From Haloplanus salinus (GTDB taxonomy: Archaea; Halobacteriota; Halobacteria; Halobacteriales; Haloferacaceae): a stretch of 64,000 bases of DNA. Made by a program: the position numbers and the translations under genes. The notes below the pieces were generated by a model. That model was given only the letters and a program-made list of their open reading frames with translations. It did not search any database and was not told where the DNA came from. The number at the start of each line of letters is the position of its first letter. Position 1 is the first letter of the stretch. The stretch spans positions 806,001 to 870,000 of the forward strand of contig NZ_QPHM01000001.1 in the NCBI RefSeq assembly GCF_003336245.1, given 5' to 3'. Of this stretch, positions 1-64,000 are shown in pieces.

Positions 1-1292
1 ATCTCGCCGTCGACGGTGACGATCCGTCCGTCCTCCAGGGTGCGTGTCGCGCCGCCACAGCCGACGACCGCCGGCACGCCGAGTTCGCGCGAGACGATGG
101 CCGCGTGGGAGGTCATCCCCCCTTCGTCGGTGACGATGGCAGCCGCACGCTTCATCGCGGGCACCATGTCGGGCATCGTCATCTCGGTGACGATCACGTC
201 GCCATCGCTCACCTGATCGAGGTGGTCGAGTTTCGTGACGACCCGGACGGCGCCGGAGACGACTCCGGGGCTCGCGCCCAACCCCGAGAGGAGGTGGTCG
301 TCGCCGCCGTCGTCCTCGTCCGTCTCGTCCGCCGCGTCGCTCGTACCGTCGTCGATGGTCGTGATCGGCCGGGACTGGAGCATGTACACCTCGCCGCCGG
401 CGACGGCCCACTCCACGTCCTGCGGTTCGCCGTAGTGATCCTCGACTCGCTTGCCGAGTTCGATCAAGCGGTCGATCTCCGCCTGCGTGAGTACCTGCTG
501 CTCGCGCTTGTCCGCGGGGACTTCACGCTCGACGGTCTCGCCCGTCTCGTCGTCCTTGACGTGCATCACCTTCTTCGTCGCGACCGTCATCGTCTCCACC
601 TCGCCGGTCGTGCGGTCGACGACGTAGTTGTCCGGCGAGACGGCGCCGGCGACGACGGCCTCACCCAGCCCCCACGCCGCCTCGACGATGATCCGTGGGT
701 CGCCGGTCGAGGGGTGACTCGTGAACATCACGCCGCTTTTCTCGGCGTCGACCATCGTCTGGACGACGACGGCGATGTCGACCTCGTCGTGCGGGAAGCC
801 CTTCTGGTTCCGGTAGTAGATGGCCCGCTGGGAGAACAGCGACGCCCAGCACTCCTGAACCCTGTCGACGAGATCGTCCTCGGTGACGTTGAGAAACGTC
901 TCCTGTTGCCCGGCAAAGGAGGCGTCCGGCAGGTCCTCAGCGGTCGCGGAGGAACGGACGGCGACGAACGTCTCCCCGTCACCCATGGACCGGTACGCCT
1001 CGACGATTTCCGCACGGACGCTCTCGGGGACCTCGGTCTCGACGATGAGTTCGTGAGCACGTTCGTGGGCCGCTTCGAGCGCCTCGGAGTCCTCGGAGTC
1101 CACGTCGACCGCCGAGAACAGTTCCTCGTCGATGCCGGCCTCCTCGATGAAGGTTCGATAGGTACCGGCCGTCACGACGAATCCCGGCGGGACGGGCAGT
1201 CCAGCCTCCGTGAGTTCGCCGAGCGAAGCCGCCTTCCCACCGACCGTCCCCAGATCGGTAGAACGTACGTCCTCCAGCCAAGCTACAGCCAT
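1..1292 (-). CDS. ppsA: Phosphoenolpyruvate synthase (N-terminal part; runs off left edge)
   Basis: Interconverts pyruvate + ATP with PEP + AMP + Pi (gluconeogenic PEP synthesis, cytoplasmic). About 430 residues are visible. The N-terminus MAVAWLEDVRSTDLGTVGGK is the usual start of the ATP-grasp pyruvate/PEP-binding domain. It is followed by VAVRSSATAEDLPDASFAGQ, the region SGVMFTSHPSTGDP, and the mobile swivelling domain with the phosphohistidine motif GGMTSHAAIVSRELG near the left edge. The C-terminal TIM-barrel lies outside the window. The ATG at 1290-1292 is preceded by a TATA-like TTTATCTC (1317-1324) at about -27, so the transcript is probably leaderless and this start is well supported. 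Family assignment is firm; only the truncation by the window limits it. Confidence 0.95.
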   Translation of the reverse strand, partial: MAVAWLEDVRSTDLGTVGGKAASLGELTEAGLPVPPGFVVTAGTYRTFIEEAGIDEELFSAVDVDSEDSEALEAAHERAHELIVETEVPESVRAEIVEAYRSMGDGETFVAVRSSATAEDLPDASFAGQQETFLNVTEDDLVDRVQECWASLFSQRAIYYRNQKGFPHDEVDIAVVVQTMVDAEKSGVMFTSHPSTGDPRIIVEAAWGLGEAVVAGAVSPDNYVVDRTTGEVETMTVATKKVMHVKDDETGETVEREVPADKREQQVLTQAEIDRLIELGKRVEDHYGEPQDVEWAVAGGEVYMLQSRPITTIDDGTSDAADETDEDDGGDDHLLSGLGASPGVVSGAVRVVTKLDHLDQVSDGDVIVTEMTMPDMVPAMKRAAAIVTDEGGMTSHAAIVSRELGVPAVVGCGGATRTLEDGRIVTVDGE

Positions 1293-1316
1293 TTCGTATT
1301 TACGACACCCGCCAGC

Positions 1317-1324
1317 GAGATAAA
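1317..1324 (-). promoter_or_regulatory. TATA-like promoter element of ppsA
   Basis: Read leftward the sequence is TTTATCTC, centred about 27 nt before the ATG at 1292. This is the usual archaeal spacing for a leaderless transcript. Inferred from position and composition only. Confidence 0.5.
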
Positions 1325-1379
1325 GAAGGTTTCGAAGCGTGCAACTACGGCGAACCGTGTGACGTCGTGACTCGACCGC

Positions 1380-2288
1380 TCAGGCCTCGAGGATGTCGTC
1401 GTCGTCCGCCGCCGGCACGGCGAGAGCGCCGTCGAGTGCGGTCGCCGCGCGCCCGCCAACACGAACGTCGTCCCCGTCGACCCGGACGCGAACGACCCCC
1501 GGACGGTCGACGAAATGCCCCTGTTCGAACCGCATCTCGGCCGGCGGGTCGTCGAAGGCGTCGGTCGCGTGGAGGTACGCCCCACAGGCGCCGCTCGCGG
1601 TCCCGGTCACCGGGTCCTCCGGCACGCCCGCCCCCGGTGCCCACATCCGCGCGTGGAGCGTCGAGTCGGCCGCCAGCGCGTCGAAGGTGAACGCGTAGAC
1701 GCCGGTCGCGCCGTGATCGGCAGCCAGCGACTCGACCGCGTCCATGTCCGGGTCGGCACTCCCGAGATGTTCGAGGAAGTTCACGGGGACGATCAGGAAG
1801 GGGAGACCGACCGTCGCCACCGCGGCGGGCACGTCCGCGCCCACGTCCCGCATCGCCGCGGGGTCGATCCCCAACGCCCCGCCTACGCGCTCGTAGTCGA
1901 GGTCGATCACTTCGACGCTCGGCTCGCCGGTCCCCATCCACGCCACGCCGTCCTCGGTCACGTCGACGTCGATGACGCCCGCGTTCGTCCGCAGGCGCCC
2001 CTCGCCGGCGTCGAGGGCGCCCTCGTCGTGGAGGTGGACGAGGCTCGCGATGGTGGCGTGGCCACAGAGGTCGACCTCCTGTTCGGGCGTGAAATAGCGG
2101 ATGCGGCGGTCGACCGCGGCGTCGGCGTCGGGCGTGAGGAAGGCCGTCTCGCTCGCCGACAGTTCGCGGGCGATGGCCCCCATCCGCTCGGCGTCGAGGC
2201 CGTCGGCGTCGGGGACGACGCCCGCCGCATTGCCCGCGAGGGGCTCGGCCGCGAACGCGTCGATCAACAGGGTGCGGCGCGTGTCCAT
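1380..2288 (-). CDS. PhzF family phenazine biosynthesis-like protein
   Basis: A 302-residue member of the PhzF (DAP-epimerase-fold) family, whose cellular substrates are mostly unknown. Seen: start MDTRRTLLIDAFAAEPLAGN, then SASETAFL carrying the family's catalytic Glu (about residue 45), IRYFTPEQEVDLCGHATIA in the first half and PEDPVTGTASGACGAYL in the second half. Length is normal for the family (about 260-300). The frame is open nine codons further upstream, but the chosen ATG gives the canonical family N-terminus. It faces ppsA across a short gap and is divergent from the phosphoribosyltransferase at 2377. No phenazine cluster is present, so the name indicates only the fold. Confidence 0.88.
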   Translation of the reverse strand: MDTRRTLLIDAFAAEPLAGNAAGVVPDADGLDAERMGAIARELSASETAFLTPDADAAVDRRIRYFTPEQEVDLCGHATIASLVHLHDEGALDAGEGRLRTNAGVIDVDVTEDGVAWMGTGEPSVEVIDLDYERVGGALGIDPAAMRDVGADVPAAVATVGLPFLIVPVNFLEHLGSADPDMDAVESLAADHGATGVYAFTFDALAADSTLHARMWAPGAGVPEDPVTGTASGACGAYLHATDAFDDPPAEMRFEQGHFVDRPGVVRVRVDGDDVRVGGRAATALDGALAVPAADDDDILEA

Positions 2289-2376
2289 GTCACCGACGTG
2301 GACGGCGGGCGACAAAAGGCGTTGGGCGGCCCGGCGAAACGTAAACCCTTACCCGTCGGCCGTCGGAACCGCAGCC

Positions 2377-3069
2377 ATGAGCGACCTCCCGGACGACTTC
2401 ACCTGTACGATCACGGACTGGGAGTACATCTACGGGCTTTGCCGGGACGTGGCCGACGAGGTTCGCACCGCGGCGTTCGACCCGGACGTGATCGTCGCCC
2501 TCGCCCGCGGCGGCTGGTTCGCCGGGCGCTGTTGCTGTGACTTCCTCGGCCTCGACGACCTCACCAGCCTCAAGATGGAGCACTACGTGGGGACGGCGGC
2601 GAAAGGCGCCGATCCCGAGGTGCGCTATCCGATGCCCGAGGGGAGCGTCGAGGGCAAGGACGTCCTGATCGTCGACGACATCGCCGACACCGGCGACTCC
2701 CTCGGCCACGCCTACGACTACGTCACCGGCCGCGACGCCGACGCGGTGCGGACGGCGACGCTGCAACTCCTCCACACCAGCGAGTTCGAGCCCGACTTCG
2801 TCGGCGAGCGACTCGACGAGTGGGCGTGGATCGTCTACCCCTGGAACTTCATCGAGGACATGATCGACCTGATCGAGGGCGCGATGGAGCGAGCGAGCGC
2901 GGAATCGTTCGACCGGGACGCGATCCGGGCGCGTCTCGCGGCCGACCACGACATCCGGCGCATCGAGATGGAAATCGCCCAACCCGACCGCCTCGACGAA
3001 GTGCTCGTCGAGATGGAGCGTCGCGCCGTGATCGAATCCGCGGGCGACGGCCGCTGGCGCCTCGCGTAG
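2377..3069 (+). CDS. Phosphoribosyltransferase (purine/xanthine type PRTase)
   Basis: A 230-residue cytoplasmic type I PRTase, expected to transfer ribose-5-phosphate from PRPP to a purine base. Seen: N-terminal MSDLPDDFTCTITDWEYIYG, an ALARGGWFAGR loop, and the PRPP-binding signature VLIVDDIADTGDS at about residues 95-107. The C-terminal 50 residues (an Arg/Glu-rich segment ending ESAGDGRWRLA) extend past the core fold. The exact base specificity cannot be read from sequence. The upstream extension of the frame overlaps the divergent PhzF gene. The ATG at 2377 follows an AT-rich stretch (cgtaaaccctt) and gives the expected N-terminus. Confidence 0.88.
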   Translation: MSDLPDDFTCTITDWEYIYGLCRDVADEVRTAAFDPDVIVALARGGWFAGRCCCDFLGLDDLTSLKMEHYVGTAAKGADPEVRYPMPEGSVEGKDVLIVDDIADTGDSLGHAYDYVTGRDADAVRTATLQLLHTSEFEPDFVGERLDEWAWIVYPWNFIEDMIDLIEGAMERASAESFDRDAIRARLAADHDIRRIEMEIAQPDRLDEVLVEMERRAVIESAGDGRWRLA

Positions 3070-3132
3070 CGTGCGCCGAGTCGCCATCCCGCGTCCGCGG
3101 GAGCGTCCCCGTCCCGCGGCCGGAGGCGACGC

Positions 3133-4092
3133 GTGACCGCCCTGCTCTCGATTTTCGCGACGGCGATTCTCCCGATCATCACCCTCGCGGCCGTCGGCGT
3201 CGTTCTCGGGCGCGCCCGCGATATCGACATCGACCCCCTCAACACCGTCACGGTGTACGTCCTCGTGCCCGCGCTCATCTTCCACAGCATCGCCACTGCG
3301 AGCTTCGGCGGGGCGACGCTCGCGCGCATCGGCGTCGCCACGGTGGCGTATCTCGTCGCCATGGTCGCCGCCGCCGAGGCGGTCGGCCGCCTGTTCGGCA
3401 TGGACGAACCCATCCTGAGCGCGCTCGTCCTGGTGAGCGCCTTCCCCAACTCCGGCAACTACGGGATTCCGCTCTCGGAGTTCGCGTTCGGAGCGACCGG
3501 CCGGAGCACCGCCGTCGTCTACCTGACCGCACAGGCCGTCCTACTCTACACCGGCGGCGTCTACATCGCCCAGCGAAGCGACGGCGCCCACGGCTTCGGC
3601 GGGATGAAACGCGCACTCAAGATCCCGCTCGTCTACGCCGTCGTCGCCGGCGTCCTCGCCCGCTGGCTCGGCGTCGTCCCGCCCGCCGACGGCACCGCGA
3701 TGACGACGCTCGCGCTCGTCGGCAACGCCTCCATCCCCGTCATGCTCCTGATTCTCGGCATCCAACTCGCCGACACCGACTACGGCGCCGCGCTCGCGGA
3801 GGTGGGGGTCGCGAGCGTCCTGAAGATGGCCGTCGCGCCCGCCCTCGCCGTCGGCATCGCCCTCCTCGTCGGCTTCGACGACCCCACCATCGCTCGCACG
3901 TTCGTCCTCGAATGCGCGACGCCCGCCGCCATTACGCCGCTCCTCCTCGTCGTCGAGTTCGGCGGCGAATCCGTCGGCGACGGCCTCTCCGTCGCCGAGT
4001 ACGTCAGCACGACGGTCCTCGTCACGACGGTGCTGAGCGTCCCCGTGTTGACCCTGCTCATCGCGGTGCTGGAGTCGGGGGTGCTGGTCTGA
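3133..4092 (+). CDS. AEC (auxin efflux carrier) family transporter
   Basis: A 319-residue integral membrane protein with about ten hydrophobic helices in two halves, as in the AEC/BASS-like fold. Seen: a GTG start (LLSIFATAILPIITLAAVGV), the motif FPNSGNYGIPLSEFAFG at about residues 105-121, which resembles the conserved half-helix region, and LILGIQLADT in the second half. The substrate is unknown; family members export small organic acids or similar solutes. The stop overlaps the context of the next gene's ATG (TGAATG), so it is probably co-transcribed with the LysE-type exporter. Confidence 0.88.
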   Translation: MTALLSIFATAILPIITLAAVGVVLGRARDIDIDPLNTVTVYVLVPALIFHSIATASFGGATLARIGVATVAYLVAMVAAAEAVGRLFGMDEPILSALVLVSAFPNSGNYGIPLSEFAFGATGRSTAVVYLTAQAVLLYTGGVYIAQRSDGAHGFGGMKRALKIPLVYAVVAGVLARWLGVVPPADGTAMTTLALVGNASIPVMLLILGIQLADTDYGAALAEVGVASVLKMAVAPALAVGIALLVGFDDPTIARTFVLECATPAAITPLLLVVEFGGESVGDGLSVAEYVSTTVLVTTVLSVPVLTLLIAVLESGVLV

Positions 4093-4719
4093 ATGAACCT
4101 CACGACCCTCGCGGCGTTCGTCCCCGCCGCCCTCGCCGTCGTCCTCGCGCCCGGTCCCGACACGATGTACGTCGTGACCCGGAGCCTCGGCGACGGGCGC
4201 GCCGCGGGCGTCGTCGCCGGCTGTGGCACCGCGACCGGCGTCCTCGTCCACACCGCCGCCGCCGTCGCCGGACTGGCCGCCCTCCTGCGTGCGAGTGCGG
4301 CCGCCTACGCCGTCGTGAAGTACGCCGGCGCCGCGTACCTCTGCTATCTCGGCGTCCGCCTCCTCCTGAGCGGCGAGTCGTTCGACCCGACGCTCGACGA
4401 CCGGACCCGCTCGCTCGCCACGTCCTACCGCCGGGCCGTCGTCATCAACGTCACCAACCCGAAAGTCGCCGTCTTCGTCCTCGCCTTCTTCCCGCAGTTC
4501 GTCCCCGCGGCGGCGGACGCGCCCGTGGGGATGTCGATCCTCGGCGTCGTCTACGCGGGACTCAGTCTGCTCTATCTCGCCGGCGTCGCGCTCTTTGCCG
4601 GCCGGGTACGCACCCGCCTGCTCGGATCCACACGCGCCAGTCGGGCGGTTCGGTACCTGAGCGGGAGCGTCCTGATCGGCTTCGGGGTTCGGCTCGTCCT
4701 CGACGAGCGGCCGGCGTGA
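4093..4719 (+). CDS. LysE/RhtB family exporter
   Basis: A 208-residue inner membrane protein with six predicted helices. The N-terminal motif LAPGPDTMYVVTRSLGDGR (about residues 18-36) is diagnostic of LysE/RhtB amino-acid exporters, and NPKVAVFVLAFFPQF in the middle is the second family block. Predicted to export amino acids or derivatives; the substrate is unknown. The ATG directly follows the stop of the AEC transporter, suggesting an efflux operon of two unrelated transporter families. Confidence 0.9.
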   Translation: MNLTTLAAFVPAALAVVLAPGPDTMYVVTRSLGDGRAAGVVAGCGTATGVLVHTAAAVAGLAALLRASAAAYAVVKYAGAAYLCYLGVRLLLSGESFDPTLDDRTRSLATSYRRAVVINVTNPKVAVFVLAFFPQFVPAAADAPVGMSILGVVYAGLSLLYLAGVALFAGRVRTRLLGSTRASRAVRYLSGSVLIGFGVRLVLDERPA

Positions 4720-4788
4720 GCGCCCCGTCCACCACCACTGATAATCGGGCCACGACGCTTAAGCCACCGCGCCGACGAGAGTCGGCGA

Positions 4789-5025
4789 ATGCGAGAGCGA
4801 GACGGCCTCGACTATCTGCTCGTCGCCGTCGTCGCCGTGCTGGCGGCGGTCCATATCCCGCCGTACGCGGTGGCGAAACGGGAGACGGTCCGGATCGCAC
4901 GCGAGACCGGCATCGTCGCCGTGATCGATTTCGTGGTCGACGTCCGGGTCGCCGTCGTCCTCCTCGCCGCTCTCGGCCTCGTCATCCTGCTCGTCGTCAC
5001 CGACACGGTACCGGGGCTAGAATGA
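4789..5025 (+). CDS. Small two-helix membrane protein
   Basis: A 78-residue hypothetical protein. Two hydrophobic stretches are visible (about residues 8-27 and 50-70), separated by a charged segment KRETVRIARETG. No recognised family. Its TGA overlaps the ATG of the following kinase (ATGA at 5022-5025), which suggests translational coupling and a possible role as a membrane partner of that soluble sensor. The partnership is inference only. Confidence 0.6.
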   Translation: MRERDGLDYLLVAVVAVLAAVHIPPYAVAKRETVRIARETGIVAVIDFVVDVRVAVVLLAALGLVILLVVTDTVPGLE

Positions 5026-7418
5026 CCGGGAACGAACGAACGAACACCGCGAGCCACGGGCCGATACGGGTGGACGGTCCACCGACTGGAGAGATGGCCC
5101 CGATTCGCGTCCTTCACGTCGACGACGACCCCAATTTCGCCGACCTGACGGCGACGTTTCTCGAAGACGAGGACGACCGGTTCGACGTCGAGACGGCCAC
5201 CAGCGTTGACGACGCGATTGCGCATCTCCGAGGGTCGGCGGTCGACTGCATCGTCTCCGACTACGACATGCCCGAATCGAGCGGCCTCGAGTTCCTCGAG
5301 ACGGTGCGCGAGGAAGATCCGGACCGTCCGTTCGTGCTCTTTACCGGCAAGGGGTCCGAGGAGGTGGCGGGCGAAGCCATTTCCGCCGGCGTGACGGAGT
5401 ACCTCCAGAAACAGGGCGGCACGAGCCAGTACGCCGTGCTCGCGAACCGAATCTCGAACGCGGTCGAACAGTATCGTTCCAGACACGCTCTGGAAGCCAG
5501 CCAGCGACGACTCTCGTTGTTCTTCGAGGAGTCGCCCCTCGGCGTCATCGAGTGGAACGACGACTTCACCATCGAACGACTCAACGACGCCGCGGAAGAC
5601 ATCCTCGGCTACGCCGGGTCCGAACTGCGGGGACGGCCGTGGGAGATGATCGTCTCCGAGGCCGACGAGGCGCCAGTCGGCGACGTCGTGAGCGAGCTAC
5701 TCGACGGGACGGGTGGCTATCACAGCATCAATCAAAACGTCACTGGGGATGGGGAGACCATCGTCTGTGAGTGGCACAACCGCGTCGTCACCGACGAAAC
5801 CGGCGACGTCGTGACCATCTTCTCACAGTTTCAGGACATCTCGGAGCGACGGCACCAACGGGAGACGCTCGAACGGACGAACGCGCTGCTCTCGACGCTG
5901 GTCGAGACGCTCCCGGTTGGCGTCCTCGCCGAGGACGCCTCGCGAAACGTCCTCGCGGTCAACCAGCGGCTGATCGACCTGTTCGAGATGCCCGGGTCGC
6001 CGGAGACGGTCGTCGGCGCCGACTGCGAGCGACTGGCCGAGGGCGTCAGCGACAGGTTCGTCGACGCCAAGGGGTTCGTCGACCGGACGAACGAACTGGT
6101 CACCGAGCGGACGGCGGTGTTCAACGAGAAGCTGTCGCTGCGTGACGGCCGGACGTTCGCGCGGAGCCACCGGACGATCGAACTACCCGGCGGCGAAGGC
6201 CACCTCTGGGTCTATCACGACGTCACCGATCAGGTGACACGGGAGCACCAGCTCGAAGCGCTGAACGAGATGACACGGGAACTGGTTGCCGCGACGACAC
6301 GGGAAGAAGTGGCCACCATCGGCGTGAACGCGGCACGCGACATCATGGGCCTCGACACGAACGCCATACACCTCTACGACGAGGACCGATCCGGTCTCGT
6401 CCCCGTCGCCGCGACCGACACCCTGTACGAACTCATCGGGGAGCCGCCGACGTTCACGGGCGACGGGAGCATCGCCTGGCGCGTCTATCGGGAGGGGGAG
6501 CCCCTCGCACTGGACGACGTCCACGACGATCCGGACGTCCACAACCCCGAGACGCCCCTGCAGAGCGAGCTCTACCTACCGATCGGCGAGTTCGGGATTC
6601 TGATCGCCGGCTCGCTGACGCTAGAGGCGTTCGACGATCAGGACGTCGTCCTAGGCGAGATACTGGCTGGAAACGTCGCCACGGCGCTGGAACAGATCGA
6701 CCGGACCGAACAGCTTCGCGCCCACGAGGCCGAACTGTCCGAGCAGAACGAGCGTCTCGAGGAGTTCACGAGCGTCGTCTCCCACGACCTCCGGAACCCG
6801 CTCAACGTCGCGGAGGGATACCTCGAACTGCTCTATGACGAGTGTGAGAGCCCGCACGTCGACGAGATTTCGCGGGCACACGACCGCATGGGTGAGCTCA
6901 TCGAAGATCTCCTGGCGCTGGCTCGGCACCGGTACACGGTCGACGGAACGGAGTGGATCGATCTGTCGAGGGTCGTCGACGAGTGCTGGGACAACGTCGC
7001 GACCGGTGAGGCGACGCTCGTCACCGACGTGACGGCCGAAATCGAGGCCGACCAGGCACGACTCCAGCAACTCCTAGAGAACGTCTTTCGAAACAGCGTG
7101 GAACACGGCGCTGGGGGCGGTCGACAGGGGGACGACCGGCCCGGAATGCCCCCCGACGGCGAGACCGATGTGACGGTCACGGTCGGGACGTTCGACAGCG
7201 GCTTCTACGTCGAGGACGACGGCCCCGGCATCCCCGTCGACGGACGGGAGCGGGTGTTCGAGACGGGGTACTCGACGGGCGCCGACGGGACGGGATTCGG
7301 CCTCGCCATCGTCGAGCGGGTAGCCGATGTCCACGACTGGGACGTCGAGGTGACCGACGGTACCGACGGCGGCGCACGGTTCGAGCTGACCGGCGTCTCG
7401 GTCCGTGATCGGTCGTAA
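5022..7418 (+). CDS. Hybrid sensor: REC-PAS-PAS-GAF-histidine kinase
   Basis: A 798-residue cytoplasmic signal-transduction kinase with no membrane segment. Order: receiver domain (from MAPIRVLHVDDD; acceptor Asp in SDYDMP about residue 80; switch Lys in FTGKGSEEV), first PAS (about 165-275), second PAS (285-400), GAF (415-550), HisKA with H-box VVSHDLRNPLNV (about residue 588) and HATPase with VEDDGPGIPVDGRERVFE and GFGLAIVERV. The ATG at 5022 overlaps the previous stop. A second ATG at 5094 begins exactly at the receiver domain and is an equally good start. REC at the N-terminus of a kinase is common in haloarchaea. The ligand and partner are unknown. Confidence 0.88.
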   Translation: MTGNERTNTASHGPIRVDGPPTGEMAPIRVLHVDDDPNFADLTATFLEDEDDRFDVETATSVDDAIAHLRGSAVDCIVSDYDMPESSGLEFLETVREEDPDRPFVLFTGKGSEEVAGEAISAGVTEYLQKQGGTSQYAVLANRISNAVEQYRSRHALEASQRRLSLFFEESPLGVIEWNDDFTIERLNDAAEDILGYAGSELRGRPWEMIVSEADEAPVGDVVSELLDGTGGYHSINQNVTGDGETIVCEWHNRVVTDETGDVVTIFSQFQDISERRHQRETLERTNALLSTLVETLPVGVLAEDASRNVLAVNQRLIDLFEMPGSPETVVGADCERLAEGVSDRFVDAKGFVDRTNELVTERTAVFNEKLSLRDGRTFARSHRTIELPGGEGHLWVYHDVTDQVTREHQLEALNEMTRELVAATTREEVATIGVNAARDIMGLDTNAIHLYDEDRSGLVPVAATDTLYELIGEPPTFTGDGSIAWRVYREGEPLALDDVHDDPDVHNPETPLQSELYLPIGEFGILIAGSLTLEAFDDQDVVLGEILAGNVATALEQIDRTEQLRAHEAELSEQNERLEEFTSVVSHDLRNPLNVAEGYLELLYDECESPHVDEISRAHDRMGELIEDLLALARHRYTVDGTEWIDLSRVVDECWDNVATGEATLVTDVTAEIEADQARLQQLLENVFRNSVEHGAGGGRQGDDRPGMPPDGETDVTVTVGTFDSGFYVEDDGPGIPVDGRERVFETGYSTGADGTGFGLAIVERVADVHDWDVEVTDGTDGGARFELTGVSVRDRS

Positions 7419-7465
7419 GTCGGGGCATCACTCACCGACCTCGGTCCGCCAGTCGCGAGGGGGTC

Positions 7466-8293
7466 TCAGTCGGCCACCGCTTCGTCGCCGACCCGCGGCG
7501 CCGACGGATCGCGAATCCACAAGTCGCCGAACAGGTCGTCCTGCCGGAGCCGAATCTCGCCGCGGTGGGCCAGAAAGAGCAGGGCGAGGAAGGTATCGAC
7601 CGGCGCGCCGCCCGCCTCGCGCACCTCCGCGAACAGCACCTCGGCGCGGCCGGCGTCGTAGTGGGTGCGCACCGTCTCCCGCACGTCGTCGATGGTCGTC
7701 TCGATGTCCTCGGTGTGGGTCGTCCCCGTCACGTCGCCCTCGGTCGGTTCGCCGCCGTCGCGGAAGTCGTCCGTCGCGTGGTAGTCGAGCGTCTGCGTCC
7801 CACGGTCGTACCCCCGCGGCGACGCCGACGTGTCGTAGGATCTGGACTCCTTCCACCACGAGTCGCGCTCGGCCTCGCGAAGCTCCCGAACCAACTCGTC
7901 GAGCGTCTCCGGCGATCCGCGGGCGTGCTTGCGCTCCAGCCGCCGGTCGAGTTCGGCGTCGAGGGCGTCGATGGGGTCCGGGCCGTCGACGTCCGGATCG
8001 CCGCCCTCCATCGCCACCTCCCACGGCTCCGGCGCCGGCTCCTCGGTCCCGTCGTCGAGCAGCGCGTCGCTTTTCATCCGCAGGAGGACGCTCGCGTAAA
8101 ACAGCGCCCGCCCGGAGGTTCGGAGGTCCGTCCCGTCGAGTCTGTCGAGGAAGGCGTCGGTGGCGTCGACGATGTCGATGTCCCAGGGGTCGATGTCGCC
8201 GTCCTCCGCCAACTGGACGAGAATCTCGACCGGCTCCACCTCGTCCTCGTCGGTGCCGGGGAGGCTCACGTCGTCGGGGACGTACTCAGTCAT
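7466..8293 (-). CDS. scpA: Segregation and condensation protein A (kleisin)
   Basis: A 275-residue kleisin that bridges the SMC head domains in chromosome organisation. Seen: N-terminal PVEILVQLAEDGDIDPWDI, the typical ScpA SMC-binding helix region. A long acidic, variable linker follows (about residues 75-190), then a C-terminal winged-helix block VDTFLALLFLAHRGEIRL. The start ATG (8291-8293) overlaps the smc stop by 8 nt, so translation is likely coupled. A longer frame of eight codons exists but would overlap smc further and lacks the family N-terminus. No scpB is adjacent. Confidence 0.92.
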   Translation of the reverse strand: MTEYVPDDVSLPGTDEDEVEPVEILVQLAEDGDIDPWDIDIVDATDAFLDRLDGTDLRTSGRALFYASVLLRMKSDALLDDGTEEPAPEPWEVAMEGGDPDVDGPDPIDALDAELDRRLERKHARGSPETLDELVRELREAERDSWWKESRSYDTSASPRGYDRGTQTLDYHATDDFRDGGEPTEGDVTGTTHTEDIETTIDDVRETVRTHYDAGRAEVLFAEVREAGGAPVDTFLALLFLAHRGEIRLRQDDLFGDLWIRDPSAPRVGDEAVAD

Positions 8294-11200
8294 CCGCGGG
8301 CACCTCCCGCTCCCCATCGAGGCGAATCCCGGTCACCGCGCTCACGTTGTCGCCCTGCATCGTGACGCCGATGGCGCGCTCCGACCGATCCAGCAGGGCG
8401 GACCGGTGGGAGACGACGACGAACTGCGCGTCGCCCGCCAAGTCGTCGACCATCTCCCCCACCCGCTCTGCGTTCGCGGCGTCGAGGAAGGCGTCCACCT
8501 CGTCCAGCGCGTAGAACGGCGCCGGGTTGTGCCGCTGGATGGCGAAGATGAAAGCGAGCGCCGTCAGCGACTTCTCGCCGCCGCTCATCGCGTCGAGGCG
8601 CTGGATCGGCTTGTCGCCGGGCTCGGCCTTCATCGTCAGCCCACCGTCGAAAGGATCGGCCTCGTTTTCCAGGTGCAACTCGCCCGTCCCCGCCGACAGG
8701 CGCTCGAAGATGTCCCGAAAGTGCGCGTCGATGGCGTCGAAGGCCTCCATGAACGTCTCCTTCTTTTTCGCCTCGTAGCCCTCGATGCGCTCCGCGATGG
8801 CGTCGCGCTCGTCGACGAGGGTGTCGCGGCGTTCCTGCAGGTCGTCGAGGGCCGCCTCCACCTCGTCGTACTCCTCGATCGCGAGCATGTTCACCGGCTC
8901 CAACGCCCCCATCTCGGTTTCGAGACGCTCGACGGTCGCCTCGACCTCGTCGTGGTCCGGAATCGCGTCGGGGTCGTAGTCGCCGACCTCGTCTTCGAGT
9001 TCGTCGATCTCCCACTCCAGGCGCTCGCTCTCCCCTTCCAACTCCTCGATCCGCGACTCCACCTCGGCTACCCGCTCGCGGGCCTCGTCCCGCTCCGCCC
9101 GCGCCTCGCGCAGGTCCGCCTGCAGGTCGCGGCGCTCCGCCTTGAGGTCCGCGAGTTCGTCCTCCAAGTCCTCGATAGCGGCGCGTTTCTCCTCGAGCGT
9201 CGCCTCGTGGTCCGCGATGTCGGCCTCGACCGCCTCGATGCGCTCCTCGGCCTCGGCCTTGCGAGCCTTGGCCGCCTCGATCGTCGATTCGAGGTCGTCG
9301 ACGGCCTCCTCCGCGTACTCGACGGCGACCTGTGTCTCGTTGAGCCGGGCGTCGAGGTCGTCCATCCGACCGTTCAACTCGTCGATCTCGTCCTCGATCG
9401 CCTCCTTGCGGGTCGTGAGTTCGGGGACCCGGGAGTCGGCGAGTTCGTCCTCCAGCGCGCCGATCTCGGTCTCGATCCCCTCGACGTCGTCGTCGAGGGC
9501 CACGATCCGATCCTCCAGGTCGGCCATCTCCGCGTCCACCTCGTCGCGCTCGCTTCGGAGGTCGTCGAGTTCGTCTTCCAACTCGGAGATCTCGGTCGAC
9601 GCCGCCTCGACCTCCGCCCGTACGTCCTCGATGTCGGCTTCGAGGTCGCGGACACGGTCGGCCGCGTCGCTCTTGCGGTCGCGGGCGTCGTCCAGTCGCG
9701 ACTCCACGTTTCGAATCTCCTCGCGGACGCGACGACGGTCGTCCTCCAGCGAGCTGATTTCCTCCGCGAGGCGTTCGAGCCGCCCCTTCCCGCCCTTGGT
9801 GAACGAGTAGCGGGACCCGCCGCCGGAGCCGCCGGTCATCGCGCCGCTTTTCTCCACCAAGTCGCCGTCGAGGGTGACCATCCGGTAGTCGCCCATGAAC
9901 TGCCGCGCCGTCTCCATGTCCTCGACGACGAGCGTCGAGCCGAGGACGTACGAGAAGACGCCGGCGTAGCGGTCGTCGTAGTCGACGAGGTCCCGCGCGA
10001 AGTCGACGACGCCCGGGTGCGTGGGTTTCGAGGGCAGCCCGCGGCGGTCCATCTCCGTGATCGGGAGGAATGTCGCCCGCCCCGCGTTCCGGGATTTGAG
10101 ATAGTCGATACAGGCCGAGCCGACGCCGTCGTCGTCGACGACGACGTTCGCCAATCGGCCGCCGGCCGCCGTCTCGCAGGCGGTGGCGTACTCGGCGTCG
10201 ACGCTCCCGAGTTGGCCGACGGCACCGTGAACGCCGTCGATGCCGGCGTTGAGGACGGTGGTGACGGCGCGGGGCCACGAGTCGTCGCCGTCGCGGCTGG
10301 CACGGGCCTCCAGCTCCGCGTACTCGTTCTGCTTCGCACGGAGGTCGTCCTCGATGTCGTCGAGTTGGTCGCTCAGCGCCGCTTTCTCCTCCCGTAGGTC
10401 CGCGATGGCGGCTTCGATCTTTTCGTGATTCTTCTCGGCCCGGTCGAGTTCGCCGTGGAGGTCCGACAGCTCGGCTTTCAGGTTCGGCACCCGGTCGTGG
10501 GCCGCCTCCAGCTCCGCTTGGGCCTCGCTGATCCGGTTCGAACGTCGGCGCGCCTCGTCGAGCAGGCGGTCCTTCTCGCGTTGGGCGTCGTTGCGCGCAG
10601 TCTTTGTGTCCTCCAGCGCCGCTTTGCGCTCGGCGAGTTCCTCCTTCAGTTCGTCGAACTCGGTGTCGACGCTCTCGATCTCCGCCTCGACGTCGGCGAG
10701 TTCCGCCTCCTTCTCCTCGATGTCGCCTTTGACCGACGCCTTCTCGACTTTGATCGACCGGATCTCGTCGTGCAGGTCGTCGAGTTCCTCGGTCTTCCCG
10801 TCGAGGGCGACGAAGGCCTCGCGGCGCTCCGCCTCGGCGGCCTCGATTTTCTCCTCCTGGTTCTCGATGGTCGCCTCCAGCCGACCGATCTCACCTTTGA
10901 TCTCCTCGATTTCGCCTTTGATCCGCAGCTGCTCGTCCTCGCCTTTCCGCTCGATTTCGCGGGTGAGCGCGTCGAGTTCGTCCTCCAGTTCGTCGACGGC
11001 AGCGGCTTTCCCGTCGAGGGTCCCTTGCCGGTCGGCGAGTTCCTGTGCCTTCGCCTCGATACGCTTGCCCGTCCGCTCCAGCGCCGCCCGCTTCTCTTCC
11101 AACTCGGCTGCCTTCAGATAGCCCTCGTACTCCGCTTTCTCCTCGCGGAGCGACTGGTACTCCAGGGCCGTCTCGCGTTCGTCTTCCAGCTGGTCGAGGC

Positions 11201-11861
11201 GCGCTTCTTTCTCCTCGATGCGGAGGTCGGCCTCGTCGATGCGTTCCTCGACGACGTCCAGTTCCTCGTAGGCGTCCTCTTTTTTCGCGTCGAACTCCGC
11301 GACGCCCGCGATTTCGTCGATGATCGTCCGCCGCTGTCCGGCCGACATGTTGATGATCTCGGTCACGTCGCCCTGCATGACGACGTTGTACCCCTCGGGC
11401 GTCACGCCCGCCTGCGCGAGCAGGTCGCGGATGTCCGAGAGGTTGACCGACCGGCCGTTGAGGTAGTAGTAGGAGTAGTAGTTGTCCTCGGTCTCCTTGA
11501 CCCGGCGCTTGACGGCGATTTCGTCCACGTCGCCCACGTCCTCGGTGCCGGCGGCGTTGACCACCTGCGAGCGGTCGAGCGTGCCGTCGGCGTTGTCGAG
11601 GACGACGGTGACGCTCGCCTCGCGGGGACCGGATCGGTCGCCGCCGTCCTCGTGACCGGGGTTGTAGATGAGGTCCGTCAGTTTCTCCGCGCGGATGCCG
11701 CGGGTGCGCGCGAGACCGAGGGCGAAGAGAACCCCGTCGATGATGTTGCTCTTACCGGAGCCGTTCGGGCCGGTGATGACGGTGAAATCCTCGTAGAACG
11801 GGATACGCGTCTTCCGGCCGAAGCTCTTGAAATCGTCGAGTACCAGCTCTGAGATGTGCAT
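8286..11861 (-). CDS. smc: Chromosome segregation ATPase SMC
   Basis: A 1191-residue SMC protein, normal length. Seen in order: Walker A GPNGSGKSNIIDGVLFALG near residue 32, a long first coiled coil (about 170-505), a glycine-containing hinge (about 520-660, with GGSGGGSRYSF just after it), a second coiled coil (to about 1020), the ABC signature MSGGEKSLTALAF and Walker B PFYALDEVDAFLD near the C-terminus. It organises DNA with the ScpA kleisin encoded next. It lies between a small coiled-coil gene (18 nt upstream) and scpA (8-nt overlap), all leftward, so they form one operon. The start ATG gives the canonical MHISELVLDDFKSFG. Confidence 0.97.
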   Translation of the reverse strand: MHISELVLDDFKSFGRKTRIPFYEDFTVITGPNGSGKSNIIDGVLFALGLARTRGIRAEKLTDLIYNPGHEDGGDRSGPREASVTVVLDNADGTLDRSQVVNAAGTEDVGDVDEIAVKRRVKETEDNYYSYYYLNGRSVNLSDIRDLLAQAGVTPEGYNVVMQGDVTEIINMSAGQRRTIIDEIAGVAEFDAKKEDAYEELDVVEERIDEADLRIEEKEARLDQLEDERETALEYQSLREEKAEYEGYLKAAELEEKRAALERTGKRIEAKAQELADRQGTLDGKAAAVDELEDELDALTREIERKGEDEQLRIKGEIEEIKGEIGRLEATIENQEEKIEAAEAERREAFVALDGKTEELDDLHDEIRSIKVEKASVKGDIEEKEAELADVEAEIESVDTEFDELKEELAERKAALEDTKTARNDAQREKDRLLDEARRRSNRISEAQAELEAAHDRVPNLKAELSDLHGELDRAEKNHEKIEAAIADLREEKAALSDQLDDIEDDLRAKQNEYAELEARASRDGDDSWPRAVTTVLNAGIDGVHGAVGQLGSVDAEYATACETAAGGRLANVVVDDDGVGSACIDYLKSRNAGRATFLPITEMDRRGLPSKPTHPGVVDFARDLVDYDDRYAGVFSYVLGSTLVVEDMETARQFMGDYRMVTLDGDLVEKSGAMTGGSGGGSRYSFTKGGKGRLERLAEEISSLEDDRRRVREEIRNVESRLDDARDRKSDAADRVRDLEADIEDVRAEVEAASTEISELEDELDDLRSERDEVDAEMADLEDRIVALDDDVEGIETEIGALEDELADSRVPELTTRKEAIEDEIDELNGRMDDLDARLNETQVAVEYAEEAVDDLESTIEAAKARKAEAEERIEAVEADIADHEATLEEKRAAIEDLEDELADLKAERRDLQADLREARAERDEARERVAEVESRIEELEGESERLEWEIDELEDEVGDYDPDAIPDHDEVEATVERLETEMGALEPVNMLAIEEYDEVEAALDDLQERRDTLVDERDAIAERIEGYEAKKKETFMEAFDAIDAHFRDIFERLSAGTGELHLENEADPFDGGLTMKAEPGDKPIQRLDAMSGGEKSLTALAFIFAIQRHNPAPFYALDEVDAFLDAANAERVGEMVDDLAGDAQFVVVSHRSALLDRSERAIGVTMQGDNVSAVTGIRLDGEREVPADD

Positions 11862-11879
11862 GGGGGGCGGTGACCCCGA

Positions 11880-12185
11880 TCAGGCGACGATGATGTCGTT
11901 CCCGTCGGAGTCGGAGCCGTCGTCATCGGCCTCTTCCGTCTCGGCCCCGATGTCGGTTTCGGAGTCGGCGTCGGCGTCGGCATCGGCGTCGGCGTCCTCG
12001 GGCGCGTGCTCCACGTGGGCGTGTGTCGACTCGCGTCGCTCGGGCGTCCGCGAGTTGTCGACGCCGTCCGACTCCTCCAGTTGACGAAGCCGTTCTCGCG
12101 TCTCGACGAGTTCCTCCGTGAGGCCGTCGACGGCGGCCTGCAGTTCCGCGACTTGGGATTCGAGCTCGTCCACCCTGTTGCTCAT
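11880..12185 (-). CDS. Small coiled-coil acidic protein upstream of smc
   Basis: A 101-residue hypothetical protein. Residues 1-40 form a heptad-repeat coiled coil (VDELESQVAELQAAVDGLTE); the rest is extremely acidic, with an (AD)n repeat at about 65-75, and probably disordered. It is the first gene of the smc-scpA operon, 18 nt before smc. The position suggests an accessory role in the condensin complex, but nothing in the sequence proves it. Confidence 0.75.
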   Translation of the reverse strand: MSNRVDELESQVAELQAAVDGLTEELVETRERLRQLEESDGVDNSRTPERRESTHAHVEHAPEDADADADADADSETDIGAETEEADDDGSDSDGNDIIVA

Positions 12186-12357
12186 GGCCGTATGGGGTGT
12201 CCCCGGGCGTATAAAGCTACGTCAGACGTTCACCGGGGACGCCGGCGCCGATGGGTCGCCGCGACGGGCGACGAACCGCCGGCGAACTGGGACGCGCGTT
12301 CGCTCCCGTCGGAACCCGTAAGCACCGAGGGCGGACTGGATCGGCGGGACCCGAGGC

Positions 12358-14301
12358 TCAGCGACCGTTCACCGAAGGGACACGATCGTCGGTGGGTGCC
12401 GGAAACGTCAGCTCTACCACCGTGCCGTCGGAGTCGTTGTCCGTCACCGACACCGTCCCTCCGAGGCGTCGAGTGAGCCACTGCATCGTCCACAGTCCGA
12501 GCCCGGAACTGTGACTGGTCTGCGTTTCGTCCGCTCCGTTCAACAACGCTCTCTCGGTTTCCGGTAGCCCGGGGCCTCCGTCCTCGATGCGAACCGTGAC
12601 TTGGCCGGCAGTCGACTCGAAGAGAGCCACGGAAACGGTCGGTTCGACCTGGTCGCTGTGTTTCAGGGCGTTTTCGAGCGGAACCTCGAGAATGAGGCGA
12701 AGGGCCTCCGGATCCCCCGTAACGCTCACGTCGGCGACGTCCACGTCGATTTCAGCACCGGGATAGCGCGCCGAATAGTCGGTCGTGAGTGCCGTCAGCA
12801 GTGGTCCAAGCTCGACCGTACGGGCCGGACCGTCCAAGTTGATGGCGTTATCGAAGTCCCGAACCGTCTCGGCCAGCGCAACGAGGTCCTCGGTGACAGC
12901 GTTGATTTTATTCGCACTCGCTTTCGCGTCCGCGACGGAAAGCCGTGAGAAGTCGGCCATCAACCCTTGCAACAGGCGAATTTCCGAGTGGAGGTTTTCC
13001 GTCTCCACCGTGGCATCTCTGATGGAATCCAGGATGTCTCGCCCACCGTCGTCGAGGGTGACTGGAACCTCGAGCGAATCCAGTTCGTCTCTCAGTAGAG
13101 CGGCGTGGCCACCGATGACGTTCAGCTTGTTTTTGAGGTTGTGTCGCAACGCCCGAGTCATCACCTGCAGCCGCTGTTCGCGTTCCTTGACGGCCGTGAT
13201 GTCCCGGCTAATACCACGTATTTTCGGTTGGCCCTGGTCTTCGACCCGTTCCCCTTTCACCCGAACCCATCGGTCGTATCCGTCGGCTGTCCGTCGTCGA
13301 ACCTCGAGTTCGAACGGCACGCCGTCCTCACGGCAGGTAGTGATCGCGTCCCGGACTTGCTCACAGTCGTCGGGGTGGTACAGGTCGACGACATCGTCTA
13401 CCGGCATGTGGTACTCGTCGTCGCCGTGGAGTCGGTTCATTCCCGCCATCCCCTGGATCGTCCCCGTCTCGAGGTCGAGTTCCCACCCGCCGAGATTCGC
13501 GAGTTCCTCGTTTTTTATCAGCCACTCTAGCTGCTCTTTCCGCGCTTTCAATCGGGTGATGTCGTCGATCCCGACGACGACTCGTTCGACGTTCCCGTCG
13601 CCGTCCAAAATCGGGGCGGCGTGACTCGACAGCCACCGTTTCGTTCCATCGGGAAGCTCGATCCAATGCTCGAATCCGAGCACGGACTCCCCGGTTTCTA
13701 AAACCCGTGCCACGGGGTGGTCGTCGTCGGGAATGGGCGTTCCGTCGTCGTATGTGACGTTCCACTCCGCCTGGTCGTACGTCCGTTCGGTGATTTCGTC
13801 CCGTTCCAGTCCGAGAATACGTTCGGCGCGCTCGTTTGCCCGCGAGATGTCTCCGGACGGGTCGACGACCACGAGTCCGATGGGGCTGACATCGAAAATG
13901 CGGTCGAGTAGCTTTCCCTCCCGCGGTTGCTGGGTTCGCTGCGAAGCGTCCTCGACCAACCACAGCACGTGCTCCGGTTCGTTGTCGCCGACCGGGACCA
14001 CTCGCCCCCCGAGACGTCTCTCCCCCCTGTCGACGTCCATCGGACGGTCGAGCGTCCGTGGGTCACCACTTTCGAGTGCGTCGTGGATAGTCGCGTGGAA
14101 CTGGTCGGCGTGGGGAGCCGGGAGTACGTCCCGGAGCGTGTCACCGACGAATTCGTTCGGGGGCCTGCCAAACAAGTCGGCGGTGCGGTCGTTCTGGAGG
14201 ACGTCGAGAACTCTGCCACGGGAATCCAGCAGAACGCCGCTGTCGGAAATACTGTCCACCACTCCCTGTAGAATCCGTTCGGACGGGACGGGATCACTCA
14301 T
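12358..14301 (-). CDS. PAS-PAS-PAS histidine kinase
   Basis: A 647-residue soluble sensor kinase. It starts at MSDPVPSERILQG; the frame is open 18 codons upstream, but that stretch is basic and AT-richer, so the internal ATG is preferred. Three PAS modules are readable (about residues 8-120, 135-255 and 265-385). The H-box is RALRHNLKNKLNVIGGHA (about 395), and the HATPase domain has VRIEDGGPGLPETERALL and SGLGLWTMQWL. The H-box form RHNLKNKLNV is the haloarchaeal PAS-kinase type. No receiver gene is adjacent, so the partner is unknown. Confidence 0.85.
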   Translation of the reverse strand: MSDPVPSERILQGVVDSISDSGVLLDSRGRVLDVLQNDRTADLFGRPPNEFVGDTLRDVLPAPHADQFHATIHDALESGDPRTLDRPMDVDRGERRLGGRVVPVGDNEPEHVLWLVEDASQRTQQPREGKLLDRIFDVSPIGLVVVDPSGDISRANERAERILGLERDEITERTYDQAEWNVTYDDGTPIPDDDHPVARVLETGESVLGFEHWIELPDGTKRWLSSHAAPILDGDGNVERVVVGIDDITRLKARKEQLEWLIKNEELANLGGWELDLETGTIQGMAGMNRLHGDDEYHMPVDDVVDLYHPDDCEQVRDAITTCREDGVPFELEVRRRTADGYDRWVRVKGERVEDQGQPKIRGISRDITAVKEREQRLQVMTRALRHNLKNKLNVIGGHAALLRDELDSLEVPVTLDDGGRDILDSIRDATVETENLHSEIRLLQGLMADFSRLSVADAKASANKINAVTEDLVALAETVRDFDNAINLDGPARTVELGPLLTALTTDYSARYPGAEIDVDVADVSVTGDPEALRLILEVPLENALKHSDQVEPTVSVALFESTAGQVTVRIEDGGPGLPETERALLNGADETQTSHSSGLGLWTMQWLTRRLGGTVSVTDNDSDGTVVELTFPAPTDDRVPSVNGR

Positions 14302-14626
14302 GACGGTACGTGACACACTCCGGGCGGAACGCGAGTTTCTACGCGCATTGGACATAAAACAGGTGTCGTATTTATACAGGGTGGTTAATTGGTGGGATTA
14401 CGGCTGTGGAATCAGTGGCGAACGGGCTCCCGGAGGGACGGGGAACGCGACACCGTCGGTAGAGAGCCGTGTGATCGTACGAGGCGTTCGCGTGCCGAAC
14501 GCCGGGAGGGAAGGGGACCGTCTCCGGCACGGCTTCCCGAGCAGTCGTCCGTGCTGTCGACGCGTACGCGTCTTCGGCGCGTTCCGGACCGCCGGTCATT
14601 AGTGGCTCGACGCCGGAAACACATTC
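14302..14626. other. Intergenic region between divergent kinase and htpX
   Basis: 325 nt with no supportable gene. The left end is AT-rich (tcgtatttatacagggtggt, about 14366-14385) and is a likely promoter for the leftward kinase. The rest is G+C-rich and shows frames on both strands without protein-like composition. Confidence 0.5.
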
Positions 14627-15448
14627 ATGCGCCACCTCGGACTCAAAGCCCGGATGGCGGTCGTCGGATCGATCCTGTTCGCGTTCTACGCAGTCGCCGC
14701 AGTGGTCGTGATGGCCGTCTTCGACTGGCCGCTCGCGCTCGTCCTGATCGGGAGCGTCGCCTTCGTCGGCGTCCAGTACAAACTCGGCAAGTGGATGGCC
14801 CTTCGCAGCGTCGGTGCCGAGGACCTCCCCGAAGAGCGCGCGCCCGACCTGCACCGCCGGGTCGAGTCGCTCTCACGGGACATGGGCATCGACAAACCGC
14901 GGCTCATGATCGCGAGCATGGGCGTCCCCAACGCCTTCGCCGTCGGCCGGAAGGGGGCCGGCACCGTCGTCGTCAGCCAGGAACTCCTGCGGACGCTCGA
15001 CGACGCCGAGGTGGAAGGTGTGTTGGCCCACGAACTCGCACACATCCGTAACCGCGACGTGGTGATGATGGTGCTCGGACAGGGCGTCGCCTCCATCGTC
15101 GCCATCGTCGCCCAGTGGGCCGTCCTCCTGACCGGCGACAACGACATCGCCGACTTCTTTCTCGCCATCGTCGTCGGCCAGCTCACTCAGATGCTCGTGA
15201 TGCTGTTCGTCTTCGCCATCTCCCGGTACCGCGAGTACGTCGCCGACGGCGACGCCGCCGACGCCATCGGGACCGGCGAACCCCTCGCCCGTGCCCTGGA
15301 GAAGATCAGCCGGGGCGCCGAACGACGGGAGAGCACGGTGGACGACCAGGCCGCCGCCCTCTGTATCTTCGGCGACCGGGGCGGCCTCGCCAGCCTCCTG
15401 TCGACACACCCGCCGGTCGAGAAGCGGATCGAACGCCTGCGCGGGTAG
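14627..15448 (+). CDS. htpX: HtpX-like M48 family membrane metalloprotease
   Basis: A 273-residue zinc protease of membrane quality control. Seen: two N-terminal membrane helices (about residues 10-30 and 33-50), the zinc motif HELAHIRNRD (HExxH, about residue 140), further helices at about 150-205, the Glu-bearing REYVADGDAAD (third zinc ligand) and the C-terminal STHPPVEKRIERLR signature of HtpX. Length is normal. The active site is expected on the cytoplasmic side. It is followed 4 nt later by a small membrane protein gene, probably co-transcribed. Confidence 0.93.
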   Translation: MRHLGLKARMAVVGSILFAFYAVAAVVVMAVFDWPLALVLIGSVAFVGVQYKLGKWMALRSVGAEDLPEERAPDLHRRVESLSRDMGIDKPRLMIASMGVPNAFAVGRKGAGTVVVSQELLRTLDDAEVEGVLAHELAHIRNRDVVMMVLGQGVASIVAIVAQWAVLLTGDNDIADFFLAIVVGQLTQMLVMLFVFAISRYREYVADGDAADAIGTGEPLARALEKISRGAERRESTVDDQAAALCIFGDRGGLASLLSTHPPVEKRIERLRG

Positions 15449-15452
15449 CGGG

Positions 15453-15686
15453 ATGGTCGACGCCCGGACCCTCCTGGCCGCCGCGCTCGGCCTCCTGCTC
15501 GGCGCGGTCTGTCTCGTCGCTCCCGGCGCCGTCGTGCGCGTTCAGACCGCCGGCCGCCGACCCACCGGCCGCGACGGGAAGTACGGCACCGACGCCGTCC
15601 CGAACCGCTGGCGGCGGCTCGTGCAGGTCGTCGGCGTCGGCCTCGTCGTCGCCGGGGCGTACTTCGGCTATCTGGCGCTCGGGTGA
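15453..15686 (+). CDS. Small membrane protein downstream of htpX
   Basis: A 77-residue protein with an N-terminal helix (LLAAALGLLLGAVCLVAPGA) and a C-terminal helix (about 52-75), joined by a basic polar loop. No family recognised. The ATG begins 4 nt after the htpX stop, arguing for an operon. The frame is open further upstream only as an overlap with htpX. Confidence 0.6.
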   Translation: MVDARTLLAAALGLLLGAVCLVAPGAVVRVQTAGRRPTGRDGKYGTDAVPNRWRRLVQVVGVGLVVAGAYFGYLALG

Positions 15687-15821
15687 TCAACCGTCGGCAT
15701 CACCGTCACCGTCGGCGTCGGCCACGAGGTGGAGCGTGCTCACGAGGGACCGTCGGGCGGGACAACGTCATCCCTCGGAACAGCATCGATTACCGGCATA
15801 CGACCCCCGCGACGAACGGCG

Positions 15822-17399
15822 TCAGCGTACCCGGACGACGACGCCTAGCCCCACGACGAGCAGTCCGGCGAGGGGAACGACCGGCAGGTCGAACGGCCCG
15901 ACGACGGGGACCGGAACCGAGACGGACGCGCCGAGGACCGACGGTATCGGGACGGTGAGACCGAGAACGGGGACCGTCAGCCCGCCGGAGTCGGTCGGCG
16001 GCGTCGGGGTCGCCGTCGGCGCGGCAGTCGCCGTCGCCGTTGGCGTCGGGGCCGGCGTCGTGGCCGTCGCCGTCGCCGTCGGCGTCTCGACCGTCAGCGT
16101 CCGATCGACCGACTGGACGTGTTCGGTCCCCGCGGCGTCGATGACGCGCAGTCGGATCGTCGCCCGTCGCCCGTCGGGCGCGTCGAGACGGCGCTCGAAG
16201 GAGAGGTCGGTGACGGTGTCGCCCTCGTGGACCGTCACGATGTCCACCACTTCGCCGGTGTCGGGATCGACCGTCTCGACGCTCGCGGAGGCGATTTCGC
16301 CGTCGGTCGCGCCGCCGCGGGCGACGACAGTCCCCTCGCTCTCGAACCGAGTGCCCGTCGGATCGAAACGGAGGTCGGGCGCGACGCTTCGCTGGACGGT
16401 GACGACCCGCTCGACGGTGTTGCCGGCGGTGTCCGTCGCCGTGATCAGGAGGGCCGTCGCGCCGGTGTACAGCGAGAGGTTCCGCTCGAAGCGGCGTCGC
16501 TGATGGCTGCGGTCCGGCTTCTCGCCCCTCGGCCCGACCAGATACACGAGGGCGGAGCGGTCGCTTTCGAGGGACGCGCCCCGCGGCTGCACCGTGACGG
16601 TGCGCACTTGTCCGTTGTCGGTCGCCACCCCACTGAGCCGGAGCGTCGACGGCGACCGCCGAACGAGCGAGAGGTTCGACAGCGCCGGCGGGGCGGTGTC
16701 CTCGACCACGATCGGAAAGCGATGCACCCGTTCGTGTCCGACTCGGTCGTAGTACCGAGCGGTGATGTTGTTTCGGCCGACGCCGAGGAAGATCGGTTGC
16801 TCGAAGGAGTCGTTGAGGTCGAACGCGTTGTAGATGGCCGTGTCGGTCCGGGAGACGCCGCCGGTGTCGTAGGTCGTCGTCCGGTTGATTCGGAGGTGAG
16901 CGACGCCGCTCACGTCGGTGAAGTTGCCCTCGAGGACGATCAACGAGCGGTTCACGGTCACCGACTCCGGCGGTGGCGCGTACTGGTCGGTTTCGAACGG
17001 CGCCGTGTAGCGGACGTACGGTCGCTCGCCGTCCTTGATCACGGTCACCTCGTGGGTCGTGACGTCGTCCGTCTTGACGACGACGCTGACGGTGTGGGTG
17101 CCGCTCGGCGCCGCCACGTCGAACGACCCGTCGAACGCCGTGTCGTTCGGCGTGGCCCGGTGGATGGTCGTCCCGTCGAGACGGACCGACACCACCCGGA
17201 TCGAGCGGTTTGCGTCGACGGTGACGCCGACGGTCGGGTCGGTCTCGACGAGCGTCGACTCGCCGTCGGGGACCGTCGTTCCGTCGATGGAGACGGTGAC
17301 CGACGGCGTCGTCGCGGCGGTGCCAAGCGGCGCGACCGCTGCCGTGGCGGCGACGACGAGGAGGAACGCGCACACGAGTCGGACGGCGGTCGATCCCAT
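15822..17399 (-). CDS. Secreted, membrane-anchored protein with Ig-like repeats
   Basis: A 525-residue predicted surface protein. It has a Sec-type signal peptide (residues 1-29, ending APLGTAA), then tandem beta-sandwich-like modules rich in Val/Thr. Examples are TVPDGESTLVETDPTVGVTV and VEDTAPPALSNLSLV, the latter typical of Ig/cadherin-like repeats that follow a P-P-x-L pattern. A Thr/Pro/Ala-rich linker follows (about 440-470) and then one C-terminal membrane helix ending in VRVR. Several NxS/T sequons allow N-glycosylation. The anchor resembles haloarchaeal surface adhesin architecture. No enzyme motif is seen; function unknown. The ATG at 17397-17399 precedes the signal peptide directly. 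Confidence 0.75.
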   Translation of the reverse strand: MGSTAVRLVCAFLLVVAATAAVAPLGTAATTPSVTVSIDGTTVPDGESTLVETDPTVGVTVDANRSIRVVSVRLDGTTIHRATPNDTAFDGSFDVAAPSGTHTVSVVVKTDDVTTHEVTVIKDGERPYVRYTAPFETDQYAPPPESVTVNRSLIVLEGNFTDVSGVAHLRINRTTTYDTGGVSRTDTAIYNAFDLNDSFEQPIFLGVGRNNITARYYDRVGHERVHRFPIVVEDTAPPALSNLSLVRRSPSTLRLSGVATDNGQVRTVTVQPRGASLESDRSALVYLVGPRGEKPDRSHQRRRFERNLSLYTGATALLITATDTAGNTVERVVTVQRSVAPDLRFDPTGTRFESEGTVVARGGATDGEIASASVETVDPDTGEVVDIVTVHEGDTVTDLSFERRLDAPDGRRATIRLRVIDAAGTEHVQSVDRTLTVETPTATATATTPAPTPTATATAAPTATPTPPTDSGGLTVPVLGLTVPIPSVLGASVSVPVPVVGPFDLPVVPLAGLLVVGLGVVVRVR

Positions 17400-17529
17400 C
17401 GGCGGACCGTGGGGGCGACGGGGTTTCAACATGTGGGCCACCTTCTCAGCGTTGAGAATCGGTGGCGCTGTCGCTCGCTAGCGTGGCGTCCGTCAAAAAT
17501 CGAATTACTAGCGAGAAGCGGTCGGCGCC

Positions 17530-17724
17530 TTAGAGGCGGACGACGTTCGTCGCGCGCGGACCCTTGGGGGAGTCCTCGATTTCGAATTCCAGTTCCTGTC
17601 CCTCTTCGAGGTCCGGGCCGCCCACGTCTTCCATGTGGAAGAACACGTCGTCGTCCGCGTCCTCAGTTTCGATAAAGCCGTAACCGCCAGTGTCGTTGAA
17701 GAAATCAACCGTACCAGTTGCCAT
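17530..17724 (-). CDS. cspA: Cold-shock domain protein
   Basis: A 64-residue single cold-shock domain (OB fold), a cytoplasmic nucleic-acid chaperone. Seen: N-terminal MATGTVDFFNDTGGYGFI with RNP1-like GYGFIE and RNP2-like DVFFHMEDV, and the C-terminal PKGPRATNV block. Length is standard, with an acidic halophilic surface. Monocistronic, divergent from the 7TM kinase at 17857; a TATA-like CCTTATCAG lies about 35 nt before the ATG. Confidence 0.96.
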   Translation of the reverse strand: MATGTVDFFNDTGGYGFIETEDADDDVFFHMEDVGGPDLEEGQELEFEIEDSPKGPRATNVVRL

Positions 17725-17856
17725 TGCAACCTACCCGACGCCCCCTCGACTGATAAGGCTTCCGTGATAGAGCTCACGGCGGCCGACCGCGAACGGATCG
17801 CTCGGACGCCCCCGACCGAAGCATTCGTTATCGCTCACCCGGTACGAACGAGGCGT

Positions 17857-19503
17857 GTGTCGGTACTCGAAGTGTCTCCTGGAGTCGCCTACGCGCTGCT
17901 GTTCGGGGTGGCAGGCGCCGTCTGTGCCGTCGGCGCCCGCCACGCCCGACAGGTCGACGACGACGACACCCGTCGTGGGCTAGTCGGCCTCCTCGTGATC
18001 AGCGGCGGGTGGGCCATCACCCACGCCGTCCTCCTCGTGGTCCCGACGATCGACCTGAAGACGGCGGTGTATCTGGTCGGGTTGATCCTCGGGTTCGGGA
18101 CCGTCTTCGCCTGGCTCTACTTCTGCTCGGCGTACACCGACCGGAGCTATCACCGGCGACCGGCCTACCGTCGCGCCGCCGCCGTCCTGTATCTCGTCGT
18201 CGTCGCGGTGAAGATCACCAACCCCATCCATCATCTCTACTTCACCACCACGGTCGTCACCGAGCCGTTCGCTCATCTGGCGATCAAGCAGGGCCTGTTT
18301 CACTGGGTCGTTATGGGAGTCTCCTACCTGCTCGCCGGGATCGGAATGTTCGCCCTCTTCGAAGCGTTCGCCGAGTCGGAGTACGACGCCACGCCGCTCG
18401 CGGGGTTGGTGGCGCTCGCCGGTCTCCCGGTCGTCCTCGACGTCGTCGGCTACGCGACGCCGCTACTGCTCGATATGATCCACGCCCCCATCGGGGTGGC
18501 GGGCTTTACCCTCGGCGTCCTCTTCGTCTACGAGGACCGCTTCTTCGCCGTCCAGCTCGCCGGAGGCGTCACGGGGCCGACGGTCTTTCTCGACCGGGAC
18601 GGGCGGCTCCGCGAATTCAACCACGCGGCGCGGCGACTCTTTCCGGCCATCGACGACGCCGTGGGCGGGCCGGTCGACGCCGTCCCGGCACTGGCTGCGG
18701 CGCTCGAAGCGAGCGACGACGTGGCTACCGTCGAGGTGGGCGGCGAGCGTCGTCACTACGTCGTGACCGAGAACCAGTTCGAGGTGGGACAGGGGTCGCT
18801 CGGGCGTCTCGTCGTCCTCTCGGACGTAACGCGGATCGAGCGCCAGCGTCGGGAGGTCGAGCGCCACAACCGTCAGCTGAAGGACCTCTCGGAGGGGATG
18901 CGCCACGAACTCCGCAACGCCGTGACGGTCGTCCGGGGTAACGTCCGACGGGCGATGCGTCGGCTTGAGGACGGGGACGTGTCGGACGCCCGCGAGGCGC
19001 TGCGAGCGGCGACGGAGACGACCGATCGGACCACGCAGTTGATGAACGACTTCGCGACGCTCGCCCAATACGGCCGGTCAGTGACCGACCCCGTCTCGGT
19101 CGACGTCCGGGAGGCGGCGCAGGCGGCCTGGCCCGAGGAGGCCGCCTGCGCCGCCGATGCGGCCCTCATCGTCGAGGGCGGCGGGACGGCGGCGGCCGAC
19201 CCCGCTCGGTTCGAACTGCTCTTCACTCGCGCGTTCGAGTTCGCACTCGACAACGGCGCGTCGAGGGTGGCCGTCGAGTGCGACGAGGGGGGAGTCACGA
19301 TCACGGGCGACGGCGACCCGCCGCAGGGTGACACCGAGCGCTACTTCGACTACGGCGACGCGGTGGCGAACACGACCAGCGGAACGGCGCTCCCGATGGT
19401 CCGGACGCTCACGCAGGTCCACGGCTGGGACGTGTGGATCGACCCCGACTACGAGGACGGGGTGCGACTCGTCGTCTCGTGGGCGGCGCCGCGCATCGAG
19501 TAA
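17857..19503 (+). CDS. 7TM-sensor histidine kinase with degenerate ATPase domain
   Basis: A 548-residue membrane sensor. Residues 1-225 form about seven hydrophobic helices, the haloarchaeal N-terminal 7TM sensor region. Next comes a PAS-like segment (VFLDRDGRLREFNHAARRLF) and an H-box EGMRHELRNAVTVVRG at about residue 348. The ATP-binding domain is poorly conserved: the N-box reads FEFALDNGAS without the usual Asn-Glu-His pattern, and the G1 box DxGxG is replaced by TGDGDPPQG. It may bind ATP weakly. The GTG at 17857 places the first helix at the N-terminus; the frame is open upstream to a GTG at 17764, so the start is uncertain. Confidence 0.78.
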   Translation: MSVLEVSPGVAYALLFGVAGAVCAVGARHARQVDDDDTRRGLVGLLVISGGWAITHAVLLVVPTIDLKTAVYLVGLILGFGTVFAWLYFCSAYTDRSYHRRPAYRRAAAVLYLVVVAVKITNPIHHLYFTTTVVTEPFAHLAIKQGLFHWVVMGVSYLLAGIGMFALFEAFAESEYDATPLAGLVALAGLPVVLDVVGYATPLLLDMIHAPIGVAGFTLGVLFVYEDRFFAVQLAGGVTGPTVFLDRDGRLREFNHAARRLFPAIDDAVGGPVDAVPALAAALEASDDVATVEVGGERRHYVVTENQFEVGQGSLGRLVVLSDVTRIERQRREVERHNRQLKDLSEGMRHELRNAVTVVRGNVRRAMRRLEDGDVSDAREALRAATETTDRTTQLMNDFATLAQYGRSVTDPVSVDVREAAQAAWPEEAACAADAALIVEGGGTAAADPARFELLFTRAFEFALDNGASRVAVECDEGGVTITGDGDPPQGDTERYFDYGDAVANTTSGTALPMVRTLTQVHGWDVWIDPDYEDGVRLVVSWAAPRIE

Positions 19504-19544
19504 CAGGGGGTACGATTTTGTGGATCGGGCGTCGTACGGCACGT

Positions 19545-19892
19545 ATGGCGGATCTCGATTCGACGACGCTCACGCAACGACTCACGCTAATCAGCGTCGC
19601 CTCCCTCGCGTCGAACGGCGAGACGCCGGCGCACGCGGGGGAGATTGCCCGTACCTGTTCCCGGCACGCCGACGGCGTCGACGCCGACGTGGTGGGGTCC
19701 GTCTCCGAAGCCGCGACGACGCGGGCGCTCAACGAACTCGAAGCCGAGGACCTCGTCCGGATGGCCACGGACGGGAGCGACTCCCCCGTCGGGAAGGGGC
19801 GCCCCGAGTACGAACCGGGCCTCGACACGTCGACGCTCGTCACGGCGCTCGAGGACGACGACCGGCTCGACGAGTTGCTCGACCGACTCTAA
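19545..19892 (+). CDS. Winged-helix DNA-binding protein
   Basis: A 115-residue small protein. Residues 5-80 read as a winged helix: RLTLISVASLASNG, AGEIARTCSRHA, and a recognition-helix region AATTRALNELEAEDLVRMA followed by a wing with GKGRPEYEPGL. An acidic C-terminal tail follows. A transcriptional regulator is likely, target unknown. Its stop overlaps by 4 nt the stop of the convergent HFX_2341-type gene (19889-19892). Confidence 0.65.
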   Translation: MADLDSTTLTQRLTLISVASLASNGETPAHAGEIARTCSRHADGVDADVVGSVSEAATTRALNELEAEDLVRMATDGSDSPVGKGRPEYEPGLDTSTLVTALEDDDRLDELLDRL

Positions 19893-20662
19893 GCGTCGAG
19901 GACGAACCCGAACGCCGTGCGGGCGTTTCGACCGGCCTCCGTGACGTGGACCTGCCGGGTCGTGCCGACCGACCGAACCGTGACGAACTCGCGTGACTCA
20001 AGCGGGTCGACGACGTGTCGGCGGAGGCGCGCGTACGACTGTTTGGTCGGCTTACCGGAGGCGTCGAACGGTCGGTCGCAGTCCCGCACGAACGGCAGGT
20101 CGCGCTCGGCGCCGAACCGGATCAACTGCTTTTTCGACTGCGGTCCGGCCTCGACCAAGCGGTCGAGGACGGCGATCTGTTGGCGATCCGGGCGATCCAT
20201 CGGATACGTCGGGAGGTCGACCGCGAGTTCCATCCCGTAGCCGACCGGCTCCGATCCCGAAGCGTAGCGCTCGGCGCGCACGTAGTAGGGGCTGGCGTCG
20301 CCCGTCACCATGCAGGCGATCATGCCGCCGATGGCCGTGATCTTGCTCCCGGTCGCGAGGTTCACGTACACGTCGTTGGCCACGTCGGCGTCGTCGTTCG
20401 GCGTCGCCTCGGCGGTGACGATCTCCGCGATGACCGCGATGGAGTCGTAGAGGTCGAACAGTTCGCAGTCCCGCCGTTCCACGTCGATGCCCGCGGCCGC
20501 CAGGTCGCCGAACACGTCGTCGTGGTACGCCGGCCGTTCGATGTCCTCGGCGATCCAGTCCAACAGGATCACCCGATCGGCGCGGTACTCCCGTGCCGGC
20601 TCGACGATCCGGTCGTGTTCGAACCCCAACGGCATCACGTGGACGCGCTCGGCGACGTTCAT
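19889..20662 (-). CDS. HFX_2341-type regulator: CARF-like Rossmann domain plus winged helix
   Basis: A 257-residue protein of the haloarchaeal HFX_2341 (DUF6293) family. The N-terminal half (MNVAERVHVMPLGFEHDRIV to about 150) is a Rossmann-like fold with DVYVNLATGSKITAIGGMIA, the Csa3/CARF-type glycine-rich nucleotide-binding region. The C-terminal half is a winged helix (RQQIAVLDRLVEAGPQSKKQLIRF onwards). Csa3-type proteins bind cyclic oligoadenylates and control CRISPR or stress genes, but no CRISPR locus is in this window. The start ATG at 20660-20662 gives the family N-terminus. Three GTAAC direct repeats lie 31-53 nt upstream. Confidence 0.8.
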   Translation of the reverse strand: MNVAERVHVMPLGFEHDRIVEPAREYRADRVILLDWIAEDIERPAYHDDVFGDLAAAGIDVERRDCELFDLYDSIAVIAEIVTAEATPNDDADVANDVYVNLATGSKITAIGGMIACMVTGDASPYYVRAERYASGSEPVGYGMELAVDLPTYPMDRPDRQQIAVLDRLVEAGPQSKKQLIRFGAERDLPFVRDCDRPFDASGKPTKQSYARLRRHVVDPLESREFVTVRSVGTTRQVHVTEAGRNARTAFGFVLDA

Positions 20663-20692
20663 GTCCGTCCGTCGTCGGGCGTCCGCATCTAA

Positions 20693-20715
20693 GTAACGAT
20701 CGTAACGTGAGTAAC
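20693..20715. promoter_or_regulatory. Triple GTAAC direct repeat upstream of the HFX_2341-type gene
   Basis: GTAAC occurs at 20693-20697, 20702-20706 and 20711-20715, with an exact 9-nt period. It lies 31-53 nt before the leftward start at 20662. The phased repeats at promoter distance look like an operator, possibly autoregulatory (inference). Confidence 0.5.
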
Positions 20716-20936
20716 GGCAAAACACCCAACTACTGCCGGGTGGTCGTCGAACGTGTACACCGTGCCAGCGGTGTACGGGGGAGGAACCGACCCGCGGCGG
20801 ACGGCGAGGGGTCGTGGTCCGGCAGGGGTGCCACCGCCGCGACCGCGGTGCCACCGGGGGGTGTCGGGCCGTGGCGCCCACGGTACCCGCGCGCGGTCAG
20901 GCGACGGGACGGAGTCGGCGCCGGCGGCGACTCGCT

Positions 20937-21479
<543 letters not shown>

Positions 21480-22040
21480 TTAGCCCCGCCAAGTCGTGTA
21501 GAGGTCGCGGCCGACGACGCCGAGGCCGACGAGGCTGACGAGCGTGGTCACGAGGTTCCCGAGGATGGGGACGGCGCCCACGACGGCCAACACGGCGGCG
21601 CCGACGCCGACGGCCGTTCGGTCGGGCGTATCGCGCCCGGTCAGGAGCGTCCCGATCCAGCAGATGGTGACCGCGTTGCCGACGATACCGAGCAAAAGCA
21701 GCGCGAGCAACCCCGGAATCGTGATCAAGAGGCCGATGATCGTGATAGCGATCAGGAGCAGGCCGATGGGGACGGCGATGCCGGCGAGCAGGCCCCAGAG
21801 GAAGGCGGTGCCGGCGTCGTCACCGATAGCCGCCACCATGCGCCGCGCGTACCCGGGCGCGACGCCGAGAAGCGCCCCGCCGAGGACGAGGTTGATCACG
21901 AGGACGACGGCGGATCGGAGGCCGATGCGGGTCGCGAGGCCGAGTTCGGAACCCACCTCGGGTTGAGCGGCGGCGACGCCAGCGAGCGCACACGCGGCGA
22001 CGAGGCTCACCCCGAGGGAGAGCGGTCCGTTGGAGGGCAT
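21480..22040 (-). CDS. Polytopic membrane protein, unknown function
   Basis: A 186-residue protein with an apparent N-terminal signal-like helix and about four further hydrophobic segments; the region ITIIGLLITIPGLLALLLLG is especially apolar. No catalytic motif is visible. It resembles the small haloarchaeal membrane proteins with a Gly-rich channel-like repeat. Its stop touches the start of the enolase remnant, so that remnant may once have been downstream in the same unit. Confidence 0.65.
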   Translation of the reverse strand: MPSNGPLSLGVSLVAACALAGVAAAQPEVGSELGLATRIGLRSAVVLVINLVLGGALLGVAPGYARRMVAAIGDDAGTAFLWGLLAGIAVPIGLLLIAITIIGLLITIPGLLALLLLGIVGNAVTICWIGTLLTGRDTPDRTAVGVGAAVLAVVGAVPILGNLVTTLVSLVGLGVVGRDLYTTWRG

Positions 22041-22080
22041 CGATAACCGACTCGCGAACCGGACGGATAACGGTTTTCGA

Positions 22081-22272
22081 TCAGACGTAGCCGTAGTACT
22101 TCAGGTAGCTCACGATGATGAGCCACCAGCCGAGGCCGACGCGAACGACGAGTCCCGGCGTAGAGAGCGAGGATCCCTCGAACAGCCGGAACCCGATGAA
22201 GACGAGGTAGCAGACGCCGACGACGCCGTATCCCCACCACGGGATTCCTTCGAGTGCCGAACGCAGTCCCAT
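22081..22272 (-). CDS. Small two-helix membrane protein
   Basis: A 63-residue protein starting MGLRSALEGIPWWGYGVVGV, with two membrane helices (about 12-30 and 40-58) and ending YLKYYGYV. The aromatic-rich sequence and clean ATG support a real gene. Function unknown. The frame continues upstream but loses protein-like composition. Confidence 0.6.
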   Translation of the reverse strand: MGLRSALEGIPWWGYGVVGVCYLVFIGFRLFEGSSLSTPGLVVRVGLGWWLIIVSYLKYYGYV

Positions 22273-22800
22273 GATCGCCCCTCGCGGGAGGTACGGAAAG
22301 CGCTTGTCCTCTGAAACGACGGCGCCCGGCGGAGGGGCGTCCGGCCCCGCCGGACGGGGTCCCGCGGGAATCCCCACGGTCGAATGACTACCGTCGGGAG
22401 CGCATCCGACCCAAGTAGCCGAAGCGCTCCCATCGGAGGATTCGACAGCCCGGTCGACGCGCGAATCGACCACGAAGGCGCCGGACGCCGTCCCCCGTAG
22501 TCAACGGCGTTTTCTACGACAGTGAAAATTTATTATTATTAATTATTGGGGTAAACCTGTGGTTATTTCCCGTTCGACCACGATATCCGACGTGGGGAAG
22601 AATGCCTCTGACATATCCGGACCACGCGCCCGTGGTCCACACTCCTGTTCCCCGTTTTGTGTAGGAGCGCGATGCTCCCGTTCGGAACTGGCGGACTGCC
22701 GTCGCTCATTCCTCGGGACAGTGAACGCGTTCGTCCGCCCCGTTTCGCCGATGGCCGCGTCCTCCGAACGACTATTGACTCTCCGAAAGTATCGCCGCCC
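22273..22800. other. Gene-poor region with an AT-rich island
   Basis: 528 nt without a convincing gene. The stretch 22522-22550 (tgaaaatttattattattaa and following) is the most AT-rich patch nearby, in sharp contrast to its surroundings. It could be a promoter or the scar of an inserted element next to the tRNA-Pro repeat array. Confidence 0.5.
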
Positions 22801-22908
22801 GTGGACGTCGCTAAGCTGGTTGGCGATTTCGCGAGCGTGCTCGCGTTCTTGCTCGTCGTGGGAGCGATGGCGTGGCTCGTCGTTACACGGTTCCTGCCCG
22901 GTCCGTGA
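22801..22908 (+). CDS. Possible 35-residue single-helix membrane peptide
   Basis: GTG start, VDVAKLVGDFASVLAFLLVV, one membrane helix, ends VTRFLPGP. Composition is protein-like and the helix is clean, but the size and GTG start make it tentative. It overlaps, convergently, the tail of the broken frame at 22883-23257. Confidence 0.4.
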   Translation: MDVAKLVGDFASVLAFLLVVGAMAWLVVTRFLPGP

Positions 22909-23257
22909 TCGACGCCGGTCGTCCGAGCCGTACGGCCCACTCCAGCACCGGTCCCGGCTCGGCCTCGTGCTCGACGAGCAGGGTGCCCCACGTCCGCCGG
23001 AGATGGTGGAGAGTCGGATACGGCCACCCCGGATCGTCGTTCTCGACGCGCCCAGCGGCATCGGTGGTCCACCACCGGAGGGATCGCGTACTCGTGATGT
23101 CGACGAGCGCCGCCGGTCGGACGGTGCCGTCTCATGGGCGACGCGCCCCTCCGATACGGGCCGGACAGTCCTCGCGGCCGTCTCGTGGGACCGGCAGGCC
23201 GTAGCAGTAGCAGACGGCGAGGGGAGAGCGGTCGGTGACCCGGTCGCTCTTACTCAC
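22883..23257 (-). pseudogene. Possible broken gene with one in-frame TGA
   Basis: Read leftward from a GTG at 23257, the frame gives protein-like sequence (DRSPLAVCYCYGLPVPRDGR), meets a TGA at 23132-23134, then continues for 82 codons of good composition. Those codons include LVDITSTRSLRWWTTDAAGR and EPGPVLEWAVRLGRPASI. No family recognised. Either the gene is nonsense-mutated, or the second part is the remnant of a longer gene. Weakly supported, but the composition differs from the antisense shadows nearby. Confidence 0.35.
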
Positions 23258-23325
23258 GACGGACCACGTCGTGACTTAAGCAGGCGCTCGCAGTCGGTCG
23301 TTTCGCCCCAATACCGGTACGATGC

Positions 23326-23820
23326 CGCCCGGATTCGAACCACGGTCGTTCCGCTTCGCTCCACTCCCTGATTCGAATCCGTCCCTGCGGTTTTTCCCCA
23401 CGTTTTTGCGAGGGAACGACGTGACCGAGCAAAAAGTGGGTATGGGACCGCCGTGGACTCGCTTCACTCGTCCACGAGGCCCCATTCGCTCGCGGCGCTC
23501 GCTCATGGGACCGCCCGGATTCGAACCACGGTCGTTCCGCTTCGCTCCACTCCCTGATTCGAATCCGTCTCTGCGGTTTTTCCCCACGTTTTTGCGAGGG
23601 AACGACGTGACCGAGCAAAAAGTGGGTATGATGACGCCCGGATTCGAACCACGGTCGTTCCGCTTCGCTCCACTCCCTGATTCGAATCCGTCCCTGCGGT
23701 TTTTCCCCACGTTTTTGCGAGGGAACGACGTGACCGAGCAAAAAGTGGGTATGGGACCGCCGTGGACTCGCTTCACTCGTCCACGAGGCCCCATTCGCTC
23801 GCGGCGCTCGCTCATGGGAC
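23326..23820. repeat. Tandem repeat array derived from the 3' end of tRNA-Pro
   Basis: A 119-nt unit occurs three times almost identically: 23326-23444, 23512-23630 and 23635-23753. Each begins with CGCCCGGATTCGAACC, the 16 bases shared with the T-arm/acceptor end of the tRNA at 23815-23887. A 67-nt spacer follows the first and third units identically (23445-23511 and 23754-23820), making a 186-nt super-repeat. Within each unit there are nested inverted repeats: GTCGTTCC pairing with GGAACGAC (23345-23352 and 23413-23420 in unit 1), and CCCACGTTTTTGC pairing imperfectly with GCAAAAAGTGGG. The layout is unit-spacer-unit-unit-spacer-tRNA. It resembles stacked attachment-site duplications. Confidence 0.9.
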
Positions 23821-23887
23821 CGCCCGGATTCGAACCGGGGTCACGGGCACCCAAGGCCCGAAGTATACCAGGCTAACCCACGGTCCC
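23815..23887 (-). tRNA. tRNA-Pro (anticodon TGG)
   Basis: Leftward transcript of 73 nt including the discriminator A. The acceptor stem GGGACCG pairs with CGGTCCC; the anticodon stem CGGGC pairs with GCCCG around the loop CTTGGGT (anticodon TGG); there is a 4-nt variable loop TGAC; the T-arm is CCCGG-TTCGAAT-CCGGG. The D-stem is weak (GGTT against TACT). No CCA is encoded. Its 3' end is the founder sequence of the repeat array immediately to the left. Confidence 0.95.
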
Positions 23888-23941
23888 GCACTTCGATGTC
23901 CTCCGCGCGCCCGGTAAAGGATTTCGTTCGGTCGGAGACGG

Positions 23942-24754
23942 TCAGTCCGCGCCGATAGCGCAGCCGTCGGCGTACTCGATGTCGTCGATGGAGTCGATGG
24001 GGTCGTCGCCGCAGACGGGACAGTCCGGGTCCGCGGCGTACGGCACCGTCTCGAAGCTCATGTCCATCGCGTCGTAGAAGAGCAGCCGGCCGATCAACGG
24101 GTCGCCGGCGTCGAGTAGGATCTTCACCGCCTCGGTGGCTTGGAGACAGCCGACGGTACCGGGAAGGACGCCGAGGACGCCCGTCGTCGCGCAGTCGGGG
24201 ACGGTGCCGGGTTCGGGCGCCTCGCGGAACAGACATCGGTAACAGGGTCCGTCGGGGTGGAGCGTCGTCACTTGCCCCTCGAACTTGTAGATGGCGCCGT
24301 GCGAGACGGGGATCCCTTCGAGCCGGCAGCTATCGTTGACGAGATAGCGCGTCGGGAAGTTGTCGGAGGCGTCGACGACGACGTCGTAGTCGGTGAGGAT
24401 GTCGGCGTCGTCGCGGTCCAGGCGGGCCTCGTAGGTGTCGACGCCCACGTCGGGGTTGAGCGCGGCCACGAAGTCCCGGGCACTGTCGACTTTCGGTCGG
24501 CCCACGTCGTCGTCGCCGTGGATGACCTGCCGTTGCAGGTTCGAGCGCTCGACGACGTCGTCGTCGACGACGCCGATGGTCCCTACCCCCGCGGCCGCGA
24601 GATACTGGATGACGGGCGCGCCCAGTCCGCCGGCGCCGACGACGAGCGCGCTCGAATCGAGCAGGCGCTTCTGTCCCTCCGGCCCCACCTCGTCCATGAT
24701 GATGTGACGGGAGTAGCGGTCCAGCTGCGTGGCATCCAGCGAGAGATCGCTCAT
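23942..24754 (-). CDS. ubaA: UbaA: E1-like SAMP-activating / MoeB-ThiF family adenylyltransferase
   Basis: A 270-residue cytoplasmic enzyme that adenylates the C-terminal Gly of ubiquitin-like SAMP proteins for protein modification and sulfur transfer (tRNA thiolation, molybdopterin). Seen: RYSRHIIMDEVGPEGQ, the Rossmann motif VVGAGGLGAPVIQYLAAAGV, an ERSNLQRQVIH segment with the conserved Arg, the likely active-site Cys in PDCATTGVLG, and two zinc Cys pairs (CYRC and CPVC). Length matches the haloarchaeal enzyme. A 20-nt promoter-region motif shared with the RIO2 gene lies 68-87 nt upstream. Confidence 0.93.
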   Translation of the reverse strand: MSDLSLDATQLDRYSRHIIMDEVGPEGQKRLLDSSALVVGAGGLGAPVIQYLAAAGVGTIGVVDDDVVERSNLQRQVIHGDDDVGRPKVDSARDFVAALNPDVGVDTYEARLDRDDADILTDYDVVVDASDNFPTRYLVNDSCRLEGIPVSHGAIYKFEGQVTTLHPDGPCYRCLFREAPEPGTVPDCATTGVLGVLPGTVGCLQATEAVKILLDAGDPLIGRLLFYDAMDMSFETVPYAADPDCPVCGDDPIDSIDDIEYADGCAIGAD

Positions 24755-24821
24755 AGCCCACGCTCCGTGACCGAGGTGGATAAATCCGTGTTGTCCGTGC
24801 GCTCCCGAACCTCGGCCGTTA

Positions 24822-24841
24822 TAAATCGTATGTCGCGATAG
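24822..24841 (-). promoter_or_regulatory. 20-nt motif upstream of ubaA, identical to one upstream of the RIO2 gene
   Basis: TAAATCGTATGTCGCGATAG on the + strand (so CTATCGCGACATACGATTTA in the direction of ubaA). It contains the palindromic core TCGCGA followed by an AT-rich TATA-like end, 68 nt before the ubaA start. A perfect copy is at 30671-30690. Confidence 0.6.
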
Positions 24842-24888
24842 AAAACGCGAAAGGGGACGCGAGCGCCGTCCACGGAAGCGCTACGCAC

Positions 24889-25311
24889 TTGCGTTCGGCG
24901 GTCGAGGCCCCCTATCCCCTCCGCGATCGACTGCGGCCCTGGCACGCCCTGATGCTGGTCGTCTTCCTCGTCGGTTCGGCTGGTTCCCTCCACCGTGCCG
25001 ATACGATAACCGCCGGGACGACGTTGCGCGCCGTCGTCTCCGGCCTCTTCGGTCTCGTCCTCTTCCAGTTCACCGTCGGCAACGGCTGGGGATACGCCGT
25101 CGAGTATCACGGCACCGGCGGGGAGTGGACCGATCTGCCCTTCCTGATCCCGTTGGTCGTCGCCGCGGTGGCGGGCGTCGCCGTCACGACCCAAATCGAG
25201 AGCGTCGGTCTCGGGGCGTGGGGCGCGTTCTGGGCGTTCGTGGTCGTCGCTGCCGTCGTCGCGCTGGGGGTGCGGATCGCCGCCGGCTACCGCGGGGCCG
25301 GCGCTCGGTAG
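24889..25311 (+). CDS. Membrane protein with four predicted helices
   Basis: A 140-residue hypothetical protein if the TTG at 24889 is the start; no ATG or GTG is available near the N-terminus. Helices lie at about residues 18-34, 44-64, 84-102 and 108-130. The loop NGWGYAVEYHGTGGEWTD faces one side. No family recognised. It is divergent from ubaA and convergent with the AOR gene. Confidence 0.6.
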   Translation: MRSAVEAPYPLRDRLRPWHALMLVVFLVGSAGSLHRADTITAGTTLRAVVSGLFGLVLFQFTVGNGWGYAVEYHGTGGEWTDLPFLIPLVVAAVAGVAVTTQIESVGLGAWGAFWAFVVVAAVVALGVRIAAGYRGAGAR

Positions 25312-25446
25312 ACGAGCAGTTTCCGGACGAATGCGCCGACTGGAGCGGTCCGAGAGCGGCCGGACACGCCACGTCGACGCCAACGGCGAACGCGTGGGCG
25401 GACGCGGCGGGGATGTCGGTGTGGGCGGCCTGTACGTTCCGGCCGG

Positions 25447-27308
25447 TCAGTCGGCCAGTTCCGCCATGTCGAGGGCGTCGAGGCGCTCCGGCGTGGGAAT
25501 CCCGTCGTCGTCCCAGCCGCGGAACGCGTAGTACTCGTCGAGCATCGCGGATAGCTCCTCGGGCGGACAGTACATCCCCTCGGCCGGCCGTCGGGGATGG
25601 GTTCGTGCATCACGCGATGGGAGAGCGTGTCCGTCTCGCGGCGCGCGACGCCGCGTTCGACGTTGATCAGACGTTCGAGGTTGTAGATCCGCTCGCCGAT
25701 GCGTTCCACCTCGTCGGTCGAGAGCTCCCACCCCGTCGCCGCGTTGATGGCGTCGCGATAGCGGTCGGTGACGCGCTTGTCGTAGCCGCCCTCGCTCACG
25801 AACCGACACTGGGTGAGCGAGTCGCCGAGGGCGGTGAAATGCTGGGTGCGGGCGGCGAACGCCGGCGTCCCCTCCGTCGTCTCGGCGTGTTCGCCGTCGT
25901 ACTGGAGCGTCGGCCGGGTGTCGTGGTGGGAGCCGCCACGCGTCGACGTGGCGTAGCCGATGCTCATCCCCTTCAGCCCGCGGGGGGAGTGAGCCGCGAA
26001 CTCCAGGCCCTTCGTGCCGTGGAGGTAGCGCTCCGCCTCGTCGTCCAGGTCGGCCGCGAGGCGGAACGACCCCTCCGCGAGTCGGTCGCCGAACCCTTCC
26101 CGGTGTGCCGTCCGGCGCGCGAGTTCGACGAGGCCGTCGGCGTCGCCGAACGCGAGGTGCGGGCAGTCGTCGTCGGAGAGGAGGCCCTCGTCGTAACACT
26201 CGCGGGCGAAGGCGACGGAGACGCCCCACGAGATGGTGTCCATCCCCAGCCGATCACAGCGGTCGTTGGCCTTGATCACCCGCTCGACGTCGAAAACGTC
26301 GGTCATGGTCGCGGTGCCGAACAGGCTCTCGAACTCGGGGATCTTCGCGTCGGTGACGCCCTCGCTCTCGACGGTGACGTGTTTGCCACAGGCGACGGCG
26401 CAGTTCGCACAGGTCGTGTCTTCGGTGACGTACTCCTCGCGGATCAGTTCACCGCTGATCGCCTCGGCCTCCTCGCGGGGCGACTGTTCGACCCGATTGT
26501 TTCGCCGCCCGAGTTTCCCCATCTCGTTGATGGGGTTGACGAGGCCGGCCGTGCCGTACTCCTGTAGCATCTCCGTCCCCTCCATCAACGGCTGCATCCG
26601 ACTCCCCACGAGGCTCCGCAGGTCGCCGTCGGCGGCCGGCTCGGGACGGAACTCGCCTTCCTCGATCGCCACCGCCTTGACGTTCTTCGACCCGAGGACG
26701 GCGCCGGCGCCGCCGCGGCCGGCGACCCCCTCGCGCATCTCGGAGTCGTGGAGCAGGCAGGCGAAACGCACGAGGTTCTCGCCGGCCGGGCCGGCGGCGA
26801 TGACGTGGACGTCGCTCGTGGCGTCCGCGGCCGCCAGCGCCTCGACTTCGGCGCACGTCTCGTAGGTGTCGAGCCCCGCGAGGGCGGGCGCGGGGACGAC
26901 GCGTGCGCCCTCGTCGTCGACGTGGACGTAGGAGAGTTCGTCGGCGGCGCCGTGGAGGACGATGGACTCGAAGCCCGTCGTCTTCTGGGCGCGGGGGAAG
27001 GTACCGCCGAACGTGCTGTCGAAGAAGCCGTTCGTCTGTGGGCTGACGAAGCCGACGACGCCCCGACTCGTCGACTGGAAGGGCGTGCCGTTCATCGGCC
27101 CGACACTAAAGACGACGACGTTCTCGGGGTCGAACGGGTCGGCGTCGGCGGGGACGTGGTCGTGAACTGCCTGCGCCGCGAAGCCGTTGCCGCCGAGGAA
27201 CCGCCGAGCGTCGGCGGGGTCGATGGCGTCGACCTCGCTCTCGCCGTCGTCTAGGTGGACGTGGAGGCGCTCCCCGCCGTAGACGGGTGGGAGGCCGGAC
27301 TCGGGCAC
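25447..27308 (-). CDS. Aldehyde ferredoxin oxidoreductase (AOR) family, frameshifted near the C-terminus
   Basis: A tungsten/molybdo-bispterin enzyme oxidising aldehydes to acids with ferredoxin. The GTG start gives VPESGLPPVYGGERLHVHLD; FLGGNGFAAQ and TSRGVVGFVSPQTNG are pterin-binding blocks. The 4Fe-4S ligands are CANCAVAC (C-x2-C-x3-C, about residue 300) and the distant Cys in DSLTQCRF. After MHEPIPDG the frame breaks at about 25582-25590: one base is missing in a C/G run. The -1 frame continues as AEGMYCPPEELSAMLDEYYA to the stop at 25447. Restoring one C gives a full-length enzyme of about 620 residues. It could be an assembly error or a true recent mutation removing the last 45 or so residues. 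Confidence 0.88.
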
Positions 27309-27430
27309 GCTACGCCCCCGCCGGCGCGTCGGCCCGCCGGGTGGCCGCAGTGGTGGTGTGTGGCATGGAGAGTGATCGTCGCTCCGCGTACATATCGTTT
27401 GTCCGTGTGCGATCCGGGGAGCCGCCAGCC

Positions 27431-28288
27431 CTACAGCTCGAATTCGGTCCCGACGCCGACGGACTGGAACGCATCGGGGAGTCGCTCGGCCAAGATGCGG
27501 CGAGCGGTCGACCCCGTGCAGTGGGCGGCGCCGAACCGGTCGAGCCGGCCGTCGAGCCAGTCGACGAGCTCGTGCACCTCCTCCTCGTCGCGGGCGACGA
27601 GGTGGGTGCCGCCGACGACGGTTCGGACCGTCCCGCCGGTCACCGTTTCCGCGTACTCGACGGTGTTGCGGAGGCCTGCGTGTCCACAGCCGAGGACGAC
27701 GGCGATGCCGTCGGCCGTCTCGACGGCGAGGGCTTGGTCGTCCGGGACGGGGTCGGGTCGCCGCCCGTCGGTGTCCTCGACGACACCTACCGCGGCGTCG
27801 GGATGGGGACGGGGAATCTCGCCGAGGGCGTGGACCCCGTCGGCGACTTCGACCGGGGCCTCGTGTTCGACGACCGTCGCCCGGTCGGCTACCGCCGCGC
27901 GGGTGTACGGACAGCCGATGTGAGCGCCGCCATCCTCGGGCGCGCGGTAACGGGGCCGCCACACGTCGGGGTGACAGTATACCGTCGGGTCGTCGAGATG
28001 TGCGAGGGCGGCGTCGAGGCCGCGGGTGTGGTCGTCGTGGCCGTGGCTGAGGACGACGGCCTCGGCGTCGAGGGGGTGGCCGAGTCGGGCGGCGTTCTCG
28101 GGGACGACACCACCGTAGCCGGTGTCGAAGAGTACGTCGCCGACGCGGGCGGCGAACCCCCACTCGCCATGGAGGCCGCGCGGCGACGACACAGCCACGC
28201 GGTTGTCGGCCAGTATCGTGAGCGTTACCATCGCCACCCACGGGGCGTGGTGGTCGGGGACGAATGTGTCGGTTCGATCATACGCCAT
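27431..28288 (-). CDS. MBL-fold metallo-hydrolase
   Basis: A 285-residue metallo-beta-lactamase-fold protein resembling the dihydropterin/ribofuranosyl-aminobenzene phosphate synthase-like group. Seen: VTLTILADNRV near the start, GDVLFDTGYGG, the zinc motif LSHGHDDHTRGLDAALAHL (HxHxDH), and LGCGHAGLRNTVEYA with a later zinc His. The alternative start at 28231 (MVTLTILADN) matches the family N-terminus better. The start at 28288 fits a TATA-like AT-rich block (28303-28315) for a leaderless mRNA. Substrate unknown. Next to AOR on the same strand, 123 nt upstream of it. Confidence 0.85.
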   Translation of the reverse strand: MAYDRTDTFVPDHHAPWVAMVTLTILADNRVAVSSPRGLHGEWGFAARVGDVLFDTGYGGVVPENAARLGHPLDAEAVVLSHGHDDHTRGLDAALAHLDDPTVYCHPDVWRPRYRAPEDGGAHIGCPYTRAAVADRATVVEHEAPVEVADGVHALGEIPRPHPDAAVGVVEDTDGRRPDPVPDDQALAVETADGIAVVLGCGHAGLRNTVEYAETVTGGTVRTVVGGTHLVARDEEEVHELVDWLDGRLDRFGAAHCTGSTARRILAERLPDAFQSVGVGTEFEL

Positions 28289-28340
28289 CTCGGCACCGAG
28301 CATTGAAATCCTTTTCACCGGCCGAAACGCATTGTGCGGT

Positions 28341-28526
28341 ATGGACTTCGACTTCGGTCGGTCGGTCGGTGTACTGGTGGCGATCACGGCCGTCGCCACG
28401 ATTGGCCTCACCAACGTGATGGCGCCCGGCACTGTGTTCATGATGGTACTGCCGTCGATGGTCGCGTTCGCCGTCGTCGCCTTCTTCCTCGGCATGAAGC
28501 ACGGCGAGTACCGGACCGTGCGGTAG
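28341..28526 (+). CDS. Small two-helix membrane protein
   Basis: A 61-residue protein starting MDFDFGRSVGVLVAITAVAT, with two membrane helices (about 8-25 and 30-50) and a basic C-terminus KHGEYRTVR. Haloarchaea commonly encode such conserved proteins; no function is known. It shares the AT-rich divergent promoter block (28303-28315) with the MBL gene. Confidence 0.7.
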   Translation: MDFDFGRSVGVLVAITAVATIGLTNVMAPGTVFMMVLPSMVAFAVVAFFLGMKHGEYRTVR

Positions 28527-28986
28527 ACACGGACCGACGGGTCCGGGAGCGATACTCCCTCGGGCCGGGGCCGATGGCCGTGGGACCACGAATCGCGCAC
28601 GTCGAGGGCACGGAGTTCGAGTACCGACTCCACGACGCCGGCTGCAACCTCGTCTCCGAACCGGGGACGACGGTCCGGAAGCCGCTAGCGGTCGGGGGCC
28701 ACACCGGGACGGGTGTCACCGGCGAGTACGTCGCCGGCAACCCCCGCCGCGGCCCGGTACGACGCGGTCGCGAACCCATCGTCACCGGTGCCCGCCGGAC
28801 CGCGGGAGCCACTGGTCGAAGCCCGGGCGCGCTTCACGAGTACGACCGCATGGGCATCGGTCCGATAGATGCCGCGCTCCGTGGCCTCGCGGCGGTCCCG
28901 CGATTTTGTATCGCGATATGCGGTTTATGATCCGTGGAACGACGCCGTCGCTGGCGGGTGCGGAGAGTTGAGAAGCGGGCGCCGCC
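28527..28986. other. Intergenic stretch with one doubtful ORF
   Basis: 460 nt between a small membrane gene and the 3' end of the eL15 gene. A frame from an ATG at 28574 runs to 28930. Its first 55 codons have haloarchaeal composition (RIAHVEGTEFEYRLHDAG) but the second half becomes Arg/Gly-rich and the tail is AT-rich, so it may be a gene remnant. Near 28901-28926 is TTGTATCGCGATATGCGG, a loose relative of the 20-nt motif before ubaA. Confidence 0.35.
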
Positions 28987-29577
28987 CTACTTGCCGCGGC
29001 GCCGGTCGCCGCTCACGCTGGGTCGGGTGTGTTCCGTCCCCTTGCCACGCTTGCGCTGCCCGCGGCCCTTCTTGCCGGCGCTAGTCTTGCCGCGGAACGC
29101 CCGGCCGCGGTGACTGTCGTCGCAGATCCAGTTCAGGTCGTCGTCGTTCCGGATGGCGGGGTGTTCGGGGTCGACGAGGATCACTTCGTGCCACTTCTGC
29201 GAGCCGTCCTCGCCCACCCAGTAGGAGTTGAGCACGCGGAGGTTGGGGTACTTGCGCGACGTGCGCTCTTCCGCGATGCGCTGGATGCTCTTGCGGCGGC
29301 CGATGCGGTTGACGCCCTGGCGCTTCGAGCGGCGGCCGGCCTTGAATCGGCGCTTGCGGGCGCCGCCCTTGCGGACCGAGGCCCGCACGACGACGATGCC
29401 CTGTTTGGCCTTGTAGCCGAGGTTGCGCGCCTTGTCGAGGCGGGTCGGACGCTCGATGCGTTCGAGGGCGCCTTGCTCGCGCCACTCCTGTTTACGTTGC
29501 CACTGCAGTTCGGCGAGCGCCCCGTCGTCGGGGTTCTGCCACGCGTCTCGGATGTGGGAGTAGAAGCTTCGTGCCAT
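28987..29577 (-). CDS. rpl15e: Large-subunit ribosomal protein eL15
   Basis: A 196-residue archaeal/eukaryotic-type 50S protein. Seen: [59 protein letters not shown], and the C-terminal [19 protein letters not shown]. Basic throughout, unlike its neighbours, as expected for an rRNA-binding protein. It lies downstream of the RIO2 kinase gene, with a 126-nt gap that probably holds its own promoter and a structured leader. Confidence 0.97.
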
Positions 29578-29703
29578 GGTTTGCCCACGGGCGCTTGCGA
29601 TTCAGCGTCGCCGAAGTCGGCGAGCCACATGTCGTCCCGACGAGTCGGGTGCCCGCTGGGGCCCGTCGACCAGCGAGTTAGCCGTGCTACCGCTCGGTTC
29701 CGT

Positions 29704-30624
29704 TTAAGCACTTCGACTCGTCGCGAACTCCCGCACCGTTTCGAAGTCGCCCTCCGCGATTGCGGCGGCCACCCCCGCCGCGTCCACCTCGGGTACGACG
29801 GCGGGGTATTTCCGTCGGAAGAACCCGACGAGGTTGCCCACGTCGCGTTCGAGCAGTTCCACGGCGTTCGCGTGGTCCGTCGGCACCGACTGCGGCCAGT
29901 CGAAGATCGTGATCCCCGACTCCGCGACGGCGACGTTGTGTTCGCTCAGATCGGCGTGGACCAACCCCGCCTCGTAGGCATCGGCCACCTCCTCGAGGAC
30001 CAAGTCGAGGACGCCGACGGCCTGCGCGTCCTCGAGTTTCGCGCGCGCGAGTTCGACGCCCTCGAACTTCGTCATCAGGATGGCGTGTCGGTTGTGGTCG
30101 ACGGGCCGGGGGACGGACACGTCGGGGTAGAGGGTTTCGAGCGCGCCGTGCTCCCGTTCGGCCGCCTTGCGCGCGGTGTAGAGCCACGAGACGTGGTGGT
30201 GGTCCGCGGTGTACTCGCGCTCTTTGTTCACCTCCCGGAAGTTGGTGTAGCCCTCGCGGTGGAACTTCAGGGCGAGCGGCCGGTAGGACTGGGCCTCGTA
30301 CACGTCACTCTCCTTGCCGACCCCCAGTGGCGCCCCGACGCCCTCGATGGTGTCCCGCTCCGCGAACGTGTGGAGCGCCAGCACGTCGTACCCCTCGAAG
30401 GTGAGCTGGTAGCCCTCGTACTGGATGGTCCGCCGCTGGATCAGATCGCGTTTCATACAGCGATCCAACCGGTAGTCCACCTCCTCGGCAGTCAGGTTCG
30501 CGTACCCCGGGAGTTTCCCGCGGTTGACCCACTCGCTGAACCGCATCCCCTGCTCGACCCCGGAGAGCAGATAGAAATCCTCTGGGTCGAGGTCGGCCAC
30601 CACGCTGGCGACGTTTTTGACCAT
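29704..30624 (-). CDS. rio2: RIO2-type serine/threonine kinase
   Basis: A 306-residue atypical protein kinase/ATPase of small-subunit ribosome maturation. Seen: an N-terminal winged helix (residues 1-85: VASVVADLDPEDFYLLSGVE to the tyrosine-rich YEGYQLTFEGYDVLA), the RIO-type P-loop LGVGKESDVYEA, the catalytic LVHADLSEHNVAV (about residue 222) and the metal-binding FDWPQS. The N-terminal winged helix distinguishes RIO2 from RIO1. It sits 5' of the gene for ribosomal protein eL15, consistent with a translation theme. Confidence 0.95.
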   Translation of the reverse strand: MVKNVASVVADLDPEDFYLLSGVEQGMRFSEWVNRGKLPGYANLTAEEVDYRLDRCMKRDLIQRRTIQYEGYQLTFEGYDVLALHTFAERDTIEGVGAPLGVGKESDVYEAQSYRPLALKFHREGYTNFREVNKEREYTADHHHVSWLYTARKAAEREHGALETLYPDVSVPRPVDHNRHAILMTKFEGVELARAKLEDAQAVGVLDLVLEEVADAYEAGLVHADLSEHNVAVAESGITIFDWPQSVPTDHANAVELLERDVGNLVGFFRRKYPAVVPEVDAAGVAAAIAEGDFETVREFATSRSA

Positions 30625-30670
30625 ACCACGACTCCGCGGGCGAGGGACAAAAGCCCCCCGCGTCGGTACG

Positions 30671-30690
30671 TAAATCGTATGTCGCGATAG
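30671..30690 (-). promoter_or_regulatory. 20-nt motif upstream of rio2, identical to that upstream of ubaA
   Basis: TAAATCGTATGTCGCGATAG on the + strand, a perfect match to 24822-24841, here 47-66 nt before the leftward rio2 start. Both copies lie in the same orientation relative to the gene they precede. Probably part of a shared promoter/operator. Confidence 0.6.
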
Positions 30691-30774
30691 CGAAACGGGG
30701 CGACGGTAGTCGGGGCTGGCCGTCTCGATGCGTGCGGCTCCGCTCGGCCCCGTCGTGGGGTTTACCGGACACTA

Positions 30775-30854
30775 ATACTGTCGGCTGTAAGCCGATTAAT
30801 ATATTCGCCACTCCGGGGTGGCGACTATCTTGAGACAGTTACAGCCGACAGTAT
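30775..30854. mobile_element. 80-nt inverted-repeat element (MITE-like)
   Basis: Perfect 16-bp terminal inverted repeats: ATACTGTCGGCTGTAA at 30775-30790 and TTACAGCCGACAGTAT at 30839-30854. Between them is a short central hairpin (GCCAC/GTGGC around 30808-30823). No transposase fits inside and no clear target duplication is visible. The right half is read through by the damaged frame from 31.0 kb, so it appears inserted in a former gene. Solo or miniature transposon is inferred. Confidence 0.6.
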
Positions 30855-31040
30855 GACTGGGACGAAACCGACGGTCGATATCCCCTGTTCGATTGAGTCA
30901 ATTTCTCGGCGGAGGTAGGTGACGGCCGCTCGGATGCATTCGACGGCGAGCCGATCCGTGTCGGATCCGACGTGGGAGACGGACTTTGGTAGCGACGGTT
31001 CGTCTCGGCGACTCCCGCAAGCGGTGCGCCGACGAGCGTT
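30829..31040 (-). pseudogene. C-terminal gene fragment cut by the inverted-repeat element
   Basis: Leftward frame without a start, giving SLPKSVSHVGSDTDRLAVEC, then IRAAVTYLRREIDSIEQG, and finally running through the right terminal repeat to a stop at 30829. Helical, protein-like composition; no family recognised. The reading frame beyond about 31040 loses coding character. Interpreted as the tail of a gene interrupted by the 80-nt element. Confidence 0.4.
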
Positions 31041-31112
31041 GGAACGGGAGCTGGCGTCGAGCAGGGGCGGCCGTTCGACGAATCGACTAGTGCTGTTTCG
31101 ACACCCACTGGA

Positions 31113-31355
31113 TCACGCTGTCTCCCCCCTCAGTGCGTCAGCGATGTCGAGTAGTTGCAGGACGGCCGTACCACCGATGCGGTAGTACGTCCACTTCCCC
31201 TGCCGACGTGTTTCGACGAGGCCGGCGCCTTTGAGCTCTCGGAGGTGGCTCGCGACGGTCGACTGTGGGGCATCGAGAACGACCTGTAGCTCACACGCAC
31301 AGAGTTCGCCGTCTGAGGGCTCCGAGGCCTCCGAGCGCGATTCGAACCGGTCGGG
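31113..31355 (-). pseudogene. ArsR-type winged-helix regulator fragment (N-terminus missing)
   Basis: An 80-codon open frame with no ATG, GTG or TTG after the upstream stop at 31356-31358. Seen: SDGELCACELQVVLDAPQST, then VASHLRELKGAGLVETRRQG and KWTYYRIGG, a textbook ArsR/SmtB recognition helix and wing, with the Cys-x-Cys of the metal-type motif. The first helix of the domain (usually DxTRLRILxAL) is missing. Either N-terminally truncated or dependent on an unrecognised start. Confidence 0.65.
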
Positions 31356-31854
31356 TCAGTCCGCCGCTGGGGGTCCAGTCGCTCGTCCGGATCACGGTGT
31401 CGAGGGCCGTCTCGGCCTCGACGGCCGTCTTGCAGACGACGAGTCCGGCCAGATACGCGAGCAGGAGCCCCGGCTGGATTGCCAACGAGAGGAGCAGGAG
31501 ACCGCCACCGAGCAGGCTGACTGGAATGTAACGGAGGCGGACCCAGTCAATCGACGGGGTGAGTGTTTCTACTTCGCGCTTGGAGCCGTACTCGACCGCG
31601 AGCAGGAGATACACCAGCGAGGCCGGACCGCCGATGAGCGCGAGAACGACGACGAGGACGGCCCCTCCGGCGTTTTTCCCGGCGAGTCAGTCGGTGACGC
31701 CGACCGCGAGTAACGCCAGTGCGGCGAGTCCCAGAACGACGGGGACGCCGGCAGCGAGGTGCAACACGACGAGCCGAACTCGGTCGGCGTCGCGGTCCGG
31801 GAGCGCCGTCCACGTGACGATCCGGTCGCCGGCGTTAGGCTCGGTGGTCGTCAT
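31291..31854 (-). pseudogene. Membrane protein gene with in-frame TGA
   Basis: From an ATG at 31854 (MTTTEPNAGDRIVTWTALPD) the frame reaches a TGA at 31687-31689 after the first helix (VVLGLAALALLAVGVTD). The same frame then continues for 131 codons with more membrane helices (AVLVVVLALIGGPASLVYLL; YIPVSLLGGGLLLLSLAIQP) to a stop at 31291. The single nonsense codon within continuous membrane-protein sequence indicates a broken gene. Its tail overlaps the ArsR fragment in another frame. Confidence 0.65.
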
Positions 31855-31896
31855 CGTTCGAGGGGTGGTGTATCGTGTCCGCGTTTCGGGTTCCAC

Positions 31897-32380
31897 GTCT
31901 CGGATCTCGGTGTCCGACCGGTCGTTGTCCGAACTGACGAGACGGATTTCTATCGGCTCGGTGTTTCTCTTCGCAGTGAGGTGTCCGAGGTGCTCGTACG
32001 TATCGCGGGCAGGGTTCCTTAGAACCGTGCGACCGCCGCCCGGATCGTGAGCACGACCGGCAGCAGGAAGATCGGTCCGGCGCTGATGGCGAGTCCGGTC
32101 AGTTGTACAGCACCCGTTCCCGGGCTGAGCGTGGGGCCGACCGGAACCGCACCGAAAGCGAGTGGACGTTTTAGCCGAGGGTCAGGACACTGACCAGCGA
32201 AACGGGGGTGGCGACGGCCGCGGCGCTGCCGACGCGGCGTCGTTACGGAGTTTCGCGACGGCGTGGACGAACGCCCGGCACCCGTCGCCGACGCCGGGAG
32301 CGATTACGCGTGGGGTGTCCTGTGACGGCGACGGATCCGGACCGCACAGGATTTATGTCGAATCGTCCGAAGCCCGAGAC
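31897..32380. other. Degraded intergenic region
   Basis: 484 nt without an intact gene. A leftward frame ending at 32019-32021 encodes a hydrophobic tail (VQLTGLAISAGPIFLLPVVL) but has no start codon, so it is probably another membrane-protein remnant. The right end carries the promoter of the next gene: a TTTATG element at 32352-32357, about 27 nt before the GTG at 32381. Confidence 0.5.
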
Positions 32381-32746
32381 GTGCCCTCCATCCGCGACGT
32401 TCGACACCGACTCCTCACGCCGGAGCATGTAGCCATTACCGTCGCCGTCGCCCTCTCGGTCGTCGGCGCGTACGTGATTCGACTCCGCATCGGGGCGGGC
32501 GTCGCCGCGTTCTTCGGACTGATCGCTCTCGGCGTCTCGACGCCGACGACGCTCACGTCACACGACCTGTTGGGGACACGGGTCGCCGCGGTCGTTCGCA
32601 CGGGCGCCGCGTGTACCGCTACCTTCGTCACCTACGTCGGGTTGTTGATCGTCGGTTCCGGCTCGGACGGGAGTCCCCTCGCTGCTGCAGTGGCGTTTAC
32701 TCTGACCGCACTCGCGGTCGAGGCTGCCGCTCGCACGCTAGCCTGA
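32381..32746 (+). CDS. Membrane protein with four helices
   Basis: A 121-residue hypothetical protein starting at GTG (VPSIRDVRHRLLTPEHVAIT), with helices at about 17-34, 38-55, 65-85 and 95-115. The GTG lies about 27 nt after a TATA-like TTTATG, supporting a leaderless transcript and this start over the longer open frame. No family recognised. Confidence 0.65.
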   Translation: MPSIRDVRHRLLTPEHVAITVAVALSVVGAYVIRLRIGAGVAAFFGLIALGVSTPTTLTSHDLLGTRVAAVVRTGAACTATFVTYVGLLIVGSGSDGSPLAAAVAFTLTALAVEAAARTLA

Positions 32747-32810
32747 GGCTCGGATACGCGTGCGACGGACACCACGCTCATACTGTTAGGGTGCTTTGTT
32801 CGCGACCGAG

Positions 32811-33794
32811 ATGGAACTCCCCGTGGGACTCACGACCCTCCACCTCTCACGAAAGAGCGTCTATCTGCTGGTCCTCGCGGTCGCCCTCGTCGGGGCCGGT
32901 GGGTACAGCTACGTCCAGCAGGGACAGGCGGTCGGCGACGCCGTCACCGTCCAGGCGACGGTCGACAGCGCACGCGTGGAGCGGCTCGACGCCGGTCGAG
33001 GCATCGATTACGAACCGGAGATCGAGTACACGTACCGGTACCGGGGCGAGACGTACACGAGCGAGCAGGTGTTCCCGGGACCGACGATCCGGACCTACTC
33101 GGATCGGTCGAACGCGGAGTCCATCGTTCGGTCGTACGAGCCGGGGGCGACGGTTCGGGCGTACGTCCGGCCGTCCGCGCCGGGCGACGCGTTCCTGATC
33201 AGGGAGCGGACCCCGTGGCCGACGCAAGCGCTCGCCGTCGGTGGGGTCCTGCTCGGCCTCGTCGTGCTCGCCGGACTGGGGGAGACACGTCCGGGCCGAC
33301 ACGAGCTCCGCCCGGAGCACGAGGTGCGGTCGCCGCCGTCCCGAACGTGGGTCGAACGCAACGACGAGCGGCTCCGCCGGCTGTCGAAACGGGCATCCCT
33401 CGTCTGCTTCGTGGCGTTCTGGCTCTCGATGGTCGGGGTGGCGTTCGGCGTCCTGAGCCTGAGCGAGGGGTCGGCACGGCCGGTCGAGGCCGACCTCCTC
33501 GGACCGGTCGGCCTGCCCCTGCTCGCGGCGGCCGGCTTCTGGGTCGGGATGATCCTCTCGCTGTGTCTGTACGGCGTCCAGTCGTTCAGTCGGTATCGAC
33601 GGCTCCGGCGGCGGCTCCGCGAACCGCGGCCGCCGAGTCCGTTCAGACATCCGAGTCGGCTCGTCACGATACTCGGGACCGACGGCGACGAGTTACCCGA
33701 GTACGGACGGCGCGTCCGCGTGACCGGGTGGGCGTTTCTGATCGCCACCGGGATGACCGCCGTCATCGTACAACTCCTCTATACGGCGAGCTGA
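32811..33794 (+). CDS. DUF3592-type membrane protein
   Basis: A 327-residue protein. After one N-terminal helix (SVYLLVLAVALVGAGGY), residues 40-125 form a soluble beta-rich module. It contains YEPEIEYTYRYRGETYTSEQ and a SNAESIVRSYEPGATVRAYV block ending in the DUF3592 Asp/Pro pattern. Four further helices follow. The domain is common but of unknown role. The ATG at 32811 is preferred over an in-frame TTG five codons earlier. Confidence 0.75.
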   Translation: MELPVGLTTLHLSRKSVYLLVLAVALVGAGGYSYVQQGQAVGDAVTVQATVDSARVERLDAGRGIDYEPEIEYTYRYRGETYTSEQVFPGPTIRTYSDRSNAESIVRSYEPGATVRAYVRPSAPGDAFLIRERTPWPTQALAVGGVLLGLVVLAGLGETRPGRHELRPEHEVRSPPSRTWVERNDERLRRLSKRASLVCFVAFWLSMVGVAFGVLSLSEGSARPVEADLLGPVGLPLLAAAGFWVGMILSLCLYGVQSFSRYRRLRRRLREPRPPSPFRHPSRLVTILGTDGDELPEYGRRVRVTGWAFLIATGMTAVIVQLLYTAS

Positions 33795-33869
33795 GACGCA
33801 TCGGGGCGGCCGTCTCCAGTAGATTCGAGCCGGATCGAACAGCTATCCGAACGGCAGGAGACCACCGGT

Positions 33870-34241
33870 TCAGGACTGCTGGTGAGCAGCGGTCGCCGAC
33901 AGGAGCAGGAACGCGAGCAGCCCGAGTTGCCACACGACGACGCCAGTCAGCCCCGAGTTCGACAGCCCGACGTATTCGCCGAGCGCCAGCGGCCCGACGC
34001 TCACACCGAACAGTCCGACCGCGTAGCCGAGCCTGTCGGCACGATCCGTGAACTCGACGTGCGTCTCGAGGAGCGGGATGTCGAACGCGAGGTAGAAATA
34101 CGCCGCCCCGGCGTAGGTCGCTGCCGTGGCGAGCGCCGGGAACCAGTCCGGAAGGAGGAACTGATAGACGACGGCACCGCTCACCGCCCCGAACAGTCCG
34201 GCGACGGGGAGTGCTACCTTTGCGGGAATGCGTTCGGTCAC
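33870..34241 (-). CDS. Membrane protein, four helices
   Basis: A 123-residue protein from a GTG start (VTERIPAKVALPVAGLFGAV), helices at about 7-25, 35-52, 68-88 and 98-117. Unknown family. It is followed upstream on the same strand by the 68-residue membrane protein gene, ending 40 nt before this start, so a two-gene unit is likely. The open frame upstream of the GTG is basic and not protein-like. Confidence 0.6.
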   Translation of the reverse strand: MTERIPAKVALPVAGLFGAVSGAVVYQFLLPDWFPALATAATYAGAAYFYLAFDIPLLETHVEFTDRADRLGYAVGLFGVSVGPLALGEYVGLSNSGLTGVVVWQLGLLAFLLLSATAAHQQS

Positions 34242-34281
34242 CGTTCGGAGGCCGGCAGTTCGACTCGTCCGCTGACTCCGT

Positions 34282-34488
34282 TCAGTACGGGTTCCATACG
34301 TACACCACCCCCGCGTACAGGACGCCACTTATAGCTCCGACGGACAGTGCTCCGATACCAGCTCTCTCGGTGAGCAGAAACGCCGTCAACGAAACGACGG
34401 CGAACCAGAGCGCCCCGTGAATCAGGGATCGCTGCTCCCGTGATAGCGTCTCCGACCAGTCGCTGACGGCGTTCCAGCAGTCCGCCAC
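34282..34488 (-). CDS. Small membrane protein
   Basis: A 68-residue protein with an amphipathic N-terminal segment (DWSETLSREQRSLIHGALWF) and two membrane helices (about 25-42 and 45-63), ending WNPY. The clean ATG and hydrophobic pattern support it. No known function. Confidence 0.55.
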   Translation of the reverse strand: MADCWNAVSDWSETLSREQRSLIHGALWFAVVSLTAFLLTERAGIGALSVGAISGVLYAGVVYVWNPY

Positions 34489-34899
34489 TATCGATCAGAG
34501 GCCGTTTCGGGCCCCAGTGGCTGAGCCGCGAGCGTATCCAGCGTCGCACGACTGTGACAGGCCAGTCGTGACGAATACAGCAGCGATCCGCGCGTTCGAG
34601 TTGCTAGGAGGGACGGAATGATTGAGGGGGACGGACATGTTCGAAATCTATGTCGCCGATTGATAAGTGTAGATGCTCGTTTCCACGCGAGAGACAGCCT
34701 CGGGGCGGGGACCGTGTCGTCGACACTACGACTGCGGCCACCTTGTAACGGCGTCAAAACGCGATGCGTAGAGTCTACCGCGGGTAGTGACGCGGAACAC
34801 GGCAACAATCACGGTGTCGACCTGTGAGCAGCGATAGACGAAACCCGTAACGTGATGGCATAACGACTAAATGGAAAGTACTCTTTACATCTACTCGCG
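34489..34899. other. Intergenic region without a visible gene
   Basis: 411 nt with lower G+C than the flanks. No frame on either strand has convincing composition. The right end has a TATA-like CTTTACAT at about 34883-34890 before the gene at 34900. Confidence 0.5.
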
Positions 34900-35286
34900 A
34901 TGGAACTCCAGCGAATCGTTCCGATAATCGCCGCACTGCTCGGCGTACTGATGGCGAGCATCGGGTTTGGAACCACGGATAGCCTCGTGATTGAGGCTGG
35001 CGCAGTCGTCGCCGGCATGGCTATCTTCGGCGGGGGAGTGGCTTGGTACCGACGACAGCGAGAGCGAGCGGACGAGGTCAGAGTTGACGAGCGGATCGAA
35101 CACCTTGCGTATCGTTCGGGGGAGCTTGCATTCAGAGTCTCCCTCGCCTTCGGGATGGTTCTGTTTCTCGTCGTCGAGGCGGAACGCGTGCCAGTAACGG
35201 CCAGAGAGGGTCTCGTAGTCTTGATCTTGGGTATGGTTGCCGCTCGCTTCGGACTGTACGAGTGGTGTAAACGGCAGTCGGTGTGA
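34900..35286 (+). CDS. DUF2178-like membrane protein
   Basis: A 128-residue protein with four helices in two pairs (about 7-25, 28-48, 78-92, 100-118). The central segment VDERIEHLAYRSGELAFRVS is the characteristic D-E-R loop of the DUF2178 group, whose genes are usually followed by a small HTH regulator. That arrangement is seen here: the stop overlaps the next gene's GTG (GTGTGA, 35281-35286). Function unknown; possibly a sensor controlling the HTH protein. Confidence 0.8.
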   Translation: MELQRIVPIIAALLGVLMASIGFGTTDSLVIEAGAVVAGMAIFGGGVAWYRRQRERADEVRVDERIEHLAYRSGELAFRVSLAFGMVLFLVVEAERVPVTAREGLVVLILGMVAARFGLYEWCKRQSV

Positions 35287-35501
35287 GACTCGTGGACAAC
35301 GATCTCGACGTCCGGCGGGCGAGGGTGGACGTGACACAGAAGGAACTCGCCGAGGCCGTCAACGTGACCCGACAGACGATCAACGCCATCGAGCGGGGTC
35401 GGTACGACCCGAGCTTGGAACTCGCGTTTGCGCTCGCGGATTTTTTCGACTGCGATATCGAGGACATCTTCCATCCTGAAACTAATCTCGAACTGTCGTA
35501 G
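35283..35501 (+). CDS. XRE-type helix-turn-helix regulator
   Basis: A 72-residue Cro/CI-like repressor. Seen: VTQKELAEAVNVTRQTINAI (helices 2-3 of the HTH) and ERGRYDPSLELAFALADFFD, a very typical small XRE protein. It starts at a GTG overlapping the end of the DUF2178-like gene, so it is translationally coupled. A GTG three codons later is possible. Probably regulates its own operon. Confidence 0.9.
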   Translation: MRLVDNDLDVRRARVDVTQKELAEAVNVTRQTINAIERGRYDPSLELAFALADFFDCDIEDIFHPETNLELS

Positions 35502-35518
35502 TCGTGTAACCACGTCGT

Positions 35519-35743
35519 GTGAGTGCGGACGTCGTCTCTCGACTCCGAGCGTATCCGGACCGGCTCTCCCGGGCGATACTGCTGCTCGGTGGGGCGTTTC
35601 TCGTCGTTGCCGAGGTGGTCGGCAGTGTACGGGTTTGCGCGGCCGGGGAGTCCTGTCCGCCTGTCGTCACTCCGGAAGCTGTCGTGACTGCGACGTTCGG
35701 AGCCGTTCTGCTCTACGTCTCACGCCGGTTCCAGCCGGCGTAG
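35519..35743 (+). CDS. Small two-helix membrane protein
   Basis: A 74-residue protein from a GTG start, helices at about 18-36 and 53-68. A Cys-containing loop between them (SVRVCAAGESCPP) could be disulfide-linked outside the cell. It starts 17 nt after the HTH gene and is probably the third gene of that operon. No family recognised. Confidence 0.5.
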   Translation: MSADVVSRLRAYPDRLSRAILLLGGAFLVVAEVVGSVRVCAAGESCPPVVTPEAVVTATFGAVLLYVSRRFQPA

Positions 35744-35971
35744 TGCTCCCCGCCGACGGCCGTGGATGCGGCGCGTCAGTGCCCGGAGAGTCACACGGAT
35801 CGACCCGCTGGCCGAACCGGGAGAGAAGCTCCCAACACCACTAACTGACCGCCACGCTGACGGGATGTCGACGCCCTCCACACGACCCGTCGACCGGCCA
35901 CGGGAGGCCCGCACGGATCGTCCGCGGGGGCGCGGGGAGCGAGCCCCCGTTTGGAGAGGCGTGGCCGCCGT

Positions 35972-37645
35972 TCACGCTCGTGTGCTGGCCGCGTGGCCCG
36001 TCGACGCGTAGAGGCGGATCGTGACGATGCTGCCTTCGGGGTCGTTCTCCCGAAATTGGACCTCCCCACCCAGCTGCGTGACGGCCCAGGTGACGAACCA
36101 GAGTCCGATCCCGCGGCCGTGTTGGAGCTGTGTCTCGGTGCCGGCGGCGAGGATCTTCCGTTCCCGCTCGGGGAGTCCCGGACCGTCGTCCGCGACGGAG
36201 AGTTCGACCGTCTCGTCCGACGCCGCCCGGACGGTGAGTTCGACGCGCGGCGAGTCCGTCGTCGCGTGTTCGAGTGCGTTTTCGACCAGTTCGGAGAGCG
36301 CCCGCCGAAGGACGGTTCGGTGAGTGGAGATAACTAGCTCGTCGGGGCAGGTGAGCGAGATGGCGGCCGAACCGTCCTCGGAGCGGAAGGCGTCGGCGAC
36401 GGCGTTCGCCACGTCGGTCAGATCGACCGGTTCCGGCGCGTCGGTGCGCTCGATCATGACGGCCTCCGCCTCCCTGACTTTCTTGCTCGACTCGAGGAGC
36501 GTGGTCGTGCGCTCTCGAATGCCGGTTCGCAGTTCCTCGTCGTCGACGTGGTCGGCGTATGCGAGCACGACGTCCAAGTCGTTGCGCACGTTGTGGCGGA
36601 GGATGCGGTTGAGAACCGCCAGTCGTTGCTCTCTGGTCTCTCGATCGGTGATGTCCCGCAGGAGGACGGTTCTAGCGACGGGGTTGTCCTCGTCGTTGGT
36701 CGTGGCTTCGTCGACCGCCGAGACGCTGAACTGGAACCGTCGACGCCCTTTCGACGTCCGAAGCGCGACCGTTCCCGTCGCTTCCGGGGGCAGTGCAGTC
36801 CCGTCGAGACCGTCGATAACCGACCGGACCGGGTCGCCGATCATCCGCTCCGTGGGTCCGCCGAACAACTCCGCCGCCGTCTCGTTGACGTCGAGGACGT
36901 GGTCGTCCCAGTCGAGAACGACCAGCGCCTCTTGGAGGGTTTCGACGACGCGTGCCCGCGCGACGTAGTCGGCTTTCGGAAACCCAGTCATGACCGGATA
37001 CCGCCGGCTCGCCGCAGCCAGAAGGACGCCGGAGAGGAGCAGTCCGAGCGTCGTGCCGCCGACCAGTTGGGTACCGTTGTCCGCAACGGAGAGGATGCTC
37101 GGGGCCGCGACACCGACCGTCAGAACCGTCAGTTGTGTGTTCGAAACGCGGGGCTGGTTCCGACCGAGGTCGATCAGGAGATACGTTGCGTACAGAAATA
37201 GTGCGAGCCCGTACAGGAGCGCCCACCCGAACGCAAAGGCGATCACCCCCTCGATGGCTCGTTCGGAGGAATCGCTGGCGAGGGCGATCGCACTGACCAC
37301 CACCGGTAACACGACGCCGGACAGCAGCGCGATCCGCTTCCGTGTCACTCCGGTACCGCGGCCGGCGTAGCTGAGTGCATAGACGGTCCAGGCGACGGGG
37401 AGAAACAGTATCGCGCCGAGTCGCGCCAAGTCGAAGAACGCCTCGAGGAGACTCACGGTCGCCACCCCGGGCACCGCGGCGCCGAACGAGCAGACCGCCC
37501 AGAGAGTCAGCGTGGCTACGAGCAGCACGAACGGGTCCGCACTGGGCTGTTGCCGGGACCGGGATGCCCTCCAGGCCGTCCAGCCCAAGAGGACGGCCGC
37601 CAGCGTCTTGAGCACCAGCGTAGTTAGCGTCGTGACGGGACCCAT
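35972..37645 (-). CDS. 7TM-PAS histidine kinase
   Basis: A 557-residue membrane sensor kinase. Residues 1-215 form about seven helices (haloarchaeal His-kinase N-terminal 7TM region). A PAS domain follows (LVVLDWDDHVLDVNETAAEL, about 228-330), then an H-box RILRHNVRNDLDVVLAYADH (about 343) and an HATPase with VADDGPGLPERERKILAAGT and GRGIGLWFVTWAV. The ATG at 37643-37645 is chosen because the upstream 65 codons are Arg/Pro-rich and not protein-like. A remnant of a similar kinase lies just upstream on the other strand. Confidence 0.88.
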   Translation of the reverse strand: MGPVTTLTTLVLKTLAAVLLGWTAWRASRSRQQPSADPFVLLVATLTLWAVCSFGAAVPGVATVSLLEAFFDLARLGAILFLPVAWTVYALSYAGRGTGVTRKRIALLSGVVLPVVVSAIALASDSSERAIEGVIAFAFGWALLYGLALFLYATYLLIDLGRNQPRVSNTQLTVLTVGVAAPSILSVADNGTQLVGGTTLGLLLSGVLLAAASRRYPVMTGFPKADYVARARVVETLQEALVVLDWDDHVLDVNETAAELFGGPTERMIGDPVRSVIDGLDGTALPPEATGTVALRTSKGRRRFQFSVSAVDEATTNDEDNPVARTVLLRDITDRETREQRLAVLNRILRHNVRNDLDVVLAYADHVDDEELRTGIRERTTTLLESSKKVREAEAVMIERTDAPEPVDLTDVANAVADAFRSEDGSAAISLTCPDELVISTHRTVLRRALSELVENALEHATTDSPRVELTVRAASDETVELSVADDGPGLPERERKILAAGTETQLQHGRGIGLWFVTWAVTQLGGEVQFRENDPEGSIVTIRLYASTGHAASTRA

Positions 37646-37920
37646 CGGTGAGTGGCTCGGGCGATCGGTTGGGCGGCGTGTCGACCGGGTACGGGGGTGG
37701 CGCTCGATTCGATCGCGGAGTCGAAAGGGCGAAACACGGATAGCGAGGAGCGTCTTTGGGGACCTTGGTTCCCGCCGGGGACCGGACGGGCGTGGGGACG
37801 ATGACACCCGAACCGCATAGACGGGCGCCCACTGTTTCACGGTCGGAAACGGGTGGCTCGGAGCGCGCCGAACGGAGGGTCCGTGGATCGACGGGGTGAA
37901 CGCCCGACGGGTGCAGCATC

Positions 37921-38148
37921 GCGATCAGCGACGACGGTCCCGGTATTCCGGCGGTCGAACTCGAATCGCTGGCGGCCGGCACCGAGACCCCCCTCCAACA
38001 CGGCCGCGGACTCGGACTCTGACAACTCAGATGTGGTGTCGATGCGTTGGACGGTGCGCTGTCGTTCGAAACCGACGACGGCACGGCGGTCAGTGTCACG
38101 CTCGTCGATCTCACGGCTCGAACCGAGGACGGGGATCGGCCGGGGTAA
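37921..38148 (+). pseudogene. Histidine-kinase ATPase-domain remnant with in-frame TGA
   Basis: Frame IAISDDGPGIPAVELESLAA, GTETPLQHGRGLGL, then a TGA (38020-38022) where kinases carry Trp (GLGLW). It continues QLRCGVDALDGALSFETDDG and TAVSVTLVDL to a stop at 38146-38148. The sequence closely resembles the end of the intact kinase on the opposite strand (GTETQLQHGRGIGLW). The upstream frame is closed by a stop, so only the C-terminal half of the ATPase domain survives. A decayed duplicate is the likely origin. Confidence 0.7.
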
Positions 38149-38194
38149 CGCCAGTCGCTGGTCGGTGCTTCGTCGATCCACCACGCGGCCGTCG

Positions 38195-38548
38195 TCAGTC
38201 GCTCGACTGCTCGGCAGCCCCGAACTGCACGACGAGTTTCTCGGCCGCGAGCGCGTAGACCGTCATCTCCCTGCCTTTGACCGAATACCGCGTGCCGATC
38301 GGCTCGACGAAGTCGTGTTCTTCGAGACGCCGCAAGTGGTGATGGACGTTCTGTATCGACGTGTCGACGACCTCCGCGATCTCCGATGTCGTCTTCGGAT
38401 CGCCGTCCAGCGCCCCCAGAATCGACTGTGCGGTCCCCGACGACAGCGCGTCGAGGGCGTCGACCCGCGAGTCGCCGGAGACGGTGAGGTCGGCCCGCTC
38501 GCGAGGGTCGTATTCGAGGCGGTTCCGAGGTGGAAAGGCACTCGTCAT
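38195..38548 (-). CDS. ArsR-like winged-helix transcriptional regulator
   Basis: A 117-residue protein. Residues 35-100 read as a winged helix: GTAQSILGALDGDPKTTSEI, the recognition helix DTSIQNVHHHLRRLEEHDFV, and the wing PIGTRYSVKGREMTVYAL. No Cys for metal sensing. The target is unknown. A 20-nt element resembling one before the next regulator gene lies about 78 nt upstream. Confidence 0.82.
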   Translation of the reverse strand: MTSAFPPRNRLEYDPRERADLTVSGDSRVDALDALSSGTAQSILGALDGDPKTTSEIAEVVDTSIQNVHHHLRRLEEHDFVEPIGTRYSVKGREMTVYALAAEKLVVQFGAAEQSSD

Positions 38549-38625
38549 CGTCTCTACCGGTACGCTCGGACTGCGCCCCGCTGTAACCGACGGCTATCAA
38601 TACGGACCCGGTCGGTAGCGACGGT

Positions 38626-38645
38626 CTAGCTATGCAGATGCCACG
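38626..38645. promoter_or_regulatory. Shared element, copy 1 (CTAGcTATGCAGA)
   Basis: CTAGCTATGCAGATGCCACG, about 78 nt before the start of the regulator gene at 38548. It matches 39156-39175 at most positions, with the identical core TATGCAGA. Confidence 0.35.
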
Positions 38646-38770
38646 TCGTCGGTCGGGGCGATGGGCCGTCGTGGGGACGGGGGATCGCCCGCGCCCCGCC
38701 CGCGGGCCACGACCGGACGGTCCCGGAGTCGGCGGGTTGACGTGGGGTGTCGCCTCGATCGGCTGCGGGG

Positions 38771-39118
38771 TCAGTCCGCGGCCTCGACCACGGCGCCGAA
38801 TCCGTCGCCGAGCGAGAGGGAAATCGACGTAGCCACGGGCTTGAATCGTTCCTTGTGGTGGCCGCCCTCACAGATCATCATCTCGGTGCGAACGAGGCCC
38901 GCGTCACGCAGGTCGTTGAGGCGGCGATACGCCGTTGCCCGCGAGACGTCCGCCGCCTCGGCGACTGCGCGGCCGCTTCGTGGCTGCTCCGTGATCGCCT
39001 CGTACACACGCCGGGTGTATTCGTCCCCGAAGAGTTCGAACAGTTCGGACGCCGAGAGGTCGATTTCCTCCGCCCAGTCCGACTGTCGCTGCGACGTTGA
39101 GGTCGTGTTGACGGACAT
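38771..39118 (-). CDS. Winged-helix transcriptional regulator
   Basis: A 115-residue protein with a winged helix at residues 28-85 (ELFELFGDEYTRRVYEAITE; recognition helix VSRATAYRRLNDLRDAGLVR) and the tail MMICEGGHHKERFKPVATSI. The Cys-His-His cluster could bind metal but might equally be structural. Resembles haloarchaeal small HTH repressors. Target unknown. Confidence 0.82.
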   Translation of the reverse strand: MSVNTTSTSQRQSDWAEEIDLSASELFELFGDEYTRRVYEAITEQPRSGRAVAEAADVSRATAYRRLNDLRDAGLVRTEMMICEGGHHKERFKPVATSISLSLGDGFGAVVEAAD

Positions 39119-39155
39119 ACCTCTAGCAGCGGGCCGTTCGTACTGGGTGTCGGGG

Positions 39156-39175
39156 CTAGGTATGCAGACTGCACG
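39156..39175. promoter_or_regulatory. Shared element, copy 2 (CTAGgTATGCAGA)
   Basis: CTAGGTATGCAGACTGCACG, 38 nt before the leftward regulator start at 39118 and 96 nt before the rightward response regulator at 39271. Related to 38626-38645; a possible common operator. Confidence 0.35.
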
Positions 39176-39270
39176 GCGCCCGGGACGCTAGGAGTGCAGA
39201 GAGCGTCGGCTCGGAGAAGATGACCAGTTATGTGGCTGCAGTTTCGACATCACGTACGCGTCCGAAACAG

Positions 39271-39849
39271 ATGTCCGGAAACGATAGCGCGGCGAACGTA
39301 CGCACCCTCGTCGTCGACGACGAGCGAGAGGTCGCCGACGCGTATGCACTACGCCTGCGGGGCTACTGCGACGTCGAGACCGTTTACAGCGGCGAAACCG
39401 CGCTCTCGACGGTCGCCGATACGTCGGTCGATATCGTCCTTCTGGATCGGCATATGCCGGGCATGTCGGGCGACGACGTCCTGTCGGAACTGGTCGAGCG
39501 CGGATACTACGGACGGGTGGTGATGGTGACCGCGGTTGATCCCGGGATCGAAGTGCTCGAGATGCCGTTCGACGACTATCTCTGCAAGCCGGTCGACCGC
39601 GAGGATATCCGGGCGGTTATCGATCAACAGCGACGGATACTCGCGTACGAGACGCTCGGTGAGTACTTCAGTGCCGAGGCCAAGCGGGCGGTGCTCGAAG
39701 CCGAACTGGACGCGACGGAGCACCGCGACCACGAGCGGTTCGTCGCGGTGGCCGAGCGAGCCGACCGACTCGAAACCCGCGTCAGACGGCTGCTGCCCGA
39801 CGACGGCGTCCTCGATCGGTTCGACGGGATCGATCGCGGGGAGATGTGA
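39271..39849 (+). CDS. HalX-type response regulator
   Basis: A 192-residue protein: receiver domain (VRTLVVDDEREVADAYALRL; acceptor Asp in VLLDRHMPGMSG; Lys in YLCKPVDREDIRAV), then a C-terminal helical HalX domain (about 125-190) with the block AEAKRAVLEAELDATEHRDH. HalX domains are confined to haloarchaea and probably act as output or dimerisation modules. The internal ATG at 39271 is preferred to 39220 because it immediately precedes the receiver fold. It lies at the left border of the rhodopsin/carotenoid island, near a Bat-like regulator and a kinase. Confidence 0.88.
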   Translation: MSGNDSAANVRTLVVDDEREVADAYALRLRGYCDVETVYSGETALSTVADTSVDIVLLDRHMPGMSGDDVLSELVERGYYGRVVMVTAVDPGIEVLEMPFDDYLCKPVDREDIRAVIDQQRRILAYETLGEYFSAEAKRAVLEAELDATEHRDHERFVAVAERADRLETRVRRLLPDDGVLDRFDGIDRGEM

Positions 39850-39934
39850 CGCCCCGGCGCGCCACGACGGGCCGACGTGACGGACGGGGGGTTCGACGCC
39901 CGGACCCCGTGCCGCGGGGAGTGGCGATGGGCGA

Positions 39935-41482
39935 TCACCCCCGCTCGGATGGCCGCGTCCGTTCGTCGAAGTAGGCGGCCAGCAGCTTCCGCTGGGCGGC
40001 ACGGAGGTGATGGAGCAGTGTCGATCCGGCGATATCCAGCGAGGTAGCGACTTCTTCCGCCGTGCTTCCCCGGGGCGATTCGAAGTAGTCGGCGAAGTAT
40101 GCGGTTTGGAGGACCGTCCGCTGCCGCCGTGTCAGCCGCTCGTCCAGTTCGTCGCGGAACTCGCGGGCGGTCGTCACGGACCGCTGCCGTTCTTCCTTCG
40201 AGACGAACTTCGCGCCGTGCTCCCGACCGACGGTATCCACGATCCGACGGACGTCGCCGTCCGGCGGAAGGTCCACGACGAGGCGTCCCGTCCCGCCGTC
40301 GAAGCTGGCACGGCGGACGGTCCCGCCGAGCGAGGAGATGGCGAGAAGCGGGGTCGAGCCACGGACGGCGAGTTCGACGCGGCCGCCGGAGTCGGATTCG
40401 CTGACGACCCGCGTTCGTTCGATCGCCGCCATCCCCGCGGTCTCCCGATCGATTCGGTCGACCCCGTCGCCGTCGACCGAGACGAAACAAAGCAGCGCGT
40501 CGTCGCCCTGTGGGACCATCCCTTCCAGCAGCAGGGTCGAGCCGAGCGACTGACTCAGTTGCGCCAGCACCGAGCCGTCGCCGACTTCGAAGGAGATCTC
40601 CGCGACGCTGTCCGAGAGCAACAGGTTCCGATTCCGGACCGCGGTGACCGCGAACCCGGCAATCTCGCCCAGCGTCTCGAAGCTGGCCCGCTCCCGTTCG
40701 GAGAACGCTTCGGTACCGCTCGCGTAGACTCCGACCACCCCGTGGACGTTCGGCCCGTATACGACCGGAATAGCCAGTGCGGACTGGACGCCATCGGCAA
40801 AGCCGGCCGTCCGGACCGGTTCGGGGACCGCCGAACTGTCAGTGAGTGGCTGGACGACCTGCAGTCGACCGCTGCTGACTGCGCGCTCCTCCGGCGTCGT
40901 CACCGTCCCGTCGTCGACCGCGTCGCGGACGGCGTCGAAGATGTCGCCAGTCTCACCCGCGACGGCACGGGAACCGAGACCGTCACGCCCCACGTCGCGT
41001 TCGCCGACCCACGCGAATTCGTACAGGTCGGTCTCACCGAGCCCCCGGCAGATCGTGTCGGCGATTTCCGCGCGCGAGGAGGCGTCGACGAGCGCCGCGA
41101 GGATGTCCGACCGCACGTCCTCGATGAGCTCCGTTCGTTTGCGCTCCTGCCGGAGTCGTCGGAGGGAGCGTTTCCCGCGTCGCCGCTCGGTCACGTCTCG
41201 GAGGTAGACGGTCCCCCCCTCGGCGACCGCAACGACGGAGACGGCGAGCCACCTGTCGAGGTCGGGGTAGTACTCCTCGAACGTCGTCTCGGAGACGGAC
41301 TCGCCGTCGACTGCGGTCAGGAGAGTGTCGTCGACGGACCGGGGGAACACGTCGGCGACGGGGGCGCCAGTCGGGTCCGTGGCGTCGATCAGCGTTCGAC
41401 CGGTCTCGTTGCTATCTAGGACGACCCCCTCGACCGAGACTTCGAGGACGCCGATCGGCGCCCGTCGGAGGCGCTCATCCAT
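39935..41482 (-). CDS. Bat-like regulator (PAS-GAF-HTH_10)
   Basis: A 515-residue cytoplasmic transcription factor of the bacterio-opsin-activator type. Order: PAS (residues 5-100, RRAPIGVLEVSVEGVVLDSN), GAF (about 125-290), the bacterio-opsin-activator module (about 300-440) and a C-terminal HTH_10 (LTRRQRTVLQTAYFADYFES; STAEEVATSLDIAGSTLLHH). It has no receiver- or LOV-like segment. Second member of this class within the island; the other is bat at 49079. It could act on the same promoters or sense a different cue. Confidence 0.88.
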   Translation of the reverse strand: MDERLRRAPIGVLEVSVEGVVLDSNETGRTLIDATDPTGAPVADVFPRSVDDTLLTAVDGESVSETTFEEYYPDLDRWLAVSVVAVAEGGTVYLRDVTERRRGKRSLRRLRQERKRTELIEDVRSDILAALVDASSRAEIADTICRGLGETDLYEFAWVGERDVGRDGLGSRAVAGETGDIFDAVRDAVDDGTVTTPEERAVSSGRLQVVQPLTDSSAVPEPVRTAGFADGVQSALAIPVVYGPNVHGVVGVYASGTEAFSERERASFETLGEIAGFAVTAVRNRNLLLSDSVAEISFEVGDGSVLAQLSQSLGSTLLLEGMVPQGDDALLCFVSVDGDGVDRIDRETAGMAAIERTRVVSESDSGGRVELAVRGSTPLLAISSLGGTVRRASFDGGTGRLVVDLPPDGDVRRIVDTVGREHGAKFVSKEERQRSVTTAREFRDELDERLTRRQRTVLQTAYFADYFESPRGSTAEEVATSLDIAGSTLLHHLRAAQRKLLAAYFDERTRPSERG

Positions 41483-41545
41483 GGCTGGGGGTGTCCCGAT
41501 CGGGTCGTTCCGCGTCGGTCGGACGTACGGGTGCGATCATCGGCG

Positions 41546-42679
41546 TTAGAATCGGATCTCGAACCGTGCCCCACTACCGTCGGCTGTAGTGAGCGTCACG
41601 TCCCAGTCGTGGGCGGCGATGATCCGGTCGACGATTGCGAGGCCGAGTCCCGTTCCGCCGGCGATGGTCGAGTGCCCCGGGTCGAAAACCCGCTCCCGCT
41701 CGTCGGCGGGGATACCGGTGCCGTCGTCGGCGACGTAGAAGCCCTCCTCCAACGCGCCGACGGTGATCCGCACGCTACCGTCGGGAGTCGCCTCGTCACG
41801 TCGGTCGCGGGACCGCTCACCGCTCTCCGGGTCCCGATCCCCGTGCGCGTTCGAGGGGGGTGCGTCCGGGTCACGCTCGACCGGCGCTCCGGGTGGCGTC
41901 CGGGCGTCCGTGGCGTCGTGTGCCACGCCGTCGGCGTGCCGTCTCCGGCTCTCGGAGGAGTTGTGCTCCACGCTGTTCCGAAACAGGTTCTCGAACAGCC
42001 TGCGAACGCGGTCGGCGTCGGCGGTGACGGTCGGGAGTGACCCGGTGAGATCGAGTTCCGCCCCGTCTGTGTCGACCGATCGCCACGCGTCCGTCGCTGC
42101 GGTTTCGACCGAGACGTGATCGGACGGGTCGACGACGGCGTCCCCTCGCGTGAGGGTGAGGACGTCGCGGATGATCCGTTCCATCCGATCGTGTGCGTCG
42201 GCGACCGACTCGAAATGTTCCGGCGCACCCGTCTCCCGCGCCGCCGTGAGATGCGCCTTGGCGACGTCGAGCGGGTTGCGGAGGTCGTGACTGATCACGC
42301 TACTAACCTGGTCGACGGCGGGCATCTCCTCGAGCGTGGGACAGTCCTGCAGGTCGGAGAAGACCAGATATCCGGCGTCCCCATCGGTGGGGATCACCCG
42401 CACGAAGAACGTCCCTCGGTCCTCGGCCCCGTCGAGGTAGATGCCGACGCGATCACCCCGAACGAGGTGGGTCATCGGATCCCGATCGCCGGTCGCAACG
42501 CGGCGACTGAACCGGTCGAACACCCTCGAAACGGGTGCGTCGGGTGACGCATCCTCGACCTGTCGCTCGAAGCTCTCGTTCGTCGTCGTGATGCGGGCGT
42601 CACGACCGTCGACGACGTAGGCGAGAACGGGGTCCGGAAAGGCGTCCACCGGGATCGCGGCACGACACTCGTCGGTCAT
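41546..42679 (-). CDS. PAS histidine kinase with a low-complexity insert
   Basis: A 377-residue soluble kinase. PAS (IPVDAFPDPVLAYVVDGRDA, residues 8-115), H-box SVISHDLRNPLDVAKAHLTA (about 128), HATPase with the N-box FENLFRNSVEHNSSE and DDGTGIPADERERVFDPGHS. Between N-box and G1 box is an insert of about 60 residues, highly charged and Pro/Asp/Arg-rich, probably disordered. The start MTDECRAAIPVDAF is preferred; the open frame upstream is Arg-rich. The AT-rich element at about 42800-42820 may be the promoter. It lies beside crtY and may serve the HalX regulator. Confidence 0.82.
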   Translation of the reverse strand: MTDECRAAIPVDAFPDPVLAYVVDGRDARITTTNESFERQVEDASPDAPVSRVFDRFSRRVATGDRDPMTHLVRGDRVGIYLDGAEDRGTFFVRVIPTDGDAGYLVFSDLQDCPTLEEMPAVDQVSSVISHDLRNPLDVAKAHLTAARETGAPEHFESVADAHDRMERIIRDVLTLTRGDAVVDPSDHVSVETAATDAWRSVDTDGAELDLTGSLPTVTADADRVRRLFENLFRNSVEHNSSESRRRHADGVAHDATDARTPPGAPVERDPDAPPSNAHGDRDPESGERSRDRRDEATPDGSVRITVGALEEGFYVADDGTGIPADERERVFDPGHSTIAGGTGLGLAIVDRIIAAHDWDVTLTTADGSGARFEIRF

Positions 42680-43062
42680 CGGTCCCCTATCGTCCCCCCA
42701 TGCGCTCGTCGCGGGGGCACCAGCCCCGACCGCCGGCGGGGACGCCTCCGAAGGGAACGGGGTGGAACGCGACTCATACGTCCGCGTAAGTTCGGACGCG
42801 TCATTATTATTCCCCCCTGACTCTGAGTCAGAAACACCGCCCCCGCGTCTGCGAGGGTCGCTTCGAACCGCCGAGCGACGCGCCGCGAGCGGCGGGCGGC
42901 GCCGAACCGCCCGGGGGACGGTTCGAATACGCTGCCCGGCACCCGCGACGGCGCCGGGTCGGTGCCGAGGGTCGTTTGGAGCGCGATCGGAGGCAGTTCC
43001 CGTTCGATATCGCACGCCGCGACCCGCCGAGTCCTGCGGTGGTTCCGGCGTCCGGGTGCCGG
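42680..43062. other. Intergenic region upstream of the kinase
   Basis: 383 nt with no convincing gene on either strand. Near 42800-42820 is an A+T-rich run (aataataatgacg in the leftward direction) that is a likely promoter. A GTG (42835) would extend the kinase, but the composition there is not protein-like. Confidence 0.45.
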
Positions 43063-43857
43063 TCACTCGGCTGCGGCGCCGCCGCCGCCGCGGGGAAACA
43101 GGCCGACGAGGCCAGCGACGAGGCCGTCACGCTCGGCCCGTCCGATCACCCAGCGGTAGAGAAGCAGCCCGAAGACGATCAGCGTGTTCGTGACTAGGAA
43201 AAAGACCATCTCCTCGACCGGGAGTCCGGCGACGGCGACGCCGGTGGAGTGGGTCGGCGAGATGGTCCAGAGGCCGCGACCGATCGCGACCCGGTCGATC
43301 GTCCAGAGATACGCCGTCGGGACGAGGATCGCGACCGCGGCGCTACGACGACGGCGCCGGACGAGAGGCCCACCGAGAACCCACAGGAAGCCGAGAATGG
43401 GGCACCCCCACAGGAGGATGTAGCCGAGGTAGTAGCCCGCGGTGGTGTACGAGAGCACGAGGCCGGCGAGTTCGAGCGCGGCGATCACCAGCAGTCCGAC
43501 CGGTCGCGCCGACGCGGTCGCGGGCCGCGTCGGTTCGACCGGGGGGTCGATCGCGTGGAGCCAGCAGCCCGTGAGCGCCGTCTGCAGGGCGAAGAAGGCG
43601 AGTTCGCCGAGCGGAATGACCCCCACGCGCGCCGTCACGACGCCGTTGCCGTACCACCAGACACCGCGCTCGATGAGGTAGCCGTCCCAGACGAACGTGT
43701 ACCCAAACGCGATGAGGACGAGTGCGCCGACGCCGGCGACGTCGGTCGGCGTGCGCAGGCCACCGAGGCGCCACGCGAGAAGCGCCACGACGAGCGTCGG
43801 GACGCCGACCGCGCAGCCGAGAAAGACGAGGTAGGAAGAGTCGACCGGCGGGATCAC
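43063..43857 (-). CDS. crtY: Lycopene beta-cyclase (CrtYc-CrtYd fusion type)
   Basis: A 264-residue membrane enzyme converting lycopene to beta-carotene, the precursor of retinal. Two homologous halves of about three helices each. The first carries IPLGELAFFALQTALTGCWL (PxE motif) and WDGYLIERGVWWYG; the second carries LPVEEMVFFLVTNTLIVFGL and IDRVAIGRGLWTISPT. The PxE(E/L) pair with the following Phe stretches is the signature of archaeal/actinobacterial heterodimer-type cyclases, fused here. It lies 36 nt after crtB on the same strand, so it is co-transcribed. Confidence 0.93.
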   Translation of the reverse strand: MIPPVDSSYLVFLGCAVGVPTLVVALLAWRLGGLRTPTDVAGVGALVLIAFGYTFVWDGYLIERGVWWYGNGVVTARVGVIPLGELAFFALQTALTGCWLHAIDPPVEPTRPATASARPVGLLVIAALELAGLVLSYTTAGYYLGYILLWGCPILGFLWVLGGPLVRRRRRSAAVAILVPTAYLWTIDRVAIGRGLWTISPTHSTGVAVAGLPVEEMVFFLVTNTLIVFGLLLYRWVIGRAERDGLVAGLVGLFPRGGGGAAAE

Positions 43858-43893
43858 GGCAACTCACCCCACGGGCCGTGACCGTCGCCGGTG

Positions 43894-44862
43894 TCAGTCC
43901 GAGCGAGCGAGCGCATCGCTGGTTGACAGCCGGAGGGACGGTCGTTCGTCGACGCCGTCGGGAGCATCGAGGCCGGTCACCCGATAGAACACCGATCGTG
44001 GGTCGGCGCCGAACTGCCAGCGGAGCCACGTCCGTGCGACCAGCGAGAGGCGGCGGCGCATCGTCAGCGTCGGGCGCGTCGAGAGCACGTCACAGTCCAA
44101 CTGGCGCACGAGTCGGTGCTGGTCGGCGTACATCACGGCGGCGGTCAGCACGGGGAGTTGACAGCCCTTGGGGAGGTATCGAACTCCCTCGACGCCGTAG
44201 TGGTAGAGCTGCTCCGTGCGGGCGAGTTCGTCCCGGACGGCCGCCCGAAACCCGTCGGTGGGGGTGAGCGACGCCACGTCGTCGTGGGAACTGCCGTGTT
44301 CCACGAGCACGCGTTCGGGGAGGTAGATGCGGTCGTAGTCGCGGACGTCCTCGTGGACGTCGCGGAGGAAGTTGGTGAGCTGGAACGCCTCGCCGAGTGC
44401 CGCGGCGTGGGGACGCGCCGTCTCCTTCCGTGGGGGGTCCATCACTTCGAGCATCATGTGGCCGACGGCGGCGGCCGAGCCACGGAGGTACGTCGAGAGT
44501 TCGTCGTGGGTGTGGTAGCGCCGTTTCTCGACGTCCATCAGCATCGAGTCGACGAACGCGTCGACCTCCGCGCGCGGAATGTCGTGGCGCTCGCGGAGAT
44601 CGGCGAAGGCCTCGAGAACCGGGTCGTCCGGTTCACGCTCGCCGAGCGCCGCCGCCCGGAGCCGTTCGAGTTCGCGGCGTCGCTCGGCCGGGGGCGCGGG
44701 GTCCGGGTCGTCGACCACGTCGTCCGCAGTCCGAAAGAAGGCATACAGGACGTACGTCGGATAGCGGACGCGCTCGGGAAGCAGCCGGGTCGCGACGTGA
44801 AACGTCCGACCCGTGTGTCGCTGGATGGCTTTGCTCCGTCGGAGTTGATCGTGTGAGACCAT
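43894..44862 (-). CDS. crtB: Phytoene synthase
   Basis: A 322-residue enzyme joining two geranylgeranyl diphosphates into phytoene. Seen: the first Asp-rich motif FFRTADDVVDDPDPAPPAER (DxxxD, about residue 38), VDSMLMDVEKRRYHTHDELS, the second motif FLRDVHEDVRDYDRIYLPER, and QLTNFLRD. The start MVSHDQLRRSKAIQRHTGRT gives the haloarchaeal N-terminus; upstream codons look non-coding. A palindromic CCC-N10-GGG element lies 81 nt upstream (44943-44958). First gene of the crtB-crtY operon. Confidence 0.95.
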   Translation of the reverse strand: MVSHDQLRRSKAIQRHTGRTFHVATRLLPERVRYPTYVLYAFFRTADDVVDDPDPAPPAERRRELERLRAAALGEREPDDPVLEAFADLRERHDIPRAEVDAFVDSMLMDVEKRRYHTHDELSTYLRGSAAAVGHMMLEVMDPPRKETARPHAAALGEAFQLTNFLRDVHEDVRDYDRIYLPERVLVEHGSSHDDVASLTPTDGFRAAVRDELARTEQLYHYGVEGVRYLPKGCQLPVLTAAVMYADQHRLVRQLDCDVLSTRPTLTMRRRLSLVARTWLRWQFGADPRSVFYRVTGLDAPDGVDERPSLRLSTSDALARSD

Positions 44863-44942
44863 CGTGAGTGGGGTGGCCGGCGTCGGTCGGCTGGCGGTGC
44901 GATGACGTACCACCGTACGAGCGCTCCCCCGATCAAGAGTAT

Positions 44943-44958
44943 CCCAATACAGTTTGGG
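44943..44958. promoter_or_regulatory. Putative Bat-type UAS upstream of crtB
   Basis: CCCAATACAGTTTGGG, arms CCCAA/TTGGG, fitting nCC-N7-TTnG. It is 81 nt from the crtB start, next to a leftward TATA-like ATACTCTTGA. One of six such elements in the island. Confidence 0.6.
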
Positions 44959-44969
44959 ACCTATATGAA

Positions 44970-45305
44970 TCAGTACTCGTGGAACGACTCCCCACAGCGT
45001 CGACACTCGATGGTCGTCGGGCCGAACCAGCGACGGACTTTCTCGACCGGGCCGTGACACTCCGGACAGACCCCCATGCCGCGGTCGTCGGCCGCACGAA
45101 CCGACATGTCGAGGAGTAGCTCCTCCAACTCCTCGATCCGCGCCTCCTGCTCCTCGACGGTCTCCTGTAACTGATCGACGCGCTGTTCGTACGCCTCCGC
45201 GGAGTCGAGGTCGACGACGACGTCCTCGACGGCGTCTCGGTCGACGTCTTTGGACGGGTCGACGTCGGCGTCGGTTTCGACCGTCCGGTCGGTGTCCTCG
45301 CTCAT
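44970..45305 (-). CDS. Coiled-coil zinc-ribbon protein
   Basis: A 111-residue protein. Acidic N-terminus, a coiled coil at about 40-75 (YEQRVDQLQETVEEQEARIE), and a C-terminal zinc ribbon with two Cys pairs: VCPECHGPVEKVRRWFGPT and IECRRCGESFHEY. Unknown role; the ribbon suggests nucleic-acid or protein binding. The start MSEDTDRTVETDA is preferred to an in-frame ATG 11 codons upstream. Transcribed away from the second opsin gene. Confidence 0.75.
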   Translation of the reverse strand: MSEDTDRTVETDADVDPSKDVDRDAVEDVVVDLDSAEAYEQRVDQLQETVEEQEARIEELEELLLDMSVRAADDRGMGVCPECHGPVEKVRRWFGPTTIECRRCGESFHEY

Positions 45306-45436
45306 GCGTGTTTCTACGCCGAGCGTGGCTTCAATCACCGACCAAGCTAGTCCGCCCCGTGGCTGCGGTCCCCGGCGTCCGGACCGTCGGCGCGGCGACG
45401 GCTCGGTCGCCTCGCGGCCACGCGTCGGTCGCGGGT

Positions 45437-45450
45437 ACCCATCAGTTTGG
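45437..45450. promoter_or_regulatory. Putative Bat-type UAS upstream of the second opsin
   Basis: ACCCATCAGTTTGG, fitting ACC-N8-TTnG, 38 nt before the ATG at 45488. The same distance class is seen at bop (41 nt). Confidence 0.6.
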
Positions 45451-45487
45451 TTCGGCGATGAAGTCCGTCCGGCCGGTATCGAGGCGT

Positions 45488-46255
45488 ATGATCCCCGATC
45501 CGGCGACGTGGCCGTCGACGGTCGTGGGCGGTCCGGAGACGGCCGTCCTCGCCTGTGGCGCGGGACTGCTCGGGACCGGGGCGCTGTGGATCGCGCTGCG
45601 GAGCGTCGGCGCGACGGACGAGCGGGCGACTCGCCTGTACGCGCTCGCGGCGCTGATTCCGGCCATCGCCCTCGCGTCGTACGTGGCGATGGCGACCGGC
45701 GTCGGGGTGGTCGCCGTGCCGATCGGTGGGCGGGGTCCCGTGGAGCTTCGGTGGGCCCGGTACGCGGATTGGCTCTTCACCACGCCGCTGCTGTTGCTCG
45801 TTCTCGGCGTCCTGGTCGACGCGGATCGGGACGCGCTGTTCGGCGCGGTGGCCGCCGACGCGTTCATGATCGCGACCGGGCTCGTGGCCACCCTGTCGAC
45901 GGTGCCGGTCTATCGCTACGTCTGGTGGGCCGTCAGCACGCTCACGTTCCTCCTCGTGCTGTACTTCGTGTTCGTCGTCCTCACGGCCGAGGCGCGGGCG
46001 CTCGGAACGGAGACGGCGTCGGCGTTCGTCGTGTTCCGTACCCTCACTGGGGTGCTGTGGACGGCGTACCCCGTCTGGTGGCTGCTCGGTCCGCGAGGAC
46101 TCGCGGCCGTCACGCCGGTGGTCGAGACGGCCGGGTTCGTGCTCCTCGACGTGGCGACGAAGGCCGGTATCGGCCTGTTGCTGCTCCGGAGCCGGGCGGT
46201 CGGCGACGGGACGGCCACGACGAAGTCGGACGGACGCCCCGTCGCCACCGAGTGA
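45488..46255 (+). CDS. Microbial rhodopsin, sensory/middle-rhodopsin-like
   Basis: A 255-residue seven-helix retinal protein. Helix C reads ARYADWLFTTPLLLLVLGVL: counter-ion Asp and Thr (bR D85/T89 equivalents) are kept, but the donor position (bR D96) is Val. Helix G reads FVLLDVATKAGIGLLLLRSR, with the retinal Lys preceded by Thr, as in sensory rhodopsin II (T204-K205), where proton-pumping bacteriorhodopsin has Ala. The combination indicates a slow-photocycle sensor- or middle-rhodopsin-like protein rather than an efficient pump. No Htr transducer gene is nearby. The start MIPDPATWPSTVVGG is the best of several in-frame ATGs; helix A begins soon after. Confidence 0.9.
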   Translation: MIPDPATWPSTVVGGPETAVLACGAGLLGTGALWIALRSVGATDERATRLYALAALIPAIALASYVAMATGVGVVAVPIGGRGPVELRWARYADWLFTTPLLLLVLGVLVDADRDALFGAVAADAFMIATGLVATLSTVPVYRYVWWAVSTLTFLLVLYFVFVVLTAEARALGTETASAFVVFRTLTGVLWTAYPVWWLLGPRGLAAVTPVVETAGFVLLDVATKAGIGLLLLRSRAVGDGTATTKSDGRPVATE

Positions 46256-46256
46256 G

Positions 46257-46424
46257 TCAAGCGAATCGGCCCATGTAGACGCCGGCGACGGCGATGGCCG
46301 CCGCCATCACCACGTTGAGCCCGCCGGGGACGACACGTCCCAACGAGAGCCGGTAGACGCCGAACGCGAACAGTCCGAGCGCGACGACGACGTGGACGCC
46401 GACGACGAGTCGCTGTCTATCCAT
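46257..46424 (-). CDS. Small two-helix membrane protein beside the second opsin
   Basis: A 55-residue protein MDRQRLVVGVHVVVALGLFA with two helices (about 6-24 and 34-51), ending GVYMGRFA. Convergent with the opsin, whose stop is 1 nt away. It lies 50 nt upstream of the AAA gene's end in the opposite sense of reading. Possibly a conserved small haloarchaeal membrane protein; role unknown. Confidence 0.6.
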   Translation of the reverse strand: MDRQRLVVGVHVVVALGLFAFGVYRLSLGRVVPGGLNVVMAAAIAVAGVYMGRFA

Positions 46425-46474
46425 ACCCTCACTCGGCACCGCTCGGTATTGAACGTCGTCCCGAAGTGACGGGG

Positions 46475-48508
46475 TCACGCCGCGTCGTCGGTCGACGGCC
46501 GCGTGTTCTGGACCGCCCGTTCGAGGTGGGCCGACTCGACGACGAGTCCGTCGAGCGCGCCGGTGGACGACTCGGTTCGGAGGTGAGCCTCCATGGCGAG
46601 CAGCGCCGCCTCCCGAACGACGCCGGCGAGGTCGCTGCCCGAGTAACCGGCCGTCTCGGCCGCCACGGCGGCGGTGTCGACGTCCCGCGTCGGTACGTCG
46701 TCGAGGAGAACCGCGAGGATCTCGGCCCGCGCCGCCTCGTCGGGAAGGGGGACGGCCACCCGCCGCTCGATGCGGCCGGGACGCAACAGCGCCGGATCGA
46801 CCGCGTCCACGCGGTTGGTCGCCCCCAGCACCGCCACGTCGCCACGCGCCGAGAGGCCGTCGAGTTCGGTCAGGAGTTGGGAGACGACCCGCTCGGCCGC
46901 GCCAGTGTCCGTCTCCCGGCGGGCGGGGGCGAACGCGTCGAGTTCGTCGAGAAAGACAATCGACGGCGCGGTCCGGCGGGCGCGCTCGAACACCTCGCGG
47001 ACGCCGCGCTCGCTCTCCCCAACGTACCGATCCATCAGCTCCGGGCCGTCGACCGCGAGGAAGTTCGCGTCCGTCGAGTTCGCGACCGCCTTCGCGAGCA
47101 TGGTCTTTCCGGTCCCCGGCGGCCCGTAGAGGAGGACGCCGGTCGGCGCCGTGGCCGACAGGCGTTCGAACAGGGCCGGATATCGGAGCGGCCACTCGAC
47201 CGTCCGGATCACCTCGCGTTTCGCCTCGGTCAGCCCCCCGACGTCGCGGTAGGTGACCGACGGGCGCTCGACGGTGACGTCCCGGAGCGTCGAGGGACCG
47301 ACGGCGTCGAGCGCCGCCGATACGTCACGGGAGGCGACGACGGGGTCGTCGTCGCCCCGGGCGACCGCGCGTGTGGCGGCGTCGACGAGGAGCGCTTCGA
47401 GGTCGGCGCCGGTGTAGCCGTGCGTGCGTGCCGCGACCGCGTCGAGGTCGACGTCGGCCGCGAGCCGGACGTCCGCGGCGTGGCACGCGAGGATCTCGCG
47501 TCGCGCCGGCCGGTCGGGAACGCCGACGCGGACTTCGGCGTCGAAGCGCCCGCCCCGCCGGAGGGCGGGGTCCACCTCGTCGGGGTGGGCGGTCTCACCG
47601 ACGACGACGACCTCGTCGCGGTCGCGAACCCGGTCGAGGAGCCAGCCGACCTGGGACGTGGGGCGCGCCTCCCGACCGGAGTCGGGATCGGGGGCGGCGA
47701 CCGCGAGGTCCTCCAGAAAGAGGATCGCCGGGGCGTCGTTCGCCGCCTCGCGCAGCGCCGTCGACAGCGACGAGCGGCGGGCACAGTCGTCCGGCGGCAC
47801 GTCGTGGACGGTGATCGCCGCATCGGCGGCGACGCGCCGCACGAGGAGGCTCTTCCCGGTTCCGGGCGGCCCGTGGACGAGGACGCCGGCGGGCGTTCGC
47901 GCGCCGACGCGGGCGTACGCCTTCGACAGGGGGTCGACCACCAGGCGACGGAGCCTCGCGCGTTCGTCGTTTAGCCCGGCGACGCGCCCGCTCGGGGTCG
48001 AGGGCGGCGCTCCGTCGCTCCGTTCGCGCACGTCGAGGGTGGTTTCGGGGGTCACGACGGCCGGCCCCGACGGGTCGAGGTCGACCACGACCAGGGAGAC
48101 GACGACGCTTCCCCCGAACAGGCGTGCGTCGACCCGGTCGTCGATCGTCAGCGGACGGCCGACGAGCGCCCGCGCGAGGGCGTCCGGGGACCCGTCGAGC
48201 GACGAGGCGAGCGGTCGAACCGTGACCGTCCGGGCGGGAACGGGCGACACCGGGTCGACGGCGACGGTCGAGCCGTCCCCGGCCTCGACGTTTCGTCCGA
48301 CCGCCTCGCCCACGAGGACGGTCCCGTCCGGCAGATCGTGACAGTCCTCGCCGACCGTCGCGACGGTGGTGGCGCCACCCTCGATTCGGACGGTGTCGCC
48401 GGCGTCGGCGCCGACCTGCCGGCGCGTCGCCGGTGCGAACCTGACGGCATCGCCCGCGACCGCCCACGTTCCGTCTCCGTCGGCCGCGATGGAGAGCTGC
48501 GTGGTCAT
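46475..48508 (-). CDS. Cdc48/VCP-like AAA+ ATPase, two AAA domains
   Basis: A 677-residue protein. An N-terminal double-psi-barrel-like region (residues 1-170, MTTQLSIAADGDGTWAVAGD) is followed by two AAA modules. D1 has Walker A HGPPGTGKSLLVRRV (about 220), Walker B ILFLEDLAVAAPD and RRGGRFDAEVRV. D2 has Walker A YGPPGTGKTMLAKAVA (about 470), Walker B IVFLDELDAFAPAR and the Arg finger region RPGRIERR. D1 Walker B has ED rather than DE, which may affect hydrolysis. A dedicated unfoldase inside the rhodopsin island and sharing its regulatory element. Upstream ATGs are avoided because the chosen one begins the fold. Confidence 0.87.
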   Translation of the reverse strand: MTTQLSIAADGDGTWAVAGDAVRFAPATRRQVGADAGDTVRIEGGATTVATVGEDCHDLPDGTVLVGEAVGRNVEAGDGSTVAVDPVSPVPARTVTVRPLASSLDGSPDALARALVGRPLTIDDRVDARLFGGSVVVSLVVVDLDPSGPAVVTPETTLDVRERSDGAPPSTPSGRVAGLNDERARLRRLVVDPLSKAYARVGARTPAGVLVHGPPGTGKSLLVRRVAADAAITVHDVPPDDCARRSSLSTALREAANDAPAILFLEDLAVAAPDPDSGREARPTSQVGWLLDRVRDRDEVVVVGETAHPDEVDPALRRGGRFDAEVRVGVPDRPARREILACHAADVRLAADVDLDAVAARTHGYTGADLEALLVDAATRAVARGDDDPVVASRDVSAALDAVGPSTLRDVTVERPSVTYRDVGGLTEAKREVIRTVEWPLRYPALFERLSATAPTGVLLYGPPGTGKTMLAKAVANSTDANFLAVDGPELMDRYVGESERGVREVFERARRTAPSIVFLDELDAFAPARRETDTGAAERVVSQLLTELDGLSARGDVAVLGATNRVDAVDPALLRPGRIERRVAVPLPDEAARAEILAVLLDDVPTRDVDTAAVAAETAGYSGSDLAGVVREAALLAMEAHLRTESSTGALDGLVVESAHLERAVQNTRPSTDDAA

Positions 48509-48555
48509 GTCGCGATCCGGGCGGATGGAGGTACCGGGGCACAAAAGCGTCCATC

Positions 48556-48571
48556 CCAACAGGATTTGGGA
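48556..48571. promoter_or_regulatory. Putative Bat-type UAS for the AAA gene
   Basis: CCCAACAGGATTTGGG, nCC-N7-TTnG, 48 nt before the AAA start at 48508. A TATA-like GCTTTTGTG lies immediately beyond it in the leftward direction. It pairs with a second element 8 nt away for the divergent gene. Confidence 0.6.
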
Positions 48572-48579
48572 GTGGCGTA

Positions 48580-48594
48580 CCAAACAAGTTTGGA
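48580..48594. promoter_or_regulatory. Putative Bat-type UAS for the SRPBCC gene
   Basis: ACCAAACAAGTTTGG, the closest match in the window to the ACCcnactagTTnG consensus as I recall it, 46 nt before the ATG at 48641. Confidence 0.65.
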
Positions 48595-48640
48595 GACACG
48601 GTTACGTGTCAGTGACACGACCTAGCCGATATCACTAGTC

Positions 48641-49069
48641 ATGTTCACCGTCGAGCATCAGATCGAAATCGACGCGGCACCGACAGACGTCTTTTCGTTT
48701 CTCGACGACCCGCGGAACCACCTCAAAATCACGCCTAGTCTGATCGACGTCGGCAACGTGGAGGCACTCCCCAACGGTGGGAAGCGCGCCGAGTACCGGT
48801 ACAAACTCGCGGGGGTCGAACTCGTCGGACAGGTCGAAGACGTCGAGCGATCCACGGACGACCACCTCGTACAACGGCTCTCCGGGGCCATCGACGGGAC
48901 GATCAGCTACGATATCGAGGACGGGGAGCGGACCACCGTCCGGTACAAGGCCGAATACCAGCTACCCGGGACGGTCGTCGAGTCCGTGCTCCAGCCGGTC
49001 GCACGGGCGTACAACGAGCGCGAGGCCGAGGCGACCCTCGAGAACCTGAAGACGTTTCTGGAGAACTGA
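48641..49069 (+). CDS. SRPBCC (START/polyketide-cyclase fold) protein
   Basis: A 142-residue hydrophobic-ligand-binding-fold protein. Seen: FTVEHQIEIDAAPTDVFSFL, DDPRNHLKITPSLIDV and the C-terminal amphipathic helix ESVLQPVARAYNEREAEATL typical of the family. It could bind a lipid or carotenoid/retinal intermediate, given its genomic place between a divergent AAA ATPase and convergent bat, but no ligand residue can be identified. Single helix-grip domain of standard length. Controlled by the element at 48580-48594. Confidence 0.82.
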   Translation: MFTVEHQIEIDAAPTDVFSFLDDPRNHLKITPSLIDVGNVEALPNGGKRAEYRYKLAGVELVGQVEDVERSTDDHLVQRLSGAIDGTISYDIEDGERTTVRYKAEYQLPGTVVESVLQPVARAYNEREAEATLENLKTFLEN

Positions 49070-49078
49070 CGGGAGCCG

Positions 49079-51088
49079 TCAGTCGTCGAAAAACGCCTCG
49101 ACGAGCTTCCGTTTCGCCGCCTGCAGGTGTTGGTGATACGTCGACGCCACGATATCCATCGACTCCGCGAGCTGTTGGCCCTCGGCCTCCCGGGGCCACT
49201 CGAAGTAGCCGCCGACGTACGCTTTCTGCAGCGCGACGAGCTGGCGCTCGGTGAGTTCGTTTCGCAGTTCCTCCCGGAAGGTGTAGGCCGTCCGCTCCGG
49301 ATCGGCCTCGTGGTAGGCGCGCAGTTCGACGTGGTCGTACGTCTCCCGAAGCGCATCGAGGACGCGGTTCGCGGCGCGTTCGGTGCCGGTCCGGAAGTCC
49401 AGTTCGAGCGCTCGACCGTCCGCGGACATGGCGGTGATGCGGGTTCCGAACTCCGAGAGGACGTCGACCAGCGGCGAGTCGTCGAGGCGGAACTGGACGA
49501 TCACCTCGTCGTCGGTCTCGGCCAGCGTCTCTGCGTCGAGCACGCGATCGGACGCCGCCGCCGTCTCGACGACCGTCTCCGCCTCGCTACCGTCGGTGGA
49601 GACGATGGTGAGGACGCTATCGTCGTCGGGGATCGTCGCCTCGTGTTCGAAGCGGGCGTCGAGTTTCCGCGCGAGGTCGACGAGAAAGAGGTCGTCGGTG
49701 AGTTCGACGCTGATCTCGAGGACGGTGTCGCTCGTGATCGTCCGCTTGGTTAGCACGTCGTTGATCGACGCCCCCACGCTCCGGCCAAGCGACGCCAGGA
49801 CCACCCGCTCGCGGTCGTCGGCGGGCGAGCCGTCGTCGAAGACGGCCAACACGCCGTAGGTCGTGGCGCGGTACGTCAGCGGAACGAGCACGCACGTCCC
49901 GTCGGGCGCGTCGGCCCCGAACCCGGTCGTGTCCGCGGTCGACCGGAGCTCCTGTTCCTCGACCGCCTCGCGGAGCGCGTCGATACACGGGCCGTCGCCG
50001 TCGAGGTCGAACGACCCATCCGAGCCGTCGTGTTCGCCCGCGGCCTCGGTGACGGAGACGCGGTTCGCCGTGGCGTCGTAGCGCCCGAGCCACGCGCCTG
50101 CGTACTCGTCCTCGCCACCGATGCGGTCGGTGACGAAGCGCTCGATCTCCTCGCGGCTCCCGGCGCGGACGATTCCTTCCGTCACGTCGTGGATCAGCCC
50201 GTTCACGCGGTCGAGCACCCGGTCCAGCGCCTCGCGCTCGGACTGTAGCTGTTGTCGGGCGGCCTTGCGCTCGGTCACGTCCATCTGGAAGCCGACGTAG
50301 TGTGTCACCTCGCCGTCGTCGTCGAAGATGGGGCTGATCTCGACCTGGTTCCAGAACATCTTCCCCGCTCGGGTGTAGTTCCGGAGGACGACCCGCGTGT
50401 TCCGTTCCTTGGCGAGCCCTTCGGCCAGTTCTGCCACGCGGTCGGGGTCGGTGTCGGGTCCCTGGAGGAAGCGATGGTTGGCCCCGATGACCTCCTCCGG
50501 CGAGTAGCCGGTCGTCTCCTCGAAGGAGTCGTTCACGTAGATCAGCGGCTGGTCGGGGGCCGTCGCGTCGGAGATGGTGATGCCGATGGGCGCCTCGTCG
50601 AGCGCTCGCTCTTTCAGCCGGTGCTCGGCCTTGACGGTGAGATCCGAGATCGGCATCCGCACCGATTCGACCGCGGACGCGTCGGCGTTGTTCTCGACGG
50701 CCGTGATGATCGATTCGAGGGCGTCCGGGGCGGTGGCCGGCACGAGCGCAGTGGCGTCGGCGTCGACGGCGCGCCGGGCCACGTCGGCGTCGACCGACTC
50801 CGGGAGAAGCACCACGGGCAACTCGGGGTGTTCCACCCGGATCGTTTCGAGGAAAGCGACCCCGTCGAAGCCGTCGTGGCGGTGCGTCGCGACGACGCAG
50901 TCGACCGCGCCCCGATCGATCCGATCGCGGGCGTCGACGAAGTCGGCCGACCGATCGACCACGAGGCGGTCGGTGGCGGCCGCGAGGTCGTCGCTCGTCG
51001 GCCCCTCGCTCGGAGGGTCGCCCGCGAAGAGGACGGCGATGCTCGGTGCCTCCGTCGTCGCGGGTCGTGACGTGGGTTGCTGGCTCAT
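49079..51088 (-). CDS. bat: Bacterio-opsin activator Bat (PAS-GAF-HTH_10)
   Basis: A 669-residue cytoplasmic activator of bop and related genes. Order: an N-terminal receiver-like segment without a clear phospho-Asp (residues 15-135), PAS/LOV-like domain (about 165-280), GAF (about 300-450), bacterio-opsin-activator region and C-terminal HTH_10 (LTERQLVALQKAYVGGYFEW; AESMDIVASTYHQHLQAAKR). The PAS core reads GANHRFLQGPDTD: the LOV photoactive Cys of GxNCRFLQ is His here, so a flavin-cysteinyl photocycle should not form. The start overlaps the crtI stop by 4 nt (ATGA), placing bat last in the blh-crtI-bat operon. Confidence 0.95.
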   Translation of the reverse strand: MSQQPTSRPATTEAPSIAVLFAGDPPSEGPTSDDLAAATDRLVVDRSADFVDARDRIDRGAVDCVVATHRHDGFDGVAFLETIRVEHPELPVVLLPESVDADVARRAVDADATALVPATAPDALESIITAVENNADASAVESVRMPISDLTVKAEHRLKERALDEAPIGITISDATAPDQPLIYVNDSFEETTGYSPEEVIGANHRFLQGPDTDPDRVAELAEGLAKERNTRVVLRNYTRAGKMFWNQVEISPIFDDDGEVTHYVGFQMDVTERKAARQQLQSEREALDRVLDRVNGLIHDVTEGIVRAGSREEIERFVTDRIGGEDEYAGAWLGRYDATANRVSVTEAAGEHDGSDGSFDLDGDGPCIDALREAVEEQELRSTADTTGFGADAPDGTCVLVPLTYRATTYGVLAVFDDGSPADDRERVVLASLGRSVGASINDVLTKRTITSDTVLEISVELTDDLFLVDLARKLDARFEHEATIPDDDSVLTIVSTDGSEAETVVETAAASDRVLDAETLAETDDEVIVQFRLDDSPLVDVLSEFGTRITAMSADGRALELDFRTGTERAANRVLDALRETYDHVELRAYHEADPERTAYTFREELRNELTERQLVALQKAYVGGYFEWPREAEGQQLAESMDIVASTYHQHLQAAKRKLVEAFFDD

Positions 51089-52608
51089 ACGTTGGGGAGG
51101 ACGTCGCTGAACGGCGAGGCACGGGCGTCACGGGCGGCTGCCTCGGCGGCGTGTTCGCCGCTGATGACGGCCATCGGGAGGCCGACGCCGGGTGACGTGA
51201 ACGCGCCGGCGTAGTAGAGGTTTTCCACCCCCGGCGCGTGGTGTGCAGGGCGCAGCGGCCCGGTCTGATCGAGCGTGTGTGCGAGGCCGAGGGCGGTCCC
51301 GCCGGGGGTCCGGTAGCGGTCGGCGAACTCGGAGACACAGGCCGATCGCTCGGCGACGATCCGATCGCGCAGGTCGACGCCCGTCGTCGCCGCGAGGTCC
51401 GCGAGGACCGCCTCGCGGAACTCGGCGACGCGGTCCGGATCGTCGTCCAAGCCGGGCGCGAGGGGGACGAGGACGACGACGGCGTGGTGCCCGTCCGGAG
51501 CCACAGTCTCGTCGGTCCGGGAGGCGACGGAGAGGTAGTACGCGGGGTTTTCTGGCCAGGCCGGATCGTCGAAGATCCGCTCGAAGTGGGGGTCCCAGTC
51601 CATCGGGAAGACGAGCGTGTGGTGGGCCAGCGGGTCGACGTCGCCCTCGACGCCGAGATACAGCATGAGCGCGGACGGCCCGTAGGTGAGCGACTCCCAG
51701 TAGTCGGCCGAGCGCCCCCGGCCGTCGGGGAGCAGGTCGCACTCGACGTGGGCCGGGTTCGCGTTCGCGACGACACGGTCCGCGAACTGGGCGTGCCCGT
51801 CGCCGCCGACCACGCGTAGCCCACCGTCGACGGGCACGAGGTCGGTTACCTCGTCGCCCGTTCGGTACGTGACCCCGAGTTCGCGCCCGAGGTCGGCGAG
51901 CGCTTCGACGAGCGCGTACATGCCGCCCTCGGGGTAGTAGACGCCGCGCTCGAAGTCGACGTGTGCCATCAGGTTGTACAGCGACGGGGCGTCGTGGGGC
52001 GAGCTACCGAGGAAGACGAGGGTGTACTGGAGGAGCTGCTGGAGCTTCGGCTCGTCGAAGTACCCCTCGACGTAGCCCTGCATCGACCCGAGGTGGGTGA
52101 GCGCCGGTGCCGCCCGGACGATGCTGGGGTCGATCAGGTCGCGAAGCCGGGAGCGGTCGGCGTAGACGAACCGCTCCATGCCGAGTTCGTACGTTCGCCG
52201 CGCCGTTTCGAGGTAGTCGTCCAGCGCGTCGGCGGCGCCGGCTTCGTAGGACTCGAACGCGCGCCGTACCTGGTCGAGGTCGGGCGTCACGTCGACCCGG
52301 TCGCCGTCCTTCCAGAACACTCGATACTGGGGGTCGAGGCGTTCGATCGCGTAGTAGTCGCTCGACTCGCGGCCGAAGTGGCCGAAAAAGCGGTCGAACG
52401 TCTCGGGCATCATGTACCACGATGGGCCGGTGTCGAAGGTGAACTCCCCGACCTCGAGTCGGTTGGTGACGCCGCCGAGCGTGTCGTTCCGTTCTACGAC
52501 GGTCACCGTCGCGCCGGCGTCGGCGAGATAGCAGGCCGCGGTGAGGCCCGCGACGCCGCCGCCGACGACGGCGACCGTCTCGTCGGTGAGTGGAGTGTCG
52601 TCGATCAT
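51085..52608 (-). CDS. crtI: CrtI-type phytoene desaturase/dehydrogenase
   Basis: A 507-residue FAD enzyme converting phytoene to lycopene. Seen: dinucleotide-binding VAVVGGGVAGLTAACYLADA (residues 12-31), TVVERNDTLGGVTNRLEVGE, FDTGPSWYMMPETFDRFF, and the C-terminal FAD signature YYAGAFTSPGVGLPMAVISG. Membrane-associated. It lies between blh (49-nt gap upstream) and bat (4-nt overlap), so retinal-precursor synthesis, cleavage and regulation are co-transcribed. Haloarchaea often carry several CrtI paralogues for bacterioruberin synthesis, so the exact substrate is inferred. Confidence 0.92.
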   Translation of the reverse strand: MIDDTPLTDETVAVVGGGVAGLTAACYLADAGATVTVVERNDTLGGVTNRLEVGEFTFDTGPSWYMMPETFDRFFGHFGRESSDYYAIERLDPQYRVFWKDGDRVDVTPDLDQVRRAFESYEAGAADALDDYLETARRTYELGMERFVYADRSRLRDLIDPSIVRAAPALTHLGSMQGYVEGYFDEPKLQQLLQYTLVFLGSSPHDAPSLYNLMAHVDFERGVYYPEGGMYALVEALADLGRELGVTYRTGDEVTDLVPVDGGLRVVGGDGHAQFADRVVANANPAHVECDLLPDGRGRSADYWESLTYGPSALMLYLGVEGDVDPLAHHTLVFPMDWDPHFERIFDDPAWPENPAYYLSVASRTDETVAPDGHHAVVVLVPLAPGLDDDPDRVAEFREAVLADLAATTGVDLRDRIVAERSACVSEFADRYRTPGGTALGLAHTLDQTGPLRPAHHAPGVENLYYAGAFTSPGVGLPMAVISGEHAAEAAARDARASPFSDVLPNV

Positions 52609-52657
52609 GGGAGGTAGTGTCGCCTCGGTCGGAAGCCGTTACGCCGAACGAGCGGAC

Positions 52658-53731
52658 TCATGGCACGTACCAGATACCCCGCTCGCGGTCCAGCCACGCG
52701 CCGACGACGACGTGGGGGAGGGCAATGATGCTGATGAAGATGCTCCAGAACGCCACCAACCCGACGAGGAGGCCGGCACCCCCGAGCGGTCGGGGTGAGA
52801 CGGCCCACAGGCCGGCAGCGAGGCCGAACGTCGCGAGGCTCCCCACGACGAGAACGCCCCACGAGGCCAGCGCCACCCGTTTGGGGTCGCTCGAATCGAA
52901 CGCGTCTAACAGCCCCGCGTTCGCCTCCGGGTCGATGGCGTCGTTGACCGCCGTGGTCCGGGCGACCTGTCTGGCGGAGTACCACAACGGGAAGTAGAGC
53001 CCGACGGCGATCACGACGGGGACGACGGCGAAGTAGACCACGAGCAGGAGGGTCTCGGCGGCGTCGGCGCGGAAGGAGCCGGTGTGAGAGGCGTTCCGGT
53101 AGCCGAGACCGAGGTGAGCGACCAGAACCGCGCCGTAGCCGGCGCCGATGAGGAGGCGCCGGGTCCCCAGGTCGCCCGCGACGCCCGCGAGCGCGCCCGG
53201 TTCGAAGATGTTCACCATGATGGTGCTGAACGCGTAGAACGTCTCCGGCCAGAACACCATCGGGACTGCCATCACCGCGCCACCGCGGGCGGCCGCGGCG
53301 AGCCACCGCTGGGGCCGCGAGCGCAGGTGGTCGGTGCCGTACAGCGCATCCATCGCGTGGACGTCGCCGAAGCCACCCTTTGCCACCGCGACGCCCACCG
53401 CGAGGGCTAAGCCGGCCACGGGGGCGACGAAGAGCAGCCCGGCAAACAGGGAGATGCCGACGAGATACGCGCCGACGTACCGTCCCTGAAACGTCGTCGC
53501 GCGCCGGCGCAGGTTCTCGAAGTGTTCGTAGCCGCCGTGTGGCAGGTTCATCGCCACCATCCCGAGGAGGTAGACGCCGGCCTGTATCCGGAGCGGGATC
53601 CGCAGGTCGGCGACCCGAATCGCGGCAAACCCCACGACGAGGGCGAGAAGCGCCGTCCGCGAGACGGTGAGCGGGACGCTGTCGGCGGCGTCCACGAGAC
53701 GTCGCGACGTACCGATTTGGGATTCGGTCAT
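52658..53731 (-). CDS. blh: Brp/Blh family beta-carotene 15,15'-dioxygenase
   Basis: A 357-residue integral membrane enzyme cleaving beta-carotene into two retinals. Seen: the iron-His motifs MNLPHGGYEHFENLRRRATT (His pair, about residue 65), KGGFGDVHAMDALYG, and ALPHVVVGAWLDRERGIWYV at the C-terminus, with about eight helices. The start MTESQIGTSRRLVDAADS is preferred because the sequence before it is not protein-like. A TATA-like TTTTAATG (about 53763) and a UAS (53773-53787) lie directly upstream in the right order. First gene of blh-crtI-bat. Confidence 0.94.
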   Translation of the reverse strand: MTESQIGTSRRLVDAADSVPLTVSRTALLALVVGFAAIRVADLRIPLRIQAGVYLLGMVAMNLPHGGYEHFENLRRRATTFQGRYVGAYLVGISLFAGLLFVAPVAGLALAVGVAVAKGGFGDVHAMDALYGTDHLRSRPQRWLAAAARGGAVMAVPMVFWPETFYAFSTIMVNIFEPGALAGVAGDLGTRRLLIGAGYGAVLVAHLGLGYRNASHTGSFRADAAETLLLVVYFAVVPVVIAVGLYFPLWYSARQVARTTAVNDAIDPEANAGLLDAFDSSDPKRVALASWGVLVVGSLATFGLAAGLWAVSPRPLGGAGLLVGLVAFWSIFISIIALPHVVVGAWLDRERGIWYVP

Positions 53732-53772
53732 GTGACGATTCGGCGTACGTCCCACCGGGGCATTAAAACGAA

Positions 53773-53787
53773 CCCGAATTGATTGGG
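53773..53787. promoter_or_regulatory. Putative Bat-type UAS upstream of blh
   Basis: CCCGAATTGATTGGG, nCC-N7-TTnG, followed leftward by the TATA-like TTTTAATG and then the blh start 42 nt away. The clearest UAS-TATA arrangement in the set. Confidence 0.65.
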
Positions 53788-53846
53788 TATGGGGTGCGTC
53801 GACAGTGAAGGAACGTTTAACAGACGGGACCGCATTGCTCCGCTCA

Positions 53847-54029
53847 GTGCCGATTACCGAACTGCCGTGTCCACAGTGTGGCTCCGAGGTCAAGATGGGA
53901 CTGCCCCGGGGCGCGACGGTGAAGTCAGTCACTGCGGCGGAGCGGGCGGAGCCGGCGGCGCCGAGGCGGAAGATGCGGTCGCTCGTCTGTCACAACGACC
54001 ACGAACTCCACGTCGTGTTCGAGTGGTGA
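53847..54029 (+). CDS. brz: Brz: bacteriorhodopsin-regulating zinc-finger protein
   Basis: A 60-residue small protein VPITELPCPQCGSEVKMGLP with Cys-x2-Cys and a second half SLVCHNDHELHVVFEW supplying the remaining zinc ligands. Size, N-terminus and position just upstream of bop match Brz of Halobacterium, known to be needed for full bop induction. The GTG at 53847 lies about 28 nt after a TATA-like GTTTAAC (53814-53820), so a leaderless start is favoured over the in-frame GTG 14 codons earlier. Divergent from blh. Confidence 0.85.
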   Translation: MPITELPCPQCGSEVKMGLPRGATVKSVTAAERAEPAAPRRKMRSLVCHNDHELHVVFEW

Positions 54030-54125
54030 GTTTGACCACGGGTCCGGTTGCCGAAATCGTTTGGGGAGCGGAGGGACTCGAGCGTTCGGATCGGTGGATG
54101 TGACCGATCGACGGGGGTGATCGAC

Positions 54126-54139
54126 ACCGCACAGATTGG
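54126..54139. promoter_or_regulatory. Putative Bat-type UAS upstream of bop
   Basis: ACCGCACAGATTGG, matching ACC...TTnG, 41 nt before the bop ATG at 54180. A GTTAC box (54148-54152) sits between. A weaker candidate GCCGAAATCGTTTG is at 54050-54063. Confidence 0.65.
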
Positions 54140-54179
54140 GCTGCGGAGTTACACCCCTCCGAGCGATAGCAGATATTGC

Positions 54180-54971
54180 ATGTCAGGAGCACTGTCGACG
54201 ATGTCGAACGTGGCATTGCAGATGGGACAGATCACGTCCCGGCCGGAGTGGATCTGGCTGGCGCTCGGGACGGCGCTGATGGGCCTCGGCACCCTGTACT
54301 TCATGGTGCGCGGCATGGGCGTCGAGGACCCCGAAGCGAAGAAGTTCTACGCGATCACGACGCTGGTTCCGGCGATCGCGTTCACGATGTACCTCTCGAT
54401 GCTGCTTGGGTACGGCGTGACGATGGTGCCGTTCGGCGGCGAAGAGCACCCGATCTACTGGGCCCGGTACGCCGACTGGCTGTTCACGACCCCGCTCCTG
54501 TTGCTCGACCTCGCGCTGTTGGTCGACGCTGACCGCGGGACCATCCTGGCGCTGGTCGGCGCGGACGGCATCATGATCGGCACCGGCCTCATCGGCGCCC
54601 TGACGCAGGTGTACCAGTTCCGCTTCGTCTGGTGGGCCGTCAGCACGGCAGCGATGCTGTACATCCTGTACGTGCTGTTCTTCGGCTTCACCCAGAAGGC
54701 AAGCGAGATGCAAGAGGACGTCGCCTCGACGTTCAAGGTCCTGCGGAACCTCACCATCGTGCTCTGGTCGGCCTACCCGGTCGTGTGGCTGGTCGGCTCC
54801 GAGGGCGTGGGTATCGTCCCGCTCGGCGTCGAGACCCTGCTGTTCATGGTTCTCGACGTGAGTGCGAAGGTCGGGTTCGGCCTCCTCCTGCTCCGTAGCC
54901 GCGCCATCTTCGGCGAGACGACGGCCCCCGAGCCGTCCGCCGGCGAGGGCGCCACGGCCGCGGGCGACTGA
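54180..54971 (+). CDS. bop: Bacteriorhodopsin (proton pump)
   Basis: A 263-residue light-driven proton pump. N-terminal pre-sequence (MSGALSTMSNVALQMGQITS), then seven helices. Helix C is ARYADWLFTTPLLLLDLALL, with D85, T89 and D96 equivalents all present (the DTD pump signature). Helix G is LLFMVLDVSAKVGFGLLLLR, with Ala before the retinal Lys as in bacteriorhodopsin. The C-terminal tail is acidic and disordered. Start: the ATG at 54180; a second ATG at 54201 is possible. Downstream, T6 at 54989-54994 looks like the transcription terminator. Flanked by brz, the blh-crtI-bat operon and a small membrane gene. Confidence 0.97.
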   Translation: MSGALSTMSNVALQMGQITSRPEWIWLALGTALMGLGTLYFMVRGMGVEDPEAKKFYAITTLVPAIAFTMYLSMLLGYGVTMVPFGGEEHPIYWARYADWLFTTPLLLLDLALLVDADRGTILALVGADGIMIGTGLIGALTQVYQFRFVWWAVSTAAMLYILYVLFFGFTQKASEMQEDVASTFKVLRNLTIVLWSAYPVVWLVGSEGVGIVPLGVETLLFMVLDVSAKVGFGLLLLRSRAIFGETTAPEPSAGEGATAAGD

Positions 54972-54988
54972 CCGACGAACCGGATCGA

Positions 54989-54994
54989 TTTTTT
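54989..54994 (+). terminator. T-run terminator after bop
   Basis: Six consecutive T residues 18 nt after the bop stop, in an otherwise G+C-rich stretch. Archaeal terminators are short T-runs without a required hairpin. Confidence 0.5.
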
Positions 54995-55027
54995 GAAACC
55001 GACACGACGAACGGAGCGAGATACGTG

Positions 55028-55258
55028 ATGGTATCCGGCGCCGACGAACCCAGTTATCCCGCGTCGCTGAACGTGCGCGCCGTCGTCGCCTTCGTCGCGG
55101 CGGCAGGACTGGGGATGGTGACGCTGTTCGCGCTGCCGACGCTCCGATCGACGGGGCTCACCTTCCGCGAGGCGTTTCTCATCGTCGGCGTCGTCGAGTT
55201 CGGCGCCGCAGTCGTGGCCGGCGCCGCCGCGATGAACTTCTACACCGGACCGGACTGA
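55028..55258 (+). CDS. Small membrane protein downstream of bop
   Basis: A 76-residue protein MVSGADEPSYPASLNVRAVV with two helices (about 17-36 and 46-66) and a short C-terminus MNFYTGPD. It follows bop on the same strand by 56 nt, after the T-run. Other haloarchaea have small bop-linked membrane genes at this place, but I cannot assign it to a named one. Confidence 0.6.
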   Translation: MVSGADEPSYPASLNVRAVVAFVAAAGLGMVTLFALPTLRSTGLTFREAFLIVGVVEFGAAVVAGAAAMNFYTGPD

Positions 55259-55274
55259 CGGTCCGTGGTCGCGG

Positions 55275-55604
55275 TCAGTCCACCGGCCCCTCGGGGAGTG
55301 GATCGACGCGAAACACGTAGTCGTCGTAGACGCCGTCCAGATTCGTCGGGCTCTCCTCGTCGGTGTGGGCACGGCAGAGAAACGCCTCCGCGGTGACGGC
55401 GCCGTGGCCGGTCTCCTCCTGGTAGCGTTCGCGAACGACGAACGACGCGGGTTCGTTGCACCCGCGGCGGTGACACGTGATCGGCCGTTCGTCGGGCGGT
55501 TCGACCTCGTCACCCCGTTCGAGCGCTTCGTCGACGTCCCGTCGTCGCTGGCGCTTCGACTCGTGGTGGGCTTGCTCCTCTCGCCCCGCTTTCGTGTCGG
55601 GCAT
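55275..55604 (-). CDS. Hypothetical Cys/His-containing acidic protein
   Basis: A 109-residue soluble protein. The basic N-terminus (ESKRQRRRDVDEALERG) is followed by a possible metal site ITCHRRGCNEPASFVVRERY and later EAFLCRAHTDEE, i.e. C-x4-C and C-x2-H spacing like a small zinc knuckle. Convergent with the bop-linked small gene. No family recognised. Confidence 0.65.
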   Translation of the reverse strand: MPDTKAGREEQAHHESKRQRRRDVDEALERGDEVEPPDERPITCHRRGCNEPASFVVRERYQEETGHGAVTAEAFLCRAHTDEESPTNLDGVYDDYVFRVDPLPEGPVD

Positions 55605-55646
55605 CGTACCCTCTAGCGCGAGGAACGTAATAACGATACGGTAGGA

Positions 55647-56360
55647 CTACTCCTCCAGACTCGGATGCGTCGGCTGCTCGGAGGGGTGCGCCGCCGCGAA
55701 CCGCTCGCGCATCAGCTCTCGGGCGGCGTCCTCTCGACGGCGACGCTCGGCGTCGTCGAGTTCCTCACACCCCGGCGGCAGGTCCCGACCGCGGTCGGTG
55801 AAGTAGCCGTCGGGGGTGACCCAGTCGTGGTAGAAGGGGGTGTCGGCGTCCTCCAAGAGCGTCACCGCCACCTCCGCGCCGTGGCCGGCGCTCACGATGG
55901 CCTGATGTGGCTTGCCGGCGAGGCGGCCCGCGGCGTATAGCCCGGATACGGTCGTCCGTCCCCGCTCGTCGACGGCGACGAACGGTTTCCCGCGGTCGAC
56001 GATCTCGACGCCGCCGGGGAGGTAGTCGACGGCGTTTTTCGTGGCGGCGATCACCCGATCGGCGCGGTAGCGGTCGCCGGCCGCCGTCTCGGCGGTGAAC
56101 GCGTCGTCGTCGCGGCCGAGTCGCACTACCTCACCCACGCGGCGCTCGGCGTCCGCCCGGTCGACGCCTTCGGCCAGCAGTTCGAGCAGCAGACGGGCGT
56201 TGACGCCGGCGGGAAAGCCGGGGTAGTTCTCTAAGTGGGCGTTCCGTCGGAGGATGGAGTCGTCCGAATCGAGAACGAGCGTCTCGAAGTCGGCGCGGGC
56301 GGTGAACGTCGCGGCGGACAGGCCGGCGACGCCGCCGCCGACGATCATGACGTCGTGCAT
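55647..56360 (-). CDS. Thioredoxin-reductase-like FAD oxidoreductase lacking the redox Cys pair
   Basis: A 237-residue flavoprotein-like protein. Seen: the Rossmann motif MHDVMIVGGGVAGLSAATFT, NAHLENYPGFPAGV as in TrxR, and SGLYAAGRLAGKPHQAIVSA with the second FAD motif (GD replaced by GR). It is short (usual about 310) because the NADPH-binding domain with CxxC is absent; the tail is Glu/Arg-rich. A substrate cannot be named. 229 nt downstream of the AbrB-PhoU gene, likely a separate unit. Confidence 0.8.
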   Translation of the reverse strand: MHDVMIVGGGVAGLSAATFTARADFETLVLDSDDSILRRNAHLENYPGFPAGVNARLLLELLAEGVDRADAERRVGEVVRLGRDDDAFTAETAAGDRYRADRVIAATKNAVDYLPGGVEIVDRGKPFVAVDERGRTTVSGLYAAGRLAGKPHQAIVSAGHGAEVAVTLLEDADTPFYHDWVTPDGYFTDRGRDLPPGCEELDDAERRRREDAARELMRERFAAAHPSEQPTHPSLEE

Positions 56361-56589
56361 ACGCGGGGACACGCGACCGGCGTATTTGTCGGCGTCGGCT
56401 CGCGACACCGCTATACCGTGTGGCGCCGTACTACACCGAACGGAGGACGTGTTCGTCGGGAGCCTCACGTCGTCGCCGGTCCACGCCGTCGACGGCGATG
56501 CCACGCGTCGGGAGGCGCGGCGCTGCTCGTCGATCACGACGTCGGCTCCGCCGTCGTCGTGGACGACGGGCGTCTCGACGGTGCGGTAG

Positions 56590-57597
56590 CTACGCCCCGG
56601 CCCGGAGGCTCGCCCGAAGCGCGACGCGGGCGATGTTGCCGCCACAGTCGGCGGTTCGAACGACGCTCGAGAGGACGCGAGCGCAGGCACACGCGCCGGG
56701 AGGCGACGCCTCGACGAGCGCTTGGTCGAGCGCGCGGGCGTCGTCGGCCAGCCGATCCCGTCGATCCAGCGCCGCGTGTGCCCGCTCCGCCGACGGGTCG
56801 AGGGCGGCCGTCGTCGCCGTCTCGACGACCTCCCGGGCCGCTTCGGCGAGGGCGGCGAGTTCGGCGAACAGGTCGTCGGACAGCGCCGTGCGGGCGGCGA
56901 GCGAGCCGATCCGGACGGCGTGGTCCGCGACCCGTTCGAGCTGGCGCGCCACGAGCAGGGCGTCGAACAGTTCCGGGCGGCCCACGGCGAGGGCGTCCAC
57001 CTCCTCGAAGTCGACGAGCGAGCGGTTGGCGTAGCGAGCGAGCATCCCGAACAGCCGGTCGGCCTCGTCGTCGCGTTCGTCGAGTGGGTCGGCCGGCGCC
57101 TCGGCCGCGCCGCCGCGAGCCACGCGCTCGATGGCGGCCCGGTGCATCGAGAGCGCGGTGAACTGGAGTTGGATGACGGACTGTCGGATCGACACCTCGC
57201 CGGCGTCGAGCAGGTTCTCCACGGTGATCCGCTCGTCAGTCTCCTCGACGATCGATAGGCCGACCATGGTCCGAACCAGGTTGCGGGCGGCCCGTCGCTC
57301 GTCGGCAGCCAGTTTCTCGCCGTCGGGGGAAAGGAGCGTGACGGCGTCGTAGCCGGCGGCGTAGGCGGCACGGAGGGTCCGCGTCACGGCGTCCGTGGAC
57401 GCCGACGGCAGGGTGACCGTCGTCGTTGCGAGCGGACCGCCGTCCCGAGCCGCGCTCCGGACGACGAGCGAACCGTCCGTGTGGGGGTAGATGTGGATCG
57501 GCATCCCCGCTTCGAGGTGGTGATCCCGCGCCCACTCCTTCGGAATCGACACCGAGTACGTCGAGCCGCCGACTTTCTGGAGTTTTCGCGTCTCCAT
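56590..57597 (-). CDS. AbrB-PhoU domain phosphate regulator
   Basis: A 335-residue protein. The N-terminal AbrB/SpoVT-like DNA-binding domain (RKLQKVGGSTYSVSIPKEWA and HHLEAGMPIHIY, residues 3-50) is followed by PhoU-type three-helix bundles (about 100-320, with VARQLERVADHAVRIGSLAA). It likely represses or tunes the pst operon in response to phosphate. The METRKLQKVG start is preferred to an ATG seven codons earlier. It begins 1 nt after the phoU stop. Haloarchaeal operons often end with this fused regulator. Confidence 0.88.
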   Translation of the reverse strand: METRKLQKVGGSTYSVSIPKEWARDHHLEAGMPIHIYPHTDGSLVVRSAARDGGPLATTTVTLPSASTDAVTRTLRAAYAAGYDAVTLLSPDGEKLAADERRAARNLVRTMVGLSIVEETDERITVENLLDAGEVSIRQSVIQLQFTALSMHRAAIERVARGGAAEAPADPLDERDDEADRLFGMLARYANRSLVDFEEVDALAVGRPELFDALLVARQLERVADHAVRIGSLAARTALSDDLFAELAALAEAAREVVETATTAALDPSAERAHAALDRRDRLADDARALDQALVEASPPGACACARVLSSVVRTADCGGNIARVALRASLRAGA

Positions 57598-57598
57598 A

Positions 57599-58273
57599 TT
57601 AGACGAGTTGCGGGTCACTCTCGACCATGTAGAGGGTACGAGCGGCGATGTTGACCGCGTGATCGCCGACGCGTTCGAGGTCGCGGATCACGAGCAGGAG
57701 CCGCGACACGTCGTCCAGTAGCTCCTCGACCGCCCAGGAGTCCCCATCGTCGACCTCGCGTTCGATCAGATCCCGAACTACGCGCTCGCTCGCGTGCTGG
57801 CACAGCGCGTCGAGTTCGTCGTCGCGTGCCGCGATCTCCCGACACAGGGGCGCGTCGTCGGTCCGATAGGCGTCCATCGCGTCGTCGAGCATCGAGCGCG
57901 CACGGTCGCCGATGGCCGAGAGGTCCACCTCCTCGAACCGCTTGCGATCCGCCGCGAGCGTGTACTGGGCGAGGTTCACCGCCAAGTCGCCGATCCGTTC
58001 GAGGTCGGTCACGATCTTGAACGACGAAGCGACGAAGCGGAGGTCGCCCGCGACGGGCTGTTGGCGGGCGAACAGCTGGATGCACGTCGATTCGAGGTCC
58101 AGGTATCGGCGGTCGACCGCGTCGTCCGCGCCGGCCACCTCGCGGGCGGCCACCTCGTCGACCGTCTCGAGCGCCGTCAGCGCACGGCCGAGGCGGTCGG
58201 CGACGAGCGCGCCCATGTCGACCACCTCGGCACGGAGGTCGGCGAGCGACGCCTGGTACTCCTCTCGGGTCAC
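57599..58273 (-). CDS. phoU: PhoU phosphate-uptake regulator
   Basis: A 224-residue all-helical cytoplasmic protein with two repeated PhoU bundles. Seen: YLDLESTCIQLFARQQPVAG, FKIVTDLERIGDLAVNLAQY and VIRDLERVGDHAVNIAARTL (metal-binding E/D-x3-D pattern in each repeat). It interacts with PstB to limit uptake. 2 nt after pstB and 1 nt before the AbrB-PhoU gene, so tightly operonic. Confidence 0.94.
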   Translation of the reverse strand: MTREEYQASLADLRAEVVDMGALVADRLGRALTALETVDEVAAREVAGADDAVDRRYLDLESTCIQLFARQQPVAGDLRFVASSFKIVTDLERIGDLAVNLAQYTLAADRKRFEEVDLSAIGDRARSMLDDAMDAYRTDDAPLCREIAARDDELDALCQHASERVVRDLIEREVDDGDSWAVEELLDDVSRLLLVIRDLERVGDHAVNIAARTLYMVESDPQLV

Positions 58274-58275
58274 GA

Positions 58276-59199
58276 TTACCCGAACTTACCCGAAATGTAG
58301 TCTTCGACGCGCTGACTCCGCGGATCCTCGAATATCTGGTCGGTGTCACCGTATTCGACGAGTTTGCCGCCGGTGAGGAAGACGGCCGTCTGGTCCGAGA
58401 TGCGGGCCGCTTGCTGCATATTGTGGGTGACGATCACGACCGTATACTCCTCCGCGAGGTCGCTGATCAGGTCCTCGATCTTTGCGGTGGCGATGGGGTC
58501 GAGCGCCGACGCCGGCTCGTCCATCAGGATGACCTCGGGGTCGACTGACAGACACCGGGCGATACAGAGCCGCTGTTGCTGACCGCCGGAGAGGCCGAGG
58601 GCGTTGTCGTCGAGGCGATCGTGTACCTCGTCCCAGAGCGCGGCCTGTTTGAGCGACCGCTCGACGAGTTCACGCTCCGCCTCGCTCTCGTCACGGCCGA
58701 GCAGCCGCGCCAACAGTCCGGTCTCGATGTCGCCGTGCTTTCGTGGACCGTACGAGATGTTGTCCCGGATCGACTTCGGGAACGGGTTCGGCGACTGAAA
58801 CACCATCCCGACTCGCTTGCGCAGTTCGACCAGATTGATACCGTCCTGATAGATCTCCTTGCCGTCGAGCCGGACCGAGCCGTCGACGCGAGCGGCGTTG
58901 ATACGGTCGTTCATCCGGTTGAGACAGCGGAGGTAGGTCGATTTCCCACAGCCCGAGGGACCGATGAGCGCGGTGACGCTCTTCTCCGGAATCTCCATCG
59001 AGACGTGCTTCAGGGCGTGGTCGTCGCCGTAGTAGACGTCGAGATCCTCGGCGGCCATCTTCGCCTGCCCCTGGAAGTCGTACTCGACCCACTCGTCTTT
59101 GGTCTCTTCGACCGTTTCGCCGCTCGTGGTTTCGAGCGGCTGATCGCTTCCGGTCGTCCTGGTCTCCGTCTGGCTCCGCGTCTGTTGTGAGTCGCTCAT
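58276..59199 (-). CDS. pstB: Phosphate ABC transporter ATP-binding protein
   Basis: A 307-residue ABC ATPase. Seen: Walker [21 protein letters not shown], the Q-loop [20 protein letters not shown], signature [15 protein letters not shown], Walker [15 protein letters not shown] and the H-loop [20 protein letters not shown] is a PstB hallmark. It has a 45-residue Gln/Thr/Glu-rich N-terminal extension before the core. It begins 2 nt after the pstA stop. Confidence 0.97.
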
Positions 59200-59201
59200 T
59201 G

Positions 59202-60815
59202 TTATTCGTGTCTGAGTTGCCGTCGGAAGTAGTAGCGCGCCCCGATGCCGATGGCGTAGAAGGAGAGGACGACGATCAGCAGGATGAGCGCCGTCGCCCA
59301 TCGGAAGCCGGTCGGGTCGGAGACGTTGCTCCCGAGGCCGACGCCCGCGGTGATGAGGGCGTACAGCTGGTACGGGAGCGCCGAAGTCGCCTGCAGGAGT
59401 TCGGGGTTGGCGACGAAGGGCGGCGACCCCGTGAACTCGAAGCCGCCGATGACGTCGACCGTCTGTGCGCCGGGGACGAACGTCCCGCCGGCCATCGTCA
59501 ACAGGATGGGCGCCGTCTCGCCCGCGATGCGGCCGACGCCGAGGATGACCCCCGTGACGACGCCCGGCAGCGCGGCCGGGAGGACGACGCTGCGGACGGT
59601 CTGCCACTTCGAGACGCCGAGTGCCGCGCTCGCGTCGCGGTACTCGTCGGGGACCGAGAGCATCGCCTCGCGGCTCGTGATCAGTACGAGGGGGAGAAGC
59701 ATGAACCCGAGCGTGAGCATCCCGGCGAGCAGCGATTTCCGATTGCCGAAGCGGGGGATGAGGAAGGCAAAGCCGAAGAGGCCGAAGACGATACTCGGCG
59801 TGCTCCAGAGGCCGTTGGTCGCCACCTCGACGGCCTGGGTGAACCGGCCGCGCTCCGCGTACTCGGTCAGGAAGATCGCCGCGCCGACCCCCAACGGCAC
59901 CGCGAACAACACCGCGCCGACGACCAGCCAGACCGTTCCCACGATGGCCGGGAGGACCCCCTGGAAGTCGTTCAGGAGCGCGACGCCGTTCATGACGAAC
60001 GGGGCGTACACCGGCAGTTCGAACGAGCCGAACAGCTGCGGGCCGACGCCGGCACCGATTTGCACGCCGGTGAGCAGGCCGGGCAGCCCCTGAACGACGA
60101 CGAAGGCGATCAGAATGAACAGGAAGCCGATGATAGAGAGCGCGTTCAGGTAGACGAGCACGTACGCGCCCATGTGTCGGCCGCGCGCACCGAACCGGCC
60201 GTAGGCCTTCGCGGCGGCCCAGCCGCCGTAGAGGGCGCTGACCAGCGTCGCGACCGGAACGAGGAACTCGGCGGTGATCGACGCCTGCTGTTCCCAGCCG
60301 AGGTTCCACAGCCACCCCGGGCCGATGGTTCCGCTGAGGAAAACCAGGCCGACGAGGGCGAGGAGGGCGCCGAGTGGCACCGTCGACCCGACGTCTTCAC
60401 GGGGAACGGCGGTCGCGACGAAGGCCGCACTGCCGGCGACGACGGCGCCGGCGACGCCGCCGGCGACGCCGAAGCCGAGCGTCTCGGAGGCGACCCCGCC
60501 GCCGATGACGAGCCACGGCACTGCGGCGCCGAAACTCGCGACCAGGCCGGCGCTCGCGTCGGGGTCGGTCTCGACGTAGCCGAGCCGCGACCCGACGCCG
60601 AAGGCGATCACGGCGACGCCGAGGGCGATCAGTAGCCCGCCGAGCAGGGTCGCCGTCGGCACGCCGGCGAGGGTGCCCGTGAGGCTCACCCGCTCGAACA
60701 TCGCCGCCACCGCGAGGGCGAACAGGATCGCCGAGAGGCCGACGGTCACGCCGGCGGCCACCTCGCTCGCCGTCGTGTCGCCCTCGACGAGTTGCGACTG
60801 CGTCGTGCCCGCCAT
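59202..60815 (-). CDS. pstA: Phosphate ABC transporter permease, long form
   Basis: A 537-residue permease. The C-terminal 300 residues are the BPD/PstA fold ([40 protein letters not shown], the EAA loop). The N-terminal 200 or so residues add several membrane helices not found in bacterial PstA (about 290 residues). The extension may be a regulatory or assembly module; its role is unknown. The start overlaps the pstC stop (TGATG). Confidence 0.94.
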
Positions 60816-61942
60816 CAGGCCTCACCCCCGAGCTTGCTGCGCATTCGCCACTCGATGTACTGCGCGCCGATGGAGATGACGAGGACGCTGATAAAGAGGA
60901 TCACGCCGGCGACGAACAGTGCGTCCATCTGGAGACCGTCGGCCTCGCCGTAGTTGCGGGCGATGAGCGACGTGAGCGTCTCCTGTCCGTAGAAGACGTT
61001 CACCAGCGGCTCGGTGAGCCGTGGGACGCCGCGCAACATGACGGTCGCGGCCATCGTCTCGCCGATGGCGCGCCCGACGCCGAGGAGGACTGCCGCTGAG
61101 ACGCCGGAGAAGGCCGCGGGCAGGGTGATCGAGGTCATGGTCTGCCAGTCGGTCGTCCCGACGGCGAGCGATCCGCTTTTCATCGACTCGGGGACGCTGC
61201 TGAGGGCGTCCTCGGCGACCGAGACGACCGTCGGCAGCGCCATCAGCCCGACGACGATGCCGACGAACAGGTAACTCCCCTGTCCCGTGGTTTGGAACTG
61301 GTCGGACGCCCACGGGCTGAGGATGGTGAAGCCGATGAAGCCGTAGACGATGGAGGGGATGCCGGCGAGGATCTCGACGCCCGGCTTGACGAGTTCGCGG
61401 ACGACGGCGGGTGCGATCTCCGACAGAAAGAGCGCGGCGGCGACGCCGAGCGGCCCGGCCACCGCCGTCGCGATCACCGTCACCAACAGGGTGCCGTGGA
61501 TCATCGGTGCCATCGAGTACCGGACCGGGTCCGCCACCGCGTCCCACCTGGTCTCGATGAACATCCGCAGCCCCGGCACCTCCACGCCGTACACGGTTGC
61601 GGTCTCGTACTGGATGACCGGCACCGACTCCCGGAAGATGAACACGATGATGAGTCCGAGGATCAACAGCGTCGAGACCGTCATCGTCAGCGTCAGTATC
61701 AGCGCCGTCTCCTCCTGGTGGCGGACCCAGCCGTACCCCGTCGCCGCGACGAACACGAGGAAGGGCAGGACGGTGAGGTTCGACACCGCCAGAAAGCCGA
61801 CGAAGGCAGTCAGGAGGGAGAGGGCGATGATCCCGACGACGACCAGCGCCGCGGGCTCGGTGTCGTCGACGAAGTCACGAACCCGCTGGAGCTGTCGCCC
61901 GGCGGCCGCGTTCAACCGTTCGGTGCGTGTTACTGATGGCAT
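60815..61942 (-). CDS. pstC: Phosphate ABC transporter permease
   Basis: A 375-residue permease with an N-terminal cytoplasmic segment and about eight helices. Seen: GVEILAGIPSIVYGFIGFTI, the EAA loop MKSGSLAVGTTDWQTMTSIT, and GVGRAIGETMAATVMLRGVP. Slightly longer than bacterial PstC, with an extra pair of helices at about 35-70. It follows pstS by 94 nt and overlaps pstA. Confidence 0.95.
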   Translation of the reverse strand: MPSVTRTERLNAAAGRQLQRVRDFVDDTEPAALVVVGIIALSLLTAFVGFLAVSNLTVLPFLVFVAATGYGWVRHQEETALILTLTMTVSTLLILGLIIVFIFRESVPVIQYETATVYGVEVPGLRMFIETRWDAVADPVRYSMAPMIHGTLLVTVIATAVAGPLGVAAALFLSEIAPAVVRELVKPGVEILAGIPSIVYGFIGFTILSPWASDQFQTTGQGSYLFVGIVVGLMALPTVVSVAEDALSSVPESMKSGSLAVGTTDWQTMTSITLPAAFSGVSAAVLLGVGRAIGETMAATVMLRGVPRLTEPLVNVFYGQETLTSLIARNYGEADGLQMDALFVAGVILFISVLVISIGAQYIEWRMRSKLGGEA

Positions 61943-62036
61943 ATGTCGTTTGTGTGACGTCGTGAGTGGGAGCGTATCATAAAAACGGGCGGTTGGTGAT
62001 CTCGGTCGGCAGGCCGATCGGGACGAACCGCCGGGG

Positions 62037-63293
62037 TTACGGCATGATCAGGTCTTCGGTGGCGAGCGCCGACACCTTCTCTTTCATCGTCTCCAGGTCG
62101 CTCGTCGGCAGCGGGATGTAGTTGTTCCCCTCGACGAAGACGGTCTGGCCGAAGTCGTTGAGGAACATGTTGATGAACGCTGCCTCGCGGGCGTCGTAGC
62201 CGCCGCCGTTGGGGTTGTCGTCCTCGATCAGCGTGTACATGTGGAGGTCACGGTTGAGCGGGTAGTCGCTGTCGAAGATGGTGTTCTCCGCGTCGCGGTC
62301 CGGCTCGTAGAGCGTCCCCTCGAAGTCGATACCGACCGGAACGACCGTCTCGCTGGTGAACGCGAGCGCCATGTACGCGATGGCGCCCTCGTTCTGGGAG
62401 ACGGCCTGTGCGACCTGCTGGTTCTGCCCGAAGCGGGTGTCGACGCCCGGCATCGCGGCGTCGGCGCCACCGAGCATGTTCAGGCGGAACGAGGTGTCCG
62501 TCCCGGAGCCTTCGGCGCGGCCGACGGCGTAGATCTCCTGGTCGTAGTCGATGCCGTCGATCTCGCTCCAGTTGGTGATCTCGTCCTGGTAGATCCCGCG
62601 GACCTCCTCGCCGGTCAGTTCGGTGACGCCGGCGTCGACGACGTCGGAACTGACGACGACCGGCTGGCCGTCGCGGCCGACGACGTTGTCGATGACCGTG
62701 TTCTGGGCCTTCTCATCGCTCCAGTCGAGTTCGGCCGTGATCGGGCCGGAGGAGTTGCCGATGTCGACCAGACCTTCGGTGACGGCCTCACAGCCGGTCC
62801 CCGAGTGGCTCAGGCCGACCGTCGTCGGGAACGGCGGGCTGGAGCGCTGCTCGGTCGGCTCGAAGCCGAACTTCTGGGCGAAGTAGTCGGCGAGGAGCAT
62901 GTCCGGCTCGCCGAGCTGGCTCCAACCGGGGACGGTGCTCTCCGAGTTCGACCCCCAGTACTCGCCGTCGCTCGGCGGCGCGTTGGAGTTCCAGTAGGAA
63001 CTGCCGGTGTTCGAGATGGGGTAGACGGTCGAGGAACCCTCGGCGTTGAGCAGCGAGGTGTTCGGGCCGTCGCCGCCGTCGTCGCTCGATTCCGTCTCGG
63101 TCGGCTCGTCGCCCATGTCCGACTCGGCTTCGGTCGCGGTCGGATCGGACCCGCCATCGCCGCCGTCGCCGCCGTCGCCGCCGGACTGCCCGCCACAGCC
63201 GGCCAGGCCAGCGATACCAACGGCGCCAGTCGTCGTGATAAACGCCCGCCGTGAGAAGCGGTCGCGCTCGTCTCCGGTGTTGTCAGACATCAA
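62037..63293 (-). CDS. pstS: Phosphate-binding lipoprotein PstS
   Basis: A 418-residue substrate-binding protein. It has a twin-arginine signal (RFSRRAFITTTGAVGIAGLA) with lipobox AGC, so it is exported folded and lipid-anchored. Then comes a Gly/Asp/Glu-rich disordered linker (about 33-80) and the binding fold: NAEGSSTVYPIS (phosphate-loop Ser-Ser-Thr), HSGTGCEAVTEGLVDIGNSS, YAVGRAEGSGTDTSFRLNML (RxxGSGT). Its start is preceded by a TATA-like CATATAAA about 30-37 nt upstream. First gene of the pst operon, highest expression expected under phosphate limitation. Confidence 0.95.
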   Translation of the reverse strand: MMSDNTGDERDRFSRRAFITTTGAVGIAGLAGCGGQSGGDGGDGGDGGSDPTATEAESDMGDEPTETESSDDGGDGPNTSLLNAEGSSTVYPISNTGSSYWNSNAPPSDGEYWGSNSESTVPGWSQLGEPDMLLADYFAQKFGFEPTEQRSSPPFPTTVGLSHSGTGCEAVTEGLVDIGNSSGPITAELDWSDEKAQNTVIDNVVGRDGQPVVVSSDVVDAGVTELTGEEVRGIYQDEITNWSEIDGIDYDQEIYAVGRAEGSGTDTSFRLNMLGGADAAMPGVDTRFGQNQQVAQAVSQNEGAIAYMALAFTSETVVPVGIDFEGTLYEPDRDAENTIFDSDYPLNRDLHMYTLIEDDNPNGGGYDAREAAFINMFLNDFGQTVFVEGNNYIPLPTSDLETMKEKVSALATEDLIMP

Positions 63294-63367
63294 CTGGAAT
63301 ATCCGGAGTTCCGGTAAAGACCGTTTATATGAGTGGTAGTTGGCGCTCCTGAGTCAAAAATGGGTGA

Positions 63368-63378
63368 GTGGACCACTA
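63368..63378. promoter_or_regulatory. Palindrome between pstS and the rightward coil gene
   Basis: AGTGGACCACT (arms AGTGG/CCACT), followed by tatatacgac. It lies 75 nt upstream of pstS and 71 nt upstream of the rightward gene. Position in a divergent promoter makes it an operator candidate, perhaps for the AbrB-PhoU regulator (inference). Confidence 0.4.
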
Positions 63379-63448
63379 TATACGACAACATAGTTCTAGT
63401 CGTCGTCGAGGCGGAAAGTATAACGACACCTCGGCGGAAACGAGTCGC

Positions 63449-64000
63449 GTGACCAACCACGACGACTCGCTCGACGGGCTGTCGCTGGACGCGGCCGTGG
63501 ACGCCGTCGTCGCTCGGGGAGCCGACGATGCCGACGCGGTTCGGGCGGCACTGACACGGGTGACCGAGGAAGGAACGGTGCGCCGCGCGGCGGTCGACGA
63601 CGCGCTCGGCCACGTCGCGAAGGTGGTGTCCACCCCGGAGACCCGCGTGGAGAACGCCGGGATGCTGATCGACGACGCTCGCGAGGCCGCGACTGCGGTC
63701 GATCACCTCGACGGCGTGGCCGAGCGTCTCGACGACTTCGAACGGCGGCACGCGGCGGTCGTGTCCCGCGTCGACGACCTCGGCGACCAACTCCAGTCGG
63801 TCGTCACCCTCGCGAGCGATCCCGACGACATCTACGAGGCGGCGGTCGAGATCCGTCGGCTCAACGCCGCGGCCAATTCCGCCCAGCACACCGCCGACAA
63901 ACTCGGCGTCGACGCCGAGGAGTTCGAGGCGTGGGTCCGGCACCCCGACCGCCGGCTGGACGCCCTCGACGACGACGCCGACGCGGTCACGGGCTTCGTC
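63449..64000 (+). CDS. Coiled-coil protein (partial; runs off right edge)
   Basis: 184 residues visible from a GTG start: VTNHDDSLDGLSLDAAVDAV, then long helices (DGVAERLDDFERRHAAVVSR; DDLGDQLQSVVTLASDPDDI) with heptad pattern. Acidic, cytoplasmic. A TATA-like AAGTATAAC (63416-63424) lies about 28 nt before the GTG, supporting a leaderless start. Function unknown; the C-terminus is outside the window. Divergent from pstS. Confidence 0.7.
   Translation, partial: MTNHDDSLDGLSLDAAVDAVVARGADDADAVRAALTRVTEEGTVRRAAVDDALGHVAKVVSTPETRVENAGMLIDDAREAATAVDHLDGVAERLDDFERRHAAVVSRVDDLGDQLQSVVTLASDPDDIYEAAVEIRRLNAAANSAQHTADKLGVDAEEFEAWVRHPDRRLDALDDDADAVTGFV

Follow-up and report, generated by a model that had tools for sequence, protein, structure and literature searches.

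The bop cluster of Haloplanus salinus carries, besides the bacteriorhodopsin gene bop, a second rhodopsin gene (hereafter opsin2) that encodes Val at the proton-donor site of helix C and Thr before the retinal lysine. This raises the question of whether its product pumps protons, senses light, or has lost its light function. We addressed it in a 64-kb stretch of DNA, referred to as the window, and in related genomes. The sequence-only reading of this stretch had described a rhodopsin with an Asp-Thr-Val helix C and a Thr-Lys pair, and both the intact open reading frame and the alignment to H. salinarum bacteriorhodopsin (bR) agree with it. Residues are numbered after H. salinarum bR, via alignment, unless they appear in the list below.

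Gene, fold, and key residues of opsin2

45488..46255, plus strand: opsin2, 255 aa, with D94, T98, V105, R203, T209, L219, T224, and K225 (bR D85, T89, D96, E194, P200, V210, A215, and K216, respectively)
45800..45802, plus strand: Val codon at the Asp96 proton-donor site, by alignment to bR
46157..46162, plus strand: Thr-Lys pair of DVATK (bR 215-216)

The open reading frame matched the profile PF01036 (E 6.6e-52), and NCBIfam assigned no family to it. Its GC content by codon position (70/55/91%) resembled that of genuine haloarchaeal genes, and a pseudogene was ruled out by the stop-free frame and the strong third-position GC. An AlphaFold model based on 40 aligned relatives displayed seven helices with a mean pLDDT of 91. 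The nearest solved structures were archaerhodopsin-2, H. walsbyi bR, and bR (Z 32-33, 41-49% identity), and among the nearest was also 3t45, the phototaxis-signalling A215T mutant of bR.

Opsin2 is 47-49% identical to bR and has its fold and pocket in common with it. Retained residues include R82, D85, W86, T89, T90, D115, W182, Y185, W189, E204, D212, and K216, so that the retinal lysine and the R82-D85-T89-D212 Schiff-base site of a bR-type pump are present. The replacements are D96V, T46A, E194R, P200T, V210L, and A215T. Through the first three of these, the cytoplasmic donor, its hydrogen-bond partner T46, and half of the proton release pair (now Arg194 with Glu204) are missing from a protein whose Schiff-base site is intact. 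Identity to bR reached 83% over 29 retinal-pocket positions and 43% elsewhere, and thus retinal binding looks to be under selection. The pocket differs from that of bR by M20L, V49I, F54L, M145F, and A215T.

Some of these replacements have been made in the laboratory. The single change A215T makes bR signal weakly through HtrII in phototaxis, and P200T and V210Y enhance the signalling (PMC3274258); changes of the A215T type also blue-shift pumps (PMC4479019). Two of the three residues of the engineered protein BR-T, Thr215 and Thr200, occur naturally in opsin2, and position 210 is Leu, not Tyr, leaving the SRII residue set incomplete.

Opsin2 resembles the SRII of Natronomonas pharaonis (NpSRII) in the Thr204-Tyr174 pair and Thr189 (NpSRII numbering), the lack of Asp96, V49I, M145F, and Pro at bR position 193. 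It differs in having neither the Tyr199 of NpSRII nor htrII, and it keeps W138, S141, T142, and D115 as in bR. The Thr-Lys pair had been read as the mark of sensory rhodopsin II, which holds for the NpSRII form; the SRII proteins of Halobacterium and Haloplanus carry Ser-Lys.

Middle rhodopsin (MR) has an 11-cis retinal component, an SRII-like colour, and no pumping activity. It is the closest functional parallel to opsin2, and we know of no proven partner for it. The MR of Haloquadratum walsbyi (HwMR; HQ_1017A; L140; PDB 9jws, 8xhw) is likewise the second opsin of a bop cluster near a zinc-ribbon gene, has no transducer in the surrounding 10-kb stretch, and has lost E194. The pocket substitutions V49I, M145F, and A215T are common to opsin2, HwMR, and NpSRII, so that the proposed likeness to MR stands for the pocket. 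It does not extend to helix C: HwMR keeps Asp96, together with Thr46 and Thr215, where opsin2 has Val96. HwMR is also only 38% identical to opsin2 and sits on a separate branch, and MR proteins carry Ala (Thr in genome G321) at position 200 and Met or Val at position 210.

Genomic neighbourhood

43063..43857, minus strand: lycopene cyclase family gene (PF18916)
43894..44862, minus strand: crtB phytoene synthase (PF00494; start approximate)
44970..45305, minus strand: CPxCG zinc-ribbon gene, divergent from opsin2
46257..46424, minus strand: 55-aa small membrane protein, occurring also in clusters without opsin2
46475..48583, minus strand: CDC48-type AAA ATPase of the bop cluster
49079..51088, minus strand: Bat-type regulator (receiver-like, PAS, GAF, BAT, HTH_10)
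51085..52608, minus strand: FAD amine-oxidase family protein, probably carotenoid desaturase-like
52658..53932, minus strand: Brp/Blh beta-carotene 15,15'-dioxygenase of retinal synthesis (PF15461)
53805..54029, plus strand: Brz-like small CPxCG zinc-finger ORF, immediately upstream of bop
54180..54971, plus strand: canonical bacteriorhodopsin gene bop, with D85-T89-D96 and DVSAK

Opsin2 lies 8.7 kb from bop. The cluster of H. salinarum contains the same zinc-finger gene, a CDC48 paralog, crtB1, bat, brp, brz, and bop (PMC2253796, PMC3184054), and the zinc-ribbon gene of the window is, by position and motif, the probable counterpart of H. salinarum OE3095R. As the sequence-only reading had it, the neighbours of opsin2 are this divergent gene, the small membrane gene, and the AAA ATPase, with no transducer gene adjacent. 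The order of these three genes is kept in clusters without opsin2 (genomes G004, G086, and G148), which rules them out as dedicated partners and rules out the small membrane gene as a truncated transducer. After the cyclase gene and on the same strand (39935-43066) lie a BAT/HTH_10 regulator and a histidine kinase, whose ORF overlaps that of the cyclase by 4 nt; close homologues of the two were not seen at the same place in three related clusters examined.

Distribution and phylogeny of the opsin2 clade

A profile search of 170 genomes of the family separated opsin2 genes from other rhodopsins by a wide score gap (353 bits and up versus 267 and below). Five genomes carried one, four of Haloplanus and one (G158) of another genus. 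All five genes occupy one slot, flanked on one side by the zinc-ribbon gene and on the other by the small membrane gene and CDC48, and lie about 8.7 kb from bop wherever both are on one stretch. The clusters of G004, G086, and G148 have the neighbouring genes and lack opsin2, and no opsin remnant was found in their empty slots. The genome of the window (4 contigs, 99.9% complete) has Haloplanus ruber as its closest named relative, and a scan of a genome collection yielded this species as the one named relative (53%). Six rhodopsins are encoded in the window genome, namely bop, opsin2, two further pump-like proteins, HR, and SRI.

Asp96 is absent from all five opsin2 proteins, being replaced by Val in the window and by Gly, Gly, Ala, and Ala in the four relatives. 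The Schiff-base site is kept in the four members that bear the retinal lysine; three of them have Ala215, and only the window member has Thr215. In the G158 protein (L155:12369-13148, minus strand), Thr replaces the retinal lysine (ALDLLATIGF) and Met replaces bR T90. Haloarchaeal opsins that departed from pumping have been described as opsin-related proteins, or ORPs (Becker 2016, PMC4915679). Window opsin2 differs from these in having its lysine (K225), and the G158 relative shares the lack of it. The Lys-to-Thr loss in G158 arose within the bop-cluster clade and is distinct from the known Arg/Leu ORP clade, which is related to sensory opsins (PMC4915679). It suggests a loss of light function in the opsin2 slot.

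In a tree of 77 rows, the five opsin2 proteins grouped together (99/94). Their clade lies on the pump side, outside MR and SRII and in no clade of confirmed pumps. When two long rows were left out, G158 among them, the remaining four still formed one clade (99/91), with the SRII group apart. AU tests rejected a grouping of window opsin2 with SRII (p 0.0006) and one that joins it to MR to the exclusion of its sisters (p 0.002), and did not reject that of the whole opsin2 clade with MR (p 0.247). The tree does not support the proposed MR-like evolutionary intermediate, nor does it show window opsin2 as a link between MR and SRII. It places the protein in the bop-cluster clade, where Ala215 is found in the other members that bind retinal. 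At least four changes at position 215 are needed on the tree. Given this placement, the Ala215 of the sisters, and the AU rejections, Thr215 of the window protein is best read as an independent, convergent gain.

When 391 genomes were searched with an exact DNA pattern for such a helix G with Thr-Lys, only the window gene and one SRII-like gene with an adjacent transducer matched, a lower bound since the strict pattern missed MR. In genome G032, an SRII-like rhodopsin (L193) carries Asp96 (RYADWLITTPLLILD), Tyr210, and Thr215 (LYLDLITK) directly after a transducer ORF, and looks like an Asp-Thr-Asp intermediate with a transducer.

At two Haloquadratum loci (L158 and L159), MR is likewise part of the bop cluster and only a ferredoxin-like ORF separates it from the zinc-ribbon gene. 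This arrangement hints that the cluster has had a second opsin since early times. MR and opsin2 might descend from such a gene, an origin that is compatible with any of the functions discussed below. The shared cluster, the nearness of the same zinc-ribbon gene, and the AU test of the whole clade speak for it. Nevertheless, the free tree separates the two groups, MR retains Asp96, and the sisters of window opsin2 lack Thr215, and we consider a common origin rather unlikely.

An upstream element shared with bop

45437..45450, plus strand: bop-type element ACCCATCAGTTTGG, 37 nt before the opsin2 ATG, position and spacing matched in all five opsin2 genes
54126..54139, plus strand: bop-type element ACCGCACAGATTGG, 40 nt before the bop ATG

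Every opsin2 gene is preceded by [AC]CCCATSAGTTTGG, ending 37-39 nt before the ATG. The bop genes of the window and of four relatives display the same frame, [AC]CC-N5-G[AT]TTGG, at 39-40 nt (45 nt in G086); for two further bop genes, the 120 nt next to the start used contained no exact match. Within the window, ACC-N5-GWTTGG occurs twice, only upstream of opsin2 and bop, where chance predicts 0.5 copies and 8 of 100 shuffled sequences contain two. A slightly narrower form has eight copies in 3.5 Mb. The TATA-like stretch of window opsin2 is weaker than those of its sisters. In Halobacterium, a UAS lies 5' to bop, brp, and crtB1 (PMC1447603), and by form and spacing we infer that the window element corresponds to it.

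Opsin2 of the window thus carries a bop-type element at a bop-like distance (37 versus 40 nt) and is probably expressed together with bop. The element is less likely to belong to the zinc-ribbon promoter, because a separate conserved stretch precedes that gene on the opposite strand. Weakened copies occur without any opsin in G004 (two mismatches) and G148 (one mismatch) and may be relics or serve something else.

Transducers in the genome

No htr gene was found near window opsin2. A search of its own genome with the full HtrII of G009, where srII lies directly behind htrII and served as positive control, returned only other methyl-accepting chemotaxis proteins (MCPs), matched in their signalling part, and two N-terminal matches (28-29%) without an MCP module. 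As no HtrII N-terminus is paired with an MCP module, an orphan HtrII was ruled out as partner. Seven MCPs are encoded: HtrI, one with a periplasmic domain between two transmembrane (TM) helices, one with multiple TM helices, and four soluble ones. HtrI, of 530 aa, is the sole transducer with two TM helices and no periplasmic domain, and its gene overlaps the adjacent SRI gene. The search for orphan transducers thus yielded neither HtrII nor an unpaired two-TM transducer of the HtrI/HtrII kind in the whole genome. With CheA and seven MCPs present, a taxis pathway is there for a sensor to feed.

Two side observations concern this inventory. The N-terminal half of an MCP at L094:845-3445 contains several TM helices, where receptors usually have two. 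SRII is absent from the window genome, versus present in 9 of 11 other Haloplanus genomes, and SRI and HtrI are present.

Possible functions of opsin2

Judged by its sequence, opsin2 is a member of a bop-cluster paralog clade without the donor, and this member appears to have convergently acquired SRII/MR-like pocket residues. Thr215 and Thr200, together with Leu210 and the absence of HtrII, speak for a receptor that does not pump, is slow and blue-shifted, and has no partner of the HtrII type. We tentatively prefer, ahead of each alternative below and without holding it as established, that opsin2 is a bR-derived paralog coregulated with bop, inefficient as a pump, that acts as a slow-cycling photoreceptor of this kind; on this reading its role would probably be sensory. 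Retinal from the crtB, cyclase, and Brp genes of the same cluster would bind K216. Light would isomerise it against Thr215, with energy stored, as in SRII, by hydrogen bonding between Thr215 and Tyr185, and the Schiff-base proton would pass to Asp85. With Asp96 and Thr46 missing on the uptake side and Glu194 changed to Arg on the release side, M decay would be slow and net pumping weak or nil, and the long-lived state could alter the F/G face, to be read by a partner other than HtrII. Against a sensor stand the Leu at the docking Tyr position (bR 210), the absence of HtrII, the lack of an adjacent transducer, the loss of the retinal lysine in one member of the clade, and the fact that MR, the nearest parallel in function, is not known to have a partner either. 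As one of five members has Thr215, sensing would be recent and species-specific.

Next in our ranking, though unlikely, is a weak or conditional proton pump, in which Asp85 and Thr89 would serve proton release and reprotonation would come slowly from the cytoplasm via water, as in bR D96N. D85, T89, R82, D212, and E204 are retained, the closest PDB folds are archaerhodopsins and bR, and a promoter of the bop type would have the protein made when pumping pays. Yet D96, T46, and E194 are all replaced, D96 is lost clade-wide although bop itself sits in the same clusters, and A215T is a signalling change. HwMR, moreover, reportedly does not pump even with D96 (Sudo 2011). Somewhat less probable still is an opsin decaying under relaxed selection, its light function gone and Thr215 and Thr200 being chance changes. 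The long branch (0.68), the patchy presence among the family genomes, the lysine loss in G158, and the clean absence from G004, G086, and G148 would fit such decay. They have to be set against an open frame with strong third-position GC bias, a pocket conserved far above the rest of the protein and changed in ways that match SRII and MR, and a conserved promoter element. Least probable of all is a sensor that borrows HtrI, the transducer neighbouring SRI, in a genome devoid of SRII and HtrII. HtrI is the only transducer there with two TM helices and no periplasmic domain, but it adjoins and overlaps its own SRI gene, and SRII loss and Thr215 gain coincide in one genome only.

A photoreceptor without an HtrII-type partner could also represent a second, independent origin of a light sensor from bR, with two of the three BR-T changes, the donor dropped, a bop-type promoter, and a non-HtrII partner, followed in G158 by loss of the lysine from the same slot. 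This wider scenario is possible but doubtful.

Most of what is understood about pump-to-sensor evolution comes from the engineered BR-T and from a single natural protein, MR, to which opsin2 would add a second natural case. If true, it may be a natural repeat of the laboratory conversion. The sisters with Ala215 and the one member that does not bind retinal make the order of changes, with the donor lost first and Thr215 gained later, testable with real proteins. Our findings also suggest that the purple-membrane regulon of some haloarchaea includes an opsin that is not a pump.
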